Position numbers and translations under genes: made by a program
In this document: positions 1 to 64,000 of the stretch, piece after piece
How the letters are laid out: the number at the start of each line of letters is the position of its first letter
Numbering within the stretch: position 1 is the stretch's first letter
Notes under the pieces: model-generated
Database searches by the model: none
What the model saw: the letters and a program-made list of their open reading frames with translations, nothing else
Told to the model about the DNA's origin: nothing
Assembly: GCA_937921695.1 (NCBI GenBank)
Contig: CAKZTZ010000006.1
Span: forward strand, 1 to 64,000
DNA from: an uncultured Sulfolobales archaeon
Lineage (GTDB): Archaea > Thermoproteota > Thermoprotei_A > Sulfolobales > Acidilobaceae
Length of the DNA: 64,000 nt
Reading direction: 5' to 3'

Positions 1-432
1 GCTAAAGCTAGAGAGGAGCTTATTTCCGAGATTATGCCTGACATCATGTTGAAACTAGCGCTAGACAAAGACTTTAGGATGTCCCTCTTAAGAGCTATAG
101 CTGGCGAGGTTGCAACCAGAGAAGACTTGAAAGAGCTCGAGAGAAACCTAAAAGAATACGTAGACAAGAGAATAGACGATATAAACAAGAGAATAGATGA
201 TATCAATAGGAGGATGGACGATATAAACAGGAGGATGGACGATATCAATAAGAGGATAGACGACCTTGATAGAAACCTGAACAGGAGGATAGACGACCTT
301 GATAGGAGCTTGAACAGGAGGATAGATGATGTTAACAGGAATGTTAGGGTGACTTTAATAGCAATACTAATGACGCTATTGGCCACAATAATCGTGCCTC
401 TAATATTGAGGGTTCTAGGGCTAATAACATAG
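1..432 (+). CDS. Membrane-anchored coiled-coil protein, 5' end outside window
   Basis: The reading frame is already open at base 1, so the true start probably lies upstream; the first ATG in the window is at 34. After an alpha-helical head of about 45 residues comes a run of four seven-residue units of the form (K/R)R(I/M)DDIN, followed by three eleven-residue units of the form RRIDDLDRNLN. The protein ends in a single hydrophobic helix of about 25 residues. This predicts a long rod held to the membrane by its C-terminus, with most of the protein probably cytoplasmic. Similar short repeat-rich coiled-coil proteins are frequent in Thermoproteota, but no function is known to me. Partial gene; function not assigned. 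Confidence 0.7.
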   Translation, partial: AKAREELISEIMPDIMLKLALDKDFRMSLLRAIAGEVATREDLKELERNLKEYVDKRIDDINKRIDDINRRMDDINRRMDDINKRIDDLDRNLNRRIDDLDRSLNRRIDDVNRNVRVTLIAILMTLLATIIVPLILRVLGLIT

Positions 433-787
433 CCTGCCACACCGCACCCCAAAGGAGCATTCAACATAGTACCACTTTCAGATAGCTAGCTGCGTTAACT
501 TAGGCTTTCATCTTCTTCCCGCCTTTACTTGAGGAGTGGGCTTGTTACAGTTTTACTATGGTGCATTTAACTAACCTTCACGGCCCCCGCTTAGTCTCTG
601 CTCACAGGGTTAATAGCATCGAATTATATATAAGTTAGCAGACCTTCTGGAACCCCTAGACTCTAGCATTTGATAGTGTGAGCTTGCAAACTTCAATGAG
701 AACCGTGAAGCCTGCCGACGCTCAAGTCTAAAGCCTAGATCGAGGCAGTAAACAGGGTACAATTATATTAGCTATGGGGGAAACCCA
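433..787. other. Intergenic stretch, no gene seen
   Basis: About 350 bases without a credible reading frame. It holds A+T-rich TATA-like stretches near 619-632 but no gene directly downstream of them, and no tRNA or clear C/D box motif. The segment 700-780 weakly resembles part of the repeat at 54134-54254, too weakly to call a copy. Confidence 0.5.
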
Positions 788-806
788 AATATATATTATT
801 TAAAGT
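788..806 (+). promoter_or_regulatory. TATA box for the exported protein at 842
   Basis: An uninterrupted A/T tract (atatatattatttaaag) sits about 36-54 bases before the start codon, the usual place for an archaeal TATA box with a leader of 10-25 bases. Confidence 0.5.
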
Positions 807-841
807 ATTTAGGTTTTGTCTGCTTTTTAAGGTGTAGCGGT

Positions 842-2530
842 GTGTTTATGCCATCTTTCCCTCTCAAGGCTCTGGTTCTGTCCATAGTTACTGTTATTCT
901 AGCTTTAGCCCCCCTGTCTTCTCTTACTTTCTGGGTTGAGAGCGGTTCTGAAGTTGTGTATTCAAGGCCTAACTATGAGGTAGTCTATAAGAATAGTTTC
1001 TTAAATGCTCTTACGGGATCTAACGAGACTAGGGTTAGGATAGAAGTTCAAGATCGCAGTGGGAGGCCAGTGGTGTTTGTAGCGCTCCTCTCAGGCCCCA
1101 CTTCTAAGGGTGTAGTTGAAGTGGGGAACATGAGCGGTAAAGGCTACGCTGTAAAACCTATAGGTAAGTATGTGTCTGAAGTTAGGAGGCTTTTGAGGGA
1201 GCTAAACTCGGACCATGAAAGTTCTGGTTTAGGAATACTAGTACTATTATCAACAATAATAGAAGAGAATGGAGAGCACTATGCCGCAGCAGACGCGGTA
1301 ACCATACCAATAATACCTGGTAAAGCAGTAGGAAAAGAAATAATAGTGAAAATAAAGTTCACCCCAATAATGAAGCATAAAATAGAAGGAAAAACCGCCA
1401 GCAAAAACAGTGAAGAACAAAGTCAAACAACACCCCCACCCACCATAACCCACTACTGCACGTACTACGAGGGGCAGGGGTTCGGGCCATACTGCTATTA
1501 CTGGAAACTAGTCGAAACCATATATGAGACGCCGTCTAACACTCCAGACTACATACCAATGGCCATAACACTCCTAGACTCCTGGACCGGAAGAGGGACC
1601 GAGTACGTTCAACATTCCTTTACGATCGCTCTAATCAAAGGTAAGGTCGAATATGTGAGTTTCACCCCAACTCTCGGGTTCCGAGATCCCGTAACGAAAG
1701 CGATAACATTTTATGTTCCAGGACCCGGCTACATTAAATATAGAGAGGAAAGCGTAACTACTGAAATACTTTATGATATACAATGTATGTTCCATTCAAA
1801 ATCCTCGCCCCATCAGAGCATTTGCTATTATCTCAAGGGACCCGGCGGTGCCGGCACAGGCTATAGGTATCTAAGTAATTTTGAGGGTGATGCTATACTT
1901 TCGACAGGACTACGCGGTAAAATGTGGCTTGCTAGATATGCTTATCTTGCAGGGTATCCAAGAATAGATAGTGGAAGCGTTCTTGACGATAAGGTTTTAT
2001 ATATGTGGATTGTGCCGCTTTTCAACGAAAACAAAAAGATAGTGTTTGACTGTGAAGTTGACGACCGCTGGGGTGATAATGCAGGGATTGCGGAGAGGAC
2101 TTTGAACTGGTTGAAAAATGCCATCAACTACAAGTATATAGATTCAAGTATAGGAGGATACCCGTTATCCGTTCTACAAATCTACATTGATTCCGGAGCG
2201 TCCTCATGGCTCGGGGCTGCCATTGCGTTGGGAGCTCTAATATTAGATATTCTCGTAACTAAGGGGGCGTTATCAGCGCTTTCTCCCGCCCTTAGAGAGA
2301 TCCTTTATGCTATCCTTCCAGGTATGGTTATGGGCCTTGAATCTGGGGAAGCAACGTCACAACTCTATCTCAATTTTGGTAAGTTTTATATACAGCTTCT
2401 CCCCTCCTATGCCTATGATTATGTGAATGCATTTTACGGTGAGATGAAAGACTCTTATATAATTAAGGCTGAAGAAAACGCTAAGAGGAGAGCACCTCTA
2501 ATGGTCTTCGTACCGCGTACCGGTGATTGA
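842..2530 (+). CDS. Large exported or membrane protein of unknown function
   Basis: A 562-residue protein starting at GTG 842 (ATG 848 is equally possible). The N-terminus has a positively charged residue followed by a hydrophobic stretch (about residues 8-28), consistent with a signal peptide or anchor. A middle section around residues 175-215 is Lys/Glu/Thr/Pro-rich with a TTPPPT-type linker, followed by an aromatic and cysteine-bearing patch (CTYYEGQGFGPYCYYW). Near the C-terminus (about 455-500) are two hydrophobic helices, suggesting a membrane hairpin before a soluble tail. The coding strand from about 1240 to 1460 is noticeably A-rich compared with the rest. I do not recognise the family. 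It sits alone between non-coding stretches in the accessory part of the window. Confidence 0.75.
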   Translation: MFMPSFPLKALVLSIVTVILALAPLSSLTFWVESGSEVVYSRPNYEVVYKNSFLNALTGSNETRVRIEVQDRSGRPVVFVALLSGPTSKGVVEVGNMSGKGYAVKPIGKYVSEVRRLLRELNSDHESSGLGILVLLSTIIEENGEHYAAADAVTIPIIPGKAVGKEIIVKIKFTPIMKHKIEGKTASKNSEEQSQTTPPPTITHYCTYYEGQGFGPYCYYWKLVETIYETPSNTPDYIPMAITLLDSWTGRGTEYVQHSFTIALIKGKVEYVSFTPTLGFRDPVTKAITFYVPGPGYIKYREESVTTEILYDIQCMFHSKSSPHQSICYYLKGPGGAGTGYRYLSNFEGDAILSTGLRGKMWLARYAYLAGYPRIDSGSVLDDKVLYMWIVPLFNENKKIVFDCEVDDRWGDNAGIAERTLNWLKNAINYKYIDSSIGGYPLSVLQIYIDSGASSWLGAAIALGALILDILVTKGALSALSPALREILYAILPGMVMGLESGEATSQLYLNFGKFYIQLLPSYAYDYVNAFYGEMKDSYIIKAEENAKRRAPLMVFVPRTGD

Positions 2531-2792
2531 ATAATAAGCCTCGGTAGGCCGGCTACCTCTTTTTCCTTCCCCTCTATTTAAGTTTTGACTGAGCGGGCTA
2601 CTAGTCTGCGTATTGTTTGATGAGCCTTGGAAGGCCTCAACTTAGACTAATCGCTCGCGAGAGCTTGAGTAAATGTTATTTGACTAGTTTATTGTTAAAC
2701 AGATTAAAGTGTAGGCTTTTATTTTACTAACTGGGTATGATGTGTGGTGACGGCTTTGAGCTCTCGTGAGGGCTATGAGATGGTTGAAAGGT
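2531..2792. other. Intergenic stretch, no gene seen
   Basis: Non-coding in all frames. It contains a perfect UGAUGA (2618-2623) and an AUGAUG (2737-2742) that resemble C boxes, but neither is followed at the right distance by a good D box, so no guide RNA is called. Confidence 0.4.
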
Positions 2793-2893
2793 CTGACCCT
2801 AGATTAGGGTTTTGCTTGTGCCCCGCCTGACCGTTCCTCTCTCATCTTCACCCCCTTCTAGGGTCTTCTGAGGATGTGAGACTGGCGGGGCCG
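2793..2893. other. Foldable non-coding segment, possible structured RNA
   Basis: Several nested inverted repeats lie back to back. A small hairpin is formed by accct and agggt (about 2796-2810). A long arm pairs gccccgcc at 2820-2827 with ggcggggc at 2884-2891. Inside that arm ctc-atcttc pairs with gaggat-gt-gag, and accc pairs with gggt. There is no open frame, and I do not see the conserved SRP RNA or RNase P RNA motifs. It may be a small RNA or an untranslated leader of the gene at 2940. Confidence 0.35.
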
Positions 2894-2939
2894 TATTTCT
2901 TATTAGGGTTCTGGGGTTTAAATTTAATCTGGTGTCTTC

Positions 2940-3125
2940 TTGTCTGGTGAGGGTTCTCTCGAGGTTGTGGAGTATAGGGGTTCTATAGTTTATGCTAGGA
3001 GGGTTAAAGATGGTCTTTTAGAATGCCCTATATGTTATAGTTTGTTTCAGACTGCTCCAGACTTGATGAGGCATATTGTAGGTCACGCTAAGGGGTATGT
3101 TGAGAAGCGTGTTGAGAAGTCTTAG
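2940..3125 (+). CDS. Small C2H2 zinc-finger protein
   Basis: A 61-residue protein starting at TTG 2940. Residues about 29-49 form a single classical C2H2 finger: Cys-x2-Cys, twelve residues, then His-x3-His, with a Phe and a Leu at the core positions. The rest is a short basic and acidic tail ending in a KRVEKS-type segment. Single-finger proteins of this size are known from crenarchaeal viruses and plasmids, where they are thought to bind DNA. An A/T-rich stretch (tttaaatttaat, about 2915-2927) lies just upstream and may be its TATA box. The neighbouring recombinase supports an integrated-element origin, which is an inference. Confidence 0.7.
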   Translation: MSGEGSLEVVEYRGSIVYARRVKDGLLECPICYSLFQTAPDLMRHIVGHAKGYVEKRVEKS

Positions 3126-3171
3126 GGGCTTGTTCTATTGTTGTTCACTGTTTTTCAGCTTTGTGTTCGCC

Positions 3172-4158
3172 TTATCTTTTCCCCCTTCTCGTGTTCTGGT
3201 TTATCCACGGCTGGTATTGGGGGTTGTATTGTGGTTGCGGGTATGGTGTGTTGTACGGCTGGTTGTAAGTGTGTATTATGGGTGTCCATGGTGTCCATTG
3301 TTGGTTGAATGTTTTCTCGTATTCCCTCTTCACATCGTCCATTGTTAGGTGTAGATAGAGTTGGGTTATTTTTATGTCGTTGTGTCCGAGGAGTTTTTGT
3401 AGTGCTGATATGTTCATACCCCTCCTTAAGGCTTCTGTGGCGAAAGTGTGTCTTAGTATGTGGGGTCTCACTTTCTCCCGGGGTATCCCGGCTTTTAGGG
3501 CTAGGCTTTTCATCCTCTTGTATAGTGCTTGATATGATATTTCTATTACTTTGTCTCCCGGCGTTTTCCCTGTTCTAACTATGTACTCGTAGAGTGCGAG
3601 CCTAGATATGGGGCCTAGGAAGACTATCCTCTGTTTCCCATATTTGCCTGTGACCCTTACTCTACCTTCAGCGAAGTCTATGTCTGAGACTTTAAGGGAG
3701 AGGAGTTCTGAAGCTCTCAGGCCCGTCTCCGCTAGGAGAGATACTATGAGGAGGTCTAGGAGATCCCTAGAGTTCTCTATAAGCTTCTCCACTTCAGCCC
3801 AGTTGAGGGCTTCGCTGAACCCTCTCCTCGAGCCCGGCACTACCGGTATATCATCGTTGACCCCGGCCCATTTAAGGAACCTTCTAACGAATATAGAGTA
3901 GTAGTGGAGGGTGGACTCGCTAATGTCCCTCCTAGTCTTCTTCATGTGGGAGAGCCACGCCATGTAATCGTCTACTGTAACTTCTCTAACGGGCTTCTCT
4001 CGGCCCGCAAAAGAAGCGAAACTGTTTAAAGCTGACCTGTACGCTTTAATAGTCTTAGAGTTCAAGCCTATAGTGTAGAGTCCGTTCACGAACATGTCGA
4101 TAGCCTCAACCAGAGGCTTAGAAGAGTCTCTAAGCTGCGGCAGAGCCCACCTAGCCAC
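3172..4158 (-). CDS. xerA: Tyrosine recombinase, XerA/phage-integrase family
   Basis: A 328-residue site-specific recombinase starting at GTG 4158. Residues about 15-95 form the SAM-like core-binding domain (typical SKTIKAYRSALNSFASF region). The catalytic domain has the first Arg in ETGLRASELL, a Lys in the beta hairpin (GKYGKQR), the HxLRH box, the LLGH box and the nucleophile Tyr in TQLYLH. All catalytic residues are present, so the enzyme should be active. Unlike typical archaeal XerA of under 300 residues, it carries an extra tail of about 45 residues rich in Pro, Gln, Tyr and Asn. It could be the chromosome-dimer XerA or the integrase of a mobile element; the neighbouring zinc-finger and RHH genes favour the latter. 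No attachment-site repeat was found. Confidence 0.88.
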   Translation of the reverse strand: MARWALPQLRDSSKPLVEAIDMFVNGLYTIGLNSKTIKAYRSALNSFASFAGREKPVREVTVDDYMAWLSHMKKTRRDISESTLHYYSIFVRRFLKWAGVNDDIPVVPGSRRGFSEALNWAEVEKLIENSRDLLDLLIVSLLAETGLRASELLSLKVSDIDFAEGRVRVTGKYGKQRIVFLGPISRLALYEYIVRTGKTPGDKVIEISYQALYKRMKSLALKAGIPREKVRPHILRHTFATEALRRGMNISALQKLLGHNDIKITQLYLHLTMDDVKREYEKTFNQQWTPWTPIIHTYNQPYNTPYPQPQYNPQYQPWINQNTRRGKR

Positions 4159-4268
4159 TTAAGAGCACCTTCCCCCTGTTTAATATGTGCCCCGCCTTCT
4201 TTCTAATAGCTGGGAGGGTAACACTGCTTAAATACCGGCCGCCACAAGCTTGTGAAGGGCTAGGAGAG

Positions 4269-4688
4269 TTGACGGGGCAGGCTTTAGGGTTGAGGAAGTT
4301 TAATAGTGTGAAAGAGCTCCTCGAACACTTAGACGGGGAGATTAACAGTTTAAAGAGTAACGTGGAAACGCTGACCGCTAGAACAGGGAGCCTTAAAGCT
4401 AGAGTTGAAGCTATAAGAAACATAGAGAAACTCCTGGGGGGAGCTTCAACTACAAGCCCTAAATACCAGGTAGTAGACTTGGGGGCGGTTAAGGTAGCTG
4501 TGAACCCGGACCCGGAACTAGAGCTGGGAGAGGTGGGGAGGGTGGTTGAAGAGTATAGAAAGAAGCTTGAAACCCTAACAAAAGTAAGGGAAAACATTTC
4601 AGCCCTCGAACCCCTAGGAGACTCCCCGTTAGAACTAGAGGTTATAGAGGAGGGCGGCGTGCCCAGGCTAATAATTATAAAGGTTTAA
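4269..4688 (+). CDS. Small coiled-coil protein of unknown function
   Basis: About 139 residues if started at TTG 4269, which directly follows an aggag motif and lies 35-40 bases after a TATA-like ttaaatac at about 4228. The open frame begins further up at ATG 4185, but that stretch overlaps the recombinase promoter region and reads poorly. Residues about 15-60 are a coiled coil with heptad Leu/Ile (ELLEHLDGEINSLKSNVETL). The C-terminal half is acidic and may form a second helical hairpin. It is the first gene of a three-gene run. No family recognised; possibly a plasmid- or virus-derived protein. Confidence 0.6.
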   Translation: MTGQALGLRKFNSVKELLEHLDGEINSLKSNVETLTARTGSLKARVEAIRNIEKLLGGASTTSPKYQVVDLGAVKVAVNPDPELELGEVGRVVEEYRKKLETLTKVRENISALEPLGDSPLELEVIEEGGVPRLIIIKV

Positions 4689-4715
4689 GCACAGCACAAG
4701 CCACGGGGGCTTTAA

Positions 4716-5036
4716 TTGAGTAGGAGAATGAAGTTCGCGAAGAGAAAAGAGGACATAGAGAAAGTGGTAGAAGAAGTGGAGAGAGCGCATGAACATGTAG
4801 AGGAGCACCATCACCACCATGACATAAACGACATCATAGTAGCCCTCCAAACGCTAGTAGAAGCCTTAAACGCTAGAACCTCAGGGCTTGAAGATAAAGT
4901 AGCGAGCCAGGGGAGGGAAATAGCCAAGATCTACAAGATACTATCCCTAATAGTTGAATCAATAGCAGCCAGGGAAGAAGAAGCAAAGAGAAAAGCAATC
5001 CTAGAAGCTCTAAAAGAGCTGGAGGAAGAAAAATGA
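4716..5036 (+). CDS. Charged coiled-coil protein with a histidine cluster
   Basis: A 106-residue protein starting at TTG 4716 (ATG 4728 also possible). Almost entirely predicted helix, very rich in Glu, Lys and Arg. Around residues 24-36 it carries a natural His-rich patch (HEHVEEHHHHHD) that could bind divalent metal. The second half (LQTLVEALNARTSGLEDKVASQ onward) is a coiled coil. It lies 27 bases after the previous gene and overlaps the next by 4 bases, so the three are probably co-transcribed. Function unknown. Confidence 0.65.
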   Translation: MSRRMKFAKRKEDIEKVVEEVERAHEHVEEHHHHHDINDIIVALQTLVEALNARTSGLEDKVASQGREIAKIYKILSLIVESIAAREEEAKRKAILEALKELEEEK

Positions 5037-5380
5037 TAAAGAGAAGAGAACACGGTAGACGCCCCAAAACAATAACAGCACGCAACACAACTAATCCCAG
5101 GAAATTCTCCCTAAAACCATCAAACATAAAGCCGGTAAGCTCGAAGATAACAATCTACGAAAAAGAAGCCCTAGACATAATAGCTGAAGAATGCAAGCTA
5201 ACAAAAAGCACCCTCATTAAAATAGCTATAGACGCACTAATAGAAAAATTCCTAAACGAGAAGATCGAAAACAATATGAAATCCAAGCTAACACCAGGCT
5301 ACAATATAATACTGGAAAGAATAATAAGCGAGGCTGAAGAAACTCTAAACAAGTGCACCAAACGCTCAACCCGCCCCTGA
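5033..5380 (+). CDS. Ribbon-helix-helix DNA-binding protein
   Basis: A 115-residue protein starting at ATG 5033, overlapping the stop of the previous gene by four bases. The N-terminal 35 residues are basic and probably disordered. Residues about 36-76 match a ribbon-helix-helix (CopG/MetJ-like) fold: a beta strand (SSKITIYEKE) followed by two helices with the family pattern around TKSTLIKIAIDALIEKFL. Such proteins act as dimeric repressors, commonly of their own operon in plasmids and toxin-antitoxin modules. Here it closes the 4269-5380 operon and may regulate it. No toxin partner is recognisable nearby. Confidence 0.7.
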   Translation: MIKRREHGRRPKTITARNTTNPRKFSLKPSNIKPVSSKITIYEKEALDIIAEECKLTKSTLIKIAIDALIEKFLNEKIENNMKSKLTPGYNIILERIISEAEETLNKCTKRSTRP

Positions 5381-5381
5381 G

Positions 5382-5406
5382 AATCCCGACGATAAAAACC
5401 GGGATT
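5382..5406. repeat. Inverted repeat just after the RHH gene
   Basis: aatcccg (5382-5388) and cgggatt (5400-5406) form a 7 bp stem with an 11-base loop starting 1 base after the stop codon. It could end or stabilise the operon transcript. The remaining bases to 5664 show no convincing gene. Confidence 0.4.
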
Positions 5407-5664
5407 TAGCCAAACGCATACCCCTCAGCCCTATATAGTGTGTGTTAGAATTTGATACGGGCAGGTGTTAAAATACTATCCTATTGAACATGTGCTTCTC
5501 GGGGCCGCATTGTGGGAGTAGTGGGTAATGTTGAGTATAATATTAGCTACGCTTATATCTTTAGGGTTCTCCAGAGTGGGAGCTCTAGTGTTGCCTTGCC
5601 CGGTCATGCTTGCCCTAGGGCTAGTTTCGTTTGCGAGGAGGTGTTTAGGGGGTTTACTTGGCGG

Positions 5665-6825
5665 CTAGTCTATCCAGTCTCCTGTTTGTATTTTTTGTGG
5701 TATGTATTGGAATGCTAGGAATTTTAGCCCCTTGCCTGCTAATGCTTCTATTTCGAGTTTTACTTTTTTCTCTAGGAACATGTTTATTTCTTTTTTCCAC
5801 TTGTTTGTTTGGAACCAGGAGTAGTTCATTAGTTCTTTGGCTCTTTTTAAGTCTCTTTCTTTGGCTTTTATTATGAAGTTTCTCCTCTCTTCTTCTGTTA
5901 GGTATGGTTTTTTGTTTTTATCTCCGAATATGTCTGTCATGGAGACTCCTAGGAATCTGGCTTTTGGTGTTGCTAGTCTTTCGCTTTCATAGCTTAGCGT
6001 TATGCTCCCCACTTTGAATACTGAGTATATGTTCCACCCGTAGGGGTCGCTGTCTGTTATAACGTATACTGGTAGGCCTAGTTCTTCGTTGAGCCTCCTG
6101 ACGAACCTTCTTGTGGCTCTGTCAGGCTGTCCGGCCCCAGTTACTAGTATGCACTTATACTGTCTCCAGAACCCTATTCTATGTAGTTGTTGGAAGACAG
6201 CGTCTTTCTCCACTACTAGGACATATTCAGCGTTATAGTCTAGGAACTCTATGAGGTCCGGGGTGGACTCTATGGCGTAAGCTCCGTGGCCGAGCCTAGA
6301 CAAGTCTATTACGTCGCCCCCACTCTTTATCCTCATATCGCCCACTACTTTGCCTTTCTCCTTGCTCAGTATTAGCATATGCTCTCTGAGCAGCCCAGTC
6401 ATAACTTCCAGGTCTCTCAAAGCAGAGTCGCTTTCAACCTGCTCGTCCCAAGTATTCTCTTCTTTTATGGAGCCTTTCAAATCCCTGAAAGTTATAGTGT
6501 GTTTACCCCTATAATACAAGTCTCTTATAGTTGGATACTCGTTCTCTACTAGGGCCTGGTAGATTATAGAGGCCATGAGCAGTGTCTGCATGAACCTCCT
6601 AGCTTCGCCCATGTCGAGCAGGTTCCTCTCGAAAACCTCCTCTCCTAGAACCAGGATGCCCTTCTCAGGATCATATATAGTGTTAGACAGTGTCCTCTTA
6701 GGTATTAGGAGTTTGGGAGGCCTAAGCCCCTCTATATCCTCTAAAACTTTCAACACATGCTCTCTCAAAGTCAGGCTAGCTTTCCTCCTAGCCTCGAAGT
6801 CCACTTTATCTATTCTAGGCTCCAA
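5665..6825 (-). CDS. top6A: DNA topoisomerase VI subunit A (Spo11-like)
   Basis: A 386-residue DNA-cleaving subunit of the type IIB topoisomerase, which relaxes and decatenates DNA with ATP. It starts at TTG 6825. The catalytic tyrosine lies in the RDLYYRG motif (Tyr 105 by analogy with Spo11), in the CAP-like winged-helix domain. The Toprim domain shows the acidic residue in VVEKDAVF (Glu 206) and the DxD pair in ITDSDPYG (Asp 258 and 260). Length is normal for the family. It lies 20 bases downstream of top6B and must share its transcript. All residues expected for activity are present. Confidence 0.95.
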   Translation of the reverse strand: MEPRIDKVDFEARRKASLTLREHVLKVLEDIEGLRPPKLLIPKRTLSNTIYDPEKGILVLGEEVFERNLLDMGEARRFMQTLLMASIIYQALVENEYPTIRDLYYRGKHTITFRDLKGSIKEENTWDEQVESDSALRDLEVMTGLLREHMLILSKEKGKVVGDMRIKSGGDVIDLSRLGHGAYAIESTPDLIEFLDYNAEYVLVVEKDAVFQQLHRIGFWRQYKCILVTGAGQPDRATRRFVRRLNEELGLPVYVITDSDPYGWNIYSVFKVGSITLSYESERLATPKARFLGVSMTDIFGDKNKKPYLTEEERRNFIIKAKERDLKRAKELMNYSWFQTNKWKKEINMFLEKKVKLEIEALAGKGLKFLAFQYIPQKIQTGDWID

Positions 6826-6845
6826 GACTATACACCCCGCTTCAA

Positions 6846-8492
6846 CTATTTCCTAGTGGTTTCAATAATGTTTCTAATAATGTCTTCGGGGCTGGGAGGC
6901 TCTTCCGTTGATCCCCTAGCTTTAGGGACGACAACATGTTTGGAGACTAGTTTAACAAGGTGTTCTACTATGTTTTTCTCCTCTTCAGGCTCTAGGGGCT
7001 TCCACTGGTCGGGGTGTTTCTCCACTATTTTGAGGCTTCTAGCTATCTCAGGTATATACTTTGAAATAGCGAGGACCCTCCTCATAGCTTCAGCCTCCCT
7101 CTCTTTAGCTGAGAGATAGCTCCTAAGCCTCCTAGCCAACTCTAATAATCCGCTTCTAATCTCAGCCTCTAGCTCGGGCACGTCGCTAATACTCTCCTTA
7201 CCGACACCCTTATAGGGGACTTTAGTGCTCGCAACATGAACTAAGACAAGGAGGGGCGCGGGGAAATCTATACCATACTGTTTCCAGTTAATCTCAGAGA
7301 CAACCTTGTAAGACACATCCTCCCTCTCCTCATATAGGAGGGGTATCTTATTAGCATATCTTAGTATGAGGGGCTCCTCTGAAGGCTGTATTGAGCCTCC
7401 ATAAGCTAGCCCCACCTCTACTATGAAAGCGTGGCCCCCATAAGCTCTAGCGGGCCTCTTAACACCCTCAACCCACTCGGGGTCATAGAGCCTCTTAATC
7501 CCCATCTCTATTAAATCCTCGCCTAGAGGGCTTAGGTGGTCGCTCCTGGGGGCTTTAAACTTAAACGTTTTCATAGAATCTACAAGGCTCACTAGTGAAT
7601 TCCCATCTCTAAGGAGGCTCTTAGGCTTCAAACTAGGCTTCAACCCTATGCTCTCCAGGAATTTCAACGCTGTAGTGCTGCCTACACTCTGAAACTCTAT
7701 TTCTAAGAGTTCCTGGAGGGTTTTAGCTTTAGTGTTGACTATTATTTGTTTCAGGGTTTCAATGTCGACCCCGTGAGGGTGGGGTTTAGCCTCTCGGGGG
7801 GGCTTAGGTATTTTCCTGGTAGTCCTCGGGAAATAAAATATTTCCCCGTCGGGAGTCTCTAGTAGTATGTCAGCGTAGGGGGCTATAACGGCCGTCCTCC
7901 TAACATACTCTATTATCCTAGGCTTAGCCCTCTGCCAGTCGCACTCTATAACTAGGGACACTCTAGTGCCGTGCCAGGAGCCTGTTTTCCTGAACTGGCC
8001 TTCTTCAACTATTATGGGCTCGTTCTTCTTCATGTCTATGAATAGTTTCTTCATATAAACATAGTTAGACCCCCTAGTAGATGATATAACCTCTACCGGG
8101 CTCCCCGTAGTAACCTGAGCGTAGAGGACTGCAGCTTTAACCCCTAAACCATACATGCCCCTAGTCTGCCTTATAATATATTTACTACTAAACAATACTC
8201 TGCCGAAAGCGTCGGGCACAATTAGAGGGGGAACCCCTATACCGTTATCCTCAACTGAAACCCTACACCAGGCCCTCTCACTATTACCGGTAACCTTCTC
8301 TATTATGATCCTCACGTCTGGGAGTATGCTGTGACCGTCAGTGGCGTCTAGAGAATTCTCTACGAGCTCCCTTACAGTCTGATAGAGGGCTCTCGCCGGG
8401 TTAGAGAACCCTGCAACCTCCCTGTACTTTGCGAAGAACTCCGCTACACTCATCTGCCTGAATTTCTCAAACTCGTTAGACACTAGAGGCAC
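6846..8492 (-). CDS. top6B: DNA topoisomerase VI subunit B (GHKL ATPase)
   Basis: A 548-residue ATPase subunit that dimerises on ATP binding and drives strand passage through the A2B2 enzyme. It starts at GTG 8492, preceded by a G-rich ribosome-binding stretch. The GHKL ATPase boxes are clear: the N box [12 protein letters not shown] (about residues 41-52), the G1 box VEDNGIGVP, and the G2 box [10 protein letters not shown] helix-two-turn-helix and a transducer domain follow. Length is close to the shorter crenarchaeal enzymes. First gene of the top6B-top6A operon; two tandem TATA-like elements lie upstream. Confidence 0.95.
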
Positions 8493-8566
8493 CCCCGCCC
8501 CATGTTTCCTTATGGTTTACTTTATACAGTGTTAGGGCCCCCACATGCTATAGTTTAACTTTAGCC

Positions 8567-8600
8567 TTTTATATTAAATTTCCTGTTTTATATTAAATTT
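8567..8600 (-). promoter_or_regulatory. Tandem duplicated core promoter of the top6B-top6A operon
   Basis: A 15-base unit, ttttatattaaattt on the plus strand, occurs twice (8567-8581 and 8586-8600) with a 19-base period. On the minus strand each reads aaatttaatataaaa, a good archaeal TATA element with an A-rich upstream side. They lie 75-110 bases before the top6B start and just after the dys stop. Confidence 0.5.
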
Positions 8601-8613
8601 TTATAGTTTACAT

Positions 8614-9570
8614 TTAAACTCTACCCTTTAACTTTGACAGGATGCACGATGCTATTATGGGCAGTATTATGGTTGCATCCCCATAGACTACCGTATACTT
8701 GCTCCCAGCCCTTATCTTACCCCAGCTAACCGCCTCTCTAGGTCTAGCGCCGCTGAGGCTTCCATCATATTCTGAAGCTGTAGTTATGTAAACTGTGTAG
8801 TCTAACCCGTCCTTGAACTGGGCCCACCATATAGTGTGGTGCTTGCTTATACCGCCCCCCACTATTAAAGCTGCGGCTTTCCTCGATGTGAAGAATATGT
8901 CGGAAAGCCTCTTCATATCTATGAAGTAGTCTATAGTGAAGCCTCCGAGCCTCTGGGACTCCATGAAGAGCGATGTGCCCCAAGAGCCGTCGGGCCAGCC
9001 GGGGACGAATATTTCACACCCCGACTTGTAAGCATTCCTCAATATACTGTTCTCGTCTCCAATAATTTCCCCCACTATTTTCAAAAGCTCGTACAAGCCC
9101 CATTTACCCTTAACTTTTAAAGCCCTCTCCACAAGCTCTCTAGTGAACTTCTCTATGAGAGGTCCATAGGAATCTACAGGGATGAAAACGTTACCCAGCC
9201 TCTGGAACCCTCTCCTCCTAAGCTCTAGGTCGTCAACGTCGAAAGAGCCTTTAAAATAAACCCCTCCCATAGCTCTAGCTATATCATGGTCTACGGCCCC
9301 AGTAGTTGTGAAGACCACGTTGAAAAGACCGGAGCCCACGAGCTGAGCCAGGACACCTCTAAGACCTGTAGCTACAAGGTTTCCAGTGAAAGACAATATT
9401 CTCACATCGCTAACAGCTAAGCCCTCACCTAGAATATCGAGAGCCTCACTTAGGCTGGAAGCGGAAAAACCGTGAATATCTTTATAGAGGTTTATTAACC
9501 TGCAAACGCTCATATCAACTTCCACCTTAACATCCCTAACAGGCTCTAGCTCCAAAACCGCACACCCCAA
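8614..9570 (-). CDS. dys: Deoxyhypusine synthase
   Basis: A 318-residue NAD-dependent enzyme that transfers the aminobutyl group of spermidine to a lysine of translation factor aIF5A, the first step of hypusine formation. The start is TTG 9570, with TTG 9555 as alternative. Recognisable segments are SFTGNLVATGLR, the TTGAVDHD box, the GWPDGSWGTS region and the catalytic lysine motif GGISKHHTIWWAQ. Length is normal for archaea. The aminopropyltransferase at 58425 could supply its polyamine substrate. Confidence 0.93.
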   Translation of the reverse strand: MGCAVLELEPVRDVKVEVDMSVCRLINLYKDIHGFSASSLSEALDILGEGLAVSDVRILSFTGNLVATGLRGVLAQLVGSGLFNVVFTTTGAVDHDIARAMGGVYFKGSFDVDDLELRRRGFQRLGNVFIPVDSYGPLIEKFTRELVERALKVKGKWGLYELLKIVGEIIGDENSILRNAYKSGCEIFVPGWPDGSWGTSLFMESQRLGGFTIDYFIDMKRLSDIFFTSRKAAALIVGGGISKHHTIWWAQFKDGLDYTVYITTASEYDGSLSGARPREAVSWGKIRAGSKYTVVYGDATIILPIIASCILSKLKGRV

Positions 9571-9734
9571 GCCTACACTCTCCCCTGAAAGAGTGCGGGT
9601 TGAAGTCTAAAATCCCCCTAAGGGAACTGTTAATCCCCCCTCTTCTCGAGAGCTGGAACGCTCAGAGGCTCTTTGCTAGCAGGCTCTAGGATAGTTACGT
9701 TTACTGAAATGGTGGGTTCGTAAAGGTCTCCCCT

Positions 9735-9748
9735 AAGCTTTTTAAAAG
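9735..9748 (+). promoter_or_regulatory. TATA box of the pilus operon
   Basis: The stretch agctttttaaaaga lies about 32-45 bases before ATG 9780, matching an archaeal TATA box with a very short leader. This supports starting the pilin at 9780 rather than at TTG 9753. Confidence 0.45.
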
Positions 9749-9779
9749 ATTATTGTTAACGGGCGTGAGGTGGCGTGAT

Positions 9780-10199
9780 ATGAGAGCTGTGAAAGGACTA
9801 TCACCCCTAGTGGCTACTCTAGTGTTAATAGCTTTCACCGTAATAGGAGGCTTACTGGTCTATGAGTATTTCCAGAGGACTTCAGAGTCTCTCATGGCTT
9901 CAGGGGAGGATCTAGTTGTTCTAGCTCATACGAGCTATTTTGACAACTCTAGGCTCATAGTTCAACTTCAGATGACCAACGGCTACCGCGTTAACATAAC
10001 TATAACAGGTTACAGTTATATAACCAGCACGTCCACAGCTACTCTTTCGGCGAGCTCAATATTTGGGAGTACCCGTATAAGTTTAACTCCTGGATCTAAA
10101 TATTCAGATACCCTGCTAGTCCCTCATAATACTAAGGCTGTCATAATAACCTTTAAAGTTAGAGATACGATACTCTATAAGACTGTTCCACTAGGTTAA
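9780..10199 (+). CDS. Type IV pilin-like protein (class III signal peptide)
   Basis: About 139 residues from ATG 9780; the frame is open from TTG 9753, but the shorter start fits the pilin signature. A basic N-terminus ends in Lys-Gly, followed by LSPLVATLVLIAFTVIGG, the hydrophobic helix of archaeal pilins and archaellins. The prepilin peptidase should cut after that Gly. The remainder is rich in Ser, Thr and beta-prone residues, as expected of the exposed pilin head. It is followed 56 bases later by a secretion ATPase and a platform protein, so the three form an adhesion or archaellum-like pilus system. The peptidase itself is not in the window. Confidence 0.8.
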   Translation: MRAVKGLSPLVATLVLIAFTVIGGLLVYEYFQRTSESLMASGEDLVVLAHTSYFDNSRLIVQLQMTNGYRVNITITGYSYITSTSTATLSASSIFGSTRISLTPGSKYSDTLLVPHNTKAVIITFKVRDTILYKTVPLG

Positions 10200-10255
10200 G
10201 GAGGAGTTCAAATACCCCCCTCTCGCAACATTCTTTTTCCCCTCTCCTAGTTGGG

Positions 10256-11677
10256 GTGTTGTTAATGTTTAGGCTTCCTCTTGAGAGTCTTGTGAGACGC
10301 GATGTTAAGAGAGTGCAGTTGAGGCCCTCGCAGGAGCCTCCTGACGAGTGGAGGGTTTCAGCCCACTATAAGGTGGGCCCAGTCAGCTACTATTTGTACA
10401 CAGGCGAATCCGGCCTTCCCCGCCTCAGGTTTATTGAGCCCGCGGGCCCCAGCCCTTCTAGGCTTAAGGATTTAGTGGCGGGCCTCTCTAAGCCTATTAG
10501 TGAAGTTGAGAGGTACTATTTATCTAGGGCTTTGAGCGGTTACGGGCTCCTCTACCCTCTCATTATAGACCAGAATGTTGAGGAGATAGCTTTCGAGGGG
10601 CCTGGCAGGAACGTTTCAGTGATACACAGGCTCGTCCCAGCTAGGTGGGTTGACGTGGACATAGTCTTAGAATCTGAAGATGCGGACTCTCTATCAGTTC
10701 AGCTTGCCAGGAAAGCTGGGAAAATAGTTAGCATAGCTGTGCCCTATGCTGAAGGCCAGACTGTCGACGGTTTCAGGGTTGCGGTAACGTTCCGGAGGGA
10801 AATATCAAGATTTGGGAGTAGTTTCGTAGTGAGGAAGTATCCTGAGAAGCCTATGATAATATCGGACATGCTGGCTGGAAGGGTAATTTCTCCTCTAGCG
10901 GCGGCCTACCTATGGCTGCTAGTTGAAGCTCAGTCTTTCACCTTAATAATAGGTAGTATGGGGGCTGGGAAGACTACTCTCCTCCAGGCGCTCGCAAGCC
11001 TCATACCCCCCTATTATAGGGTTATAACTATAGAGGATACACCCGAGCTTAGACTCTTAAACCCCCACTGGGATTCTCTAGTTACGAGGCCCTCAATACC
11101 TGGAGAGTCCCTCAGCGAGATAGGCTTAGAGGACCTCCTGAAATTCGCCCTGAGGAGGAGGGCCGAGTATATAGTAGTGGGTGAAGTTAGAGGGAGGGAG
11201 GCGAGGCTCCTAGCCCAAGCTGCAGCCCTAGGCCACGGGTCTATGACTACATTCCACGCTGACAGCCCTGAGGGGGCGATACTAAGGCTTCAAATGGAGC
11301 CCATAAGCCTCCCCCAGCTATTCCTAAGACTTGTAACCGTTATCGCCCACATAAGGAGGATCCCAGTTTACGGTGGGAAAGTTAAGAGGAGAGTATACAG
11401 TATCACGGAGGTCAACGAAGACGAGCTAATAACAGTATTCCACTGGGACCCCCACGAAGACATGCTCAAGCCCCTGAGAGCCCAGGAGGTATTAAAAGCC
11501 AGCGTTAAACTCGAGGAAGCCTGGAGGAAACTAGGAGTACCTCACAATGAGCTTGAAAAAGAGGTAGAGAAGAGGGCTGAACTCCTAGAGAAACTCGCAG
11601 GGGCGAGCCCTGAAGAGTTTCAGAGGGCGATAACGAGATTCTACACTCTCGAGTATGGGGAGGTTTTAAAGCCTTGA
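10256..11677 (+). CDS. Type II/IV secretion (pilus assembly) ATPase
   Basis: A 473-residue hexameric ATPase of the GspE/TadA/FlaI superfamily that powers pilus extension from the cytoplasmic face. The start is GTG 10256 (ATG 10265 also possible). The C-terminal RecA-like domain carries Walker A (GSMGAGKTT), the Asp box (ITIEDTPELRL), Walker B (YIVVGEVRGREA) and the His box (GHGSMTTFHADS). The N-terminal 180 residues correspond to the substrate- or membrane-contacting domain. It overlaps the following tadC-like gene by four bases. Confidence 0.9.
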   Translation: MLLMFRLPLESLVRRDVKRVQLRPSQEPPDEWRVSAHYKVGPVSYYLYTGESGLPRLRFIEPAGPSPSRLKDLVAGLSKPISEVERYYLSRALSGYGLLYPLIIDQNVEEIAFEGPGRNVSVIHRLVPARWVDVDIVLESEDADSLSVQLARKAGKIVSIAVPYAEGQTVDGFRVAVTFRREISRFGSSFVVRKYPEKPMIISDMLAGRVISPLAAAYLWLLVEAQSFTLIIGSMGAGKTTLLQALASLIPPYYRVITIEDTPELRLLNPHWDSLVTRPSIPGESLSEIGLEDLLKFALRRRAEYIVVGEVRGREARLLAQAAALGHGSMTTFHADSPEGAILRLQMEPISLPQLFLRLVTVIAHIRRIPVYGGKVKRRVYSITEVNEDELITVFHWDPHEDMLKPLRAQEVLKASVKLEEAWRKLGVPHNELEKEVEKRAELLEKLAGASPEEFQRAITRFYTLEYGEVLKP

Positions 11678-13086
11678 AGAGGACTATCTCCAGCCTAACA
11701 TTGTCTATAGCTGGCTTCATAGACAGTTATGCTAGCAGCCTCTGGGATCCCGAGGTTTACGGGCCCGGGGTCAGCAAGGTTTTAAGGCTTTCTTTCGCTA
11801 TAACAGTCTTGTCTTCGCCTCTGCTAGTCGTTGTGGGGGCCTTCCTTATCATAGTTTATGGTGCCCCCTTGCTCACATTGCTTGCTCCAGCAGCCTTGCT
11901 CCTAGCGTTCTTCATAGTTTCCAGGGTTTGGAGGCTGGCTTTGGGCAGCGGTGTTGACAAGGAGCTTCCAGCAGTGTTAGCTTACCTTCTACCCTACACT
12001 AGGAGCCCTATTCAAATAGCGGACTTGATAGTTAGGCTTAGGGATGAGGAGGGGTATTTCTGGTCTAAGTTTGAGGCTTCAAGACTTAAACTCCTCCTAG
12101 ACTTAGGCTATGACCCTATAAGTGCCCTGAAGAAACTCTCGGAAACAACCCCCTCCAGGAGGCTGGCTGAAGTTATAGATGATTACATACACGCTCAAAC
12201 CCTTGGAGCCTCCCGGGGGCAGGTTACAATATTGCTCTTCAGGCATGCCATGGACTCTGTGAGAGACCAGTGGAGGGGGCATATAGAGTTTGGAAAGCTC
12301 ATAGCTGAGGGTATAGTTGCCGCTGTGGTCTCAATGGTAGCGTTAGCCCCTCTAGCCCTTTTAGGGGGCGGTTACCCGGTGATCCTAACCCTCATACCCC
12401 TCATAGTAGCCCCGGCGGGGGCTCTAGCAATGCTAGCCACAAGGCCTGCCCTCGGAGAATACAGGGTAGGCTATTTCGAGGCTATCATAACCCTTACAGT
12501 GCCCGTGGTGGCTGTTATCTTAAACTTTAAACTCTCACTTGAAGCCGGGCTAGCATACCTTGTAGGGATGACTATAGTTGTGGAAGCTATGGCGCTAGGC
12601 TTCAGGAGGCTCTCCTCAAACGCTTTCAGAGAGTTGAGGGCAGCAGTGGAGGAGTCCAGGCTCGGCGTCATACCCGAGGATAGGCTTGCTAGGGCTGAAA
12701 AAGCCGCGACAGGAGTTATTAAAGCCATAGTCTCCGCATCCAGAATAGCTGGGACAATGGGGGTCACCGACGCCCTAAGCCAACTCTACAGTCTCATAGA
12801 AGAGGCGCAGAGGCAAGTTAAAAGCACCTCGATCCAAGCGGTGATACTAGCTCTAATATCCGTAGCCTCACTACCGATAGCTATGTATAGTTTAAAAATA
12901 CTATCCGCCTCAGCAGCCCCCCTAGGCAGGGTTAACACGGCTAGCATGGAAGAAGCCCTCAAAATATTAGCTGCAACATCACCGCTCATAGCTCTGCCAG
13001 CTTCAGTCCTACAGAGGGGGTGGCTAATATCCCCCCTATACCCGCTCATAGCTCAAACCCTCGCAATACTAATCCTAACAATCTAG
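11674..13086 (+). CDS. Pilus platform protein, TadC/FlaJ (T2SF) family
   Basis: A 470-residue integral membrane protein starting at TTG 11674, whose TTGA overlaps the ATPase stop codon. Several hydrophobic helices lie near residues 35-95, 210-290 and 385-470, separated by charged cytoplasmic loops, the layout of archaeal platform proteins with duplicated T2SF domains. It anchors the pilus in the membrane and couples it to the ATPase. The tight pilin-ATPase-platform order supports this role. No archaellum accessory genes (flaG, F, H) are nearby, so an adhesive pilus is more likely than an archaellum. Confidence 0.82.
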   Translation: MKRTISSLTLSIAGFIDSYASSLWDPEVYGPGVSKVLRLSFAITVLSSPLLVVVGAFLIIVYGAPLLTLLAPAALLLAFFIVSRVWRLALGSGVDKELPAVLAYLLPYTRSPIQIADLIVRLRDEEGYFWSKFEASRLKLLLDLGYDPISALKKLSETTPSRRLAEVIDDYIHAQTLGASRGQVTILLFRHAMDSVRDQWRGHIEFGKLIAEGIVAAVVSMVALAPLALLGGGYPVILTLIPLIVAPAGALAMLATRPALGEYRVGYFEAIITLTVPVVAVILNFKLSLEAGLAYLVGMTIVVEAMALGFRRLSSNAFRELRAAVEESRLGVIPEDRLARAEKAATGVIKAIVSASRIAGTMGVTDALSQLYSLIEEAQRQVKSTSIQAVILALISVASLPIAMYSLKILSASAAPLGRVNTASMEEALKILAATSPLIALPASVLQRGWLISPLYPLIAQTLAILILTI

Positions 13087-13089
13087 AAA

Positions 13090-14061
13090 CTAGGAGGGCG
13101 GGGATTGCTCAACAACCGCCCTTAAAAGATCTAACACTATAATCTTAGCCCTCTCAAGGTTCTCCGAGCTAACTTTATCAGCAGTATCACTATACCAGTG
13201 GTAATTACCTATCATGCTGTCAATAAAAGCCATTAAACTCACCGCCCTCAAACCAGCCCTCATTAGAGGAGTAGCATCCGTGGGTAACAGTTTATACGTC
13301 ACTGTCCGCACCCCCTTTAACGATGAAAACTCTCTAATGACCCTCCTGAATTCCCCGGGGGAACACCAGGTTAAAATTACCCCCTCACACTCTGTAAACG
13401 CAAGGCTTCCAATGCCCGGGTTATCTATATTAACTATTATGGAGCCCCCCATAATATCACGGCTCTTCCTATAGAAATAGTAAGAGCCTAGGAGGCCCAC
13501 CTCCTCAGCGCCCGTAAACACTATGAGCACCCTAGCTTTACCCTTAACTTCATCAGGGCTTCTAGCTAGGTGCTCGGCAACCCCGAGGAGGACTGCGACC
13601 CCCGAAGCGTTATCATTAGCCCCAGGCACGTAGTTGTGGAATATTTCCCTATGAACTAGTATTAGAGAAGACGCTATTAGAGGGGTTGAGGCTATGATTG
13701 ATGCTATAAAAAAGAAAGAATTACCTAGAAGCGTTCCTGTCAAAGTTAAAAAAGCCACTGCGGCTGACGAGGCGAAATTGAGTTTTATAGTGAGCCTTAA
13801 ACTGCGAACCCTCGCCGGGTTAAAAGAGAAGGCTGCCCTGGTGCTATCATAGTGGGCTATCAGCATTACCGTCCTAGGTCCCCCGCCTATCTCAGCTATT
13901 ATGTTAGCGGTCTTCCTCCTCCATAGGATTCCATAGAGCCTAGTTAGGAGGGGGATGTAGAGCTCCTCTTCTAGTATGAGGAGGGTTATGCCTGCTAGGG
14001 CTAGTAGGGCTCCTAGGGTCTTTAACCCCTTTAGGGCTAGTAGTGGTGATGCTACTAGCAT
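13090..14061 (-). CDS. Membrane-associated M28-family zinc peptidase
   Basis: The coordinates use the first ATG (14061), giving 323 residues, but coding sequence clearly continues upstream to about 14241. The metal ligands of M28 aminopeptidases are present: His 70 (AHYDS), Asp 150 (GANDNASG), the Glu pair 186-187 (TGAEEVGLLGS), Asp 213 (VNIDNPG) and a C-terminal His (NYHWYSDT). Hydrophobic helices occur at residues 1-30 and as a hairpin inserted between the first His and the Asp (about 90-137), so this is a membrane protein. Upstream codons read as the usual M28 N-terminal region (LSQKHRGAGTREEEEARNYI), but lack ATG, GTG or TTG. The gene overlaps or abuts the stop of the gene at 14238. Confidence 0.85.
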   Translation of the reverse strand: MLVASPLLALKGLKTLGALLALAGITLLILEEELYIPLLTRLYGILWRRKTANIIAEIGGGPRTVMLIAHYDSTRAAFSFNPARVRSLRLTIKLNFASSAAVAFLTLTGTLLGNSFFFIASIIASTPLIASSLILVHREIFHNYVPGANDNASGVAVLLGVAEHLARSPDEVKGKARVLIVFTGAEEVGLLGSYYFYRKSRDIMGGSIIVNIDNPGIGSLAFTECEGVILTWCSPGEFRRVIREFSSLKGVRTVTYKLLPTDATPLMRAGLRAVSLMAFIDSMIGNYHWYSDTADKVSSENLERAKIIVLDLLRAVVEQSPPS

Positions 14062-14237
14062 AGTATATATTGTTATGTATGTGTATGAGAATGATGGTGG
14101 GGTGTGGAAGAACTGTAGTGAGGGCTTGTAGCCGTAGTTTTCCAGCTCTCTAATAATATAGTTTCTAGCTTCCTCTTCTTCGCGCGTCCCAGCCCCTCTG
14201 TGTTTTTGTGAGAGTTTCTCTACATGCTTGTATAATC

Positions 14238-15329
14238 TTAAGGCTCCTCCACCTTCACTATTTTAATCCCCATCTTCTCTAGTTCACCCAGGAATTCTTC
14301 AGAGTCTTCTATGGAAGCTTCCGGGGGCTTTATGCCGGGCTCTCTTATCTTACCTCCAGCTATTTTCACAGCCCCTAAGGCCGCCGGGATCCCTGTTAGT
14401 CTTCTCATCCTGTCTATAGTTACATAAGATACTTTACCGTTATCTCCTAGAACTTCTACTTTCAAGGCGCTCACCTTTAAACCCCCCACTCTGAACACTC
14501 CTTCCACCTTATGTATTAGCTTAGCTAGCCTCTCAGCTTTAACGTCACTATTTACGTTTAGAGCTCTCATTAGGAATTTGGCGAACGCGTTCTGCCATGG
14601 TGGAATAAGTCCCCCCCTAACTGTAACCCTATCTTTAACCTTAACATGCCTAGGTAGCGTTACAGGCTCCGGGTGCCCCGTATAGTATAGCTTCAACCTC
14701 CCTATAGGCTCTGGAAACGATACTTCGACCCCGCCGCTGCCGGCGTCAACCAGGGTCCAAGATCCTCCAAGGTACATTGGCACCTTGCCTATAAGAGCGT
14801 GGAAAAGGTGCAGTACAACAGCTAAGCCTTTAGAGTCCGCGGCTGAACCAACCCAATATATGTCTATAGCTTCAACCTCCCCGAATAATTTAGAGCCCTG
14901 CAGAGCTAGAAGGTTAGACAGGCCCGGCGTCCACCCTAATCCCGTTACCCCGGTGACCCCGGCTTTCTCAGCTTCCCCATTCAAACCTAGAATGTTTTCA
15001 ACAGCATCATAGTCGTCGCACACATCTACAAAGTTTAAACCTAAACTTACAAGGTTCCTAGCTACGGGGAACCCTAGCTTATAGAAGGGGCCTATAGTGT
15101 TAACGACAACATCCACATCTTTAGAAGCTTCTCTGAGAGACTCCAAGTCTATAGCGTCAACCTTAACGGCTTCACAGTTGCACCCCAACCTCCTAATATT
15201 CTCGGACACTGCTTTAGCATCTTCATATCTAATGTCCCCCGCCACAATCGTGTCAACATTCATAGAACATAAAGCCTCTAAAACCCCGGACCCTATATCC
15301 CCGGCCCCTCCTAGAACCATGACTTTCAA
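14238..15329 (-). CDS. Saccharopine dehydrogenase-like NAD(P)-dependent oxidoreductase
   Basis: A 363-residue protein from TTG 15329. The N-terminus is a Rossmann fold (KVMVLGGAGDIGSGV) followed by a DVVVNTIGPF strand and a GLGWTPGLSNLLA motif, all typical of the saccharopine dehydrogenase superfamily. The C-terminal part includes a DRMRRLTGIPAALG segment seen in members that are not true lysine enzymes. No lysine-biosynthesis genes are close by, so the substrate is unknown; carboxynorspermidine-type or other amino-acid dehydrogenase activity is possible. Its 3' end overlaps the upstream extension of the M28 peptidase frame and contains the ggaggag that may act as ribosome-binding site for that gene. 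Confidence 0.8.
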   Translation of the reverse strand: MKVMVLGGAGDIGSGVLEALCSMNVDTIVAGDIRYEDAKAVSENIRRLGCNCEAVKVDAIDLESLREASKDVDVVVNTIGPFYKLGFPVARNLVSLGLNFVDVCDDYDAVENILGLNGEAEKAGVTGVTGLGWTPGLSNLLALQGSKLFGEVEAIDIYWVGSAADSKGLAVVLHLFHALIGKVPMYLGGSWTLVDAGSGGVEVSFPEPIGRLKLYYTGHPEPVTLPRHVKVKDRVTVRGGLIPPWQNAFAKFLMRALNVNSDVKAERLAKLIHKVEGVFRVGGLKVSALKVEVLGDNGKVSYVTIDRMRRLTGIPAALGAVKIAGGKIREPGIKPPEASIEDSEEFLGELEKMGIKIVKVEEP

Positions 15330-15393
15330 TTGTAAACCCCTCCATAGTTGGGGGGGTCTAAAGTCTTATTTTTATAGGGGGTGCTTTCGCAAG

Positions 15394-16626
15394 TTATAGA
15401 GGTTTATATCCCGCTCCTCCTATTTTAAGGAAATCTCCGGGCCTCCCCAGCTCTATTTCCAGCCTGGCGCAGTAGCCTCTCGGGGCTGTGACTGTTGTGA
15501 GCCCCCTTACGGGGGGCATTTCAAGCTCTTCCCTCGTAGTTAGGAGTTTAACGTTTTTAACTGGACTATATAGGCGTATTTCCGCTATGCCCTCACTGTT
15601 TGTAGGGTTGATTATAGGCATTACTAGTTTGCCCTCCTCAGCTTTTGAGAGCGCTAGGAACGCCTTGTAGCTCCTCACGTGGCCCACTGGCTTTTCAGGG
15701 GCCGGCCTTATAGTCCAGTTAACACTTCTTTCTAGTAGGAGTTTGAAAGCTTCAAACTCCCCCCCGGTTGAGGCTGAGAGCTCCCCGTTAGCGGATATTT
15801 TAAGAAGTCCTCTCCCAGCCTCAACCCTCAAGCCCCCGGGCGACGCTATAGCTATGGAGCCTCGGGGTCCTCTAACGGATATAGCGTTAGATTCTAGGAT
15901 CTCGCCGTTGCGCACGCTAATATCGTGGAATGCTAGCACTCCCAGGTAGCTTATAGAGTAATCATAGTATATGTGTTTAAACTCTAACTCTACAGGCCCC
16001 CTGCCGAGTAGTGTGAGGGCTCCCTGGGAATATGCTGCTATAAGCTCCCCACTTTGAAACACTGTTAACCCCCCAGAGGAGCCTGAGGATCCTTCGAGCT
16101 CCATAGTGAATGGGCCGAAAACTATCTTAAACAACCCCCTACTCAATGTCAAAGAACTGCAGTTAACAGAGCTTTTAGAGTGGAGGGGTTCAATGTTAGG
16201 GGTGAAAACAGCGTAGCCCCCCACATTATAACATGGGGGTAGCCCCGCACCCCCCTCAACTATTAGAGGGGAGGAGGGCCTCCACCCTAGCGGGTTAAAT
16301 AATCCCTCAACAACCTCCTTATAGTATTCTCCTAGACGCTCTAAGAGAGCCTCGAGGTTCAACCGTTTAACTGTGAAAACCATACCTTTAAGAGGCTCTA
16401 GAGGAGTTGACGCTACGAGGCCCCCTCCATTAACTTTAACCTCGTAAACCCCCATGTGATCCCACGTTAAGCTGGGGGCGCCTGGAATATCAATATTATC
16501 TAAGCCCATATAGTATAACATTATAGGAGCCCCTGGAACCCTCAGCAACTCCAGACTTCCAAGCTTCCCCCTAACAACCTCAACCCAGTCAGGCCCCCAG
16601 TCCTCAAAACAATACACTATTAACAC
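15394..16626 (-). CDS. Conserved-looking protein of unknown function, beta-rich
   Basis: A 410-residue protein with no signal peptide and no clear membrane helix. Strongly beta-prone with many Gly and Ser, including a GSSGSSGG linker near residue 185. The last 80 residues read like a beta-sandwich (MPIINPTNSEGIAEIRLYSP). No catalytic motif is recognised. It could be a cytoplasmic carbohydrate-related protein, but this is only an impression from the fold-like pattern. It stands alone in its orientation, 65 bases beyond the oxidoreductase start, and may be the first gene of that leftward transcript. Confidence 0.65.
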   Translation of the reverse strand: MLIVYCFEDWGPDWVEVVRGKLGSLELLRVPGAPIMLYYMGLDNIDIPGAPSLTWDHMGVYEVKVNGGGLVASTPLEPLKGMVFTVKRLNLEALLERLGEYYKEVVEGLFNPLGWRPSSPLIVEGGAGLPPCYNVGGYAVFTPNIEPLHSKSSVNCSSLTLSRGLFKIVFGPFTMELEGSSGSSGGLTVFQSGELIAAYSQGALTLLGRGPVELEFKHIYYDYSISYLGVLAFHDISVRNGEILESNAISVRGPRGSIAIASPGGLRVEAGRGLLKISANGELSASTGGEFEAFKLLLERSVNWTIRPAPEKPVGHVRSYKAFLALSKAEEGKLVMPIINPTNSEGIAEIRLYSPVKNVKLLTTREELEMPPVRGLTTVTAPRGYCARLEIELGRPGDFLKIGGAGYKPL

Positions 16627-16668
16627 CTAACACAATAAAAGCCTCGGAAAGCTTATAGTTTAGTTGGC

Positions 16669-16720
16669 GGATGAAGAAGCTTGCCCCCAAGGGAGTGGTG
16701 ACGACATTATCGCGGACTGA
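16669..16720 (+). ncRNA. Candidate box C/D guide sRNA
   Basis: Within 52 bases lie a C-like box ggatga (16669-16674), a C'-like box tgacga (16699-16704), a 12-base guide (16705-16716) and a perfect D box ctga (16717-16720). No good D' box is seen. The guide could pair for about ten bases, with one G-U pair, with the universally conserved CCGCGGUAAU of 16S rRNA. Size and spacing fit archaeal C/D sRNAs, but the C box is imperfect. Lies between genes, 48 bases beyond a divergent start. Confidence 0.33.
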
Positions 16721-16821
16721 CGCTGTTAAACGAGGCTCGCCTTTCAAGAGTATATTAGAGGGGTGAGCAGGCTTACAGGCGAACCTTATATTATTTAAAC
16801 TATATTGTCTCCCAGCCTACT

Positions 16822-16833
16822 ACTATATAAGGG
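16822..16833 (+). promoter_or_regulatory. TATA box of the gar1-tfb operon
   Basis: The sequence actatataaggg lies about 40-50 bases before the gar1 start, with no competing open frame, and fits an archaeal core promoter. Confidence 0.5.
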
Positions 16834-16873
16834 GGCCGGCCAGTAACTAAACCATGGCCCCCCGGTGGTGTTA

Positions 16874-17224
16874 ATGGCTAAGCTTAGAGTTAAGCCTCTC
16901 GGCACTGTAAAGAATATTACAAACATGGGATTAATAATCGTCTCTATGTGGAGGAAGAAACCTATACCTCTAGGATCTAAGGTCTACTATAGAGCCCCCT
17001 CGAGCGACCACCCTAATACTGGGGGGTTAATAGAGGCGGGTAAAGTTATAGATATAATAGGTAATGTAGAGAAACCTTATGCCGTGGTTAAAATTACCAG
17101 TGATAGGTTTGAAAAGGCTAGCGAGGGGCTCGAACTCCTATATGAACCTTGGAGGCCTTCAAGGATGAGGCGCGGGGGCCGGCGGGGGGTTGATAGTCTT
17201 GGGCGGAGGATTCCCCGAGCGTGA
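16874..17224 (+). CDS. gar1: H/ACA RNP protein Gar1
   Basis: About 117 residues from ATG 16874 (GTG 16865 and 16868 are in frame upstream). Residues 5-75 match the Gar1 beta-barrel: LGTVKNITNMGLIIV, then IPLGSKVYY and GKVIDIIGNVEKPYAVVKI. Gar1 binds Cbf5 and helps guide-directed pseudouridylation of rRNA. The C-terminal 25 residues are a basic Arg/Gly-rich tail. The last 35 bases overlap the start of the tfb gene, an arrangement with gar1 next to tfb that is common in archaea. Confidence 0.88.
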   Translation: MAKLRVKPLGTVKNITNMGLIIVSMWRKKPIPLGSKVYYRAPSSDHPNTGGLIEAGKVIDIIGNVEKPYAVVKITSDRFEKASEGLELLYEPWRPSRMRRGGRRGVDSLGRRIPRA

Positions 17225-18125
17225 GACGTGTAAGAATATTGTTTTGTCCCCGGAAGGCTTCAGGGTATGCTATGAGACGGGAGAAGTAATTTCTGAGGAT
17301 GCGTTTTCCGATGATCTCGAGGCTTTCTATAGATGGGATCATAAGTCTACTCCTAGAGTGGGCGACCCTATAACGTTTACCCAACACGACTTAGGTGTTG
17401 GAGTAAACCTTAAGCCTAAAAGGTCTGAGAATCCTCTCAAGAGGGTTGTTAGTGCAAGGCGTAATATAATTAAGGAGGCTAGGGTGAGCAGGAGGGATAT
17501 TCATAAGGTTAGCGTCCTCCAGCTTGCTAATAATGTTGCTAGCAAGCTAGGCTTGCCTGATATTGCGAGGGAGGATTTAGGCCTCATACTCCAGTCTTAT
17601 CTTAGCAAAGAAAGGGTTACCGGGAATAAGGATATGAGGAGTCTAGTGGCAGCCGCCCTATTAAAGGTTATAGAGAAGCATAACATGGATATAGCCCAGT
17701 CGGAAGTTCTAGAACTCCTAGATGTTGGGTCTGAAGATGTTTGGAACGCTAAGATAAAACTACATGAAAAGGGGGTACTAGACACTTATAATAAAAGGAT
17801 ATATGATGCTCAAGACGGTGTGAGAAGGCTCCTAAGCAGGGTTGAAACATATGTTACGAGGCTCGTGAGCGAGCTCAACCTAGATAATGAAGTTAGGAGA
17901 GACTCCATGGACTTTATAAAGGCTACTTTGAAAGCGGGCAAGAACCTTTACGGTAAGAGGCCTGAGACTATAGCTGCAGCTGCAGTATATCTTGTAGCTA
18001 GGCTTCACGGCTATGAAAACGTCAACCAGAACGTTATAGCTGAGAAGCTTAAGATAAAAGAGTCTAACGTGAGGAAACTCTACAGGTACCTCATGGATGG
18101 CATGGTTGTCCTCGTAGTGTTCTAG
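17190..18125 (+). CDS. tfb: Transcription initiation factor IIB (TFB) with degenerate zinc ribbon
   Basis: A 311-residue TFB starting at TTG 17190 inside gar1 (TTG 17199 is an alternative). The two cyclin-like repeats (about residues 110-200 and 205-305) are well preserved, ending in a helix-turn-helix that reads the BRE. The B-reader/linker region has the expected ITFTQHDLGVGVNL-type segment. The N-terminal ribbon, normally four cysteines in two CxxC pairs, retains only Cys 14 and Cys 27, so it probably does not bind zinc in the usual way. This is the gar1-linked gene and therefore likely the main or an old TFB copy rather than a recent import. Confidence 0.88.
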   Translation: MIVLGGGFPERETCKNIVLSPEGFRVCYETGEVISEDAFSDDLEAFYRWDHKSTPRVGDPITFTQHDLGVGVNLKPKRSENPLKRVVSARRNIIKEARVSRRDIHKVSVLQLANNVASKLGLPDIAREDLGLILQSYLSKERVTGNKDMRSLVAAALLKVIEKHNMDIAQSEVLELLDVGSEDVWNAKIKLHEKGVLDTYNKRIYDAQDGVRRLLSRVETYVTRLVSELNLDNEVRRDSMDFIKATLKAGKNLYGKRPETIAAAAVYLVARLHGYENVNQNVIAEKLKIKESNVRKLYRYLMDGMVVLVVF

Positions 18126-18607
18126 CTTATATGGCTTGTGGCTCTCGCCTCGTAATACGATATTACGCCAGCCCTGTCAACAATAGCCACTATAGGCTCG
18201 TGGTTCGACGCTGAAGCCCCCCTACTCCACTCTGCTAGTTTTTCAAGGGTCATAGGCGTGCCTTCTTCTAAGACTAGTATCTCGGCCAGCTTCCCCTTAC
18301 CAGTATCTACTATGAGGGTGCCGCTTCTAGCCCCCCTCCTAACCTTTCTTCCCCTTTTCCTAAGGTCGTGGTATACTAGGAACATGCTGAGTTTTATTTT
18401 GAATGCTTGGAGCACGTTTACAACAGCCTCCCACCCTGTTATGCCGTCTACGGTAGCCCTGCCTAAAGCTGCTTGGTGTGCCGCCTCCAGGGGCTCTACT
18501 TTACTATCATTTATGAGGTTTAGCCTGGCCATGCTAGTGCATAGTTCCGTGTCGAGGCACTTGTCAACCTCTATAGTGTCTCCTTTAGTTTTAAAATGTA
18601 TTTTCAC
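18122..18607 (-). CDS. tRNA splicing endonuclease, structural (non-catalytic) subunit
   Basis: A 161-residue protein from GTG 18607. The core reads FLVYHDLRKRGRKVRRGARSG followed by a beta strand, the hallmark of the C-terminal endonuclease fold of archaeal EndA. The catalytic His and Lys segments of the active subunit (compare the gene at 50543) are not found at the right places, so this is the structural beta-type partner. Crenarchaeal splicing endonucleases are heterotetramers of two catalytic and two structural chains, and both are present in this window. It converges on tfb with a four-base overlap. Confidence 0.72.
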   Translation of the reverse strand: MKIHFKTKGDTIEVDKCLDTELCTSMARLNLINDSKVEPLEAAHQAALGRATVDGITGWEAVVNVLQAFKIKLSMFLVYHDLRKRGRKVRRGARSGTLIVDTGKGKLAEILVLEEGTPMTLEKLAEWSRGASASNHEPIVAIVDRAGVISYYEARATSHIS

Positions 18608-18692
18608 GTTTTCAGCCCCGGAGTTTCCATCAGGCCCCCGTTAACTTTATAGTATCCCTGCGAGATTTATTAGATTTAGTGACTCTAAACAG

Positions 18693-19796
18693 GTGGTGGA
18701 TAGTTTGGGCGGTTTAGGCTGGGTTAAGAGTGAGCTCTCGAAGCTAGAGAAGTTCCTTAAGATAAAGCCTTTATACTTCGACGTTGACACCGGAGAGTTC
18801 ATATGGCTAGATACTAGGCTCATACCTTTTGAAGAAGTATACAGGAAGACTAGGGATTACAGGAGGGTTGCTGAGGCCATTAAAACAATGGAGATTAGAG
18901 GGGCCCCAGCTATAGGTATTAGCGCAGCCTTCGGGATGGCTCTCGCAGCCTTAAACAGTAAAAGCAACAGCGTAGAGGGCCTCATGGAGGAGCTCCTCGA
19001 AGCTAGGAAACTGCTAGCCTCCACGAGGCCCACAGCTTACAACTTGTTCTGGGCTCTTGAAAGGATTATGGCAAGGGCACGAGAAGAGTCGAAGCGGGGC
19101 TACGATAGGGTGGTGGGCGGAGTCCTAGATGAGGCTCTAAGAATGTACCTGGAGGATATTAAGACAAACGTGGAGATAGGTAGAGTAGGCTCCAGGCTCG
19201 TAGAGGATAACATGAGTATAATGACACACTGCAACACTGGAGCCTTAGCAACAGCAGGTTTCGGGACAGCCCTCGGAGTAATAAGGTACGCGTGGTATGA
19301 GGGGAAGAAAGTCACAGTAATAACCACTGAGACGAGGCCGGTCCTTCAAGGAGCTAGGCTTAACGTCTGGGAGCTGCGCAAAGAAGGTATACCCTTCAAG
19401 CTCATAGTAGACAGTGCTGCAGCCTTAGCGCTAGCCAGGAATATGGTGGACATTATACTAGTAGGGGCTGACAGGATAATACTCACAGGCCACACAGCTA
19501 ATAAGATAGGGACACTCCAAATAGCCATAGCATCTAAACACTACAACAAGCCTTTCTACGTAGTAGCGCCAACAAGCACAATACAGGCGACGTGGGACCC
19601 TCAAGAGATAGTAATAGAAGAGAGGAGCCCGGAAGAAGTGACAAAAGTTATGGGTAAAATACAGATAACACTCCAAGACATAGAAGTCTACAACCCCTCC
19701 TTCGACATAACGCCACCACAGCTAATAACGGCGATAATAACAGAGAAAGGCATAATAGAGAAGCCTTTCGAGGAAAACATAGCGAAAACACTATAA
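18693..19796 (+). CDS. mtnA: S-methyl-5-thioribose-1-phosphate isomerase (aIF2B-like)
   Basis: A 367-residue member of the eIF2B-alpha/MtnA family, starting at GTG 18693 or 18696. It shows MEIRGAPAIG, the catalytic Cys in HCNTGALATAG, ETRPVLQGARL, the catalytic Asp in GADRI, and the C-terminal DITPPQLITAIITEKG. These residues are those of true MtnA isomerases in the methionine salvage route, rather than ribose-1,5-bisphosphate isomerases. Spermidine-type synthesis (gene at 58425) produces methylthioadenosine, whose recycling would need this enzyme. Transcribed alone. Confidence 0.9.
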   Translation: MVDSLGGLGWVKSELSKLEKFLKIKPLYFDVDTGEFIWLDTRLIPFEEVYRKTRDYRRVAEAIKTMEIRGAPAIGISAAFGMALAALNSKSNSVEGLMEELLEARKLLASTRPTAYNLFWALERIMARAREESKRGYDRVVGGVLDEALRMYLEDIKTNVEIGRVGSRLVEDNMSIMTHCNTGALATAGFGTALGVIRYAWYEGKKVTVITTETRPVLQGARLNVWELRKEGIPFKLIVDSAAALALARNMVDIILVGADRIILTGHTANKIGTLQIAIASKHYNKPFYVVAPTSTIQATWDPQEIVIEERSPEEVTKVMGKIQITLQDIEVYNPSFDITPPQLITAIITEKGIIEKPFEENIAKTL

Positions 19797-19920
19797 TAAG
19801 CACTGTTTCTATAAGTGGGGGCGTGCACGCTGAAGCTACCGTTACCTGTTTATATCGGGGAATTTAGATTAAAGAATATTAGGGTCTCCCCCGCTCTATT
19901 TAAATGCTAGGTGCTTTTAG

Positions 19921-20655
19921 TTGGTCGGTAGGTTTTACGTGCTAGACTTGAGCGAGGAGCTTAGGAGAGATTTAGAGGATACTCTGGTTACTATGGTTAA
20001 CCCTGTTACTGTCGACGTTTTCATAGGCAGTCTTTGCGATGCATGCCCAGATACTCTAGCTCTCCTCAAGTTCTTCAGGGATGCTAGTCCCTCTAAAGGC
20101 GGTAGGAGGATGCTAGAGCTTAGGGTTTTCGACTATGAGAATGCGAGCCACCGGGAGGCGTTTAGAAAGATGGGTATAAGCAGGGTCCCCACAGTTAGCT
20201 TCATAAACGGCTATGTTAAGTGGCTCGGCATACCTGCGGGGGAGGAGATTAGAGCTCTAGTAGAGACGATCATGAGGATTAGCGAGAACGAGTCAGGCTT
20301 AGAAGAGGAGACAAAAAGAATACTAGCTAGTCTCAAGGGTAAAGTCCACATAGAAACTATAGTCACACCATCATGCCCCTACTGCCCCTACGCAGTCCTC
20401 CTAGCCCACATGATAGCATATGAAGCTTACAAGCAAGGCAACCCTGTGGTTGTCTCAGACGCTGTAGAGGCATATGAGAACCCAGATATAGCGGACAAGT
20501 ATGGAGTCATGAGCGTCCCAGCTATAGCCATAAACGGGAGCCTCGCCTTCGTAGGAGTCCCATACGAGGAGGACTTCATAGGCTATATCAAGGCTGCAGC
20601 GGAAGGAAAGCTTAGAAAACCCGGTAGAACATATGGAGAGCTAAGTGAATTCTAA
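19921..20655 (+). CDS. Protein disulfide oxidoreductase (PDO), two thioredoxin folds
   Basis: A 244-residue protein with two glutaredoxin/thioredoxin units. The first has an unusual CDAC active site (Cys 39 and 42), the second the classic CPYC (Cys 152 and 155). Each unit has its cis-proline (SRVPTVSF and SVPAIAI). PDO forms and shuffles the many cytoplasmic disulfides of hyperthermophiles. The start TTG 19921 lies only about 20 bases after a TATA-like ctatttaaat, so the mRNA is probably leaderless. Transcribed alone. Confidence 0.9.
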   Translation: MVGRFYVLDLSEELRRDLEDTLVTMVNPVTVDVFIGSLCDACPDTLALLKFFRDASPSKGGRRMLELRVFDYENASHREAFRKMGISRVPTVSFINGYVKWLGIPAGEEIRALVETIMRISENESGLEEETKRILASLKGKVHIETIVTPSCPYCPYAVLLAHMIAYEAYKQGNPVVVSDAVEAYENPDIADKYGVMSVPAIAINGSLAFVGVPYEEDFIGYIKAAAEGKLRKPGRTYGELSEF

Positions 20656-20947
20656 ACCCCTACATATTCACGCGTTAGCCTCCTAGGGGGTCTTCGTTAG
20701 GATTAACCGCAGCGTCACCGGCGTCGCGGGGACCTTCTGGGGCTTGAAACTTTCATAACTTCGGTAAGGGGGGGCGGTGGATACGCTCTTACATATGAAG
20801 GCTTATTATGATCTACTATACTAACAATATTGTTGACGGCTGGTATTGCGTGTTGAGCGTGGATAATATAGGTGTTCCTCTTTCAACAGCTCATAAACCT
20901 ATAAGGGCTCTTGGGGTGAAAGCCCCCTGAAAGGGGGAAGTCCTGGG
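20656..20947. other. Intergenic leader with hairpin and short repeats
   Basis: Almost 300 bases without a gene. It contains a 12-base palindrome aacaatattgtt (20823-20834) and, right before the next gene, a hairpin of ccccc and ggggg around tgaaa (about 20922-20935). The element tggggtgaaag occurs on both sides of that hairpin, the second copy including the GTG start of the next gene. This could mask or present the ribosome-binding site. Confidence 0.4.
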
Positions 20948-21814
20948 GTGAAAGAGGCTGGAGCGGAGGGGTTTGAAGTATGTAGCATTTGCGGTTCCAG
21001 GGCTGTTTATTATAGGCGTGCTAGTGGTCACATGCTTTGTGTTAGGTGTTTAGGCCTCGAGCTTGAGAGGGGTGTGAGGGGGTTTCTTAGGCCTTTAAGG
21101 GCTCTTAGGCCGGGCTCCCGTGTTCTAGTCCCTATAACATTCTATAACCCTATAGCTTCTCTAGGTCTAGCCTTTATTGTTTCGCGTATGAAGATGGGCT
21201 ATGGTAGCGTTGCAAGCATAGCTATACCTGGGGTTCTAGTTTTAGAGGATCCTAAGGGGCTCTTGAAGGGGTTCAAAACTTTCAAGGTAGGGATAGAACC
21301 GCTCCCAAAGACCGGGGATCCCTTCGCTATACTCAAGCTAGACAAGTTATGGTCCCTCAAACTAGCTAGAGAACTCGACTATAATGTTATCCTAATGCCT
21401 ATAACATCTACTGACGTCACAGCGTTGACTCTAGAAGCCTCCCTGAGAGGTGATGAGGAACTGTGGGCGGACCTGAGCTATTACGATATTATAAACGGGA
21501 CCTTAATAACATACGCCCTAGCTGGTGTTGAGCTTGAAGCTATAATGGCTTACACAGCTCTAAACGGTTTGAACGCCTACAGGGTAAGCGGGGCCCCTAA
21601 ACCTGAAACATCCTCCTATAAAATACTTTACACGCTTAAAAGGGGTCCCGAGCTTGAATTCAGCTCCTACAAAGTCTTAGCGCTTTTCAGGAATAGCGCT
21701 CTGGGGAAACTGAGTTTCAAATGTGGAGTGTGTGGAAGCCCTTCGAAGGAGCCGGGATACTGTGGGGTGTGTAGGTCTATAAGAGCTTATGATTTAATCA
21801 TAGTTAACCTTTAG
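20948..21814 (+). CDS. TtuA/Ctu1-like protein lacking the PP-loop
   Basis: A 288-residue protein from GTG 20948. The N-terminus has the zinc-finger pattern of TtuA/Ncs6 tRNA thiolases (CSICG at 12-16 with AVYYRRASGHMLC and CxxC at 31-34), and the C-terminus has the matching second finger (CGVCGSPS and CGVC). Between them, where the ATP-binding SGGKDS loop of the thiolases should be, the sequence reads ITFYNPIASLG after an RVLVP strand, so the PP-loop is gone. It could be a non-catalytic partner of a genuine TtuA, as Ctu2/Ncs2 is for Ctu1/Ncs6 in eukaryotes. This is inference from architecture. Confidence 0.62.
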   Translation: MKEAGAEGFEVCSICGSRAVYYRRASGHMLCVRCLGLELERGVRGFLRPLRALRPGSRVLVPITFYNPIASLGLAFIVSRMKMGYGSVASIAIPGVLVLEDPKGLLKGFKTFKVGIEPLPKTGDPFAILKLDKLWSLKLARELDYNVILMPITSTDVTALTLEASLRGDEELWADLSYYDIINGTLITYALAGVELEAIMAYTALNGLNAYRVSGAPKPETSSYKILYTLKRGPELEFSSYKVLALFRNSALGKLSFKCGVCGSPSKEPGYCGVCRSIRAYDLIIVNL

Positions 21815-21956
21815 AGTGCGAGCTACCTTTATAGGTGTTAAAACTCCTCTCTTAATGTCTTCCTTATTTTCTCGGCCCCCTTCATGCTTGACTGTTGTTT
21901 GCTTTAAAGTTATTGGGTTCTGCAATGTTAGGGTTATGTTTCTCCATGTTCAGTAA

Positions 21957-21968
21957 AGCTTATATAGA
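21957..21968 (+). promoter_or_regulatory. TATA box of the thermosome gene
   Basis: agcttatataga lies about 46-57 bases before ATG 22014, consistent with a strong core promoter and a leader of 20-25 bases. Confidence 0.5.
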
Positions 21969-22013
21969 AGTGAGGCTACATTAGATTCTGGAGTTTGCAA
22001 GTGGTGATCGTGT

Positions 22014-23675
22014 ATGGCTGCGGGAGTGCCTATACTAGTGTTAAAGGAGGGGGCTCAGAGGACCTATGGTAGGGAGGCTTTGAGGGCTAACATTCTAGCA
22101 GCTAAGGTTATGGCTGAGGTTCTGAAGACTAGCCTAGGCCCTAGAGGCTTGGATAAAATGCTTGTAGACGCTTTCGGAGACATTGTTGTCACTAATGACG
22201 GCGCTACTATAGTTAAGGAGATGGAGGTTCAACACCCGGCGGCTAAACTCCTAGTTGAGGTGGCTAAGGCTCAGGATGCTGAGGTTGGCGATGGAACGAC
22301 TTCAGTAGTTGTTCTCGCAGGGACTCTCCTTGAGAGGGCTGAGAAGCTTCTCGACGAGAACATTCACCCTACTATTATAATTAATGGTTTCACTAAGGCT
22401 CTCAAAGAATCTCTGGCTTTCCTCGACAAGGTAGCTTACCCTGTCAATGTTGAAGATGACGCTAGCTTGAGGAAGATCGTTGAGACCACGCTAGCCAGCA
22501 AGCATATAGGTCACGGGCCTGAGAAGGCTAAGATAGCTGATATGATATTAGAGTCTATAAGGATAATAGCTGAGAAGAAGCCCGATGGAACCTACAACGT
22601 TGACCTCGACAATGTTAAGATAGAGAAGAAGAAGGGGGGCAGCATATTCGACTCTAAGATAATAAGGGGTATAGTGCTCGACAAGGAAGTAGTACACCCT
22701 GGAATGCCCAGGAGGGTTGAAGGGGCTAGAATACTCGTCCTAGACGCCCCCCTAGAGATACAGAAGCCGGATTTAACGACTAAAATAAGGGTAACAGATG
22801 TAGAGCAGCTTGACAAGTTCCTCGAAGAAGAGACGAAACTCTTGAAAGACATGGTTGAAAAGATAGCCGCTACCGGGGCCAACGTTGTTATAACACAGAA
22901 AGGCATAGACGAGGTTGCCCAGCACTTCCTAGCCAAGAAAGGAATACTAGCAGTGCGTAGAGTAAAGAGGAGCGACATAGAGAAACTAGCGAGAGCAACT
23001 GGAGCTAAAATAGTGACTAGCCTAAGAGAGCTCAAGGAAGAATACCTAGGCTACGCGGAGCTCGTGGAAGAGAGGAAAGTCGGAGAGGATAAAATGGTCT
23101 TCATAGAAGGGGCTAAGAACCCGAGGAGTGTAACCCTGCTAATCAGGGGAGCCAACGACATGCTACTAGATGAGACCGAGAGGAACATAAAAGACGGCCT
23201 CCACTCCCTCAGAAACATCCTGAGGGAGCCTAAGATAATGCCTGGAGGAGGCGCTATTGAAATAGAACTAGCGGAGCATATGAGAGCTTTCGCCAGGGGC
23301 GTTGGAGGTAAAGAACAGCTAGCCATAGAAGCTTACGCTGAAGCCCTAGAAAGAATACCAATGATACTAGCTGAAAGCGCAGGCATGGACCCGCTCGACA
23401 CCCTACTACAGCTTAGAAGCCTCCACGCTAAAGGCCACACTTATGCCGGTGTGGACGTGCTTAAAGGTAAAGTAGCTGAGAACATGCTAGACATAGGGGT
23501 TTTCGAGCCTCTACTAGTTAAAACCCAAGTAGTAAAGAGCGCTACGGAAGCGGCAATAAGCATACTTAAGATAGACGATGTAATAGCAGCAGCTCCCCCA
23601 AAGAAAGAAGAGAAAGGTAAGAAAGGAGCAGAAGAAGAGGAAGCTAAAGGACCGGGAGGAATCGAAGAACTCTAA
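22014..23675 (+). CDS. ths: Thermosome subunit (group II chaperonin)
   Basis: A 553-residue ATP-driven protein-folding chaperonin. Diagnostic stretches include the ATP-binding [11 protein letters not shown] and NDGATI, the catalytic GDGTTSVVV, and the C-terminal [12 protein letters not shown] and [11 protein letters not shown] regions. The acidic tail ends in GPGGIEEL rather than the GGM repeats of some archaea. Other subunits (most Thermoproteota have two or three) are not in the window. It has its own promoter and is monocistronic. Confidence 0.96.
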
Positions 23676-23750
23676 AATAGCATTCCCGTCCTCATAGTTT
23701 CTAGTTAAATTTTTTATTCTCATAGGCTCACCTACTAATTAAAGCTGGGG

Positions 23751-24884
23751 TTGAACTTGGAAACTCTCAACGTAACCCTGGTCATAGAATGGCATCCTAA
23801 TAGTGTGGGGGGCGTTCAGACCCATGTGAGGGACCTCGCCTCTAGGCTTTCGAAGGCGGGTTTTAATGTGCGTGTTGTAAGCCGTAGGGTTGGGCTGGGT
23901 GATGTGGCGTTCCACGAGGCTGAAGGCTATCATATTGTTGAATCTCTGGTTCCCGTAGATATTCTTATGGTCCCCCCGGATCCTCGGGATCTTGAGGAGG
24001 CTCTTCGTGAAGCTGAGCCTGATATAGTGCATTCACACCACATATTTACTTTAACGCCTCTCATGGCTCTTAAGGTTGCTCATGACCTTAATTTTGGGAG
24101 GCTCGCCACTAACCATACTATATTCTTAGCTTACGACTTTAGGCTTTTGTGGAGTACTGCGTCTATAGTTTTACCCACGAGGTATTATTTGCAGTATGCT
24201 CAGGCAGTCATATCTATAAGTAAGGCTGCAGATGTCTTCGTAGAGAGCATAATGGGCCCAGAGTTCCCCGCTAGGAGGTACGTGATACCCAACGGTGTTG
24301 ACACCGAGAAGTTTAAGCCCCCCACTAGGGAGCCCGACGAAGACTCAATACTATTCATAGGGAGACTAGTATATAGGAAAGGCTTACACGTACTCATAGA
24401 AGCCTTCTCTAGAATAGCGGATAACAGGGATGCCACCCTCTACGTTGCCGGCGGAGGCTACATGGAGATACCCTCAAAAATCCTAGCTAAAGCATACGGG
24501 GTCGACGACAAAGTTAAATTCCTAGGAGTCTTGCCTGAAAGCGAAAAACCTGAAATATTCAGGAAAGCTAAGATAGTAGTAGTCCCCAGCCTATTCAATG
24601 AAAGCTTTGGAATAACAGCATTAGAAGCTATGGCAAGCGGGAGGCCCCTCATAGCTACAAAAGTCGGGGGGCTCGCGGAGCTCGTTAAACATGGAGAGAC
24701 AGGAATACTAGTGAACCCGGGATCCGTGGAAGAGCTAGCAGACGCTATAGAGATGCTCCTAGATGATAAAAACCTAAGAGCTAAGCTAGGCGAGAAAGCT
24801 AGGAGAGAGGCTGAACTAGAATATTCATGGGATGTGGTTATAAATAAAATTATAAACGTCTATAAAACTCTAACAGGGGGATGA
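23751..24884 (+). CDS. Glycosyltransferase family 4
   Basis: A 377-residue GT-B enzyme from TTG 23751 (TTG 23757 also possible), with a ctgggg ribosome-binding motif. The acceptor domain opens with GGVQTHVRDLASRL. The nucleotide-sugar domain has FIGRLVYRKGLHVLIEAF and the E-x7-E motif (NESFGITALEAMASG) that holds the donor. Likely transfers a hexose from a nucleotide or phospho-sugar donor to a lipid, protein glycan or storage molecule; no neighbour points to the substrate. The stop codon is included in a candidate guide RNA that follows. Confidence 0.9.
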   Translation: MNLETLNVTLVIEWHPNSVGGVQTHVRDLASRLSKAGFNVRVVSRRVGLGDVAFHEAEGYHIVESLVPVDILMVPPDPRDLEEALREAEPDIVHSHHIFTLTPLMALKVAHDLNFGRLATNHTIFLAYDFRLLWSTASIVLPTRYYLQYAQAVISISKAADVFVESIMGPEFPARRYVIPNGVDTEKFKPPTREPDEDSILFIGRLVYRKGLHVLIEAFSRIADNRDATLYVAGGGYMEIPSKILAKAYGVDDKVKFLGVLPESEKPEIFRKAKIVVVPSLFNESFGITALEAMASGRPLIATKVGGLAELVKHGETGILVNPGSVEELADAIEMLLDDKNLRAKLGEKARREAELEYSWDVVINKIINVYKTLTGG

Positions 24885-24927
24885 GGGCGAGTAAAGGCTG
24901 AGATATGAGGAGGGTCTCAAGCGCCGA
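24879..24927 (+). ncRNA. Candidate box C/D guide sRNA overlapping a gene end
   Basis: In 49 bases there is a C-like box ggatga (24879-24884), 13 bases of guide, a perfect D' box ctga (24898-24901), a C'-like atgagga (24905-24911), 12 bases of guide and a D-like ccga (24924-24927). The order and spacing are those of an archaeal double-guide C/D sRNA, with one mismatch in each of C, C' and D. TATA-like sequences lie at 24851-24868. Targets not identified. Confidence 0.3.
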
Positions 24928-24946
24928 CCCCACTATATCCCGGGTT

Positions 24947-25549
24947 TCATATTAGTTTCTCGGCAGCCATAGCTATGTATGTAGCGTGGTCCGCTATCCT
25001 TTCCACGTGTCTTGCTAGTAGGAGGGATGCTGCGCTCCTCTTATCTATGGATGTTTGGGAGGCTAGGATGTCTAGGTATTTGTGGTATACTTTGTCTATA
25101 TTATCGTCGTCTTCGTAAACCTCACTAATGTTTTTCCTATCCCTCTCTACTAGTGCTTTGATAGACTTTCCTACCATGGCTCTAGCTGTTTTCATAGCGT
25201 TTAAAACGTCATCGTTAACGTTTCCTTCGAGGCCTCCCAGGGCGTCGGCTAATATTGATATTTCCCTAGCATATCTAGCTATCCTGTAAAGGTCGTAGGC
25301 TACGCTTATAACGTTCTCGGCCATTATTAAATCTCTACCTAGGGGCTGGAATCTAGCTATGAAAACAGTGGCTTCAGAAGTTATTGAGTCCCTGTACTCC
25401 TTTGCTATCTTGGCTATAGAGTCTACTTTAGCCGTTATTTTTCTCTCGGAGCTCGAACTTTCTAAATCGCTCAAAGCCTCGTCCACGAGCCTATACAGTT
25501 TTAACACCATGTCTAAAAGCCTCTTCTCGGCAACGTCTATCGCAGCCAC
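24947..25549 (-). CDS. phoU: Phosphate uptake regulator PhoU
   Basis: A 200-residue all-helical protein made of two PhoU three-helix repeats, with typical metal-site segments (ARFQPLGRDLIMAENVISVAYDLYRIARYA and LARHVERIADHATYIA, here given in part). It starts at GTG 25549 directly after the pstB stop and is the last gene of the pstSCAB-phoU operon. In bacteria PhoU restrains the Pst transporter and its signalling; the archaeal role is thought similar. Confidence 0.9.
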   Translation of the reverse strand: MAAIDVAEKRLLDMVLKLYRLVDEALSDLESSSSERKITAKVDSIAKIAKEYRDSITSEATVFIARFQPLGRDLIMAENVISVAYDLYRIARYAREISILADALGGLEGNVNDDVLNAMKTARAMVGKSIKALVERDRKNISEVYEDDDNIDKVYHKYLDILASQTSIDKRSAASLLLARHVERIADHATYIAMAAEKLI

Positions 25550-26311
25550 TCATATCTCACCCCTGAGGAACCTCCTAGTTACCTCATGTCTAGGGTTAAT
25601 AGCTATTTCTCCAGTGGGCCCTTCCTCGACCACGCTCCCATCGTAGAGCATTATTATGTAGTCTGAGAGTCTTACAGCCTGGTGGGGCATATGCGTCACC
25701 ATCACTATAGTTATACCTTCATCTCTAAGAGATCTAAGGCTATCCTCCATCTTTATAGTATTCACCGGGTCTATGTTAGCTGTAGGCTCATCTAACAGTA
25801 AGAGTTTAGGCTTGAGGGCTAGCGCTCTAGCTAAGCACAGCCTCTGCTGCTGCCCCCCGCTAAGCCTCCATGGGGGGTCTTTGAGCCTGTCTTTAACCTC
25901 ATCCCATAACATCGCCTTTATTAGGGCCCACTTGACTATTTCGTCGAGCTCCTTCTTATTCCTAGCTATTCCGTTTATCTTAGCGCCTATGGCTACATTA
26001 TCGTATATGCTTAAGTGGGGGAAGGGGTTCGGTATCTGGAAGACCATGCCCATAGTTTTCCTCACATCGTAAGGGTCCATCTCTAGAACACTGTTGCCGA
26101 AAACCTTAACAGCCCCCGAGACCTCCACATCATCAATAAGGTCTATGAGCCTGTTCACTACTCTTAAGAGAGTAGTCTTACCGCTGCCACTAGGCCCCAT
26201 AATACTCGTTATAGTGCCTTCAGGCACTTTCAAGTTTACATTCTTTAAAATACTTTTACCCCCGATTTTAACGTTTAAACCCGATACTTCTACTGCAGGC
26301 CTCGCATGCAC
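25550..26311 (-). CDS. pstB: Phosphate ABC transporter ATP-binding protein PstB
   Basis: A 253-residue ABC ATPase that drives phosphate import. Walker A GPSGSGKTT, Q-loop VFQIPNPFPHLS, the signature LSGGQQQRLCLARAL, Walker B LLLLDEPTANID and the switch His (MVTHMPHQA) are all present. Start at GTG 26311 shares one base with the pstA stop codon. Confidence 0.95.
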   Translation of the reverse strand: MHARPAVEVSGLNVKIGGKSILKNVNLKVPEGTITSIMGPSGSGKTTLLRVVNRLIDLIDDVEVSGAVKVFGNSVLEMDPYDVRKTMGMVFQIPNPFPHLSIYDNVAIGAKINGIARNKKELDEIVKWALIKAMLWDEVKDRLKDPPWRLSGGQQQRLCLARALALKPKLLLLDEPTANIDPVNTIKMEDSLRSLRDEGITIVMVTHMPHQAVRLSDYIIMLYDGSVVEEGPTGEIAINPRHEVTRRFLRGEI

Positions 26312-27150
26312 TAGTATTTCACCTCTTTAACCACTACCCTAGTTATTATGAATAGTGTGAGATAACTTATTAATAATACGAAGGCGCCGCCCCACGCTAG
26401 TTTTATCCAGTTATCGTAGCCGGTCTGCATAAACTGGAATATCATTAGTGGCAGCGCATCTATAGGCTCTAGGGGGCCGCCGAAGAGGACATTGCGGGCC
26501 CCGAATGCGGTGAATAATAATGGGGCAGTCTCACCCATAGCTTTAGTGACCCCTATCATGAGCCCCCTAGCCACACCCCTCCTCGCAATCCTAAGTTTAT
26601 GGTATATGACTAGAGCCCTACTCATCCCCAGGCTATAAGCTGCCTCAACATAAGTCCGGGGCACTGAGAGCATCGCCAGTTCTACATATGTGTACACGTA
26701 CGGTATCATTACTATAGCTAAGGCTACAGAGCCCGCTAAAGCTGTGAACCTGCCAGTCGGCAGTACTAGTAGGGCGAAGACTAGCATCCCCACTATTATA
26801 GTTGCAACTTCCAGGAGAGATCTAGAGGCGGCCCTCACAACATGTGTTAACCGGCTCCTAGGGAACTCTGAGGAGAAGACTGCGGCTAAAGTAGCTATGG
26901 GGACAGCTATTATGGAGGCTGTAGCTGTTAAATACAAAGTCCCTATTATAGCCTGAGCTATGCCTCCAGGCTTCGGGTCTGTTACCGCGTTAGGTAGGCT
27001 GGTGAAGAATTCCAGCCCGCTCTCCAGGATTATGGGGAGCCCCCTGTATGAGACGTAGACTATGATGTGGAATACGGGGGCTATAGCTATTATTGAGAGG
27101 ACTATGATGGTTATAGTGAAAATCTTATCTTTAAGCCTCCTAGTATCCAA
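26311..27150 (-). CDS. pstA: Phosphate ABC transporter permease PstA
   Basis: A 279-residue inner-membrane permease with about six hydrophobic helices. The EAA-type loop contacting PstB reads YSLGMSRALVIYHKLRIARRGVARGLMIG, given here only by its ends (YSLGMSRA and GLMIG). It pairs with PstC, encoded immediately upstream without any gap. Confidence 0.92.
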   Translation of the reverse strand: MDTRRLKDKIFTITIIVLSIIAIAPVFHIIVYVSYRGLPIILESGLEFFTSLPNAVTDPKPGGIAQAIIGTLYLTATASIIAVPIATLAAVFSSEFPRSRLTHVVRAASRSLLEVATIIVGMLVFALLVLPTGRFTALAGSVALAIVMIPYVYTYVELAMLSVPRTYVEAAYSLGMSRALVIYHKLRIARRGVARGLMIGVTKAMGETAPLLFTAFGARNVLFGGPLEPIDALPLMIFQFMQTGYDNWIKLAWGGAFVLLISYLTLFIITRVVVKEVKY

Positions 27151-28083
27151 CTAGAACCTCACCCTCCTCAAATATATTATCCCTATACTGTTAACTATGA
27201 TGCCTATAATGAGGAGCGCTAGGCCCCCAGCGAACAGGGCGTTCATCATATAGGGGAAGTCTTGAGCCTCTGTGAACTGGTTAGCTATGAGGGAGGATAT
27301 AGTGTAGGCTGGCTGGAAAATACAGTATCCAATATTGTAACTGTTCCCAACGACAAGAGTGACAGCAGCAGTCTCGCTCGAAGCCCTCCCAAACCCGAGG
27401 AGTAAAGCGGAAACTATGACGGGCCTTATCATGTTTATGTTAAGCTTCACATACTCATACCTAGTCATCCCAAGGCTCCACGCAGCCTCCTTTAGGGTCA
27501 CCGGTATCGCTCTATAGTTCTCCTGTATTATAGCTACCATGAAGGGCACTATCATAACTGAGAGTAGCACGCCAGCAGTGAACACTGTAGCCCCTGAGAG
27601 GGGCTCGCAGGAAAACAGGGGTATGAAGCTTAGGTAGGAGTGTAGGGGGCTCATAACCCATTTTTCAAGAGTAGGGCCTAGAAACGCTAACCCCCAAACC
27701 CCAAATATCACTGTAGGCATCCCAGCCATCAAATCCACTATTGTCGAGAAAGCTTCTCTAAACCTCCTAGAAGCTACCTCCTCTATAACCACCACTAGAG
27801 ACAGGGAAAGGATCATGCTTAGAAACACTGCTATAATAGATGAAGTCATAGTGCCCCATATAGCTGGGAGGAGCCCATACCAGGCGCCATCTGGGGGAGG
27901 CGTGTATGAAGGTCTCCAAACAGTTGTGGTTAAAGTTGAGAGCCCCTGAACGTTGAACACGGGGATGCTTAAGCCTAGTTGCGTGGCTAGCATTAGGAGC
28001 AGTATAATTATCACTATTGATGTGGGGGCTGCTAGAGAGTAGAAAACTATGAGGTCTTGCCTTGAACTCTTAGGCCTCAACAC
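27151..28083 (-). CDS. pstC: Phosphate ABC transporter permease PstC
   Basis: A 310-residue permease with six predicted membrane helices. Family features are the MAGMPTVIFGVWGLAFLGP segment and the EAA loop EAAWSLGMTRYEYVKLN. The extra loop near residues 145-165 with a Cys is not unusual. It starts 17 bases after pstS stops and ends directly at pstA. Confidence 0.92.
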   Translation of the reverse strand: MLRPKSSRQDLIVFYSLAAPTSIVIIILLLMLATQLGLSIPVFNVQGLSTLTTTVWRPSYTPPPDGAWYGLLPAIWGTMTSSIIAVFLSMILSLSLVVVIEEVASRRFREAFSTIVDLMAGMPTVIFGVWGLAFLGPTLEKWVMSPLHSYLSFIPLFSCEPLSGATVFTAGVLLSVMIVPFMVAIIQENYRAIPVTLKEAAWSLGMTRYEYVKLNINMIRPVIVSALLLGFGRASSETAAVTLVVGNSYNIGYCIFQPAYTISSLIANQFTEAQDFPYMMNALFAGGLALLIIGIIVNSIGIIYLRRVRF

Positions 28084-28100
28084 TCTCCCCGAGCTTCCTA

Positions 28101-29249
28101 TTAGCTGGAGGGCTTTATTAGCTGGAGGGCCCTTAAGTTATATTGTCTAACGCTTTCAGGGATAGCCACGTACCCTTCAACGATGTTCTTGGGCTTCTGT
28201 CCTTCAGTGTTAATCCACTCTATGAACTTTTTAACAGCCTCAACTTTCTCAGGGCTATAAACCTTATAGAATATTAGGAATGAGAAGGAGGTTATGGGGT
28301 AAGAGTCTTTCCCCGGAGCGTAGACTATAGCCTCCCAAGCCTTGTTAAAGTCTTCTTCTAGACTCTGAGGCAGTAGGGGGTAGGCGTTTTCAGCGGCTTT
28401 CATCATAGCCTCAGGTGTAGCGTCTATAAATAAGCCTTCAGCATTCTTGACTAAAGCCGAGGGTAGATTCGCGAGGCGCGCATAGGCGTACTCTACATAC
28501 CCTATGGAGTATGAGGTTCTACGGACGAGCTCGACAACGCCCTGGTTACCTTTACCTCCAAGGCCCCTCCCAGTCTTGTCTACAGGCCACTCTATAGCTT
28601 TCTCCACGAGATCTTTAGTCCACACGTGCGGGGCAGCCTTGTGGAGGAATAGTGTGAACACGTGGGTCGTCCCGCTAGAGTCGGACCTGTGTACTGCTCT
28701 TATCTTCTCGTTGGGGAGTTTCAAGTCGGGGTTTAAGGCTTTAATGCGCGGGTCATCCCAGTACTCTATCTCACCCTTATATATTAAGGCTATAGTCTCG
28801 CCGTCAAGCTTGAGCCTCCCTTCAAGGCCTGGAATATTATAGGCCATCACTACAGCTCCTAGTATTACAGGCATCTGGATAACCCCTTCAGGCCTCCCCC
28901 TAGCTTCAGCCCACCTACTAGTGGGTAGCGGAGGATCGCTCCCTGCGAAGTCTACAACTTTCTGCATAAACTGTGTTTGACCAGTGCCGCTACCTGTAGG
29001 GTTATATTCTATCCTAACGTTAGGGTATAATGCTGTGAACTCTTTAGCCCATTTATCTAGTTGAGGGTGTATGAACGTGGCCCCGGACCCTAAAAGAACC
29101 ACTTGTCCCACCGGCTTTGTTTGAGTTTCCGTCGGCTTCGTTTCCTGCTTCGTTTCCTGGGTTTCCCACCCTCTCAAGGCCACTATGATAGCCGCCCCTA
29201 TTATTACTAAGACTATGAGGGCCCCGGCCACTAGTTTAAGGTTTACCAA
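28101..29249 (-). CDS. pstS: Phosphate-binding protein PstS, membrane-anchored
   Basis: A 382-residue extracellular phosphate receptor from TTG 29249. An N-terminal hydrophobic helix (about residues 5-26) lacks a lipobox cysteine, so it is probably an uncleaved anchor. A Thr/Lys/Glu/Gln-rich spacer (about 29-48) made of short repeats links it to the binding domain. Binding-site segments are LLGSGATFIHPQ, YNPTGSGTGQ, GSDPPLP and HRSDSSGTTHVF. First gene of the pstSCAB-phoU operon. Confidence 0.93.
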   Translation of the reverse strand: MVNLKLVAGALIVLVIIGAAIIVALRGWETQETKQETKPTETQTKPVGQVVLLGSGATFIHPQLDKWAKEFTALYPNVRIEYNPTGSGTGQTQFMQKVVDFAGSDPPLPTSRWAEARGRPEGVIQMPVILGAVVMAYNIPGLEGRLKLDGETIALIYKGEIEYWDDPRIKALNPDLKLPNEKIRAVHRSDSSGTTHVFTLFLHKAAPHVWTKDLVEKAIEWPVDKTGRGLGGKGNQGVVELVRRTSYSIGYVEYAYARLANLPSALVKNAEGLFIDATPEAMMKAAENAYPLLPQSLEEDFNKAWEAIVYAPGKDSYPITSFSFLIFYKVYSPEKVEAVKKFIEWINTEGQKPKNIVEGYVAIPESVRQYNLRALQLIKPSS

Positions 29250-29383
29250 CCCGGATTCTCACCTCACTTTAACGTGTCGGCTCCTCTGGCTATATTCATT
29301 GTCTAAAAACATCTATAGAGACCATGGAGGGGGGTGTAAAGGTTTAAATCCTCTTTCCCCCGGAATGTTCGTGGGGTTGGACT
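29250..29383. promoter_or_regulatory. Divergent promoter region between pstS and its putative regulator
   Basis: This 134-base gap serves both transcripts. On the plus strand ggtttaaatcc (about 29340-29350) lies 35-45 bases before TTG 29384. On the minus strand gaatatagcc (about 29281-29290) lies 30-40 bases before the pstS start. Operators of a phosphate regulator would be expected here; no clear palindrome was found. Confidence 0.45.
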
Positions 29384-30403
29384 TTGGTTATTGTGCGTAG
29401 GGTTCAGCTTACTGGTAGAGCTACCTATATTATATCGCTGCCTAAGGAGTGGGCGAGGAGTATAGGTTTAACTAAGGGGTCCAGGGTTTTCGTGGAGATT
29501 CTCCCCGATAATAGTGTTAGGATTAAGCCTGAACCTAAATTGTCTAGTGTCAGGCTTAGCAAGCTTGTCGATTTAAGGGGTGGTTTAGACGTTAACGCTG
29601 CTATGCGGGAAGTCGTTTCAGCTTACATGTCGGGATATGAAACTTTCACTATAGTGTTTGATGAAGGTAGTTTTGACATGTTTAAGAGCCTTAGGGCTCT
29701 ACTTGAGTCGAAATTGTCTGGTTTAATACCTGTTGATGAGAAGGGGGATAGGGTTATTTATAGGGTTGTGAGCGCCCCCAAACCCCTCTCGGTTAAAGAC
29801 GCTACTTCATGGATGTATAGGCTTGTCAACGCTATGTTCTCGGATCTAGTTAAGGGGGTTAAGAGTGGAGACTCTAAATTCCTAGATTTTGTTATTGAGA
29901 GGGATGACCTTGTAGATAGAGCTTATTTCATGATTGTTAAGAATGTTATAACAGTGCTCCTCGGAGGAGCCCCCCTTGAATCTATAGGTGTTACTTCCAA
30001 CGCGGAAACCCTACACTACTATCACACTTTCAAAACCCTAGAGAGGGTGGCCGACCACCTAGCGGGCATGGCTAGGAGTTTCAAGGAGCTAGAGGCGGGT
30101 AGAGAAGTGCTCGAAGACCTAACAGTGTTCCTAGAGAAAAGTATGGAAGTATTCAGTGAAGCCTCTGAGAGCGTTATAAAACTCGACGTAGACAAAGCTA
30201 GGAGGGCGGCATCTAAAGCTGAAGCCCTTAAAGGGGAGTGGACCGGCTTATTCACACGTATAAAGTCGAGCGTCGGAGACTTCAACATAGACTCTATACT
30301 GTTAAGCCTAAACAGGTTAATAGCATATAGTATAGACCTGGCCGAGATAGTCTACGATATTAACGCCACTAAGAGTGTCACGGAAACTATTTACGGCGAC
30401 TAA
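29384..30403 (+). CDS. AbrB-PhoU fusion, probable phosphate regulon repressor
   Basis: A 339-residue protein from TTG 29384. Residues about 4-46 form a SpoVT/AbrB swapped-hairpin DNA-binding domain (VQLTGRATYIISLPKEWARS is its core). From about 110 onward is a PhoU-like helical domain with the motif FKTLERVADHLAGMA. This fusion is common in archaea beside pst genes. Its divergent position suggests that it senses phosphate status through the PhoU part and controls pstSCAB-phoU and itself. The regulatory role is inference from domains and position. Confidence 0.85.
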   Translation: MVIVRRVQLTGRATYIISLPKEWARSIGLTKGSRVFVEILPDNSVRIKPEPKLSSVRLSKLVDLRGGLDVNAAMREVVSAYMSGYETFTIVFDEGSFDMFKSLRALLESKLSGLIPVDEKGDRVIYRVVSAPKPLSVKDATSWMYRLVNAMFSDLVKGVKSGDSKFLDFVIERDDLVDRAYFMIVKNVITVLLGGAPLESIGVTSNAETLHYYHTFKTLERVADHLAGMARSFKELEAGREVLEDLTVFLEKSMEVFSEASESVIKLDVDKARRAASKAEALKGEWTGLFTRIKSSVGDFNIDSILLSLNRLIAYSIDLAEIVYDINATKSVTETIYGD

Positions 30404-30406
30404 CCA

Positions 30407-31744
30407 CTACTCTAGAGATAACCTTATATCGTCCGCTAACCCTCTTACTATAAGGCTTGCATCATCAACATGCCAGCCTTCCAGGATACTAGCTATGAGT
30501 ATTCTTAAAGCTCTCCTATGTTTACCCTCACTCAGAGATTTTAACGTTGACGTTATAACGTCTGCCTTAACAGATTTACGCCTTAAAGTTTTCCTTAAAG
30601 ACTCCTCTCTTTCCCTACTCTCCATAGCTTCTTTAAGGGCTTCCTCGAGCTTCATTAGGGCTTCTAGGGTCTCGTTTACAAGCTTCTCCCCAAGGGCTTC
30701 TTTTAGTTTCCCAATAACGGTTTCCGACTCTGAAGTTAAGAGTATGGCGAAAGACTTTGCATCCATGGCTTTCGAGGCTTTAATATAATCCTCGTAGAGT
30801 TCTGATTTAACCTCGTAGATTTCAGGGTGCTCCCTATCCCCCCTCCCCAAGTACCATAGGAATATTGAGGGGTACTCTACACTACTCCTACCGTAATCCA
30901 CTATATCCCCGCCTATGCCCAGTATTCTCCCAGCTATACTCTCAACCCCCAGTTTATCAGCTATGCTGGAGGAAGCTAAGGGGTCTAAGAGCACCCCGTC
31001 AGGCTCCCTAGCTGCTATAAGTATGAGCCTATAGCTTTCAATATAATCCATAGGCGGGGGGCCTCTAACTATGGTCGCAGGCTCCGGCCCCTCCACCATT
31101 AACGTTAAAGTCCACCCTTTAAACTCTCCAAGCCTATCCCATAAACCCATCTTATCGGAAACCCTCTCAGCAACAGCCACCACAGGGTTAATAGTTAACC
31201 CGTAATCCTCAACTTTAAGCTCCCCCCTAACAAAAGCCATATTATGGAGGGCGTAGCGTGTAGAGAAAGCCCACCTGCCAAGAGCAGGGTCCCAGTACAA
31301 GTTAACCTGCCACCCGTCAATCCTAGGTGTAACGAAACTAGGACTCCCCCCGGGAACCTCAACCCCCCTAACCCCAAGATCTAAAGCTCTATGGAGGGGG
31401 TAAGACGCGAGCGCAGGCTCCACGCTTGTAGCGTAGAATATTATCGTGCCCCCAGAATCTAAAGCGGCAGGAAAATACCTCTTAAAAGCCCTCCTACTCC
31501 AAGAATATATACACATCCTACCCCCTCCAGCATCACAACACCTCTCCTCAATAACCTGCCCAACAACATCCCTATAACGCCTCAGGAAAACCTCAAGCCT
31601 CCTAGTAGGGCTACCCAAAAGACTACTAGCAAAATAAATCTCATCCTCACTCAAATCCCTCCCACTAACCCAAGACTCGAAAACCCTCACAACCTCAAAC
31701 AAGTAATTAGACACCAGCCAGACACCAGAAATAAACATCCACAA
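30407..31744 (-). CDS. RNA-ligase-like (Rnl1-type) nucleotidyltransferase fold with altered motif I
   Basis: A 445-residue protein. The stretch SYPLHRALDLG precedes a motif-I-like TPRIDGWQVNLYWD (Arg 141 to Gly 144), then GRWAFSTRYA, then WTLTLMVEGPEPATIV with YRLILIAAREPDG, and finally YEVKSELYEDYIK. This order resembles T4 Rnl1-type RNA ligases: motif I KxDG, the sTR strand, motif IIIa with E-x-GPE, and a motif-V KxKS-x2-Y. The adenylated lysine of motif I is Arg here, so ordinary ligase chemistry would not be possible. The C-terminal 90 residues are highly charged helices. It converges on the AbrB-PhoU gene with a 3-base gap. Assignment rests on motif pattern only. Confidence 0.5.
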   Translation of the reverse strand: MWMFISGVWLVSNYLFEVVRVFESWVSGRDLSEDEIYFASSLLGSPTRRLEVFLRRYRDVVGQVIEERCCDAGGGRMCIYSWSRRAFKRYFPAALDSGGTIIFYATSVEPALASYPLHRALDLGVRGVEVPGGSPSFVTPRIDGWQVNLYWDPALGRWAFSTRYALHNMAFVRGELKVEDYGLTINPVVAVAERVSDKMGLWDRLGEFKGWTLTLMVEGPEPATIVRGPPPMDYIESYRLILIAAREPDGVLLDPLASSSIADKLGVESIAGRILGIGGDIVDYGRSSVEYPSIFLWYLGRGDREHPEIYEVKSELYEDYIKASKAMDAKSFAILLTSESETVIGKLKEALGEKLVNETLEALMKLEEALKEAMESREREESLRKTLRRKSVKADVITSTLKSLSEGKHRRALRILIASILEGWHVDDASLIVRGLADDIRLSLE

Positions 31745-31795
31745 TAAAACTAAAAAACAGTAACAACGTTTACAACCATGACAACAACATAAACA

Positions 31796-31807
31796 CCCTT
31801 ATAAACT
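31796..31807 (+). promoter_or_regulatory. TATA box of tRNA-Gln
   Basis: The stretch ccttataaactc is centred about 30 bases before the tRNA 5' end, as expected for an archaeal tRNA promoter. Confidence 0.5.
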
Positions 31808-31831
31808 CTGGGAAGCCTAATAAATAACGGC

Positions 31832-31907
31832 AGCCGGGTCGTCTAGCGGCCAAGGATGCGGGGCTTTGGCCCCCGTGACCGGGGTTCGAATCCCCGCCCG
31901 GCTACCA
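31832..31907 (+). tRNA. tRNA-Gln (anticodon TTG)
   Basis: A complete cloverleaf of 76 bases. The acceptor stem pairs agccggg with cccggct, followed by discriminator A and an encoded CCA. The anticodon stem cgggg/ccccg encloses loop ctttggc with anticodon TTG. The T arm is cgggg-ttcgaat-ccccg. No intron. A TATA-like cttataaact lies about 25-35 bases upstream. Confidence 0.96.
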
Positions 31908-31969
31908 TAATTAGGGGCAGTTCTCTTCATCGTATAAGCTTTGCCCGCCTTTATAGCCGTGGGGGCGGG

Positions 31970-32093
31970 CTAGATAGGAGCCCCGGTTTCGTTGAGGCTC
32001 GACAGTCATTCATGACGCCACAGTGATATATCACTGTGAATAAGGTGGAAGTCCCTGGAGAATAAATAAGCATTTAGAGACATGTGTTTCTAT
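31970..32093 (+). repeat. Copy A of a diverged ~120 bp repeat, downstream of tRNA-Gln
   Basis: Shares, in the same order, the blocks ctagat, ggagcc, gacag, catgac, tgata, ctgtg, tggaagt, cctgga and gtttctat with 54134-54254, at roughly two-thirds to three-quarters identity. It holds a perfect 20-base palindrome (32019-32038, centred on gatatatc). A hairpin gcccgcc/ggcgggc (31943-31949 with 31964-31970) lies immediately before it. No open frame. Nature unknown: small RNA gene or remnant of a miniature mobile element. Confidence 0.6.
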
Positions 32094-32098
32094 TTTAT

Positions 32099-32929
32099 TC
32101 ACCTGTATTCTATTTCTGTTTTCACTTGTTTTGCTGTTTCTTCTAGTTTTTTCCTTTGCTCGCTTTTTAGGCTTTTCTTTTCTATTATTATTTTTTGGGC
32201 TTTTTGGGGGTGTGTTTTCTCGATTGCTTGTCTTATTACGTGGTCTGGTACTCCCTCGTCTATTTGATGTCTTGATATTATGTGTCCTAGGCATGTTTCC
32301 ATCTCTTCTAAATGTATTTTTGTAAACTTCTCTGGATAATGTGTTCCCCCTATTCCTGTTGTTGGGTTGCATTCTGGTGTTTTCTTAGATATTGCTTCCG
32401 CTACTGCTAGTGCCATGGCTATTCTGGCTCTCTCGTCGGTCCATTCTTTTTCTGTGCTTCCTATTTCTATGAATACTATGGGTTTGAATGGTCTTGTGGG
32501 GCCGTGGTGTGTGGCTTCTAGGGTTACATGGTATTCTTCTAGGCCCTGTTCTCGGGCTGTCTTGGCGTAGGATGTTAAGAGGGCTTTACTTAGTGCTGGG
32601 TAGGATGTTGATAGTTTGTAGGGTTCCCCTCCCCACGCTCTCCCTGTGGGGTTTCCTGTGTGGTGTACGCTTAGAGTTTTACGTCCGCTCTCAGCTCTAT
32701 GCTTGGAAAGTACTATTATAGCTTCAGCTTCAGGGTCGGGGGTTTCATCTAGGAACTCCATGTTTACAACGTCAACGTTAAAGCCAGCTATGACAACTTC
32801 GTCGGCGAAATAGCATTCAAGGGGGCCCGGGCATTTGCGGGGTTTCGCTTTAAGAACTTCTATTAAATGCTTGGAGGCTCCAGCCCCCGCCGGGTCTCCA
32901 GTGGAGTAGACTATGGAATATTTAGCCAT
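32099..32929 (-). CDS. dtdA: D-aminoacyl-tRNA deacylase, archaeal type
   Basis: A 276-residue zinc-type deacylase that removes D-amino acids from mischarged tRNAs. Start ATG 32929. Signature motifs are LSVHHTGNP, LEATHHGPT, IVFIEIGSTE and GIGGTHYPEKFT. The C-terminal 45 residues are a charged helical tail rich in Lys and Glu. It overlaps the upstream Nudix gene by eight bases, so the two are co-transcribed. The stop codon lies six bases after copy A of the repeat. Confidence 0.92.
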   Translation of the reverse strand: MAKYSIVYSTGDPAGAGASKHLIEVLKAKPRKCPGPLECYFADEVVIAGFNVDVVNMEFLDETPDPEAEAIIVLSKHRAESGRKTLSVHHTGNPTGRAWGGEPYKLSTSYPALSKALLTSYAKTAREQGLEEYHVTLEATHHGPTRPFKPIVFIEIGSTEKEWTDERARIAMALAVAEAISKKTPECNPTTGIGGTHYPEKFTKIHLEEMETCLGHIISRHQIDEGVPDHVIRQAIEKTHPQKAQKIIIEKKSLKSEQRKKLEETAKQVKTEIEYR

Positions 32930-33452
32930 TGGAACCCCCCATTTTCAAGCCTAGTTTGAGGGAGGCCGCTAGTATTAACGTTATAGTTTTAATATCAGCT
33001 ATCTCCCCCTCATATATCATTTCATAAGCCTTCCCTAAACTAAGCTCTACAACCCTCTCTATAACCTCATGGGCCTCCCTCCTAGGCTCACCCCTCCTAG
33101 GGTTCCAGGCTATGTAGAGTTTCATGTTTTCAGTAGAGTAGCCCGGGGACACGTAGCCCCCGCCTACATATTCAAGGTTGTCAGTTGTGAGGCCCGCCTC
33201 CTCCTCCAACTCTCTCAAAGCCGCATCTCTAGGATCTTCCCCAGGCTTCAAAGTCCCGGCTGGAGCCTCGAGGATCCATTTTCTAATAGTGGGCCTATAC
33301 TGTTTAACGAGGAACACCTTTCCATCTCCTGTTAACGGTAGAACAGTCACACTATCCGGGAATATAACCCTATCAACTAGAACTTTAACGCCGTTAGGTA
33401 AAACTTCATATTCATACTCGAATAAAACCCTCCTCCCCCTACAAAGCCCCAC
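32922..33452 (-). CDS. Nudix hydrolase, ADP-ribose pyrophosphatase-like
   Basis: A 176-residue enzyme from GTG 33452. The Nudix box is complete: GEDPRDAALRELEEEAGL preceded by EAPAGTLKP, with a Pro about fifteen residues downstream (YVSPGYSTE) that marks the ADP-ribose-type subfamily. It likely clears ADP-ribose or a related nucleoside diphosphate derivative in the cytoplasm. First gene of the Nudix-dtdA pair. Confidence 0.9.
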   Translation of the reverse strand: MGLCRGRRVLFEYEYEVLPNGVKVLVDRVIFPDSVTVLPLTGDGKVFLVKQYRPTIRKWILEAPAGTLKPGEDPRDAALRELEEEAGLTTDNLEYVGGGYVSPGYSTENMKLYIAWNPRRGEPRREAHEVIERVVELSLGKAYEMIYEGEIADIKTITLILAASLKLGLKMGGSNG

Positions 33453-33537
33453 GACGGGCCACCAAAAGCCTTTGCGGGTTTTAAACTTATTAAGATTCCT
33501 AGGTAGCCACAGCTATAAGGATCCCCCCGGAGGGTCT

Positions 33538-34353
33538 ATGGTCTTGAAAAACCCTAACTATGAAGCTTGGATGCTAACCGTGGGTAATGAGCTACTCATA
33601 GGTAGAATTGTCAATACTAACGCTTCACAGCTTGGTAAAATGTTGACGCTCATGGGCTTTAAAGTCTCAAGAGTCATAGTAGTTCCTGATGATATCGATG
33701 AGATAGTTGAGGAAGTTAGGAGGGCTATAGGTAGGGTTAGGCTTTTAGTAACTACAGGGGGTTTAGGGCCTACATATGATGACTTAACTTTAGAAGCTAT
33801 AGCTAAAGCCCTCAATAGAGAGTTAAAGGTTAACCCTGAAGCTGAAGCAATGATCAGAGAATTCTACTCTAGAAGGGGCATGCCAATAACGAGGGAGAGG
33901 CTTAAAATGGCTTTCATGCCTGAAGGGGCTAGGGCTTTAAGGAACCCTAGAGGGGCGGCGCCTGGTTGCATAGTGGAGGAGGGTGGAACTATCATAGTCT
34001 CCCTCCCCGGAGTCCCTGAGGAGATGGAGGTGATGTTTAAGAGTGAGGCTTTCAAGATCCTTGAAGGGGTCTCCCCTAAAGTTTCCATAGTAGAGTGTTC
34101 GCTGGTAATCAAGGGGGTCCCAGAATCCACTATAGCCCCAGCCATAGAATCTACAGCTAGGAAATACCCTGAAATATATGTTAAAAGCCACCCCGTAGGC
34201 TTCGAACTAGGAGCTCCAGTGATAGATGTGAGAGTCCTAGCTTCAGACAGCGATAGAGAGAGTGCGGAGGCAACAGCCTTAGAAGCTCTAGCATACGTGA
34301 AACGGGAGGCTGTGAAACTCGGGGGATACGCTGATGAAGCATATTGTGGTTAA
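33538..34353 (+). CDS. CinA-like molybdopterin-binding domain protein
   Basis: About 271 residues from ATG 33538, which has a ccggaggg ribosome-binding motif. The frame stays open upstream to 33178, but that part is antisense to the Nudix gene and was rejected. The N-terminal domain (LTVGNELLIGRIVNTN, then VTTGGLGPTYDDLT) is the MoCF/CinA N-terminal fold, and IVSLPGVPEEM follows. The C-terminal nicotinamide-nucleotide amidohydrolase domain of bacterial CinA is absent, as in most archaeal homologues. The family includes enzymes of pyridine nucleotide repair, but the archaeal substrate is uncertain. Confidence 0.88.
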   Translation: MVLKNPNYEAWMLTVGNELLIGRIVNTNASQLGKMLTLMGFKVSRVIVVPDDIDEIVEEVRRAIGRVRLLVTTGGLGPTYDDLTLEAIAKALNRELKVNPEAEAMIREFYSRRGMPITRERLKMAFMPEGARALRNPRGAAPGCIVEEGGTIIVSLPGVPEEMEVMFKSEAFKILEGVSPKVSIVECSLVIKGVPESTIAPAIESTARKYPEIYVKSHPVGFELGAPVIDVRVLASDSDRESAEATALEALAYVKREAVKLGGYADEAYCG

Positions 34354-34537
34354 ACATGTAATATTAACAGCTACAATAGCCTTTATAGGTACTGTTCTAG
34401 TATTCGCTGGGGGCAATATTAGAAGCCCTGTGACCTTATTAGGGCTGGCTGTCGTAGCAACTTCCCCCATAATCTCCTACATTATAACATACATATATTA
34501 TAGGAAGCAGCTTAAGATTTCCTCAAAAGCCTCCTAA
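34334..34537 (+). CDS. Small two-helix membrane protein
   Basis: A 67-residue protein from ATG 34334, overlapping the previous gene by 20 bases. Two hydrophobic helices (about residues 7-27 and 33-55) are followed by a basic tail (YYRKQLKISSKAS), predicting a hairpin with the tail inside. Its 3' end overlaps the convergent gene at 34512 by 26 bases. Function unknown. Confidence 0.55.
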   Translation: MKHIVVKHVILTATIAFIGTVLVFAGGNIRSPVTLLGLAVVATSPIISYIITYIYYRKQLKISSKAS

Positions 34538-34847
34538 TAAACCCTAAGAAACTCCCTTCACCCTTAGACTCGCTAGTAGACCATGCTATAGACCTGGCTT
34601 CTTCATCACTCATATAAGCGTACCTCCTAGCTATCTCATGCAGAGTTTCCAGTTCTTCATCGCTCGCATAGTCTAGAGGTATCCCTTGCCTCCCCCTCGA
34701 CTCCCACTCCCCTATAAGCCTTTCCAGTATAGGTGAAACTTTAGAGTCCGAGTAGAAAGCAGCTTTAACCCACGGGCTCCTATTCTCATCTATGAGCTTT
34801 ATTATGTCAGCTTTAACCTCTTCTCTCAAACCCCACACCAAAAACAA
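34512..34847 (-). CDS. Small hypothetical protein
   Basis: A 111-residue soluble, mainly helical protein. Start TTG 34847, but TTG 34841 or GTG 34838 are just as possible. The middle section (DYASDEELETLHEIARRYAYMSDEEARS) is acidic; only that the pattern is helical can be said. A TATA-like tttaatac lies about 30 bases upstream. Convergent overlap with the membrane protein suggests that the two transcripts may interfere. Confidence 0.55.
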   Translation of the reverse strand: MFLVWGLREEVKADIIKLIDENRSPWVKAAFYSDSKVSPILERLIGEWESRGRQGIPLDYASDEELETLHEIARRYAYMSDEEARSIAWSTSESKGEGSFLGFIRRLLRKS

Positions 34848-34902
34848 GTTATGGCTCTCAGCGGTAATAGTATTAAATGGTTTAACTTGTCCATTAAAAG
34901 TT

Positions 34903-35559
34903 TTATGGCGTAGGTAGGGAGGGGTATATTAGGGGTTTAGCGAGGTTTACAGCCTTATTAAGCCTAGCCTCTACGTCATCCCAGTTTACTACGTTCCACC
35001 AGTTGTCCACATAGCTAGCCCTATCGTTCTTATACTGGAGGTAGTAAGCGTGCTCCCACACGTCTAAAACTAGTAGGGGCGCCATCCCAGCTGTCATGAG
35101 CAGGTTGTGTTTCTCAAGCTGGAGCACCCTTAACTCCCCAGTTAGAGGATCATATGTTAGGACAGCCCACCCAACCCCTTCAACAGTCTTAGCTGCCTGG
35201 CTGAACAAGCTCTTAAAGCCTTCGAAGCTGCCGAAGAACTTGTTGATATAATCTGCTGTTAGCCCTCCAGGCGCTCCTCCCCCCTTGCCTGGCGGGGCCA
35301 TGTTAGGCCAGAATATAGTGTGCATTATGTGCCCTCCATAGTTGAATGAGAAGTCTCTGAGTACAGCCCTCACATCTATTTGGATTTCACCTTTAAAGTG
35401 TCTCTCTATCTTCTCCAACGCAGCGTTAGCTCCTACAACGTAAGCGTTATGGTGTTTTGAATGGTGTAGCCTCATTATCTCCTCTATGATATAGGGTTCG
35501 AGAGCCTTATACGAGTATGGGAGTGGGGGTAGCTCGTACCTGGTATATGAAACCATCAC
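34903..35559 (-). CDS. sod: Superoxide dismutase, Fe/Mn family
   Basis: A 218-residue enzyme that converts superoxide to oxygen and peroxide. The metal ligands are all visible: His in RLHHSKHHNAYV, His in GGHIMHTIFWPNM, and Asp and His in LDVWEHAYYLQYKN. A Gly/Pro-rich insertion (APPGKGGGAPGG) after the second ligand is typical of crenarchaeal enzymes. Whether Fe or Mn is used cannot be told. It is divergent from fixC, separated by 140 bases. Confidence 0.96.
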   Translation of the reverse strand: MMVSYTRYELPPLPYSYKALEPYIIEEIMRLHHSKHHNAYVVGANAALEKIERHFKGEIQIDVRAVLRDFSFNYGGHIMHTIFWPNMAPPGKGGGAPGGLTADYINKFFGSFEGFKSLFSQAAKTVEGVGWAVLTYDPLTGELRVLQLEKHNLLMTAGMAPLLVLDVWEHAYYLQYKNDRASYVDNWWNVVNWDDVEARLNKAVNLAKPLIYPSLPTP

Positions 35560-35698
35560 CTTCCACCTCTATGCCTGGAGGGTGTAGCTTCGTCTGGAGT
35601 TTAAAACTCCAAGTATTAAGTTCTAGTTCTAATCCTCCTCTAACTTTATAGTTAACTATTTAAACATGGTTAAAAACACTTATAGTTGGTGATTATAA

Positions 35699-37000
35699 GT
35701 GAATATTCCATCAAAATTCGACACTATAGTAGTGGGCGCCGGGCCTGCAGGGTGCGCTTCAGCATACCTGCTAGCTAAGGCTGGGTTTAAAGTCTTAGTA
35801 CTTGAGAGGGGTAGGGGTGTAGGGAGTAAAGAATTGTGGGGTGGTAAAGCTTATGCTCAACCTTTAAGGGATGTTTGGCCAGAGCTTGATAAAGAAGCCC
35901 CTATACACAGGTGGGTGTCTAAGGAGAGGTTTAGCCTAGTGTGGGGTGAGAGGGCTTTAACAATAGAGTATAAGCTTGGTAGAAAAGTAGCGTTCACAAC
36001 ATACCTCACGGAGCTCGTAAACTGGATGGCTAGGAAAGCTGAAAACGCGGGCGCCCTGATAGTTGACGAGGTTAGAGTTGAGGAGATTGTGGTTAAAGAC
36101 GGTAAAGTCTTAGGGGTTAAGAGTGGCGACGACATTGTTTACGCCGATGCAGTCATAGATGCTGAAGGTGTAAACAGGCTGCTCCTCGAGAAGCTCGGCC
36201 TAGTTGATAAACTAAGCCCGGACCATGTAGCTCTAGGGGTTAAGGAAGTTCTAAGCTTAGACCCTAAGCTTATAGAGGAGAGGTTCATGTTAAACAGGAA
36301 TGAAGGGCTAGCGTGGTTCGTAGCTGGCGACATTACTCTGGGGCTCCCCGGAGGAGGCTTCATCTACACAATGAGAGACTCCATAAGTATAGGACTAGTA
36401 TTACCTATAGGCCCCGCAGCTAGAGCGGCTGAAAAAGGTCTTTTGAAAGAACACGTCTCCAGCCTAGTGGAAGCTTTCAGGCTCCACCCGTACTTCAGGA
36501 GTTTCTGGAGAGAAGCAGACGTTATAGAATATGGTGGTAGGATGACTATAGAAGCTGGCCTAAAACTTATGCCTAGGAAGCTTTACATGAACGGGCTCCT
36601 AGTAGTTGGGGATGCTGCAGGCTTCCTAGTAAACACAGGGTACACTATAAGGGGGGTCGACACGGCGGTTATAAGCGGTAAGCTAGCTGCAGAAGCTTTA
36701 ATAGATGCTTTCAACAATGGGGGGCCTACGGAGGAGAACCTTAAATCATACGAGGAGAAGGTTAAGAAAAGCTATATTTACAGTGAACTCAAAAACCATA
36801 GCGGCATAGGAGACGTTATGTCAGACCCCTTCTTCTTCCAGAAAATACCCCAGGTAGCTGTAAAAGCTGCTAGCAAACTGTTTGAGGCTGATTATGAAGA
36901 GCCTAAACTAATAAGAAGCTTTTTAAACGCTGCAAAAGAGGAGAATATAAGTTTGCTAAAAACAATATATAAATTAGGGAGGGTGGCTGGAAAGCTATGA
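35699..37000 (+). CDS. fixC: FixC/EtfC-like FAD-dependent oxidoreductase (ETF:quinone oxidoreductase type)
   Basis: A 433-residue flavoprotein from GTG 35699, a few dozen bases after a TATA-like ctatttaaac. It has the N-terminal FAD dinucleotide fold (TIVVGAGPAGCASAYLLAKAG), an internal DAEGVNRLL segment and the second FAD contact GLLVVGDAAGFLVNTGYTIRG, given here by its ends. In FixABCX complexes FixC takes electrons from the ETF and passes them to quinone. It is the first gene of a four-gene operon and overlaps fixX by four bases. Confidence 0.92.
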   Translation: MNIPSKFDTIVVGAGPAGCASAYLLAKAGFKVLVLERGRGVGSKELWGGKAYAQPLRDVWPELDKEAPIHRWVSKERFSLVWGERALTIEYKLGRKVAFTTYLTELVNWMARKAENAGALIVDEVRVEEIVVKDGKVLGVKSGDDIVYADAVIDAEGVNRLLLEKLGLVDKLSPDHVALGVKEVLSLDPKLIEERFMLNRNEGLAWFVAGDITLGLPGGGFIYTMRDSISIGLVLPIGPAARAAEKGLLKEHVSSLVEAFRLHPYFRSFWREADVIEYGGRMTIEAGLKLMPRKLYMNGLLVVGDAAGFLVNTGYTIRGVDTAVISGKLAAEALIDAFNNGGPTEENLKSYEEKVKKSYIYSELKNHSGIGDVMSDPFFFQKIPQVAVKAASKLFEADYEEPKLIRSFLNAAKEENISLLKTIYKLGRVAGKL

Positions 37001-37290
37001 GCTCTCAAACTTCAAGACTTAAAACTATGAAACTAGAGGAGCTCCTCCAAAGGAGCGTGTGGGATGTAGATGAAGAGAGGCACATTGAGATATTAAAGCA
37101 GGAAGGCCTCAGAGTCAATGCTTTAATACTCCTATGCCCCATGGGTTGTTATAGTATTGCAGGGGATAAGCTCATAATGAGCTATGAAGGCTGCGTCGAA
37201 TGCGGCACATGCAGGGTTCTAAGTAGGAGCGACCAGATTAGGTGGGAGCACCCTAAGAGTGGGAGGGGTATTCAGTATAGGTATATGTAG
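36997..37290 (+). CDS. fixX: Ferredoxin-like protein FixX
   Basis: A 97-residue iron-sulfur protein from ATG 36997. Cysteines occur in LCPMGCYS and GCVECGTCRVL, the arrangement of FixX, which has a single [4Fe-4S] cluster and a remnant of a second site. The C-terminal WEHPKSGRGIQYRY is a family feature. It partners FixC. Confidence 0.9.
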   Translation: MSSQTSRLKTMKLEELLQRSVWDVDEERHIEILKQEGLRVNALILLCPMGCYSIAGDKLIMSYEGCVECGTCRVLSRSDQIRWEHPKSGRGIQYRYM

Positions 37291-37300
37291 GTGGGGAGTC

Positions 37301-38143
37301 TTGAGAATAGTTGTGGGCATTAAATGGGTTCCAAACACTCAAGCCGTCAGGATCGATCCTGAGACTGGGACTTTGATAAGGAAAGGTGTCCCATCAATAG
37401 TCAACCCTCACGACCTCCCAGCTATAGAAGCTGCTTTAAGGTTGAGGGATACTGTAGGAGGGGAGGTTATAGCTTTCGCCATGGCGCCTCCCCCTGCTGT
37501 TAAAGGGTTGGAGTTAGCTCTCGGAATGGGGGTTGATAGGGCTATACTTATTACTGATAGGGTTTTTGCTGGTGCTGATACTTGGGCTACTAGTTACGTG
37601 CTTGGTAACGCTATAGTTAAGATTGAGAGGGAATATGGTAGGGTTGATTTGGCGGTTTTCGGGCAGGAGACTATAGATTCTAGTACAGCTCATATTCCAG
37701 GCCAGGTAGCTAGCTGGCTTAACTGGCCATACGCCTACTATGTTAGGGATATCCAAGTCTCAGGGGATAGTAAGATAAGGATTGTGAGGGAGCTTGAAGA
37801 ATATGTTGAAGAATACGAGGTAGAGCTTCCAGCAGTTTTAGGAATAGCTATGAGAGCTTTGAAGCCTAGGCCTGTATCCCTGTATAATAAGCTCAGGGCT
37901 AAACTCGATAAAAACGTCATCATTACATGGAGCAACTCCGATCTAAAACTAGACCCTAGATGTGTGGGTCTAAAAGGCTCCCCCACTATAGTAGCTAAGA
38001 CTATAGACATGCCTGAAGTGCCCAGGAAGAAAGAAGTTTACAAGCCCAGGGATCCTAGAGATGGAGCAAAATGGATAATTTCCAAGATAGTTGAAGACGA
38101 GAAGCTTAGAGAGCTCCTAGTTAAGAAGCTTTGGGGTGAGTAG
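37301..38143 (+). CDS. fixA: Electron transfer flavoprotein beta subunit FixA
   Basis: About 280 residues from TTG 37301, which follows a gtggggag ribosome-binding motif and gives the expected N-terminus (LRIVVGIKWVPNT). The frame is open from 37259. Recognisable parts are VNPHDLPAIEAALRLRD, the nucleotide-binding FGQETIDSSTAHIPGQVA and MRALKPRP. FixA binds the second cofactor (FAD in bifurcating ETFs) and faces the NADH site. Overlaps fixB by eight bases. Confidence 0.92.
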   Translation: MRIVVGIKWVPNTQAVRIDPETGTLIRKGVPSIVNPHDLPAIEAALRLRDTVGGEVIAFAMAPPPAVKGLELALGMGVDRAILITDRVFAGADTWATSYVLGNAIVKIEREYGRVDLAVFGQETIDSSTAHIPGQVASWLNWPYAYYVRDIQVSGDSKIRIVRELEEYVEEYEVELPAVLGIAMRALKPRPVSLYNKLRAKLDKNVIITWSNSDLKLDPRCVGLKGSPTIVAKTIDMPEVPRKKEVYKPRDPRDGAKWIISKIVEDEKLRELLVKKLWGE

Positions 38144-39227
38144 CTTGAAAATCGAATGTGAAAAACTATGCCCCGAATGGCCCTGCGAGCAGCCCGAAGA
38201 GTTTAAAAACGTCTGGGTTGTAATTGAAGCTTTCGAAGGCTCCATAAGCGAGCCAAGCCTACAAATGCTAACCCCGGGGAGGAAAATAGCTGACAAGCTC
38301 GGGGAGAAGCTTGTAGGGGTTCTCGCAGGCTATAGGGTTTCAGGGTTTGCAGAGGAGATTATAAAATATGGGGCAGACGAGGTTATAATTGTAGATGACC
38401 CCGGCCTCGAAACATATTATCCCAGAGTATACGCCCAGGTAATAATAGACCTAGCCAGGAAGTATAAGCCATCAGTAATCCTAGCACCAGCCACTAAGAT
38501 AGGGAGGGAGCTAGCCCCCTATGTAGCCAGCACTTTAAAAGCCGGGATAACGGCAGACTGCACAGACTTCGACGTAGATGAAAACACGAGGGACGTCCTA
38601 CTCATAAGACCCCCATTCGCAGCCATACTACTAGCCTTCATAAAAACACCTTTCAGGAGACCCCAAATAGGCACAGCAAGGCCCAACGTGTTCCCCATAC
38701 CCCAAAGAGATGAGAATAGGAAAGGAGAAGTCACATATGAAAGCGTCACCATTAAACCTGAAGACAAAATGAAACTAGTGTCCAGGAAGAAACTCCAAAG
38801 GGCAGAAGTTGGAGTGGAAAAAGCGGAAATAATCGTCTCAGGAGGCAGAGGCCTCGGAAGCCCAGAAGGCTTCAAACTCCTAGAAAACCTAGCAGAACTC
38901 ATAGACGGTGTCATAGGAGCCTCGAGAAAAGCAGTAGACGCAGGCTGGATGGAAGAATACAGGCAAGTAGGCCAAACAGGGAGAGCGGTAAAATCAGTAT
39001 TATACTTCGCCATAGGCATAAGCGGGTCAGCACAACACATGCTAGGAGTTAGAGAAGCGGGCAGGATAATAGCTGTAAACATAGACCCCGAAGCACCCAT
39101 ATTCACACAATCAGACTACGGAGTAATAGGAGACTACAGAGAAATAATCCCAGCACTCATAGAAGAACTAAAGAAAATAAAAGAAAAAGGGCCCAAAGCC
39201 CTAGAAGAGTATATGAGCAAAGAATAA
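38136..39227 (+). CDS. fixB: Electron transfer flavoprotein alpha subunit FixB
   Basis: A 363-residue FAD-binding protein from GTG 38136. The C-terminal FAD domain is clear: VSGGRGLGSPEGFKLLENLA, GASRKAVDAGWM, QVGQTGR, YFAIGISGSAQHMLG and VNIDPEAPIFTQSDYGVIGD, the last given in part. The N-terminal 25 residues add a Cys-bearing extension (CEKLCPEWPC) not found in all homologues. With FixA, FixC and FixX it would form an NADH:ferredoxin/quinone bifurcating complex like that described for Pyrobaculum EtfABCX; the bifurcating role is inference. Confidence 0.93.
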   Translation: MSSLKIECEKLCPEWPCEQPEEFKNVWVVIEAFEGSISEPSLQMLTPGRKIADKLGEKLVGVLAGYRVSGFAEEIIKYGADEVIIVDDPGLETYYPRVYAQVIIDLARKYKPSVILAPATKIGRELAPYVASTLKAGITADCTDFDVDENTRDVLLIRPPFAAILLAFIKTPFRRPQIGTARPNVFPIPQRDENRKGEVTYESVTIKPEDKMKLVSRKKLQRAEVGVEKAEIIVSGGRGLGSPEGFKLLENLAELIDGVIGASRKAVDAGWMEEYRQVGQTGRAVKSVLYFAIGISGSAQHMLGVREAGRIIAVNIDPEAPIFTQSDYGVIGDYREIIPALIEELKKIKEKGPKALEEYMSKE

Positions 39228-39294
39228 ACAAAAACACCCCACTAGCAACTTCTTTAAAACTCCAATTATATTCTGTGAAGGCTGTCACGCTCAT

Positions 39295-40645
39295 CTATTG
39301 CTCTCTTATAAGCAAGCCTGCATTTTCAAGTAGGTTTTTATAATCTTCAATGTATTCATAATCTTTGAAAGAATATTTAATTGCACAACCGTTTTCGATG
39401 CAAACTTCTGTGAAATCCATTTGAAATCCCGCATGAGCTATCATTATCCTCTTAACGGGAGGATCTACTTCTTTCTAAGTGTTATACATTGTTCACCTCC
39501 TATTTTCTTTATTTTTCTGCGGGCTTCCTTGCAATGATTTTTCACCACTCTAAACATGTCTGGCTCGTATGTCACTAGATGGCCGTGAACCTCACTAATC
39601 ATATTATAAAGATCCGCTAGCTTACGAAGGCTTTCAACGCTCACAGGCTCTAGAGGGGGGTTTAAACCATCTATAAGTTTTTCAACACTCTTACATGCGA
39701 ATAGAGATGGTAGAATTGCATAAATACTGTTAACATATAGTTCTACGCGTCTTTCCACTCTGGCAGTGCTAGCGACTATATTTATCTTTTTAGTCCACGT
39801 CTCTAAGATATTATTCAATATTTTATCATTGTGGCTACTTAGGAACTCGTAGCAAGAATAGATTAAAGGTAGGGGTAATGGATAGTAAAGTGAAGAGGCT
39901 ACATAGCGTGCTTGATCTAAATACTTCTCATACTCATCTAGATCTTCTCGGAACCCTGCGTCTTGGATGTTCTCACGTTGTTTCACAATGTTACTCGGTA
40001 TTGTGTGGGGTATATGGATGTTGCTTACAATCTCCTTATAAACTATGTTCAGGTTAAGTTCTAGAATGTTGTTTTCTATTTCCCTACACGTTTCATTATA
40101 AACCTTTCTAGGGGTGGGAGGGTAAGGGTCGCTATTGATTACCTCAATAGTTATCCCGGCTTTATTGTTTTTCCCTATTTGCCTTATAGCTGTTAAAGAT
40201 GCGATAGCCCTAGCTAAGTGTAAAGCTATGGATTGCATGAAGTTTATGCCGTGCGTCACGTCGAACACAACTTTTTTATTTGTCTACAATCATCTAATAT
40301 CTTGTCTAGTATTAAGCCCACTTTTAGCAGAGTCTTAGCTGTGAAGTCCCCAACCCCTCCCTTAAACTTCCACCTGCCGCCTGGTGATCCAATGCTAGGG
40401 CTAACAATAACATCAATAGGGGGAGGCTCCTCTCCTAGGTCATTCTTATAAATACATGAAACCATGTGTTTAATGAGATTTCTAACCTTCTCTTCTAGGT
40501 CATCATAGTTATTAAACTTTTCAACTTCGCACATGTTATTCCAGTATTCAGCGTAACATTTACCACACGTGCTCGGAACCTTAATTTTACCCTTGCAAAC
40601 ATCCTCATCTATATCTATAAGACTATCTAGAGTCACTAGTATCAC
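39295..40645 (-). pseudogene. csx1: csx1, CARF-HEPN CRISPR-associated ribonuclease, interrupted by two frameshifts
   Basis: Three consecutive reading frames together make one Csx1 of about 450 residues. The first (40645-40256, from GTG) has VSPSIGSPGGRWKFKGGVGDF and ends in QIKK. The second (from about 40270 to the stop at 39465) continues with VVFDVTHGINFMQ, the hallmark CARF ligand strand of Csx1. The third (about 39478 to the stop at 39295) carries VKRIMIAHAGFQ, the HEPN R-x4-H nuclease motif with its AHAG context. Both junctions need a -1 shift; the first is exactly at A AAA AAG (plus strand ctttttt, 40271-40277), the second in a purine run near 39470-39478. Csx1 is activated by cyclic oligoadenylate made by type III CRISPR complexes. 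No other cas gene or CRISPR array is in the window. It may be a decayed gene, a frameshifting gene, or two sequencing errors. Confidence 0.72.
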
Positions 40646-40653
40646 ACGACTAT

Positions 40654-40668
40654 TTCATATATATACGT
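40654..40668 (-). promoter_or_regulatory. TATA box of csx1
   Basis: On the minus strand cgtatatatatgaaa lies 10-25 bases before the GTG start, indicating a leaderless transcript. The intact promoter argues that the gene is, or recently was, expressed. Confidence 0.5.
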
Positions 40669-40909
40669 GAGTAGTGGTAGAGTGGAGCATGATTTCACCG
40701 ACCCCACTTGTTCTTCAGGAGACACGTATTTGACACAACCCCACATTGAAGGGGAGCCCCATGTAGAAATTATTAGGGTGTTGAAACTCTCTCCGCTCAT
40801 TATCTTCCCTCTCCAAACCCTCTACGTAAAGGGATAGTTAAATTTTAACATTTTGAGTATTGGCTGGCTTTAGTCTTGAGGATAGGGGGTCAGAGCCTGG
40901 GATTATTGA
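40669..40909. other. Intergenic stretch, no gene seen
   Basis: About 240 bases between the divergent csx1 and radical SAM genes. An A/T-rich gttaaattttaac near 40830-40845 may be the TATA box for the gene at 40910. No RNA motif recognised. Confidence 0.4.
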
Positions 40910-42076
40910 ATGTTACTAGCTGCGTGGGGGAGGTTATTAAGTTTTATTGCTCCTAGTTTCCACTTTTCTAGGTGCTACCTTAGCGTTGGGGGTGTTGGTT
41001 TGGATAGTGTTCCAGGTTTTGAGGGGGGTTTTCCTTGTTGTCTTGAGTTTAGAGGGTCTTTTTATGGGAGGCCTGTTTACCAGATTGTAGATCCTTTGCC
41101 TCTTGTCGGGCATATTGCTTTCGGCGTTATAGATAGGGGTACTAATGTTTTACAAGTTAGGCCTACGACTGTTTGCCAGCATTCGTGCATATTCTGTAGT
41201 GTTGATGCCGGGCCTAGGAGTATTACTAGGGCTTCAGAGTTCATAGTGGAGCCTCGGTGGCTTGTTAGGTGGGCTGTTGAAGCTGCCAGGTTTAAGGGTG
41301 GGGGTGTTGAGGCTTTACTTGATGGTGTGGGGGAGCCTCTCAGCCACCCCCAAATACTATCTATAATAAGGGGGCTTAAAGATTCAGGTTACATAGCTAG
41401 AGTTGCTGTTGAGACTCATGGGGGTTTTCTTAGTAGGAGGTTGGCTCTGGAGCTTGAGAAGGCGGGCCTCGATAGGATTAATCTAAGTGTTGACGCTGTG
41501 GATAAGGGTTTAGCTAGGAGTCTTGTGGGCGTCGAATGGTATGATGTAGAGAGGATCCTAGATACTGCTGCTTGGATACTTGAGAATACAAGTATAGATG
41601 TTGTGCTTACCCCTGTGGTAATCCCGGGCTTTAACGAGCTGGAGGTGAAGGCTCTCATAGAGTGGGCTAGAAGGCGCGGGGCTAGGAGGAAGAGTGGGTG
41701 GCCCACGGGGGTTCTAATACAGAAGTATGAGGTTCACAAGTATGGGAGGAAAATTAGGGGGGTTAGAGAGTGGGGATGGTCTAGGTTTTACACGTGGCTT
41801 AGGAGGCTTGAAAGAGAGGCAAAGTATAGGCTTATAGTTGAGCCTGAAGAGTTGGGCTTCGAGAAGAGGCCTAGCCTTGAGAAGCCTTATCGTGTAGGCG
41901 ATAAAGTTAAAGTTATAGTTGTAGGCCCCGGGTGGCATTGGGGTGAGACTCTAGCTATGGACTTTAAACAGTATAGGGTTATAGCTATAGTGGGTGATAA
42001 GGATTTAAAGCCCTCCCAGAAACTGTCTGTAGTGATTGTAAGGGATACAGATAACATTTACGTGGCTAACGCTTAA
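40910..42076 (+). CDS. Radical SAM protein with C-terminal TRAM domain
   Basis: A 388-residue protein from ATG 40910; TTG 41000 is an alternative start that removes a Phe/Tyr-rich leader. The radical SAM cluster motif CxxxCxxC is in TTVCQHSCIFCSVDAG, followed by a GVGEPLSHP glycine loop. The last 60 residues (YRVGDKVKVIVVGPGWHWGE to RDTDNIYVANA) form a TRAM RNA-binding barrel. TRAM plus radical SAM suggests an RNA modification enzyme, but it lacks the MiaB/MTTase N-terminal domain. Substrate unknown. Confidence 0.82.
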   Translation: MLLAAWGRLLSFIAPSFHFSRCYLSVGGVGLDSVPGFEGGFPCCLEFRGSFYGRPVYQIVDPLPLVGHIAFGVIDRGTNVLQVRPTTVCQHSCIFCSVDAGPRSITRASEFIVEPRWLVRWAVEAARFKGGGVEALLDGVGEPLSHPQILSIIRGLKDSGYIARVAVETHGGFLSRRLALELEKAGLDRINLSVDAVDKGLARSLVGVEWYDVERILDTAAWILENTSIDVVLTPVVIPGFNELEVKALIEWARRRGARRKSGWPTGVLIQKYEVHKYGRKIRGVREWGWSRFYTWLRRLEREAKYRLIVEPEELGFEKRPSLEKPYRVGDKVKVIVVGPGWHWGETLAMDFKQYRVIAIVGDKDLKPSQKLSVVIVRDTDNIYVANA

Positions 42077-42194
42077 CAACTATTATCAAGCCTTTAAACC
42101 CCCTCTTTAATTCGTCTATTGTCTTAAAGTTCTTTCGTTTTTAGTCTAAAAGTTTAAATAGGGGGTCAGCACACCCCTAGCTAGGTGTAAAGGT

Positions 42195-43265
42195 TTGCCT
42201 CAACCGAGGCCCGAGACAGCAACAGGAATCCACGGGTGGGGCGTCTACGTGCCTAGGTTTAGGATTAAAATGGAGTATATAGCGAGAGAATGGGGCTGGA
42301 GCGATAGCCAGTGGAAAGCCCTAGCTATGATTGAGAAGGCTGTAGCAGGCCCCGATGAAGACTCCACGACAATGGGGTTGGAGGCGGCCGCGTACGCCCT
42401 GAAAAGGGCTGGCGTAGACCCCGGGGATGTGGGCGCAGTCTTCTTCGGGACAGAGTCTAAGCCCTATGCTGTTAAGCCTAGCGCCACTATAATAGCTGAA
42501 GCTCTAGGTGTAACCCCCGTAACTATGGCGAGCGACCTCGAGTTCGCCTGTAGGGCTGCGAGCGAGGGCCTTAGAGCTTCTCTAGGCCTCGTGGCGTCCG
42601 GCATGATTAAATACGCTATAGTAATTGGGAGCGACACTGCTCAGGCTAACCCTGGGGATGTCCTAGAGTTTACAGCCTCTAGCGGGGCTGCAGCCTATGT
42701 TGTTGGGCCTAGCTCTGGTTCGGCCGCTGTATTCGAGGGTAGCTACACTTATGTTACGGACACTCCAGACTTTTGGAGGCGCGAAGGATCACCCTATCCT
42801 AGGCATGGCGAGGGGTTTACTGGGGAGCCCGCTTATTTCGCCCACATAATAGGGGCTGTGAGGGGGTTAATGGATAATCTCGGCTTTAAACCTTCAGACT
42901 TCAAATATGCAGTTTTCCACCAGCCTAACGGCAGGTTCCCCTTGAAAGTGGGGGAGATGCTCGGGTTTAAGCCTGAACAGTTGAAGGCAGGGATCGTGAC
43001 ACCCCTCATAGGTAACACTTATAACGGGAGCGCCCTCATAGGCCTGGCGAGGATCCTTGACAACGCCGCACCAGGCGACAGAGTTCTAGTAGCGCCTTTC
43101 GGTAGCGGGGCTGGGAGCGACGCTTACAGCATCATAGTCACGGACGCTATAGAGGAGAAGAGGGGTAAAGCTCCTAAAGTTGACGAGTTAGTATCTAAAA
43201 AAATCATGATAGATTACTCTACATACGCGAAGTTCAGGAACATGATCAAAATAGTGAGAGAGTAA
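42195..43265 (+). CDS. Hydroxymethylglutaryl-CoA synthase, archaeal type
   Basis: A 356-residue enzyme from TTG 42195 that condenses acetyl-CoA with acetoacetyl-CoA. The thiolase-fold nucleophile is Cys 119 (DLEFACRAASEG), the general-acid His lies in YAVFHQPNGRFP, and the glutamate in GTESKPYAVKPSA. It is the first gene of a tight operon with a thiolase, a DUF35 scaffold protein and HMG-CoA reductase, which together lead from acetyl-CoA to mevalonate for archaeal lipids. In methanogens the synthase, thiolase and DUF35 form one complex that channels acetoacetyl-CoA. Confidence 0.94.
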   Translation: MPQPRPETATGIHGWGVYVPRFRIKMEYIAREWGWSDSQWKALAMIEKAVAGPDEDSTTMGLEAAAYALKRAGVDPGDVGAVFFGTESKPYAVKPSATIIAEALGVTPVTMASDLEFACRAASEGLRASLGLVASGMIKYAIVIGSDTAQANPGDVLEFTASSGAAAYVVGPSSGSAAVFEGSYTYVTDTPDFWRREGSPYPRHGEGFTGEPAYFAHIIGAVRGLMDNLGFKPSDFKYAVFHQPNGRFPLKVGEMLGFKPEQLKAGIVTPLIGNTYNGSALIGLARILDNAAPGDRVLVAPFGSGAGSDAYSIIVTDAIEEKRGKAPKVDELVSKKIMIDYSTYAKFRNMIKIVRE

Positions 43266-43278
43266 GGGGTGAACCCTT

Positions 43279-44415
43279 ATGGCTTACATAACTGGGGTGT
43301 CAATGATAAACGTGGATAGACACTATGATAAGGGGGTTAAAAAACTCGCAGCTGAAGCTTCATCTAAAGCTTTAGAAGATGCTGAGCCAGAAGCTTTAGA
43401 CTACATAGTGGTCTCTTCAAGCTTCACATACGCTAGTGACACCCAGCTAGACTTAGCCTCCTACATAGCCTCATACTCCGGTTTTAGGGGGGTGAGGGCC
43501 TTAACTGTAGAAGCTGGAGAGGCTTCAGGGCTAGCGGCGGTAGGCGTTGCAAAATCACTTATAGACAGCGGCTTAGCCTCCAGGGTTCTCGTTGTAGGCG
43601 TTGATAAGCTTTCAGACAGGCCTACCTGGGAGGTTTACAGGTATTTCTCTAAATTCTATGATGTTGAAGGCGAAGGCATATATAGTATAGGCATGGGGGG
43701 TATAGCGGGGATACTTATGAGGCTTTACATGGAGACTTTCAAGGTAGACAGGCTGACTCTAGCATACTGGCCAGCCCTCATGCACTCCAACGCTAAGTTA
43801 AACCCGTATGCTATGCTCAGGTTCGCCATAACTCCTGAAAAAGTACTGGAAGCCCCCCCTCTAGCTGACCCTATAACGCTTCTCGACTCTTTCCCCTTAG
43901 GCGACGGGGCGGCAGCCCTGGTTATTGAGGGGAGCGGTAAAGGTAATGCTCTCGCAGAGCTTGTAGCTGTAGAGTCGGCTACGGGATATCCTAGTATAGC
44001 CCTAGTAGAAGACCCTCTAAGGATTGAATCTCTTGAAAGAGCTTATCAGAGGCTGACTCGGAAAGTTGACATTAAAAATGTTGACGTTATAGAGCTCCAC
44101 GACTCTTTCACAATAATGGGCATCCTAGAGCTTGAAGCTTTAAGGCTCGCAGAGAGGGGCAAAGCTGCAGAAGCTGTTTCACGCGGATACTTCTCTCTAG
44201 GCGGTGAGGGGCCAGTGGTTAACCCGAGCGGCGGCCTAAAAGCTAGGGGCCACCCTATAGGAGCTACAGGAGTATACCAGGTTGCAGAAGTCTCTCTCCA
44301 GCTTGCGGGCGAATTCCCCGGGCTCAAGGTGCCAGAGTCTAACCACGGCCTTACAGTCTCTGTCAACGGCTCCGGGTCAAACGCTTACATAGCTTACCTT
44401 AGGAGTGTGAGGTGA
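43279..44415 (+). CDS. Archaeal thiolase (acetyl-CoA C-acetyltransferase) with unusual active site
   Basis: A 378-residue thiolase-fold protein from ATG 43279, 13 bases after the synthase. The His motif (ARGHPIGATGVYQ), the NPSGG segment and ELHDSFTIM are conserved. Where the nucleophilic Cys normally sits (ACASG-type box) the sequence reads EAGEASG, placing Glu 81 at that position. Some archaeal thiolase-like proteins vary here, so it may be a family property; otherwise the protein may be a structural partner. Context strongly ties it to mevalonate synthesis. Confidence 0.88.
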   Translation: MAYITGVSMINVDRHYDKGVKKLAAEASSKALEDAEPEALDYIVVSSSFTYASDTQLDLASYIASYSGFRGVRALTVEAGEASGLAAVGVAKSLIDSGLASRVLVVGVDKLSDRPTWEVYRYFSKFYDVEGEGIYSIGMGGIAGILMRLYMETFKVDRLTLAYWPALMHSNAKLNPYAMLRFAITPEKVLEAPPLADPITLLDSFPLGDGAAALVIEGSGKGNALAELVAVESATGYPSIALVEDPLRIESLERAYQRLTRKVDIKNVDVIELHDSFTIMGILELEALRLAERGKAAEAVSRGYFSLGGEGPVVNPSGGLKARGHPIGATGVYQVAEVSLQLAGEFPGLKVPESNHGLTVSVNGSGSNAYIAYLRSVR

Positions 44416-44421
44416 TAGGGT

Positions 44422-44826
44422 TTGACGGGTCTCAGCGTCCCAGCAGTATGGAGGGGTAGGATTCACAGGTATAGGCTCGTGGCGGGTAAATGCAACTCTT
44501 GCGGCAGAATACATTACCCACCTTCACATTCATGCCCCCACTGCGGCTCTAGGGGTTTAGCGGAGGTAGAGCTTCCCAGGATGGGCAGGCTTGTGAGTTA
44601 TAGTATTGTGTACTCTGTACCTTCCGAGTCTAGGAGTAAGGCTCCCGTTATCCTAGGCCTTGTAGACCTGGGTGTGGCGAGAGTTATAAGTGAGATAACA
44701 GATGCAGGCCCAGAAGATATAAGTGTGGGGATGCAGGTCGAGGCTGTTTTCAGGAGGATAACAGAAGATGGGGAGACTGGAGTCCTAGTATATGGGGTTA
44801 AATTCAGGCCGGTAAAGGAAGCGTGA
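44422..44826 (+). CDS. DUF35 zinc-ribbon/OB-fold protein
   Basis: A 134-residue protein from TTG 44422. The N-terminal rubredoxin-like zinc ribbon has CNSCGRIHYPPSHSCPHCGS, followed by an OB-fold (GRLVSYSIVYSVPSE). In the known thiolase-HMG-CoA synthase complex the DUF35 chain holds both enzymes and shares the CoA site. Its place between those genes and HMG-CoA reductase supports this role here. Confidence 0.9.
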   Translation: MTGLSVPAVWRGRIHRYRLVAGKCNSCGRIHYPPSHSCPHCGSRGLAEVELPRMGRLVSYSIVYSVPSESRSKAPVILGLVDLGVARVISEITDAGPEDISVGMQVEAVFRRITEDGETGVLVYGVKFRPVKEA

Positions 44827-46127
44827 GAATCATGCCTGAGGCTGGAAGGGCCGTGGCTGGAGAAGGCTTCAACCTAGAGGAGATCATAGGGAAGATTGAG
44901 AGGAGAGAGTTGAGTATAAGCAGGCTGGAAGAATATCTAGGTAACGCTAACCTAGCAGCCCTAGCTAGAAGGTCTTACATAGAGAAGGCTCTAAGCGTAG
45001 ACTTGTCGGGCATAGCTAGCACTATACTAGACTTCGAGGAGCTCCACGGGTACAACATTGAAAACCCCATAGGAGCCGTCCAAGTGCCCGTAGGCATAGT
45101 AGGGCCCCTAAAAGTTTTAGGCGACTATGCTAGGGGAGAGTTCTACGTGCCCATGGCGACTACAGAGGGGGCCCTCGTGGCAAGCGTTAACAGGGGGGCG
45201 AAAGCTATAACTTCTAGCGGCGGCGCCGTAGTTAAGGTTTTAAAGGATGGAATGACTAGGGCCCCCCTAGTATGGACGCCCAGCGTTGTTGAAGCTTACA
45301 AGTTTGTCGAGTGGGTTAAAGCTAACTTCGACAATTTAAAGTCTAAGGTTACAGAAGTTACAAAGCACGGGGCTCTCATAGATATACAGCCTTTCACTGT
45401 GGGGAACCTTGTGTGGATTAGACTAGTTTACAAGACGGGGGATGCCATGGGGATGAACATGGCTACTATAGCTAGCGACAAGATATGCTCCTACATAGAG
45501 GAGAACTATGATGGAGACGCTAGATGCATAGCTCTCAGCGGCAACATGTGCACAGACAAGAAACCAGCTATTATAAACAGGCTCCTGGGAAGAGGCAAGT
45601 ATGTAGTTGCTGAAGCCCTAATAAGGAGGGATGTCGCCGAGAACATTCTAAAAGCTAAAATAGAGCTAATCCACTACATAAACGCGGCCAAAAACCTCCT
45701 CGGAAGCGGAGCTTCGGGAAGCCCGAGCTTCAACGCCCACTATGCTAACATAATAGCAGCCATATTCATAGCCACAGGCCAGGACGCGGCCCAGGTCGTA
45801 GAGAGTAGCATGGGCATCACCTGGACAGAACTTAGAGGGGACGAACTCTACATATCAGTAACACTCCCAAGCCTCGAAGTAGGCACTGTAGGAGGGGGCA
45901 CAAGGCTTAGAACCCAGAGAGAAGCCCTCTCCATAATGGGGGTTGCAGGCGGCGGGAACCCGCCAGGCGTTAACGCTTTAAAATTCGCTGAAATCGTTGC
46001 AGCTACAGTCTTAGCTGGGGAGTTGAACCTACTAGCAGCTCTAGCATCTGGACATCTAGCTAGGGCTCACGAGAAGCTGGGGAGAGGCCGGGTTAGAGAA
46101 AGTGGGGGTAAACAGTTGAAAGCATAA
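44823..46127 (+). CDS. hmgA: 3-hydroxy-3-methylglutaryl-CoA reductase
   Basis: A 434-residue NADPH-dependent reductase giving mevalonate, starting at GTG 44823 (overlapping the DUF35 stop) or ATG 44832. The catalytic set is complete: Glu in ATTEGALVAS, Lys in CTDKKPA, Asp in ATGQDAAQVVES and His in ASGHLARAH. DAMGMNM and GGTRLRTQ are class I features. It is the last gene of the mevalonate operon. Confidence 0.96.
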   Translation: MRIMPEAGRAVAGEGFNLEEIIGKIERRELSISRLEEYLGNANLAALARRSYIEKALSVDLSGIASTILDFEELHGYNIENPIGAVQVPVGIVGPLKVLGDYARGEFYVPMATTEGALVASVNRGAKAITSSGGAVVKVLKDGMTRAPLVWTPSVVEAYKFVEWVKANFDNLKSKVTEVTKHGALIDIQPFTVGNLVWIRLVYKTGDAMGMNMATIASDKICSYIEENYDGDARCIALSGNMCTDKKPAIINRLLGRGKYVVAEALIRRDVAENILKAKIELIHYINAAKNLLGSGASGSPSFNAHYANIIAAIFIATGQDAAQVVESSMGITWTELRGDELYISVTLPSLEVGTVGGGTRLRTQREALSIMGVAGGGNPPGVNALKFAEIVAATVLAGELNLLAALASGHLARAHEKLGRGRVRESGGKQLKA

Positions 46128-46293
46128 GCTCAACTAAGTATATAAGCTTTTTCTCCTGAAATTTCAATTAAGGTGTAGCTTTTGAGACCTAGGGGTGAAT
46201 GTGAAAAGTCTTTTAAGGCTGCTAGTAGCGTGTATGCTATCTATCCAGAGTCTACTAGTGAGTTTTAAGTCTTTATTAAGTGGGTGGGTTCTC

Positions 46294-46608
46294 ATGATGC
46301 TCTCTGAAGTCTACAATGTATACCCTAGGGTATCTGAGGAGATACGCATAGGCCCCCCGTTCTTGACTAGGTATGAGAAGGCGAGAATAATAGGTATTAG
46401 AGCCCTCCAACTATCTAGAGGAGCCCCCCCGCTAGTGCCCCTGGAAGTTGTAGGGTCTAACGACCCTGTTTTAATAGCTAAATATGAAGTTGAGAACGGC
46501 ATACTCCCGGCGTCAGTGCTTAGATATACTAGTTCCGGGTTCAGGCAGAGTATTCCTTTAACGCTACTTGTCCGTATTACTAGGGAGGTTGTTGGAAAGC
46601 TTGAGTGA
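46294..46608 (+). CDS. rpo6: RNA polymerase subunit Rpo6 (RpoK)
   Basis: About 104 residues from ATG 46294 (ATG 46297 also possible); an upstream hydrophobic stretch open from 46195 does not belong to the family. The core GPPFLTRYEKARIIGIRALQ with LSRGAPPLVP is the Rpb6/omega signature that clamps the largest polymerase subunit. The C-terminal IAKYEVENGILPASVLRY matches as well. It overlaps the site-2 protease gene that follows. Confidence 0.92.
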   Translation: MMLSEVYNVYPRVSEEIRIGPPFLTRYEKARIIGIRALQLSRGAPPLVPLEVVGSNDPVLIAKYEVENGILPASVLRYTSSGFRQSIPLTLLVRITREVVGKLE

Positions 46609-47677
46609 GCTTTGTAGAGTATCGGTTTATGAGGAGTTTGAGGTTTTAAGCGAGAACGTCTACGGATCTAGAGTAGACATTGTTCTAGGCTTGCCTAGGA
46701 GGTTTCCAAGCGTAGACGAGGCTTTAACCAGGGTATACCCTAGGGTTATAGAAGGGGGCTGCTATCCTTTATTGAGGAGGGATGAGAGGGGCTTAGTCCT
46801 ATACTTATTCCCTAAAAGTGGGGACTCTAAAATAGTCTGGAATATAGCTTTAGCACTAGTTACCTTAGTTACTGTTTTCGTTTCAGGGCTTAGTTTCAGT
46901 GCTCCACCCACAGTTAAAGACCCAGGGTTCTCGTGGACCCCAGCAGCTTACATGGTAGGCCTTCTAGTCCCCTTAATAGTTCACGAGCTAGGCCACTGGA
47001 CTGTGATGAGGGTCTATAGGACTCCTTCAAGCTTGCCTTACTTGATCCCGGCGCCCCCGCTACAGTTAGGGTTTCTCGGGACTTTCGGGGCTGTTATTAA
47101 CTTGAGGTGGCTCCCGTCTAGTTCTGAGGCTCTATCGCTCATGGCTATAGCTGGGCCTTTAGCTGGATACGTTATAGCTATTCCCCTAGCTATATATGGT
47201 ATAAGCGAGTCTATCGTAGTGTCTGAGGAGGCTCTAGTGGGTGTTCAACTCATACCTCTCAACGTGGCCCCCCTATCTATAATATTGCTTGGGCAGCTCT
47301 TCCCTAGGGCTTTGAACCCCTCAGAAGTACTCTTATTAAGCCCTCTAGCTTTCGCCTCCTATGTAGTGTTTATAGTGACGTTTCTTAACCTAATGCCTAT
47401 AGCTATGCTCGATGGGGGTCACATAATTAGGGGGATTGCCGGGCCTAAGGCTCATGTTTTCATTAGCAGGGCGTTGATAGTAGTCTTAATAATGCTAGCT
47501 CTAGTGAATCCCATGTTCCTAATGTTCGCTATAATAGCGATATTCATATATTTCGTGTCGGGCGGGAGACACCCGGGGCCCGCTATGAGCGTTGAGAAAG
47601 CCTCCAAATACACGTTCTCAACAGCGCTAATATATGGTGTTCTACTCGTCTTAACAGCGCCCATACCATTATTGTGA
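46601..47677 (+). CDS. Site-2 protease-like membrane metalloprotease (M50)
   Basis: About 358 residues from TTG 46601, which overlaps the rpo6 stop; TTG 46589 or 46592 are possible as a gggagg motif lies at 46583-46588. The zinc site is HELGHW in one helix and LDGGH in another (NLMPIAMLDGGHIIRG). About six or seven hydrophobic helices follow a soluble N-terminal domain of 95 residues. Such proteases cut within membranes to release regulators or clear signal peptides; no target is evident here. Confidence 0.9.
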   Translation: MSELCRVSVYEEFEVLSENVYGSRVDIVLGLPRRFPSVDEALTRVYPRVIEGGCYPLLRRDERGLVLYLFPKSGDSKIVWNIALALVTLVTVFVSGLSFSAPPTVKDPGFSWTPAAYMVGLLVPLIVHELGHWTVMRVYRTPSSLPYLIPAPPLQLGFLGTFGAVINLRWLPSSSEALSLMAIAGPLAGYVIAIPLAIYGISESIVVSEEALVGVQLIPLNVAPLSIILLGQLFPRALNPSEVLLLSPLAFASYVVFIVTFLNLMPIAMLDGGHIIRGIAGPKAHVFISRALIVVLIMLALVNPMFLMFAIIAIFIYFVSGGRHPGPAMSVEKASKYTFSTALIYGVLLVLTAPIPLL

Positions 47678-47693
47678 GGGCTGGTAGGGGGGC

Positions 47694-49763
47694 GTGGACT
47701 CAAGAGTTTCATGTAGAATACCTCCAAACTATATTGCTATAGTAGCTGAGAAGCCTAGAGCGGGGGAGAAAATAGCTAGGGCTCTAGGCTCTCCTTTAAA
47801 GTGCAGCCATAACGACATCCCCTTCTGGGTTCTAAACGTTGACGGGGGCAGCGTTATAGTAGTTCCTAGTGCAGGCCACATGTTCGGCCTTTACACGAGC
47901 TCTAGAGGGTTCCCCGTGTTTACATATACTTGGAAGCCACTATGGGAGGTTGAGGCTTCATCACGCCACCTCAGGAAATTCTACGACCTACTCTCAATGA
48001 TACTACCTAAAGCTTCAATGTATGTTAGCGCGTGCGACTATGATATTGAAGGCAGCCTAATATGCTATATGATAATAGAAAGGCTGGGCGACATAAGCAG
48101 AGCTAGGAGGATGAAATTCTCAACTTTAACACCTCAAGAGATAAGAGAGTCTTACAGGAAACTACTACCCCTAGACAGGGATATGGTGGAGGCGGGCTTA
48201 GCTAGGCACGAGCTCGACTGGCTATGGGGCATAAACATTAGCAGGGCCCTAACGGGGGCTGTGAGGAGCGTGGCGGGAGATAAGCGTGTTCTAAGCGCTG
48301 GGAGGGTTCAAAGCCCTACTTTAATAGAAGCTGTTAGAAGGTGGGAGGACATAAACATTCACGTCCCCAAGCCTATAGTATTCCTAGTATTAACCCTCAG
48401 CGCCGGCCCGGGTAAACAGTTTAAAGCCCACCCTAAAGGCTGGAAGGTAGGCACGAAACTTGAAGCTCTAAACGTTAAAAGAGAACTTGAAGCTTCCAGG
48501 AATGTGAAGGTTGTATCGAAAAGCCAAAGTATAGAGAGTATAACTCCCCCTCCACCCTTCAACCTTGGAGACTTACAGCATGAAGCCTACAGGCTTTACA
48601 AGCTACCCCCCATGAAGACCCAGGAGATAGCTGAGGACCTCTATTTGGAAGGCCTCATAAGCTACCCTAGGACTAACAGCCAGAAACTACCGCCCACCCT
48701 GAACTATGAAGGTATAATTAAAGGTCTCAGCGGCATCCCAGAATATTCGGGTCTAACTAGAGCTCTCATAGTTGAGACTGGAGGGGTGCTTAAGCCGGTC
48801 CAAGGGAGGATGGATGACCCGGCACACCCTGCTATACACCCTACGGGGGAGAGGCCTGGGATGCTCGAGGAGGGGCATAAAACTATATATGACCTGGTAG
48901 TTAGGAGGTTCCTAGCGGCTTTCGCAAAGCCAGCATCAATAGCTAGGGTGGGGCTAGTTACTAAAGATGAGAGGGGGAGACTCTACGAATCCCACGGTGT
49001 CACTGTTTTGAAGGAGGGGTGGTTTAAATACTATCCATTCCTTAAGCCTGGAGGCGAGCCCCTCCCAGACATAGTTGAGGGTAGTGTTGTTAGGGTTTTA
49101 GAGGTTTCTGTTAATGTTTCCTGGAGCACGCCGGGGGTGAGGCTCTCTAAAGATTCACTGTTAAAGTGGATGGAGGAGGCGGAGATAGGGACTGAGGCTA
49201 CAAGGGCTAGGATAATAGAGGTTCTCTATAAAAGAGGCTATATCATAGATAGAGACGGTAAATCTATAGTCTCAGACTTAGGGTACACCGTGGCATATAT
49301 AATCTCAGAACTCTTCCCGGAACTATCAAGCCCAGAACTCACAAGAGTCTTCGAGAGGAGACTCGAAGACATAAAACTAGGTAAGGCTAGAAGGGAGGAG
49401 GTTAAAAAAGAAGCTATAAGAACCATAGAAGAACTACTTAAAGAATATAATAAAAGGCTTGAAACAGTTAAAGACAGCATAGCCAAAGCCCTCCAACTAA
49501 AGAAGCCTAACAACCCCTGCATAATATGCGGTAGGGAATCCATAAAGCTAAACCTATGCAAATACCACTACAAGGCAGCAGTTAAACTCAAAGAAGTAAT
49601 ACCTGAAATAACTAAAACACTAAACACAACCCCCGAAGAAGCCCTCGAAACACTAGCCTCCAAGAGAAGGCTCACAGGACTATGGGTCATAGAAGTCTCC
49701 AAAGAAGCCGTTAAAAACAAAGCCCTTAAAGAACTCATATTGAAAGAAGCACCCCCCAGCTAA
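47694..49763 (+). CDS. DNA topoisomerase III-like type IA topoisomerase
   Basis: A 689-residue enzyme from GTG 47694 with an aggggggc motif before it. The Toprim domain shows VAEKPRAGEKIARAL and the DxDxE triad (Asp 115, Asp 117, Glu 119). The catalytic tyrosine is Tyr 324 in GLISYPRTNSQKLP. Near residue 605 a small Cys cluster (CIICGRES and CKYHY) may hold zinc. It relaxes negatively supercoiled DNA and decatenates single-stranded regions. No reverse gyrase helicase domain is attached. Confidence 0.94.
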   Translation: MDSRVSCRIPPNYIAIVAEKPRAGEKIARALGSPLKCSHNDIPFWVLNVDGGSVIVVPSAGHMFGLYTSSRGFPVFTYTWKPLWEVEASSRHLRKFYDLLSMILPKASMYVSACDYDIEGSLICYMIIERLGDISRARRMKFSTLTPQEIRESYRKLLPLDRDMVEAGLARHELDWLWGINISRALTGAVRSVAGDKRVLSAGRVQSPTLIEAVRRWEDINIHVPKPIVFLVLTLSAGPGKQFKAHPKGWKVGTKLEALNVKRELEASRNVKVVSKSQSIESITPPPPFNLGDLQHEAYRLYKLPPMKTQEIAEDLYLEGLISYPRTNSQKLPPTLNYEGIIKGLSGIPEYSGLTRALIVETGGVLKPVQGRMDDPAHPAIHPTGERPGMLEEGHKTIYDLVVRRFLAAFAKPASIARVGLVTKDERGRLYESHGVTVLKEGWFKYYPFLKPGGEPLPDIVEGSVVRVLEVSVNVSWSTPGVRLSKDSLLKWMEEAEIGTEATRARIIEVLYKRGYIIDRDGKSIVSDLGYTVAYIISELFPELSSPELTRVFERRLEDIKLGKARREEVKKEAIRTIEELLKEYNKRLETVKDSIAKALQLKKPNNPCIICGRESIKLNLCKYHYKAAVKLKEVIPEITKTLNTTPEEALETLASKRRLTGLWVIEVSKEAVKNKALKELILKEAPPS

Positions 49764-49765
49764 AA

Positions 49766-49839
49766 CAACCGTTTACACCACAACTTCCCCATCAATAGAG
49801 GGCTCCACTCTCCGAGCCCTACGGGCCGGCTAACGGTTG
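49766..49839. repeat. Nested inverted repeat after the topoisomerase gene
   Basis: An outer stem caaccgtt (49766-49773) with aacggttg (49832-49839) encloses an inner stem agggct (49799-49804) with agccct (49815-49820). It begins 3 bases after the stop codon. It may end or protect the mRNA; the rest to 49993 shows no gene. Confidence 0.4.
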
Positions 49840-49993
49840 AAAAGATGCGCGCATACCGCCATTAACGTGCTATAAAGGCCGTCGACTAATAGTCAAGCGT
49901 AACAAGGTCATAATAACCCCTCACTCTATGTGGGGCCATGCTTATCTTCTCCCCGTTATGGAGGTTTATGGAATAAACACTTAAATGAGGCGG

Positions 49994-50377
49994 TTAAAGC
50001 CCTCTTTTCGATAAGAGGGCGAGGAGGCATTTACTGTTAGCGTTTAGGGCTTTGATAGTGCATGAAGCATGTCTGCATTCAGAGCCTTTACATGGGCCTC
50101 CTAGCAGTAAGCATGTGGCTTCTCTAGTTTGGACTCCTCTAATCACTCTCTTATTGAGTTGGAGGGCGTTTTTAAAACATTTGAAGTAGGGGCACCCGCT
50201 ATTACATTTTTCTCCTAGAGGCACGGGTTTTGGGTTAAGCTTTCTTATTATATCTGTTAGAGCTTCTCTATATTCCACGGTGTAATCTTTATTTAGAGAG
50301 AAGCGGTAGAGGCTTTGAATTTTTCCAGGTATATTATCTTCTACTCCTAAATCTCCAGAGTTCAAAAGCCCCACCAC
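49994..50377 (-). CDS. Small cysteine-rich protein of unknown function
   Basis: A 127-residue protein with a short helical N-terminal half and a second half carrying eight cysteines: CNSGCPYFKC, then CLLLGGPCKGSECRHASC, then a last one in NSKCLL. The spacing could hold zinc or an iron-sulfur cluster. No family recognised. It lies alone between inverted repeats and the endonuclease gene, with its own probable promoter. Confidence 0.6.
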   Translation of the reverse strand: MVGLLNSGDLGVEDNIPGKIQSLYRFSLNKDYTVEYREALTDIIRKLNPKPVPLGEKCNSGCPYFKCFKNALQLNKRVIRGVQTREATCLLLGGPCKGSECRHASCTIKALNANSKCLLALLSKRGL

Positions 50378-50542
50378 ACCTTTTATTATCTTCTGCCCCG
50401 CCTAATTAAATTATATGGTAAAGTGTAATGACAGGATTATTTCGGCGCGCTAGGGGCTCCCACTTAAAATTTAAGCACTCGGAGAGTGGTGGGGTTATTC
50501 CCGGGTAGTTTCTCGTTGAAACCTTCCGCTGTTTAGGGTTTC

Positions 50543-51088
50543 TTAGAGTCTAATCCACTTGAACATCATGTAGGTGACCCCTCCGCCCTTCTCGGGGAAG
50601 GCCATTATGAATGTTTTCTTTACACTATGGCTAATCCTGCCCGCTCTAACGATATCTGTAGGGTCTAAGTTTTCTCGAGCTTCATGAACGTGGACTATGA
50701 AGGGGGCGTGCTCCAGCCCGGGCCCTAGCCTGTAGACTGTGAAGTCACTTCCAAACTTTAAGCCTGACCTAACTATTAGGTTTCTATCTCTCAAATCCCT
50801 GTAGACAGTGTAGAGGAGCCGTAATCTAGGGGTCTCCTCGACCTTCCTCCTGAGCTCTTCAATATCCACGTTGCCCCCATCAGTCCTCTTAATAGATAGG
50901 AGGCCTTTCTCCGCTAAGTAAAGGGCTTCTATTAAGCTTAGCTTCAAAGGGGCTTCGAAATCCGCTCCTTTAGGCTTCTCAACCCCTATAGGGGTCCCAT
51001 AAAACCCTTTTGAATATAAAGATCTTGCAGACTCCAAATTGTAGACTATCACAGAGTCGCCTATAAGTAAGCCATCATACTTCCCCAC
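50543..51088 (-). CDS. endA: tRNA splicing endonuclease, catalytic subunit EndA
   Basis: A 181-residue nuclease that cuts bulge-helix-bulge introns from pre-tRNA and pre-rRNA. The C-terminal domain has [21 protein letters not shown] with its Tyr, then [10 protein letters not shown] with the catalytic His, and [11 protein letters not shown] with the catalytic Lys. The N-terminal domain is the normal short archaeal type. Together with the structural chain at 18122 it should form the heterotetrameric crenarchaeal enzyme. Confidence 0.92.
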
Positions 51089-51159
51089 AAGCCTCCACCA
51101 CGTTTAGAATATTAATCCCAACTATCGATTATAAGCCTAGAAGTTTTTAACATTTCAAG

Positions 51160-51981
51160 CTATAAGCTGGGAGGGCTCTTCCCCACTTTATCCATGAGCT
51201 TTAAGAGTTTTAAAGCAATGTTTTTGTCTAGGGAGGCTATGACGTCCCCCACTACTTCTACATTATTGAAACTCGAGTTTAGTATGGTAGACTTTGAATC
51301 GTAGGCTTCACCGCCACACTCTCTCAGGAACCCTACTGCCGCCGCCACGTCTATGTTTCTAAGCCTACTTCTAAGGTCCGCGAATAAAACTGCTTTGCCC
51401 GCAGCTACATAACATATTTCTAGAGCCGCGCTTCCTAACCCCCTTATTTTAACTTCCAGCTCTAAATGTTTCAACGCATATAGGAATGTTGATGCTTTAA
51501 GAGGGTCTTCCACGTAGGCGAACACTATATTGGCGGGCGTTGCCGGCCTAGTCAGCTTCACGCCCCCATAGTAGCAGCCCCTACCTTTAGAGAATGAGAG
51601 GGGGTTGCCGTGGAAAACCGGGGCTACAGCCCCCGCAACTATGCTATCCATAGTGTTGTTCAAGGCGAAAGCTATGGATACAGAAGCCCATGAGATGCAG
51701 TGTGTGTAGTTAGTGCTCCCGTCTAGAGGGTCTATGACTACGAATATGCCGTTATCTCCGAAGGAGCCCCTCTCCTCTGAGACCCCCCTTACTCTCATGT
51801 TTTCCCCTCTAAGCGCGTCTAATATGTAGTCTTCCGAGATCTTATCGGCTACTATTGTTTCCCCTTCAACCTTCCTCGTATACTTGCTGTCGCACGCGTG
51901 ATCCCTTAAGAGCCCGGCGGCTTCCCCAGCTATCTTCACCGCTATCCTCCTTAAATCTTCATAGTCGTAGGTAGACTCCAC
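51160..51981 (-). CDS. Inositol monophosphatase/FBPase-IV family phosphatase
   Basis: A 273-residue Mg-dependent sugar-phosphate phosphatase from GTG 51981. The first metal motif is GVSEERGS, the second IDPLDGSTNYTHC, and the third RLRNIDVAAAV. Archaeal members often hydrolyse both inositol-1-phosphate and fructose-1,6-bisphosphate. It follows the B3/4 gene by two bases, so both are on one transcript. Confidence 0.9.
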   Translation of the reverse strand: MESTYDYEDLRRIAVKIAGEAAGLLRDHACDSKYTRKVEGETIVADKISEDYILDALRGENMRVRGVSEERGSFGDNGIFVVIDPLDGSTNYTHCISWASVSIAFALNNTMDSIVAGAVAPVFHGNPLSFSKGRGCYYGGVKLTRPATPANIVFAYVEDPLKASTFLYALKHLELEVKIRGLGSAALEICYVAAGKAVLFADLRSRLRNIDVAAAVGFLRECGGEAYDSKSTILNSSFNNVEVVGDVIASLDKNIALKLLKLMDKVGKSPPSL

Positions 51982-51982
51982 C

Positions 51983-52669
51983 CTAACCAGCCACCCCGAA
52001 CTCTCCAGTTTCCGCTTGGGGGTTAATGTTTAAAATAAGGTCGACTACAGCTTTAGCAGCTTCGATTACGAGCTCCCTCTGGACCCCGGGGACTCCGCAT
52101 GATGTTATGAGAACATTCCTAGTGCGCTCTGTTATCATGGTCAACCTTGAATCTCTATGGGGGTAAACGTGTATCACTATGCCTTTAGAATCTACTATGA
52201 TTGGAACACCTCTACTTAAAACTTCAAACTCCTCAGAGCCTACGGGTAGAAACTCCTCCCCTCCCCCAGCAAGTTTCAATGTTAGGGGAGGGCTTAGAGA
52301 ATCTAAGTCGTATAACCCTATAGGTATGAGGGTTCTCAGGCTAACAATATTCCCGATATCAACTATACTGTTAATCCTGGGAAGGGGGCTCCCGCGGAGG
52401 ACCCTCCTAGCTAGGGCTTCAGAGCTTGGCCTAAGCTTAGTAGGGTCTATGCCGAGCCTCCACAAAAACCTTCTATAAGCTTGTATAATAGGATTATCGG
52501 TCAGCCTCGAAGGAGTCGCAAATGTTGACCTGACCTTGGCTTCCTCCCCGGCCATAATGTTAACTATATAGCTTGGAGACTCTACTACTCTAACGTTCCT
52601 CACTATTGTGTAAGCTAGGAAAACCCCGGTCCTAGAAAGCTCCTGCGATATTCCGAGTATATCCGGCAA
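51983..52669 (-). CDS. B3/B4 tRNA-binding domain protein
   Basis: A 228-residue stand-alone B3/4 domain, related to the editing module of phenylalanyl-tRNA synthetase beta. Start TTG 52669. Family segments are YRRFLWRLGIDPTKLRPS, RRVLRGSPLPRINSIVD and IPIGLYDLDSL. Such proteins may deacylate mischarged tRNA, though this is not proved for the free forms. First gene of a pair with the phosphatase. Confidence 0.85.
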   Translation of the reverse strand: MPDILGISQELSRTGVFLAYTIVRNVRVVESPSYIVNIMAGEEAKVRSTFATPSRLTDNPIIQAYRRFLWRLGIDPTKLRPSSEALARRVLRGSPLPRINSIVDIGNIVSLRTLIPIGLYDLDSLSPPLTLKLAGGGEEFLPVGSEEFEVLSRGVPIIVDSKGIVIHVYPHRDSRLTMITERTRNVLITSCGVPGVQRELVIEAAKAVVDLILNINPQAETGEFGVAG

Positions 52670-52724
52670 GCCCTTCCCATCCTCCCTAGAGATAGTTCCC
52701 GCTTCAACCCTTATAGAAGCTAGT

Positions 52725-52769
52725 GGTGAAACTTTTAGTTATTTAAGACTTGCCGGTGAAACTTTTAGT
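52725..52769. repeat. Two 15-base direct repeats flanking a TATA-like element
   Basis: ggtgaaacttttagt occurs at 52725-52739 and again at 52755-52769, 30 bases apart (about three helical turns). Between them lies ttatttaagac, a TATA-like stretch. The region is shared by the divergent B3/4 and signal peptidase genes, so the repeats could be a regulator's binding sites. Confidence 0.5.
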
Positions 52770-52785
52770 CTAAGGGAGCTCATAG

Positions 52786-53241
52786 TTGAAGTTGACCCGA
52801 CAGGATAAAATAGCGGTAGCATTAACAATAGCCCTAATCGCCGCCTATATAGCTTTTAGATTAGCGGGTGGAGGGTTCGCCGCAGTAGAAGGTAGGAGCA
52901 TGGAGCCCCTACTCCACACAGGCGACCTGGTAATTCTCGTTAAAAAAGACCCGCTCAACATAAACGTGGGAGACATAATAGTCTACAGGAGTGGAGCCAA
53001 ATTCGTCATCCACAGAGTAATACATAAATACGAGGTCGACGGCCGCCACTGTTTCGTAACCAAAGGCGATAACAACTGGAGCCCCGACATGGGAGATCCT
53101 AGAAAATGCCCCCCCAGCCCGGCCATGCCCGGAGTAGCCGGGCACCCTGAAGAGAATATTGTCGGCGTCGTCTTATCTATCAACAAAGCCCCCCTAAAAA
53201 TACCTTACATAGGCGGGATAACTTTGATTATAAAGTCTTAG
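52786..53241 (+). CDS. Signal peptidase I, archaeal (Sec11-like)
   Basis: A 151-residue membrane peptidase from TTG 52786 that removes Sec and Tat signal peptides outside the membrane. One N-terminal helix (about residues 9-27) precedes the catalytic Ser (EGRSMEPLLHTGDLV) and a His (KFVIHRVIH) that replaces the bacterial Lys. The Asp box GDNNWSPDMGD follows. Small size and the Ser-His arrangement are typical of archaea. Confidence 0.92.
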   Translation: MKLTRQDKIAVALTIALIAAYIAFRLAGGGFAAVEGRSMEPLLHTGDLVILVKKDPLNINVGDIIVYRSGAKFVIHRVIHKYEVDGRHCFVTKGDNNWSPDMGDPRKCPPSPAMPGVAGHPEENIVGVVLSINKAPLKIPYIGGITLIIKS

Positions 53242-53487
53242 AGCCTCTACTCTTGTTGCTCTGTTAACTTTAAACATCAAACATTACTCTAAAACCTTGA
53301 GATTTGCGTTTTCCCCCGGGCTGGGCCTCCTACATATAAAACCAACAGACCGGTAAAGCACGGGGACATTATAGGAAGGTTCTTCAATACTAGATGCTTA
53401 TAAGTGTTTACACTTCTAGGCACAATTACTAGTGGTTGCTAGAGTAGTATGAGTTTAAGGTTTACAGGGTCTTTCAGCGCTAGGACA

Positions 53488-53865
53488 TTATTTATGATTC
53501 ACTAGTTTTTTGACCCAGCTGTCTAGCCATAAACAAGTTCCCGGCTCGTAGAAGTTTCCTGGACTGCACTGGTCTATATAAATGCAGGTTACGCACGGTA
53601 TGTTGAGGATGCTGTTCAAGCTTACTACTATGGGGGAGCTTTCTTTGTTAGACTCCATAACATATAGTTTGTATGTTTTACGGCCATTAACGAGGGTCTC
53701 TTCTCTCTTAACAAGGCCTCTCTTGACGAGCCTCGCTACAAGCCTAGACCCTTCTCTGCTATCTAACTTCAACTTTTTCCACAGGTCGCTTTGAAGCATT
53801 ATCCCCCCATTATCCCTTATCAACTTCAGGGCATCATTCTCCATATTAGCCAGCTGCTTGACCAA
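53488..53865 (-). CDS. TFE-beta (RPC34-like) transcription factor with iron-sulfur site
   Basis: A 125-residue protein. Residues 8-70 are a winged helix (LQSDLWKKLKLDSREGSRLVARL is its recognition region, given in part). The C-terminus has four cysteines (91, 94, 100, 111) in IPCVTCIYIDQCSPG and EPGTCLWLDSW, the [4Fe-4S] pattern of archaeal TFE-beta, related to human RPC39. TFE-beta helps open promoters with TFE-alpha. The Fe-S pattern and length both fit. Confidence 0.78.
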   Translation of the reverse strand: MVKQLANMENDALKLIRDNGGIMLQSDLWKKLKLDSREGSRLVARLVKRGLVKREETLVNGRKTYKLYVMESNKESSPIVVSLNSILNIPCVTCIYIDQCSPGNFYEPGTCLWLDSWVKKLVNHK

Positions 53866-54133
53866 GTCCTTGCACCTTAACTTTCAAGGTTCCCCATTTA
53901 CATATAGTATAGCTGGAGGAGCTTAAATAAATGAATGTTAAGCCTGTAAATACTCAACTATTTTAGGACTTCCAGAAGTTACCGGGCAGCCGGCTTCATA
54001 AATTTACGTAAACATAAATAGAGAGTTGTTAATATTCTGGGCTGTTCCTCTACTAGTTTCTCGGGAAACACCTTCTACCCTTAAACCTTTGGGGGGCGGT
54101 GGGGGCATCTCTCCAAGCCCCTTATGGCATAAC
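53866..54133. other. Intergenic stretch, no gene seen
   Basis: Promoter for the TFE-beta gene on the minus strand (atttatttaagc, about 53919-53931), then nothing gene-like. A hairpin ggggc/gcccc (about 54101-54121) stands just before copy B of the repeat. Confidence 0.45.
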
Positions 54134-54254
54134 CTAGATTGGAGCCTCGGCCCCCCGGGCTTGACAGCCGTCCATGACTCTACAATGATAATATAGCTGT
54201 GGGCTAAGTGGAAGTTCCTGGAATCAACGAATATCCGGAGGCAACTGTTTCTAT
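54134..54254 (+). repeat. Copy B of the diverged ~120 bp repeat
   Basis: Aligns over its whole length with 31970-32093. Conserved blocks are ctagat, ggagcc, gacag, catgac, tgata, ctgtg, tggaagt, cctgga and gtttctat. The palindrome of copy A is not kept here, so its pairing is not under obvious constraint. It ends directly before the TATA box of the trkA-like gene, so it may affect its transcription. Confidence 0.6.
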
Positions 54255-54272
54255 GAATATAAGGTTTAAAAT
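54255..54272 (+). promoter_or_regulatory. TATA box of the trkA-like gene
   Basis: gaatataaggtttaaaat lies 29-46 bases before GTG 54301, as expected for a short-leader promoter. Confidence 0.45.
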
Positions 54273-54300
54273 TGCATGTTCTAGTTGAGGGGGTTTAGCT

Positions 54301-54945
54301 GTGAACATAATGGTGGTAGGGGCTTTAAGAGAGTTTCAACATCTTTTAGCTGAATTGTCTCGTAGAGGTCACCATGTTGTGGTTGTCGATGATAATGTTG
54401 AGAGGATAAAAGCTATAGAGGAACACCTTGATATACCTTGTTATAACATTGACTTGCTGGACTATGAGGCTTTAAACTCTATAGGATTCCCCAGGGCTGA
54501 TATTCTAGTAGCCGCCCACCCCAGAGACCATATTAACCTGGTGGTGAGCGTCTATGCTAAAAATGAGGGGATCCCGAGAATCTATGCTGTGGTGGGCGAA
54601 GAATCTATAGCTAAAGCTCTAGTAAGTCTTAACATAGTTAAGGGTGCCGTGTTGAAGGGAGCCTCTGTTGCAGCCGCTCTTAGAGAGTTGATTTACGGGG
54701 TCAAGATTTTAAACGTGGGAGGCTCCACGTCACTAGTAGTGGCTGACACTAGGATCCTAGACCACCTAGTGGGTGTTCAAGTGGGGGAGCTTAGAAGGGG
54801 TAACCTAGAGGTCTTAGCCGTTATAGATAGAGAGGGTAAGCCTAAAACTAACGTGCCCGATGACTATGTAATATCTGAAGGAGCCAGGATAATAGCTCTA
54901 GTTAAAACCGAGAACTTGGAGGATTCTTTAAGACTAGGGGTTTAA
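54301..54945 (+). CDS. TrkA-like K+ transport regulator (RCK domain)
   Basis: A 214-residue cytoplasmic protein from GTG 54301. Residues 1-120 are an NAD-binding TrkA-N/RCK_N fold (IMVVGALREFQHLLAELS; the usual GxGxxG is changed to GALREFQ). The rest is an RCK_C-like domain ending in an ARIIALVKTE strand. Such proteins gate Trk/Ktr potassium channels, but no channel gene is nearby. The altered glycine motif may weaken nucleotide binding. Confidence 0.82.
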   Translation: MNIMVVGALREFQHLLAELSRRGHHVVVVDDNVERIKAIEEHLDIPCYNIDLLDYEALNSIGFPRADILVAAHPRDHINLVVSVYAKNEGIPRIYAVVGEESIAKALVSLNIVKGAVLKGASVAAALRELIYGVKILNVGGSTSLVVADTRILDHLVGVQVGELRRGNLEVLAVIDREGKPKTNVPDDYVISEGARIIALVKTENLEDSLRLGV

Positions 54946-55138
54946 ACACGTAGCCTCCCTCAAACATCTCGGGTAATAGTCTTCATCTTCTACGAGGACC
55001 GGGAGTTTGACCCCTAGGAGTTGTAAAATCTCACACTTTATTGTTAGCCTTGCTAGTTCAGGTTTCTTCAACCCTCAGGGTTTAATGTAGGATTTGGTAA
55101 TTGATTAGTGGGACCAATCTCATATAGACACTAATCTT

Positions 55139-55438
55139 ATGGCTTTAACACCCGGGGTTACGGGGATAAACACTACAAAAACCCAGCACAGCAACCGGGA
55201 AACTCGGGGTTCGCTCTTGAGGCTCGTAACCGTAAAAATGCCTGAGATGTATGTTAAAGGCGTGGACGAGCTTGTAAAAGCAGGAAGGTACTCTAGTAGG
55301 AGCGAGGTTATAAGGATAGCTATAAGGGAGCTGTTAAAGAGGGAGCTATGGGGCTCGGCTTTCAAGAGCTATGAGATGGCAGTAGCGAAAGCTGAGATAG
55401 AAGCCCCCTTCGCCCTTCCTGACGAAGTTGAAACCTAG
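55139..55438 (+). CDS. Ribbon-helix-helix transcriptional regulator
   Basis: A 99-residue protein. Start ATG 55139; TTG 55217 would give just the domain. Residues about 27-70 match the CopG/NikR-like RHH fold: RLVTVKMPEMYVKGVDELV and SSRSEVIRIAIRELLKREL. The tail is acidic. It binds DNA as a dimer; targets unknown. It converges on the XPB-like gene, 36 bases away. Confidence 0.8.
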   Translation: MALTPGVTGINTTKTQHSNRETRGSLLRLVTVKMPEMYVKGVDELVKAGRYSSRSEVIRIAIRELLKRELWGSAFKSYEMAVAKAEIEAPFALPDEVET

Positions 55439-55473
55439 GAGGAACTGTGAGGCATCTTTTGACCCTCTTATTT

Positions 55474-57090
55474 TTATACTAGCTCTCTCCTTCTCCTAGA
55501 TTGGAACTCTTCGCTCGTACCTGCTACTATTACTTCGTAGAGGACCGCCCTCTTCCCGGGGGCGGGCCTTAGAAGTCTCCCCAGTCTTTGTATGAACTGC
55601 CTCCTCGACCCTGTGCCTGAGACGAACACGCCTACATTGGCGTCTGGAATATCTAGGCCTTCATCCCCGACTGTTGTAACGACTAAGACTCCACTTTTAA
55701 CCCCCTTAAACTGTCTTAGGATTGTCTCCCTCTCTTTATCTCCAAGGTCTCCATGTAGTACGTATCCATTAACTTTCCTCCCTATTTCTTCAGCTTGGTC
55801 TTTATACTGTGTGAAGACTATTATTTTACCCCCCCTAGCTAGTTCCTCTTTAATTATATTCTCAACAGCTTTGAGTTTAGACTCACTATACTGTATTATG
55901 TTCCTAGCGGCAGCGTGGATTTTAAGAGCTTCTACGGCTCTCCTATCACCTTTCTTAGCTGCTTCTAGGAGCTCCTGGAAACTCCTCCCCCCTGTAAGGT
56001 TCTGGAACTTCTTTCTCAGAGTTTCATATTTCTCCCTCTCCTCTCCTAATAGTTTAACCTTCACTTTTCTTATAATGAAGGGGGCTAAGTAGCCTTTTTC
56101 AGCGAGTTCTGAAGGGGTCTTGACGTAGACTACGCCTCCTGCTAGGGGAAATATCTCTTCATGTTTACCGTCCTCCCTTTCCGGGGTTGCTGAGAGGCCT
56201 AGCCTGTAGGGTGCTGGCATTCTAAAGGCTATGGCTTTAAACTTCTCCGCGGGCAGGTGGTGGGCTTCATCGAAAACTATAAGGGGAAAGTGGGGGGCGA
56301 ACTCTCTAACTTTCCTGAAGGCTGTCTGGTAAGTGGTTATAGTTATATAGGAGAGCCTCTTCTCCTCCCCATAATATGCTCCCACGAGGCCTGAGGCGTC
56401 GGTAAACTTCTTGAAAGCCTCAGCCCACTGTCTTATGTGATCCTTAGTGTAAACAACTATCAGGGCTGGCTTACATAGCATAGCTACGCCCGCCACAGCT
56501 ATAACGGTCTTACCCGACCCTGTTGGAAGAGCTAGAACACCCCTATATCCGTTCTCAGCCCACGCTTCTAAAGCCTCCTTCTGATAATCTCTCAACGCTC
56601 CGTTAAAGCTGATTTTCCTCGGCAGGGTTTTATTAGTTAGGTCTAGCTCGTCGATAACGTTGAACCCGCGTTTAGAGAGCTCCGAGGTAATCTTATAGTA
56701 GAGGTGGGCTGGGACTTTGAAAGCCTTCTCAGACGGGGAGTAAGGGGGGACTATCCCTATGTTCTGGAAGAACTCTTTTAAGGGGGCCCTGCTAGAAACT
56801 CTGAGGAGCCCATCATAGCCTATCTTAACCTCTACAGAGAATTCTTCTAGATAAGCTTTTTTCAAAGATTCGAGGTCTTCCCCGTTAACACTTTCTATGG
56901 ATGAGAGTTTAGCGTAAACATCTCTTAAAGTATAGTTGTTCCTCTTCATCTTGAGGGGGTCGAGCTCGAAGACTGAGGCCCCCCTATCTCTACCTATGTA
57001 GTTAGAGAATTCTAACAGCTCCCTAAACTCCTCATCTCCGAGCCAGCTGCTAATCCTGAACCTCATCTTCTCAGGCAAAAAAGCTATCAC
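55474..57090 (-). CDS. xpb: XPB/Rad25-like superfamily 2 DNA helicase
   Basis: A 538-residue ATP-dependent DNA translocase. The N-terminal damage-recognition-like domain (about 80-150) precedes Walker A ALPTGSGKTVIA (about 188-199), DEAH in FDEAHHLPA, LSATPEREDGK and the C-terminal motifs GDEGLDIPDA and FIQRLGRLLRP. The RED motif of XPB is recognisable in PEREDGK. Crenarchaeal xpb is usually followed by the nuclease gene bax1; no such gene follows here. Confidence 0.92.
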   Translation of the reverse strand: MIAFLPEKMRFRISSWLGDEEFRELLEFSNYIGRDRGASVFELDPLKMKRNNYTLRDVYAKLSSIESVNGEDLESLKKAYLEEFSVEVKIGYDGLLRVSSRAPLKEFFQNIGIVPPYSPSEKAFKVPAHLYYKITSELSKRGFNVIDELDLTNKTLPRKISFNGALRDYQKEALEAWAENGYRGVLALPTGSGKTVIAVAGVAMLCKPALIVVYTKDHIRQWAEAFKKFTDASGLVGAYYGEEKRLSYITITTYQTAFRKVREFAPHFPLIVFDEAHHLPAEKFKAIAFRMPAPYRLGLSATPEREDGKHEEIFPLAGGVVYVKTPSELAEKGYLAPFIIRKVKVKLLGEEREKYETLRKKFQNLTGGRSFQELLEAAKKGDRRAVEALKIHAAARNIIQYSESKLKAVENIIKEELARGGKIIVFTQYKDQAEEIGRKVNGYVLHGDLGDKERETILRQFKGVKSGVLVVTTVGDEGLDIPDANVGVFVSGTGSRRQFIQRLGRLLRPAPGKRAVLYEVIVAGTSEEFQSRRRRELV

Positions 57091-57171
57091 CAGCCTTAGA
57101 GCCTATAATATTTTAATATGTGGAAGCTATTTAAATGCACCAGGCCGTACAGGGGACTTCGCAAGCCGAAA

Positions 57172-57606
57172 CTAAAACGTTTGAACAGGCCTGAAAGCTA
57201 TAACTCTAGCCTCGGAAATCCCAAGTTTCTTAAGGACGTTCTTAACTCTAATATGTGGGGTTGATGGTACAACAAGCTCCACGCACTCCCCCTCAAAAGC
57301 TACTCTTGAAACTTCAGGCCATGAGGATGCGCTGAGAACACTCCCAGCATTAGAGCCGCACCCTTCAATCCTCAACTCTAAGACTTTAACACAATCGGGG
57401 TTCGAGCATACTCTAAAATATACCCTTAAGTTCTCCCTTTCATAAACTAGGATGTCGAACAGGGTCTCCTCCCTAACGTAGAGGGTAGAGGAGACTTCAA
57501 GAACGTCTTCTTCAGGTATCACGTTCAAACTTTCAAGGCAGGGGGCTCCCGGCGTGGGTTCAAACTCATCCCCTTCAGGAGAGTCCGCTCTTAAAACCAT
57601 TGTCAC
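57172..57606 (-). CDS. Hypothetical protein
   Basis: A 144-residue protein from GTG 57606 (ATG 57600 also possible), with an acidic start, predominantly beta pattern and five cysteines (one in CSNPDC) without a familiar motif. It sits between xpb and the phosphatase gene in the same orientation, with gaps of 82 and 46 bases. Function unknown. Confidence 0.6.
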   Translation of the reverse strand: MTMVLRADSPEGDEFEPTPGAPCLESLNVIPEEDVLEVSSTLYVREETLFDILVYERENLRVYFRVCSNPDCVKVLELRIEGCGSNAGSVLSASSWPEVSRVAFEGECVELVVPSTPHIRVKNVLKKLGISEARVIAFRPVQTF

Positions 57607-57651
57607 AGCCCCCGTTTATTAGGAGTTATTGGAGCTTAATAAGTTCCAGGG

Positions 57652-58350
57652 CTAGAGTAGTGTGGAAGTGAGGAGCTTAGCGAACTCTAAGAACCCCTCG
57701 CCCCCAGGTTTCGTTGCTACATATTTAACTATTCTCTTGACAGCTTCAGCTCCATCAGAGGGGGTTGCAGATATTTGGGCTTTGAGGAGGAGGGGTATAT
57801 CGTTCTCTCCATCCCCTATGGCGGCTGTCTCACCCCAGCTTATATTAAGTTTCCTTAGAACAGCTTCAACCCCCCTATCTTTTCCTCCCCCTTCAGGTTG
57901 AACGTGGAGGGCGAAGCCTGACCAGTAGACTTTATATTTTCTAGCTTCTAAGAGTGCTCTCACCTCCTCCAGGATCTCATTGTTTAAGCCCCTTGGCGGG
58001 TGGAAGGCTAAGTCGTGCTCCCTATACTTGTTCTGCCATGCTGGCTTGAAGCCTTTACTAACTATTAGCTTTATAATTTCATCCCCCGGCTTCCCGGTGC
58101 AGATGTGGTCTTCACTCATAGTGTCGAAGTAGAAGATTATGCAGCCGTTCTCCGCAACCACGGGGTCGCGGGTTCCAAGATATAGTGACATGCTCGCAGC
58201 TACGGGTAGAGAGTTTCCAGTAACTAAGACTACTTTAAGACCTTTTGATTTGAGCATTCTAACAGCCTCTATACTGTGAGGGCTGAGCCTCAGGCTTCTT
58301 GAAGACTCTGTTATAGTGCCATCCATATCAACGGCTACAAGCCTAATCAC
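57652..58350 (-). CDS. Phosphoglycolate phosphatase, archaeal HAD type
   Basis: A 232-residue HAD-superfamily (Cof/IIB) phosphatase from GTG 58350. Motif I is DMDGTITE, motif II VLVTGNSLP, and motifs III/IV GKDRG with GDGENDIPLL. The size and cap match the archaeal enzyme characterised from Thermoplasma as a phosphoglycolate phosphatase. Other sugar phosphates remain possible. Confidence 0.88.
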   Translation of the reverse strand: MIRLVAVDMDGTITESSRSLRLSPHSIEAVRMLKSKGLKVVLVTGNSLPVAASMSLYLGTRDPVVAENGCIIFYFDTMSEDHICTGKPGDEIIKLIVSKGFKPAWQNKYREHDLAFHPPRGLNNEILEEVRALLEARKYKVYWSGFALHVQPEGGGKDRGVEAVLRKLNISWGETAAIGDGENDIPLLLKAQISATPSDGAEAVKRIVKYVATKPGGEGFLEFAKLLTSTLL

Positions 58351-58424
58351 TTAGCTCCACCATTGCCTAGCGTTAGGTTTAAGACTTTTAAGAGCTTAAG
58401 GGAATTCAATAATGGTGTTCGAGT

Positions 58425-59330
58425 ATGCGCCACTGGCATTGGCTAATAGAGTGGGACACGCCCAGTCTAGGGCATATTAAAGCGGTTAAGAGGGTAGTTT
58501 ACAGTGGCAGGTCGAAATACCAGGATATAATGGTTATTGAAACATACGAGTATGGGGTAGCCTTAGTGCTAGACGGTAAGACCCAGTCCACGGAGGCTGA
58601 CGAGTTCATATATCATGAAGCTCTCGTCCACCCAGCTATGATACTTCACGGGGCGCCTCGAAAAATTCTAATCCTAGGCGGGGGTGAAGGGGCTACTCTG
58701 AGGGAGGCCTTGAAATATGGGAGTGTTGGGAAGGCTGTCATGGTTGACATAGATGAGGAGGTGATTAGGGTGTCAAGGGAGTATATGGAGTTCATGAGCA
58801 GGGGGGCTTTCGAAGATAAAAGGGTTAACCTAGTTATAGGAGATGCTCTAGACTATGTTTTCAACACTAGCGAGGCTTTCGACGTGATTATAGCAGACCT
58901 CTCAGACCCTATAGCGGAGGGCCCATCATATAAACTATATACAAGGGAGTTCTACGCTAAAGTCAACAACATACTATCGCCCAACGGCGTCTTCGTAACC
59001 CAAGCTACTAGCCCGACAAACACGCCGGAAACCCACGCTGTTATATACAATACTGTTAGGAGCGTCTTCGCTAAAACCGCTTACTACCACATATTCATAC
59101 CATCATTTGAAGCCCTATGGGGCTTCGTCATAGCATCTAAAACCCTAGACCCTAGAGGGTTAAACCCTAAAGATGTTGATGAGACTCTAGCCAGGCATGG
59201 GGTTAAAACTAGGTTCTATGATTCTACAGCGCACGCCCACATGTTCAGCGTGCCGCGGAATCTGAGAGAGTTTATAGAGGGGGAGACTAGGATATCTACT
59301 TTCGACAACCCAGTCTATATGCCAGCATAG
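58425..59330 (+). CDS. speE: Polyamine aminopropyltransferase (spermidine synthase family)
   Basis: A 301-residue enzyme from ATG 58425 that moves aminopropyl from decarboxylated S-adenosylmethionine to a polyamine. Substrate and cofactor segments are GKTQSTEADEFIYHEALVHP, ILGGGEGATLREALKY, VMVDIDEEVI and IIADLSDPIAEGP. The DLSDP form, rather than DxTDP, recalls thermospermine- and long-chain-polyamine-forming members. It links to dys and mtnA in this window. It converges with a dehydrogenase, overlapping 16 bases. Confidence 0.9.
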   Translation: MRHWHWLIEWDTPSLGHIKAVKRVVYSGRSKYQDIMVIETYEYGVALVLDGKTQSTEADEFIYHEALVHPAMILHGAPRKILILGGGEGATLREALKYGSVGKAVMVDIDEEVIRVSREYMEFMSRGAFEDKRVNLVIGDALDYVFNTSEAFDVIIADLSDPIAEGPSYKLYTREFYAKVNNILSPNGVFVTQATSPTNTPETHAVIYNTVRSVFAKTAYYHIFIPSFEALWGFVIASKTLDPRGLNPKDVDETLARHGVKTRFYDSTAHAHMFSVPRNLREFIEGETRISTFDNPVYMPA

Positions 59331-60184
59331 CTCCTAGCTTTCTTCAAGAACATGTATATCCTACTGTAATCCTTGTCCCCATAACCCATAGTGCAAGCTA
59401 TCCTGTATAGTTGCTCCGCGTTAGAAGCTATGAAGAGCGTTAAACCCTTATCGCCAGCAGCTCTACGTGCATAGTCAAGGTCTTTAGCTGCGAGGGCTAG
59501 CTTAAACCCTAGGGGGGCATCTTCGGCTGCAAGCCTATTATAGTACCTTTCAGCTATATCTTTAAACATAGTTTTAGATAGTATGTCGAAGAACATTTTA
59601 ACATTAACACCGTAAGATTCAGCTAGAACCATAGACTCCGCTAGTGAGGCGACAGTAGTTATGAGGAGGTTGTTATAAGCTAGCTTAAGAGCGGCAGCCT
59701 TACCTATATCCTCTGAAACATCGAAAACCTCCGAGGCCAAAGCGTTTAGAACCCCCCTAACACTCCTTACACAGTGTATAGGCCCAGATACTAGTATAAC
59801 CGCTTTACCCTCCCTTAAAACCTGGGGGCCCCCTACGACCGGGGTTTCAACATAGCAAACGCCCCTAGCCTTCAAAAACTCTGAAACCTGGACGCTAGCC
59901 CTTGGTGTTACGGTAGAGAAGTTGGAGAACACGAGGCCATCAGCCCTCGGTATCATGGAGGCTACAGTCATTAGAGCTTCATCGTCAGCCAGGAAAGCTA
60001 GGGCAGCGTCAACCTTGCCGACAGCCTCAGCTACACTCTTAGCAACTTCAACTCCCAAGTCCTTAGCTAGGGCCTCAGCTTTCTCTAAACTCCTATTCCA
60101 TAGTATAACGTTAAACCCAGACTCTACGAGCCTCCTAGTTGCAGCGCTACCCATCAAACCTAATCCTAAAATAGCTACCCTCAA
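59315..60184 (-). CDS. 3-hydroxyisobutyrate dehydrogenase family oxidoreductase
   Basis: About 289 residues from TTG 60184, chosen because gggagg lies eight bases before it and the N-terminus then begins directly with the Rossmann fold (RVAILGLGLMGSA). Other features are FSNFSTVTPR, the ETPVVGGP loop and the catalytic Lys in ALKLAYNNLL. The family reduces or oxidises small 3-hydroxyacids or semialdehydes; the substrate cannot be read from sequence. Confidence 0.88.
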   Translation of the reverse strand: MRVAILGLGLMGSAATRRLVESGFNVILWNRSLEKAEALAKDLGVEVAKSVAEAVGKVDAALAFLADDEALMTVASMIPRADGLVFSNFSTVTPRASVQVSEFLKARGVCYVETPVVGGPQVLREGKAVILVSGPIHCVRSVRGVLNALASEVFDVSEDIGKAAALKLAYNNLLITTVASLAESMVLAESYGVNVKMFFDILSKTMFKDIAERYYNRLAAEDAPLGFKLALAAKDLDYARRAAGDKGLTLFIASNAEQLYRIACTMGYGDKDYSRIYMFLKKARSYAGI

Positions 60185-60279
60185 CGGGAGCACCTCCCAA
60201 GCCGGGTATGGCGTAGTTAAGCTTTAAATCGCCTTATTTATAAGATTTAAAGAATCCCCAGGACTATGCGGGTAGTTGT

Positions 60280-61209
60280 TTGAGGGTGAGTGTTGAGAGC
60301 GGGTCTAGGCTTCACGCGGGCTTCTACTATGCTGGTGGAGAGTGGAGGGTTAAATGGGGGGGTCTAGGCTTCTATGTTGAAAGGCCTAGGCTTCTAGTTG
60401 AAGCGTGGGCGTGCAGCAAGCCTCTTTTCGAAGGGCTAGCAGAGTTTGAAAGTGAGTCTAGGAGGGCTCTCGAAGCTTTGGGCGTCCAAGGCGTATGTTT
60501 TAGGGTTGTGGAGGCTCTCCCAGCTCATGTGGGGCTTGGGAGCACCACTCAGACTCTCCTCTCTGTTTTAACAGGCGGGTGTGCTGTTAAAGGCTTGAGC
60601 TGTGATCCTGTTGAGATAGCTAGGGTGATAGGTAGGGGTCGAGTGTCGGGGGTTGGGACTCTCTTGTTCAAGTATGGGGGTTTCGTTATGGATGCAGGCA
60701 GCCCAGACCCTGGAGGGCCTAGGGCTCTAGTTAGGCTTAACATACCGGAGTCTTGGAGGTTCATAATATTAACGCCCGATGTTGGGAGGGGCCTGGGCGA
60801 AGAATTGGAGAAGACGCTTTTAGAAGAGCCTTGGAAGCCCGGGGTCCAGCCAGCACTCTACATGAGCCGGGGGTCTCTAAGGCTCGCTTCTGGAGTGGCT
60901 CGAGGGGACTTAGAGGAGGCCTTGGAGGGTCTCAGGGAGGTTCAGACGGGCACGGGGCTTTACTTTAAAGATCTTCAGGGCGGGGTTTATAGGGGGGCTT
61001 TAGCTAGTATTGTGGATGAGGCTTCTAAAGATAGGATAGTCTTAGCGCAGTCGAGCTGGGGGCCTACACTCTACACTATAGCCTTAGAGGGGGAGGCTGA
61101 AAGCCTCGCTCGGAAGCTCGGCCTACTAGTTAGGGAGCTCGGGTTTAAAGCTTCCATAACCGTTTCTAAGCCTAGGAATAGGGGGGCTTCTATTGTTTTG
61201 AATAGTTAA
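60280..61209 (+). CDS. Beta-RFAP synthase-like GHMP-fold protein
   Basis: A 309-residue protein from TTG 60280. It has SRLHAGFY at the N-terminus, the GHMP loop LPAHVGLGSTTQT, and C-terminal ASSWGPT- and SKPRNRGASI-like segments. These match beta-ribofuranosylaminobenzene 5'-phosphate synthase, which makes the ring-ribose bond of the tetrahydromethanopterin-type C1 carriers used in archaea. The ATP loop is not needed in that reaction. Assigned by family only. Confidence 0.8.
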   Translation: MRVSVESGSRLHAGFYYAGGEWRVKWGGLGFYVERPRLLVEAWACSKPLFEGLAEFESESRRALEALGVQGVCFRVVEALPAHVGLGSTTQTLLSVLTGGCAVKGLSCDPVEIARVIGRGRVSGVGTLLFKYGGFVMDAGSPDPGGPRALVRLNIPESWRFIILTPDVGRGLGEELEKTLLEEPWKPGVQPALYMSRGSLRLASGVARGDLEEALEGLREVQTGTGLYFKDLQGGVYRGALASIVDEASKDRIVLAQSSWGPTLYTIALEGEAESLARKLGLLVRELGFKASITVSKPRNRGASIVLNS

Positions 61210-61400
61210 GCTTTAGCTATTGCTGTTTTCTTTTCCAGCTCGTCGATCATCCTCCTCACTATATAAACTATCTCGTGGCTAGCATTAATGTCTATCAACT
61301 TCTCGTATATGCTCTTGAGTTTTTCCATGTCGCCGGCCCTGTATGCTTTCCTGGCTTCATCGTATAACATTACGTCTTCCCCTGAGACTTTCATGCACAT
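61206..61400 (-). CDS. Small helical protein
   Basis: A 64-residue protein from ATG 61400 or 61394. Three predicted helices (YDEARKAYRAGDMEKLKS, YEKLIDINASHEIVYIV and a Lys-rich end) resemble half of a TPR-like repeat. It overlaps the convergent gene by four bases. Function unknown. Confidence 0.55.
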   Translation of the reverse strand: MCMKVSGEDVMLYDEARKAYRAGDMEKLKSIYEKLIDINASHEIVYIVRRMIDELEKKTAIAKA

Positions 61401-61507
61401 TAAACATCACCATCCTAGATATGGAGGGTCTACATTTAAATGTTTTAGTCTAGTTTCTCTAGTAATCTTTATTAGGGTTTTAACCAGATAATGTCTAGGG
61501 GGTCATT

Positions 61508-63061
61508 GTGGGTTTCGAGTTGAAGTCTAAGATATGGGAGCTGGTTAGGGCTGGCTTAGACCCCTATGTTGTAGCCTACTCTTTCCCCGTAACTATAGTC
61601 TCGGAGGAGTTGAAGTCTAAGTATGGGGGTTTAAATCCTGGGGAGGAGACTGGGGATAGAGTGTCTGTCGCCGGCAGGGTCTGGCACGTGAGGAGACATG
61701 GGGGTATCACGTTCCTTGACTTGTATGATCAGACGGGTAAAATCCAGGTTATACTAAGGAGGGATATAGTGAGGGGTAATAGTAAGCTGGAGCTCCTCTC
61801 GAAGCTAATAGATAAGGGTGATATTATAGGGGTTAAGGGTAGGGTTGTTAAGACTAAGACGGGCGAAGTCTCAGTACTAGCTGAAGACGTGGAACTCCTA
61901 GCTATAGCTTGGAGGCAGATTCCATTCCACGAGTTCGGCCTGAAAGACCCGGAGCAGAGGTATAAGGAAAGGTATCTCGATATAATGCTCAACTCTAAGG
62001 TTAGGAAGGCCATAATTAACCTCTACAAGATCGAGATGGAGATGAGGAAGATATTAGATGAGAAAGGCTTCATAGAAGTACACACTCCTAAGCTACAGCC
62101 AATATATGGGGGCGCCCTAGCTAAACCATTCACAACAACAGTTAACGCCCTAGAGAGGACTGTATATCTAAGCATAGCCCCTGAGACTTACTTGAAGAGG
62201 CTGGTAGTAGCAGGCTTATCTAAGGTGTACGAGATAGCGGTATGTTTCAGGAACGAGGATATAGATGCGACCCACTACCCTGAGTTTGTACAGCTTGAAG
62301 CCTACCAGGCTTACGCAGACTGGAACGACATGATGGGGCTCACCGAGGAGCTAGTATCCGAGTCTATTAAGAGAGTTTATGGAGACTACAAGGTTGAAGT
62401 TGAAGCTGGAGGCGAGACGAAAGTCCTAGACTTCACTAGGCCCTGGAGGAGAGTCTTACTAGAGGATTCTATAGAGGAAGCCCTCAAAACAAAGATTAAG
62501 GGTAAGAGTAGGGAGGAGCTCCTGGAGATAGCTGGGAGCTTAGAGATAGAAGTGAAAGACCCGAGGAGGGGTAAGATACTTGAGAAAATCTTCGAGAGGC
62601 TAGTCGTCCCCAACATCTGGAACCCCACTTTCGTAACACTATTCCCTAGAGACATATCACCCTTAGCTAGAACCTATAGGGGCAACCCGGAGTACGTGGA
62701 GAGGTTCGAGCTCTACATAGCAGGGCTTGAAATAGCTAACGGCTACTCCGAGCTCAACAACCCCATATTACAATACTACTTCTTCGAAGAAGAAGAGAAA
62801 CTTAGAAAGCTAATAGGCCAGGAGGTTGAGGCTCACCCTATGGATAAGGATTATATTAGAGCCATAGAGTACGGCATGCCGCCCACGGGCGGCGTGGGCA
62901 TAGGGCTCTACAGGCTTATGATGGTTGTAGGGGGCCTCCCATCTATAAAAGATGTGATACCTTTCACTATAACTGCCCCCGAGAATATAAAAGTGCTTGG
63001 TGAGGAATTCAGGGATCTCATAGATTATTATTTGAGCGTTAAGCCCGGTCCCGGGGTCTAG
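61508..63061 (+). CDS. lysS: Lysyl-tRNA synthetase, class II
   Basis: A 517-residue synthetase from GTG 61508. An OB-fold anticodon domain (VAGRVWHVRRHGGITFLDL) is followed by EQRYKERYLDIMLN, motif 2 (CFRNEDIDATHYPEF) and motif 3 (GMPPTGGVGIGLYRLMM). Many euryarchaea use the unrelated class I enzyme; class II occurs in several Thermoproteota. Apart from a long N-terminal helix, the length is normal. Confidence 0.95.
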   Translation: MGFELKSKIWELVRAGLDPYVVAYSFPVTIVSEELKSKYGGLNPGEETGDRVSVAGRVWHVRRHGGITFLDLYDQTGKIQVILRRDIVRGNSKLELLSKLIDKGDIIGVKGRVVKTKTGEVSVLAEDVELLAIAWRQIPFHEFGLKDPEQRYKERYLDIMLNSKVRKAIINLYKIEMEMRKILDEKGFIEVHTPKLQPIYGGALAKPFTTTVNALERTVYLSIAPETYLKRLVVAGLSKVYEIAVCFRNEDIDATHYPEFVQLEAYQAYADWNDMMGLTEELVSESIKRVYGDYKVEVEAGGETKVLDFTRPWRRVLLEDSIEEALKTKIKGKSREELLEIAGSLEIEVKDPRRGKILEKIFERLVVPNIWNPTFVTLFPRDISPLARTYRGNPEYVERFELYIAGLEIANGYSELNNPILQYYFFEEEEKLRKLIGQEVEAHPMDKDYIRAIEYGMPPTGGVGIGLYRLMMVVGGLPSIKDVIPFTITAPENIKVLGEEFRDLIDYYLSVKPGPGV

Positions 63062-63093
63062 TGTTTTTTAAACTTTAGAATCTCCCCCACTTC

Positions 63094-63831
63094 ATGGTGG
63101 GCGGCTTGCCAGCCCCTAATAAAGTTGAGAAGCTTAAGTACAGGGTTCTGGCTGTGGAGGCTCTAAGGGCTGTTAGGAGGCTTTTGCCGTACTCGTATAG
63201 GCAGTTGTCTAGGGAGATAAATTTCGATGAGACCCTGCTAGCCCGCTACTCTACGGGGATAACTGTTCCGAGTTACGAGCAGGCTGTTGAGCTTATAGCG
63301 GCGCTTCGAAAGTCCCTGGACCCCGCTAGGATAACTCTCATGAAAGCCGGGGAGTATAAGGGGCTCCTCGACTTAGCCCCTATACTATCAGATCCTTTCA
63401 TGCTTAAACTTCTCTCTATGGAGTTCTATGAGAGGTTTAGGGGTAGGGAGGTGACTAAAATACTTGTTCCCGAAGCTTCGGGGATAACGCTCGCGACAGC
63501 TCTAGCTCTTACTTTCGACTCAAACCTGGTTGTTGCTAGGAGGGCTAAGGATAACCCTATGGTTGAATATGTTGAGGAGCACATTATAGAGCCTCCAGCT
63601 ATTAAAAACATATTCTATATTCCTAAGGGTAGCCTGAAGAAGGAAGATAGGGTGCTAGTTGTTGATGACATAGTTCAGACCGGGTTCACTCTAGCCGTTA
63701 TGAAGAAGTTTGTTGAGAGAGCTGGAGCTAAATTGCAGGGGGTAGCGACTATAGTTGTAGTAGGGGATGAGTGGAGGAGGAGGGTTGATATAGATAGGGT
63801 GGAGGCTCTCATAACAATATCTAAAGTATAG
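63094..63831 (+). CDS. DNA-binding phosphoribosyltransferase (GfcR-like regulator)
   Basis: A 245-residue protein, start probably ATG 63094. Residues about 25-75 are a helix-turn-helix (LPYSYRQLSREINFDETLLARY). From about 110 there is a type I PRTase fold whose PRPP loop is VLVVDDIVQTGFT. Archaeal proteins with this layout act as transcription regulators of sugar or purine metabolism rather than as enzymes. Targets unknown. Confidence 0.85.
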   Translation: MVGGLPAPNKVEKLKYRVLAVEALRAVRRLLPYSYRQLSREINFDETLLARYSTGITVPSYEQAVELIAALRKSLDPARITLMKAGEYKGLLDLAPILSDPFMLKLLSMEFYERFRGREVTKILVPEASGITLATALALTFDSNLVVARRAKDNPMVEYVEEHIIEPPAIKNIFYIPKGSLKKEDRVLVVDDIVQTGFTLAVMKKFVERAGAKLQGVATIVVVGDEWRRRVDIDRVEALITISKV

Positions 63832-63879
63832 ATTATATTGAAATGTTTAAATCAATAAGTGACATGAAACTCATAGACA

Positions 63880-63893
63880 GAAGCATATATAAC
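63880..63893 (+). promoter_or_regulatory. TATA box of the Tat-exported protein gene
   Basis: agcatatataacct lies 35-48 bases before ATG 63928, fitting an archaeal promoter. Confidence 0.5.
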
Positions 63894-63927
63894 CTTGATT
63901 TAAACAGTTAAAATAGTGGTGTCCCCG

Positions 63928-64000
63928 ATGCAAGCTAGCAGGAGGGATTTCCTGAAACTATCGGGGGCTGGGGCTCTAGGACTTGTCGTAGGGTTAGCGG
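63928..64000 (+). CDS. N-terminus of a Tat-exported protein, cut by window end
   Basis: Only 24 residues are visible from ATG 63928 (GTG 63919 is in frame upstream). They form a twin-arginine signal: SRRDFLKLSGAGALGL with the RR-x-FLK core followed by a hydrophobic stretch. The mature protein, probably a folded cofactor-bearing redox enzyme or binding protein, lies outside the window. Confidence 0.75.
   Translation, partial: MQASRRDFLKLSGAGALGLVVGLA

Follow-up and report, generated by a model that had tools for sequence, protein, structure and literature searches.

Start-codon choice in archaea is thought to be based on AUG, GUG and UUG, other codons being rejected by aIF1. TTA is a listed start in NCBI table 4, for trypanosomatid mitochondria, organelles without a Shine–Dalgarno (SD) sequence whose machinery is unrelated to that of the gene described here. 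Our literature search returned no paper on a UUA start codon, and its matches for a TTA start codon were, judging by their titles, eukaryotic. For archaea, the excerpted text of PMC7531240 names AUG, GUG and UUG only, and the aIF1 of S. solfataricus is stated to select against non-canonical start codons (PMC6237735, PMC8211752), which speaks against easy use of UUA. UUG accounts for 52% of starts in Aeropyrum pernix (PMC5911459). In S. aureus, infC, cvfC1, ccpN and citZ begin with non-canonical AUU or AUA codons accompanied by an extended SD, and AUA and AUU starts there reach ~10–30% of AUG efficiency (PMC13009471). Overlaps of stop and start codons in the form ATGA or TTGA, with termination-reinitiation, have also been described (PMC10666635).

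Here we describe a peptidase gene, from an archaeon of hot-spring type, that is probably translated from UUA, most likely the codon at 14241-14239, in the window (the whole 64,000-nucleotide stretch of DNA that was analysed). Its frame runs on the minus strand, open from 14262, next to an upstream stop TAA at 14265-14263, down to the stop at 13090-13092. The features concerned are as follows.

13090..14241, minus strand: gene for a predicted M28-family membrane peptidase, read from TTA 14241 to the stop at 13090-13092, 383 residues (Pfam Peptidase_M28, alignments)
14238..15329, minus strand: co-directional gene upstream of it, resembling saccharopine dehydrogenase (Pfam Sacchrp_dh_NADP)
14240-14238, minus strand: TAA stop of the upstream gene, sharing two bases with TTA1 (TTAA)
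14241-14239, minus strand: TTA1, preferred candidate start codon, TTA in three close species and 7-8 nt 3' of AGGTG
14235-14233, minus strand: TTA2, alternative candidate start and the choice of the initial annotation; TTA, CTA and TTA in the window, L002 and L003
14255-14250, minus strand: SD AAGGTG, with core AGGTG at 14254-14250; TTA1 lies 8 nt downstream
14250-14246, minus strand: GGAGG, a further SD-like match whose register suits TTA2
14061-14059, minus strand: ATG, first standard codon in the M28 frame (residue 61), inside predicted helix 52-70

The product matches the Pfam M28 profile at 81.3 bits against a gathering cut-off of 21.3, and H130, D210, E246/E247, D273 and H348, which we take to be the metal-ligand and catalytic residues of the family, are invariant in all nine aligned homologues; it is therefore predicted to be an M28-family peptidase. 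Upstream of the gene pair lies a 410-residue ORF (15394-16626, minus strand) with no Pfam or NCBIfam match. Inspection of the whole open frame found no ATG, GTG or TTG in the 60 codons upstream of ATG 14061, as the initial annotation had reported with all coordinates correct; the GGAGGAG at 14250-14244, the TTA at 14235-14233 and the upstream-gene stop ending at 14238 are likewise present as it described. The second in-frame TTA, at 14241-14239, was not discussed there, 14241 being the end coordinate given for that finding.

The stretch ahead of ATG 14061 had been read as a typical M28 N-terminus, and comparison with relatives bears this out. All three close species have 28 codons ahead of any standard start, and over these pN is 0.075-0.15 and pS 0.65-0.81, a pattern of substitution that places the N-terminus under strong purifying selection. 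Nine homologues from archaea and bacteria share R15, G16, T19, E22, A25, I29, L33, G37, Y38 and F45 without exception, all ten lying ahead of residue 61. Judged by these comparisons, the upstream stretch is coding and not a chance open frame. An AlphaFold2 model (mean pLDDT 83.2) is confident for residues 1-60 (means of 75-95 for ten-residue blocks) and places helices at 2-10 and 20-35 and a strand at 41-47 in this region, so the N-terminus is predicted to belong to the fold. Translation solely from ATG 14061, with the upstream stretch outside the protein, is what a mechanical ORF list gives, this ATG being the sole standard codon of the first 60 codons. It is nonetheless improbable, given the selection, the ten invariant residues and the modelled helices and strand upstream of it, its position in the middle of the predicted helix 52-70, and the different place of the first standard codon in two orthologues: TTG 1216, at about residue 30, in L003 and GTG 1858, at about residue 115, in L002.

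This N-terminus is rare, being matched in 5 of 60 genomes (its own included), in 7 of 214 genomes of the order and in 5 of 398 genomes sampled across the phylum. Relative to the protein of the window genome (G000), identity is 70% in G049/AG1 (locus L002), 69% in G005 (the ZMQR bin; L003), 58% in G003 (L004) and 54% in G057. Alignment of orthologues, proposed in the initial annotation as a check on the start position, showed that the two nearest assemblies (69-70% identity) share with the window the absence of ATG, GTG and TTG before the conserved N-terminus. Although AG1 (L002/L008) is placed in a different family within the order, its M28 gene is as close to that of the window as the congener's is, which suggests transfer of the gene. 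The G057 orthologue (L006:1256-1290, minus strand) is split into two frames at an AT-rich run (TATATAT), the split reflecting either a sequencing error or a real frameshift.

At the position of TTA1, the window, L002 and L003 all have TTA, with AGGTG spacings (d) of 8, 8 and 7 nt, and the stop of the upstream gene lies within 3 nt of it in each. This TTA is kept in three of the five close orthologues, the window included; the other two, which count against a UUA start, begin otherwise, G003 having an ATG five codons earlier than the TTA-equivalent region, while in G057, whose frame is broken, a TTG precedes it by four codons. The 16S rRNA tail of the window genome ends GGATCACCTCCT, and the full SD is therefore GGAGGTGAT. 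Standard starts in this genome most often follow AGGTG by 6-8 nt (79, 68 and 46 in-frame cases), and the M28 spacings fall inside this peak. TTA2, proposed as the start in the initial annotation, aligns with a TTG in L004/G003, while in the more distant relatives L025 and L026 the matching codon is ATG or GTG. TTA1 fits better, since TTA is identical there in the three close species and the SD spacing is 8, 8 and 7 nt, and in our judgement it is clearly the stronger candidate of the two. Among the options listed in the initial annotation, a non-standard start is thus the one favoured by the lack of a standard start in three species, the conserved TTA and the SD spacing.

A misread or misassembled start codon, the true codon being TTG or ATG, was another of those options. 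The genomes are mostly metagenome assemblies, and point errors in start codons would likewise produce near-cognate codons; however, the same TTA occurs in three independent assemblies, one of which (G005) has a contig labelled coverage 292, and an error rate high enough to alter dozens of start codons should disrupt many reading frames, whereas frameshift-type cases make up 10 of 1460 gene ends in the comparison described below. We therefore hold a sequencing error to be very unlikely. A programmed frameshift that fuses the saccharopine dehydrogenase-like protein to the peptidase would remove the need for a start codon, and the upstream stop does overlap or nearly adjoin the M28 N-terminus in the window, L002 and L003. 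Such a fusion is also unlikely, because the frame relation to the upstream gene differs between species: the required shift would be -1 in the window and L002 and +1 in L003. No common slippery sequence was seen at the gene join, ordinary start codons occur at or close to the M28 start position in L004, L025 and L026, and the other start-less genes instead show an SD and near-cognate codons.

Somewhat less remote, though still unlikely, is initiation at a non-canonical codon other than either TTA, or termination-reinitiation without any fixed start codon. In its favour, the upstream stop lies no more than 3 nt from TTA1 in each of the three species, and archaeal gene pairs are reported to be coupled by termination-reinitiation (PMC10666635), but no other near-cognate codon at SD spacing is common to the three species, and start-less genes elsewhere carry near-cognate codons positioned by the SD. 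Coupling to the upstream gene, as raised in the initial annotation, fits as an aid to initiation and not as a substitute for a start codon.

For the preferred UUA start, the strong SD, lying 7-8 nt ahead of the codon, would position the initiation complex, and ribosomes that finish the upstream gene at its overlapping UAA may assist by termination-reinitiation. Ordinary Met-tRNAi, with anticodon CAU, would need to tolerate a mismatch at both the first and the third codon position. The arrangement probably arose from a TTGA overlap, with TTG as start and TGA as stop, through a single G-to-A change to TTAA; such a change would alter both codons at once. No special decoding part is seen, because the initiator tRNA is ordinary and aIF1 is present. 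G000 and the portion of G005 that was retrieved each contain one initiator-type tRNA, with a CAT anticodon, and a special initiator with an altered anticodon or an extra copy was rejected on this ground. Loss of aIF1 was also rejected: SUI1/aIF1 was found in all six genomes of the genus, the G000 and G005 sequences appearing ordinary by eye. The simplest account may be that a strong, well-placed SD, aided by the overlapping stop, suffices for Met-tRNAi on a weak codon. Counter to this run the two mismatches of UUA to the CAU anticodon and the presence in the genus of aIF1, the protein reported to reject non-canonical starts in S. solfataricus.

The absence of a standard start extends to other genes. 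The rebuilt window genome (G000, 1,382,835 bp) and its congener G005 (986,895 bp) yielded 730 reciprocal orthologue pairs (1460 gene ends) in which each member has an upstream stop. An N-terminus aligned upstream of the first standard codon in 20 G000 and 37 G005 genes; 2 and 8 of these, respectively, look like broken frames, leaving 18 and 29 (47). In 26 of the 47 (7/18 in G000 and 19/29 in G005), radA and rps9 among them, and in 0 of the 10 broken-frame cases, an SD of five or more bases is followed at 6-8 nt by a non-canonical codon; the 21 of 47 without an SD-anchored codon count against a general trait. The codons of the 26 genes are CTG (6), TTA (4), TTT (3), ACG (2), ATA (2), GGA (2) and seven others once each, some of them (GGA, TAT, AGC, ACT, AGG) being doubtful. 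At least two other extension genes (nos. 31 and 33) are false extensions, in which SD-like DNA precedes the true ATG.

Several individual genes are instructive. In G005 radA (L169:17449-18405, minus strand), a TTA stands 7 nt after the SD GGAGGTGA and is the only SD-placed start seen, the aligned codon in the congener G000 being ATG. G005 rps9 (uS9; L160:17909-18385, minus strand) has no ATG, GTG or TTG over 83 codons and a TTA at SD + 7. Standard starts in the other species of the pair correspond to ATA in L165 (TTG), ATA in L120 (TTG), CTG in L102 (TTG), CTG in the G000 gene C31 (GTG) and ACG in the G000 gene C7 (ATG). Read from such codons, RadA, uS9, RNase HII, DUF488 and RNase P p30 have near-complete Pfam domains. 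The EMG1/NEP1 gene of G000 (L051:519-1202, plus strand) has GAGGTGA followed at 7 nt by GTT, with no standard start for 38 codons; read from this GTT, its Pfam model match begins at residue 5. An orthologous pair in G005 (L125, minus strand, ORF 17718 in reverse coordinates) and G000 (L084:10644-11060, minus strand) has GGTGA followed by TTT GCT TAT at the same spacing in both and no standard start; its start is possibly UUU. An apparent start-less ORF at window position 52738 was dropped, as it sits in a duplicated CTAAAAGTTTCACC stretch; this short duplicated motif occupies 52720-52770 (minus strand), directly ahead of the ORF.

Codon positions were compared in AGGTG-anchored frames without a standard codon for 15 codons, a stricter scan that excludes genes with a nearby standard start and carries the enrichment claim; the initial SD scan, in which such genes were kept, was uninformative (near-cognate codons in 12/111 for G000 at SD run 6, against 0.105 expected). 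CTG, ATA, ATT, ATC or ACG occurs at d = 6-8 in 11/24 frames and at other offsets in 12/157 (p = 1.1e-5), where this one-mismatch set was itself fixed after looking and omits AAG and AGG; among the 24 frames are both M28 orthologues, and a low-complexity gene enters twice. Adding TTA gives 15/24 against 19/157 (p = 2.8e-7), but TTA joined the set after the data had been seen, so that the one-mismatch set is the fairer test. TTA by itself is weakly enriched (4/24 against 7/157, p = 0.042), two of the four being the M28 orthologues. One coding-score scan, applied to all three organisms, picked out 24/1253 genes in G000 and 46/892 in G005, against 0/120 in the E. coli K-12 control (150 kb), a small sample that is not from an archaeon.

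We propose that the putative UUA start of the peptidase gene exemplifies a broader feature of the genus, in which, given a well-placed SD, the start need not be AUG, GUG or UUG. Tentatively, and with somewhat less than even confidence, we suggest that start-codon identity is broadly relaxed in the genus: a strong SD 6-8 nt upstream would define the start, and many codons, including the double-mismatch UUA and possibly UUU, would serve as starts for a few percent of genes, of which radA, rps9, rnhB and RNase P p30 would be examples. The basis for this is sequence from two genomes of one genus and one AG1 locus, and spread beyond the genus was examined for the M28 gene only. The wider pattern outweighs the single M28 case in importance. 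If it is real, standard gene callers would shorten or miss all such genes, and annotation in the group may lose N-termini, those of essential proteins included. A lineage whose conserved genes retain UUA, CUG, AUA and ACG behind well-placed SDs would also make the relative weight of SD and codon–anticodon pairing directly testable.

Set beside the described systems, the TTAA of the M28 gene shares the four-nucleotide geometry of ATGA and TTGA overlaps, although its start half, unlike theirs, is a non-standard codon. A. pernix is a hyperthermophilic crenarchaeon with relaxed reading of the first start-codon position, as is proposed for the organism studied here; its UUG is, however, a standard start, and UUA, AUA, CUG and ACG starts are not named in the excerpted text of PMC5911459. 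The S. aureus AUU and AUA sites resemble the M28 start in combining a weak non-standard codon with a strong, well-placed SD that is kept across species. They comprise four sites with single-mismatch codons in a bacterium with IF3, whereas the present case concerns an archaeon with many candidate genes and the double-mismatch codon UUA, perhaps also UUU.

Follow-up and report, generated by a model that had tools for sequence, protein, structure and literature searches.

With a probability of about 0.9, the two related non-coding segments of this archaeal genome, here called copies A and B, derive from an IS200/IS605-type transposon of Desulfurococcales-related archaea and are elements of the PATE type (palindrome-associated transposable elements), without tnpB but with the scaffold of an omegaRNA. 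This interpretation is based on the linkage of the RNA to tnpB in relatives, shared left ends, matches of an independent model, a fold with compensatory changes and identical copies in one relative (G041), and also on the short copy-free gap in congeners, the enrichment of TATA-like boxes and the presence of broken tnpB without a Y1 transposase in this genome. Counted against it were the reliance on alignment for the exact ends of A and B, the ill-defined target motif, the absence of Y1 from the copy-richest genomes and the missing TATA-like box of B. The sequence-only reading had suggested either a miniature mobile element or a small RNA family; both ideas were right in part, as the segments appear to be miniature transposable elements with a structured small RNA core, but the TnpB omegaRNA and the IS200/IS605 origin were missed.

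In the window, meaning the whole stretch of 64,000 nucleotides analysed, A (31970-32093) and B (54134-54254) are identical at 89 of 119 aligned positions (75% identity). Their likeness over ~120 bp, originally claimed from the sequence alone, was confirmed, as the local score of 56 (z 18.9 against dinucleotide shuffles) was reached by none of the 5000 shuffled pairs, the best of which scored 33. A second alignment near 59860-59940 had a score of 33, equal to the shuffle maximum, and no model match, and it was dropped. The perfect 20-base palindrome reported in A is present (CACAGTGATATATCACTGTG) and corresponds to helix 3 of the RNA, and the GC-rich hairpin said to precede each copy belongs to this RNA as its 5' hairpin (stem I), of which the upper part has been deleted in A according to the alignment with L002 and L109. 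The intervals first proposed hold a real core, but the elements extend further (Table 1), their exact ends having been placed by alignment. The left end of A, GGGGCAGTTCTC, resembles those of other copies, and its right edge was set by alignment to ...AGGGACAAACGG. The model match in B starts at 54134, while the right edge given by the model, 54264, comes from a misaligned last stem; read from the sequence, this stem is TTCCTGGA...TCCGGAGG at ~54212-54242. The tips have changed to ATGTGT in A and AACTGT in B where other copies have AAACGG.

Table 1. Coordinates of copies A and B and of their parts within the window.
Feature	Position	Strand	Basis or remark
Copy A, whole tnpB-less element (left end plus omegaRNA/right end), ~174 bp	31914..32087	+	ends approximate
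Copy A, TATA-like stretch (GTATAAGC region), putative promoter element	31936..31943	+	approximate; matches TTTATAAGC of other tnpB-less copies in the alignment
Copy A, shortened 5' hairpin (stem I), CCCGCC...GGGGCGGG	31944..31969	+	alignment with L002/L109; fold
Copy A, conserved omegaRNA core	31970..32087	+	model R1, 56.8 bits, E 9.2e-16
Copy A, putative guide bases, if RNA is made	32088..32103	+	position after right end; copies diverge there
Copy B, whole tnpB-less element, ~210 bp	54039..54248	+	left end GGGCTGTTCC; ends approximate
Copy B, conserved omegaRNA core	54134..54248	+	model R1, 53.6 bits, E 8.6e-15
Copy B, putative guide bases, if RNA is made	54249..54264	+	position after right end

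The covariance model (R1) was built solely from copies of other species, and within the window it matched A and B and nothing else (E 9e-16 and 9e-15). The whole genome gave 13 matches at E<=0.001 and 16 at E<=1, and 37 of 60 relatives had matches, one of them as many as 46. A search at the DNA level detected two copies besides A and B in the genome and yielded matches for 13 relatives out of the 60. A lack of further copies had been named in advance as a reason to abandon the proposed family, and this reason falls away because copies were found both in the genome and in relatives. Named records with the intact motif were mostly from Desulfurococcaceae/Desulfurococcales, plus one Vulcanisaeta and one Candidatus Alkanophaga, and viral contigs gave no match to it. 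The sequence-only reading had recognised no tRNA, C/D or known archaeal RNA in the segments. Rfam, at gathering and lax thresholds, had no family, C/D box sRNA included, on the strand that carries the RNA; the single sub-threshold match was a microRNA on the opposite strand of L029.

TnpB is a nuclease related to the CRISPR enzyme Cas12. Many relatives have the RNA immediately after, and overlapping, the C-terminus of tnpB, and it includes the right end of the IS200/IS605-type transposon, for example in G030, where a PF07282 match (G030:C30:24221-24418) is followed by the RNA at 24476-24619; G049:C15 is another such case. The tnpB frames in relatives read WHRDVVA...GDGS...STATHDPT...W.RWKSL, and the TnpB protein P0001 matches the Pfam family Cas12f1-like_TNB and had no match in a PDB sequence search. 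A similar stretch on a Pyrococcus abyssi plasmid is annotated there as an IS200/IS605 accessory protein, TnpB-related. Two features of omegaRNAs were found: some members overlap the 3' end of tnpB and the right end, and a conserved structured scaffold is followed by a variable stretch in guide position, the copies diverging in sequence beyond the conserved AAACGG. Judged from these features, the conserved sequence is the scaffold of a TnpB omegaRNA and the bases after it are the would-be guide.

No tnpB was seen upstream of 48 of the 77 aligned copies, for which ~0.5 to 1.5 kb of upstream DNA was examined; L021 was later grouped with these because its tnpB match was attributed to L025, the element next to it. 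In most copies examined, including A and B, a left end runs straight into the omegaRNA/right end, giving elements of ~170-300 bp which retain both transposon ends and have no transposase gene, as is characteristic of PATEs. The left end GGGCTGTTTTC is common to many tnpB-less copies and to tnpB-bearing elements of the same genomes, which suggests that the interior was deleted, bringing the left end up to the right end, which encodes the scaffold. In G041, three 242-bp copies (GGGCAG to AAACGG) are 100% identical in unrelated flanks, indicating recent mobility. Terminal repeats and target-site duplications had been proposed as signs to look for; no terminal inverted repeats were apparent in the elements, and no duplication was visible among the fresh copies compared in G041, a relative. 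IS200/IS605 elements are expected to be without terminal inverted repeats. The target motif adjoining the left ends is poorly defined.

Insertion of A was judged by comparing gap lengths, counted from coordinates, with those of congeners. Here tRNA-Gln and the next gene are 191 bp apart, of which the element makes up ~174 bp, and the gaps after tRNA-Gln in the congeners are 3 and 6 bp in two and 67 bp in a third, none with a copy. B lies ~50 bp upstream of a TrkA-like gene, and no copy was found beside the three congener homologues of this gene, whose orthology is uncertain because they share just 35-39% protein identity. A position near a tRNA, which the sequence-only reading took as suited to an integrated element, holds for A and for L003/L093, but is not general among the copies of this genome. 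L003/L093 (G000:C27) is an own-genome copy located just downstream of tRNA-Gly.

Four helices of the RNA are supported, one of them a pseudoknot (CCACC with GGUGG). Across all aligned copies, 253 cells had changed on both sides, compared to 71 in shuffles, and in the tnpB-less copies alone 127 compared to 41, in shuffles that ignore relatedness; paired cells made up 89% compared to 37-49% in slid versions, in an alignment fitted to a model that contains helices 1, 2 and 4. Part of the covariation in the tnpB-less copies may have been inherited from tnpB-bearing ancestors. The tnpB-less copies of this genome kept a standard pair in 69% of the changed pairs. Single-sequence folding, a weak type of evidence, gave z -2.0 for A and +0.9 for B. 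The loop part of stem I in L028 (G049:C13) is the reverse complement of that in its sister copies L020/L022, as if inverted in place.

Of the 48 tnpB-less copies, 37 have a TATA-like box at a distance of 15-115 bases before the core, compared to an expectation of 10.3 and a maximum of 17 in 300 shuffles and to 2 of 28 tnpB-linked copies, although these counts are not independent cases since copies within one genome are related. In several copies, L008 and L021 among them, stem I starts ~26 nt past the box, a spacing that would be expected for an archaeal start site. By the pattern used, B has no TATA-like box, and a working promoter in A is uncertain because its TATA-like stretch sits close to the hairpin. 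If the left end holds a promoter that formerly drove tnpB, its transcripts would now consist of the scaffold followed by a guide taken from the first flanking bases. In cells with TnpB, an RNA of this kind could target element-free sites for cleavage, and this would favour retention of the element.

It is possible, but rather doubtful, that such elements are active as guides only, their promoter-bearing omegaRNAs serving in trans a TnpB produced elsewhere in the cell, and that they are maintained because selection acts on the element or its host. The RNA copies far outnumber the PF07282 matches in some relatives (46 vs 7 in G049 and 39 vs 6 in G005), compensatory changes keep the fold in tnpB-less copies and TATA-like boxes lie upstream of the RNA, all of which would suit this idea. 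However, paired positions were kept at 85.8% in the tnpB-less copies of other genomes vs 94.0% in tnpB-linked copies, which suggests partial decay, and tnpB was found only in broken pieces in this genome; an intact tnpB of the subfamily may be absent from the assembly, as the genome is 86.6% complete. Two PF07282 matches were above the cut-off here, one being the broken tnpB. The second, considered as a tnpB, was rejected, as it is the zinc-ribbon end of a 363-aa, radical SAM-like protein. No Y1 transposase (PF01797), the enzyme that would be expected to move such elements, was found in this genome, nor in seven relatives with 5 to 46 RNA copies (G005, G032, G041, G049, G053, G057 and G059); PF01797 occurs in 4 of the 60 relatives, none of them copy-rich. 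The availability of a Y1 transposase (TnpA) is not a defining feature of PATEs as a sequence class, and its source may have been lost. We consider equally doubtful a selfish form in which a promoter and an omegaRNA borrow TnpB in trans for retention, a non-Y1 enzyme moves the element and many guides are served per TnpB. With only broken tnpB, no Y1 transposase and diverged tips, A and B are probably orphaned, decaying relics.

The position of B close to the TrkA-like gene and the conserved fold could also be taken to mean that A and B are domesticated host RNA genes regulating their neighbours, that is, tRNA-Gln or the downstream gene and the TrkA-like gene. The same places are copy-free in congeners where the neighbours were found, the genome has no close second target and the many copies lie in varied places, making this very improbable. 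Even less credit can be given to an unrelated family of host small-RNA genes with no transposon origin: a conserved structured RNA with no Rfam match would fit, but its fusion to tnpB in relatives, the left ends it has in common with transposons and its identical dispersed copies speak against this.

Among known systems, the PATE-type derivatives proposed here are closest in kind to the PATEs of Haloquadratum walsbyi (PMC3119063) and the PATE-like element of Halanaerobium hydrogeniformans (PMC7290912), which are short transposase-free IS605-type derivatives with palindromes near their ends, like the present elements have neither terminal inverted repeats nor target duplications, and in some cases retain the C-terminal end of tnpB. 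They occur in other organisms and belong to other sequence families. The movement of the Haloquadratum PATEs is hard to square with broken tnpA genes (PMC3119063), and the same puzzle is met here without a Y1 transposase. In the accessible text of these two papers, PATEs are described as ends or non-coding sequence and not as guide RNAs (PMC3119063, PMC7290912), whereas the present elements retain the whole omegaRNA scaffold, which is supported by covariation, and in most cases a TATA-like box as well. The SisTnpB1 omegaRNA of Sulfolobus islandicus likewise lies at the 3' end of tnpB and the right end, with two inverted repeats near its 3' end and a guide from flanking DNA (PMC10640517). It was described together with tnpB, from which the present copies are mostly separated, and the S. 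islandicus target motifs TTTAA/TTTAT (PMC10640517) are not seen beside the present left ends. Archaeal omegaRNAs including circular forms, also non-coding RNAs of IS200/IS605 elements, are expressed in archaea (PMC12558985); that paper, when searched by word, showed no mention of copies that are solo, standalone or orphan, in contrast to the mostly tnpB-less copies here.

A literature search combining TnpB with MITE or standalone omegaRNA, subscription journals mostly excepted, found no such archaeal family. Loci of omegaRNA without tnpB or iscB have reportedly been noted in a bacterium. Shortened tnpB-less elements are already known, but no description was found of an order-wide family resembling complete guide-RNA genes with their own promoter. 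If the tnpB-less copies are transcribed, one TnpB could use dozens of dispersed guides per cell, resembling a CRISPR effector with many guides but without an array, and PATEs, which were described before omegaRNAs were understood, would become linked to RNA-guided nucleases. Recent identical copies without a detectable Y1 transposase also raise the concrete question of how the elements move. Annotators should regard stretches of this kind as transposon ends rather than host RNA genes.

The putative guides of A and B had exact matches in their own genome at the loci themselves only. With 2 mismatches, 2 further places were found for A and 3 for B, and as the reversed control patterns gave 1 and 0, no clear target is indicated. 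Just past the right end, at the would-be guide start, the stretch TTTCTAT is common to A (32087-32096), B (54248-54254) and L115 (G000:C10), and A and L115 share the longer TTTCTATTTT. For these shared stretches, which were chosen post hoc, a rough simulation gave ~0.005 for the shared 10-mer pair and 0.0001 for the shared 7-mer triple.

Follow-up and report, generated by a model that had tools for sequence, protein, structure and literature searches.

Csx1 is a cOA-activated RNase of type III CRISPR immunity that joins a CARF domain to a HEPN domain, and one continuous coding frame is expected of its gene. Programmed -1 frameshifting has been demonstrated in one archaeal gene, fucA1 of S. solfataricus, where a single shift occurs at about 10% in vitro (PMC8211752). 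The dnaX site of E. coli is prone to shifting since the sole tRNA-Lys of that species pairs weakly with AAG (PMC5009743). Such motifs nevertheless serve in the IS elements of many bacteria that have both lysine tRNAs (PMC4066793).

The window considered here (the whole 64,000-nucleotide stretch of archaeal DNA that was analysed) carries on its minus strand, at 40800-39295, one csx1 gene that frame reading and profile matches resolve into four frame segments separated by three breaks (Table 1). Read through, it is homologous over its whole length to the Csx1 family (CARF9 CARF-HEPN; PDLC01958, NCBIfam TIGR01897 cas_MJ1666, Pfam PF22230/PF09455) and has both DxTHGxN and R-x4-H; it differs from that family in being split over four frames and in the lack of any type III locus found in its genome. 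The gene is probably a recently inactivated orphan pseudogene, and one probably acquired horizontally. A first-pass annotation had described csx1 in three frames and had offered gene decay as an alternative to regulated frameshifting; the split is real and the decay alternative is supported, but the 5' piece had been missed.

Table 1. Segments, break sites and putative expression signals of the split csx1 gene
Feature	Coordinates	Strand	Description
Putative promoter and ribosome site	40807..40848	-	Plausible, read by eye: TATA-like TTAAAATTTAA (40848-40838) and GGAGAGGG (40814-40807), ahead of ATG 40800
csx1 segment 1	40645..40800	-	52 aa, CARF N-terminus (CARF strand 1); ATG 40800, stop TGA 40644-40642; PDLC01958 positions 3-41, E 1.6e-7
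Break 1	40645..40654	-	Sole stretch open in both frames; no slippery heptamer; loop ~2 aa shorter than in G163
csx1 segment 2	40256..40645	-	Mid-CARF; ORF of 129 aa, of which the read-through takes the part up to 40271; PDLC01958 E 4.1e-17
Break 2	40271..40277	-	A AAA AAG (A run 40277-40272, G 40271), 3' of QI and 5' of VVFDVTHGIN
csx1 segment 3	39465..40283	-	272 aa open frame; D-x-T-H-G-x-N CARF motif, linker and most HEPN helices, without R-x4-H; PDLC01958 E 2.1e-39, Csx1_CARF E 6.6e-9
Break 3	39465..39474	-	AAAGAAGTAG; in-frame TAGs bound both frames; no classic slippery site; loop ~6 aa shorter than in G163
csx1 segment 4	39295..39474	-	59 aa open frame with HEPN R-x4-H motif RIMIAH (KRIMIAHAGF); Csx1_HEPN E 4.4e-4, PDLC01958 E 2.9e-6

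All three joins are net -1 steps. Segment 1 translates from MSGESFNTLIISTWGSPSMWGCVKYV to a closing YIYEIVV, and its stop is overlapped by the GTG start of segment 2 as GTGA (40645-40642, 4 nt). The segment 2 frame runs out at CRQIKKLCST, and a -1 step at A AAA AAG leads from it to KK-VVFDVTHGINF; the frames are those proposed in the first-pass annotation, and the join is gaplessly collinear with homologues (KKVVFDVTHGIN aligned to STLVLDLTHGIN). Segment 3 is closed by TAG 39467-39465, which a further -1 step, also correctly placed near 39470 and away from any classic slippery site, bypasses to give RKK-VDPPVKRIMIAHAGF up to the stop at 39297-39295; the RIMIAH reached in this way aligns with R-x4-H of the homologues. 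No single segment holds both a complete CARF domain and R-x4-H, thus unassisted translation yields no Csx1. The loops at breaks 1 and 3 vary among relatives and, because they are shorter here than in the closest intact homologue (G163), these two breaks may belong to larger length changes. The AAAAAAG string itself is not unusual in the window (9 observed vs 13.4 expected by chance), and collinearity across the joins is the only feature far beyond chance.

The identification as Csx1, already made in the first-pass annotation, is borne out by all four segments, which match the one PADLOC family CARF9 PDLC01958 in order. Among Pfam and NCBIfam profiles, Csx1_CARF (its motif D-x-[ST]-H-G-x-N being fitted by DVTHGIN) and TIGR02549 (3e-5) are matched over cutoff and CRISPR_DxTHG is also matched; cas_MJ1666 stays under cutoff for the fragments, and Csx1_HEPN falls just under it for the segment 4 fragment (21 bits vs a 23-bit cutoff). 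The sole PDB match is 4eog (5.3e-9), which we take to be a P. furiosus-type Csx1, the entry itself labelling the protein uncharacterized. Plain concatenation of the segments, with no base altered, gives a read-through of 502 aa, larger than the product of about 50 kDa that had been anticipated. It aligns end to end, over 514 columns and at 42% identity, with L067 (G163:C54), an intact 511-aa homologue from the same order that is read in one frame, and at 23-34% identity with further intact homologues. The G163 gene adjoins Cmr-type genes including a 1105-aa Cas10 with GGDD (annotated by eye), in a compact, type III-B-like neighbourhood.

A search of genome and viral contig collections for a close orthologue or strain gave no tblastn-confirmed relative; 60 relatives searched for csx1 gave distant matches only, and the best csx1 identity among 398 genomes of the phylum was 33-34%. 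The remaining csx1-like matches in the order, from 54 of 214 genomes, almost all consist of a single open frame. Two genes that seemed truncated at the same place (G140, G113) were rejected as cases, both ending at or near a contig end, as were two flagged with one stop (G189, G196), which keep one frame throughout the match.

The surroundings of the gene bear on its origin. RAMPs (PF03787), Cas1 (PF01867) and Cas6 (PF10040) were not found in its own genome (87% complete), and Cas10 gave no match over cutoff there; no CRISPR-type direct repeats occur on the contig. Given the 87% completeness, the assembly may have failed to capture a type III locus, and the absence of type III machinery from the genome is likely rather than certain. 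With none of these components found, csx1 appears to be an orphan lacking a cOA source. Two genomes of the same genus (G002 and G003), whose etfA and radical-SAM proteins are 72-76% identical to those of the window, have etfA adjoining the radical-SAM gene with no csx1 between, and no csx1 remnants are present at this empty site in either. One of them, G002, carries RAMPs and, on the same contig, a different csx1-like gene, which shows that type III systems can occur in the genus. The G+C content of csx1 is 0.39 against 0.47 for the window. Together, the lack of cas genes, the empty site in the two relatives and the low G+C suggest that csx1 was gained horizontally and without a local source of cOA. 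Next to csx1, at 42195-46127 on the plus strand, lies an intact mevalonate-pathway-like cluster with HMG-CoA synthase-like, thiolase-like, DUF35/OB-like and HMG-CoA reductase-like ORFs, as read by eye.

Such a history would begin with horizontal gain of csx1 between etfA and the radical-SAM gene, after which small indels, at least three in number and one of them in the A run, would have changed the frame and inactivated it recently. Since neither a type III effector nor Cas10 was found, nothing would be making the activator cOA, and selection to retain csx1 has presumably gone. The disablements seen are the three frame breaks, against the single 511-aa frame of the intact homologue; every family-conserved residue is kept (29/29, including D-x-T-H-G-x-N and R-x4-H) and there is no extra in-frame stop. 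Conserved columns were those shared by 80% or more of 17 homologues, and because all members of this set are intact the test bears on the window copy alone. In neutral simulation the probability of keeping all conserved residues without a stop is ~0.30 at 15 substitutions, 0.08 at 30 and 0.03 at 45, and intact residues are therefore likely only where fewer than ~30-45 neutral substitutions have accrued. Exclusive matches to outgroups are about even, with the window copy slightly below G163 against some of them (for example 24 vs 36, 28 vs 44). The lack of missense decay means that the inactivation must be recent or that the breaks are errors. It weighs against the pseudogene reading, as do the 87% complete assembly and a comparison that contains no same-species genome. 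A second decayed csx1 occurs in the order (G103:C66:1000-3600, L071), in which the HEPN part lies in another frame than the CARF part. The two are alike as homologues broken by frame changes, but decay in that copy has gone much further, its motifs being altered and several stops present, whereas none of the conserved residues is lost from the window copy.

Local error is the main rival to decay, though an unlikely one: the real csx1 would be intact and the three breaks would be errors or collapsed strain variants in a metagenome-type assembly. The genome is a draft of 34 contigs, all breaks are of the same net sign and size, break 2 lies in a homopolymer, and the preserved residues and lack of other stops fit an intact gene. 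Breaks 1 and 3, however, lie outside homopolymers and coincide with multi-residue loop shortening, and three errors clustered in one gene of 1.5 kb are improbable. The error background was judged from ORF inspection within the window, where no other gene pair among 64 non-overlapping gene-sized ORFs (89% of the window) looks split by a frame change; general sequence error is for this reason an unlikely cause of the csx1 breaks.

Programmed recoding, in which a shift at A AAA AAG, by -1 frameshifting or by transcript slippage, would combine with further shifts to make little full-length Csx1 and so limit a toxic RNase, is less probable still. The break 2 heptamer does sit in slippery register, protein sequence constraint is retained in the csx1 segments, and both fucA1 and the window csx1 are archaeal genes interrupted at an A-rich slippery run (PMC8211752). 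But fucA1 has one break, flanking signals conserved in close relatives and a demonstrated product, whereas the window gene has three breaks and no conserved signal. Recoding here needs three shifts and two of the three sites are non-slippery, the heptamer being present at break 2 only; with some 10% per shift in series, full-length protein would come to about 0.1%. About 35 homologous loci, none of them from the same species, were compared codon by codon in the stretch leading up to DxTHGxN; neither a break nor the heptamer occurs in them at the break 2 position, and the idea of a conserved shift, for which the first-pass annotation had proposed orthologue comparison, was rejected on this check. 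Shuffle-based folding without pseudoknots gave no stimulatory structure 5-9 nt downstream of the breaks, the RNA there folding no better than shuffles (z -0.39, -0.61, +1.25), and immediately upstream no SD-like sequence can be seen. The genome encodes tRNA-Lys(UUU) as well as tRNA-Lys(CUU), and the presence of the latter weakens the dnaX-type slippage argument; this point is not absolute, since having both tRNAs does not keep many bacteria from using such motifs (PMC4066793). Moreover, no type III machinery to activate Csx1 was found. The regulated frameshifting first suggested for this gene is thus poorly supported.

Slightly less credible again is production of the segments as separate proteins, by coupled reinitiation at the GTGA overlap, that then reassemble. 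A 4-nt stop/start overlap of this kind, as at break 1, is typical of coupled archaeal genes, and a GTG also falls within the overlap at break 2. A GTG start in segment 3, however, drops residues before or within the DxTHG strand, and a product begun at the first ATG of segment 4 would lack the R of R-x4-H and with it the nuclease motif; homologues, moreover, show no splits inside the Rossmann fold at three points. The least probable reading, an orphan Csx1 nearly silenced by several successive recoding events while selection keeps residues in all four segments, would be, to our knowledge, the first multi-shift control of a CRISPR effector.

If the locus is a recently inactivated pseudogene, CRISPR signalling loses an attractive but weak case of regulated frameshifting. 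The locus would also be one modest indication that csx1 passes between archaea and degenerates where no Cas10 signal source accompanies it. Elsewhere in the window, a small plus-strand ORF (34-432) contains tandem 33-nt units at 184-345 that encode repeated coiled-coil-like R-[IM]-D-D units.
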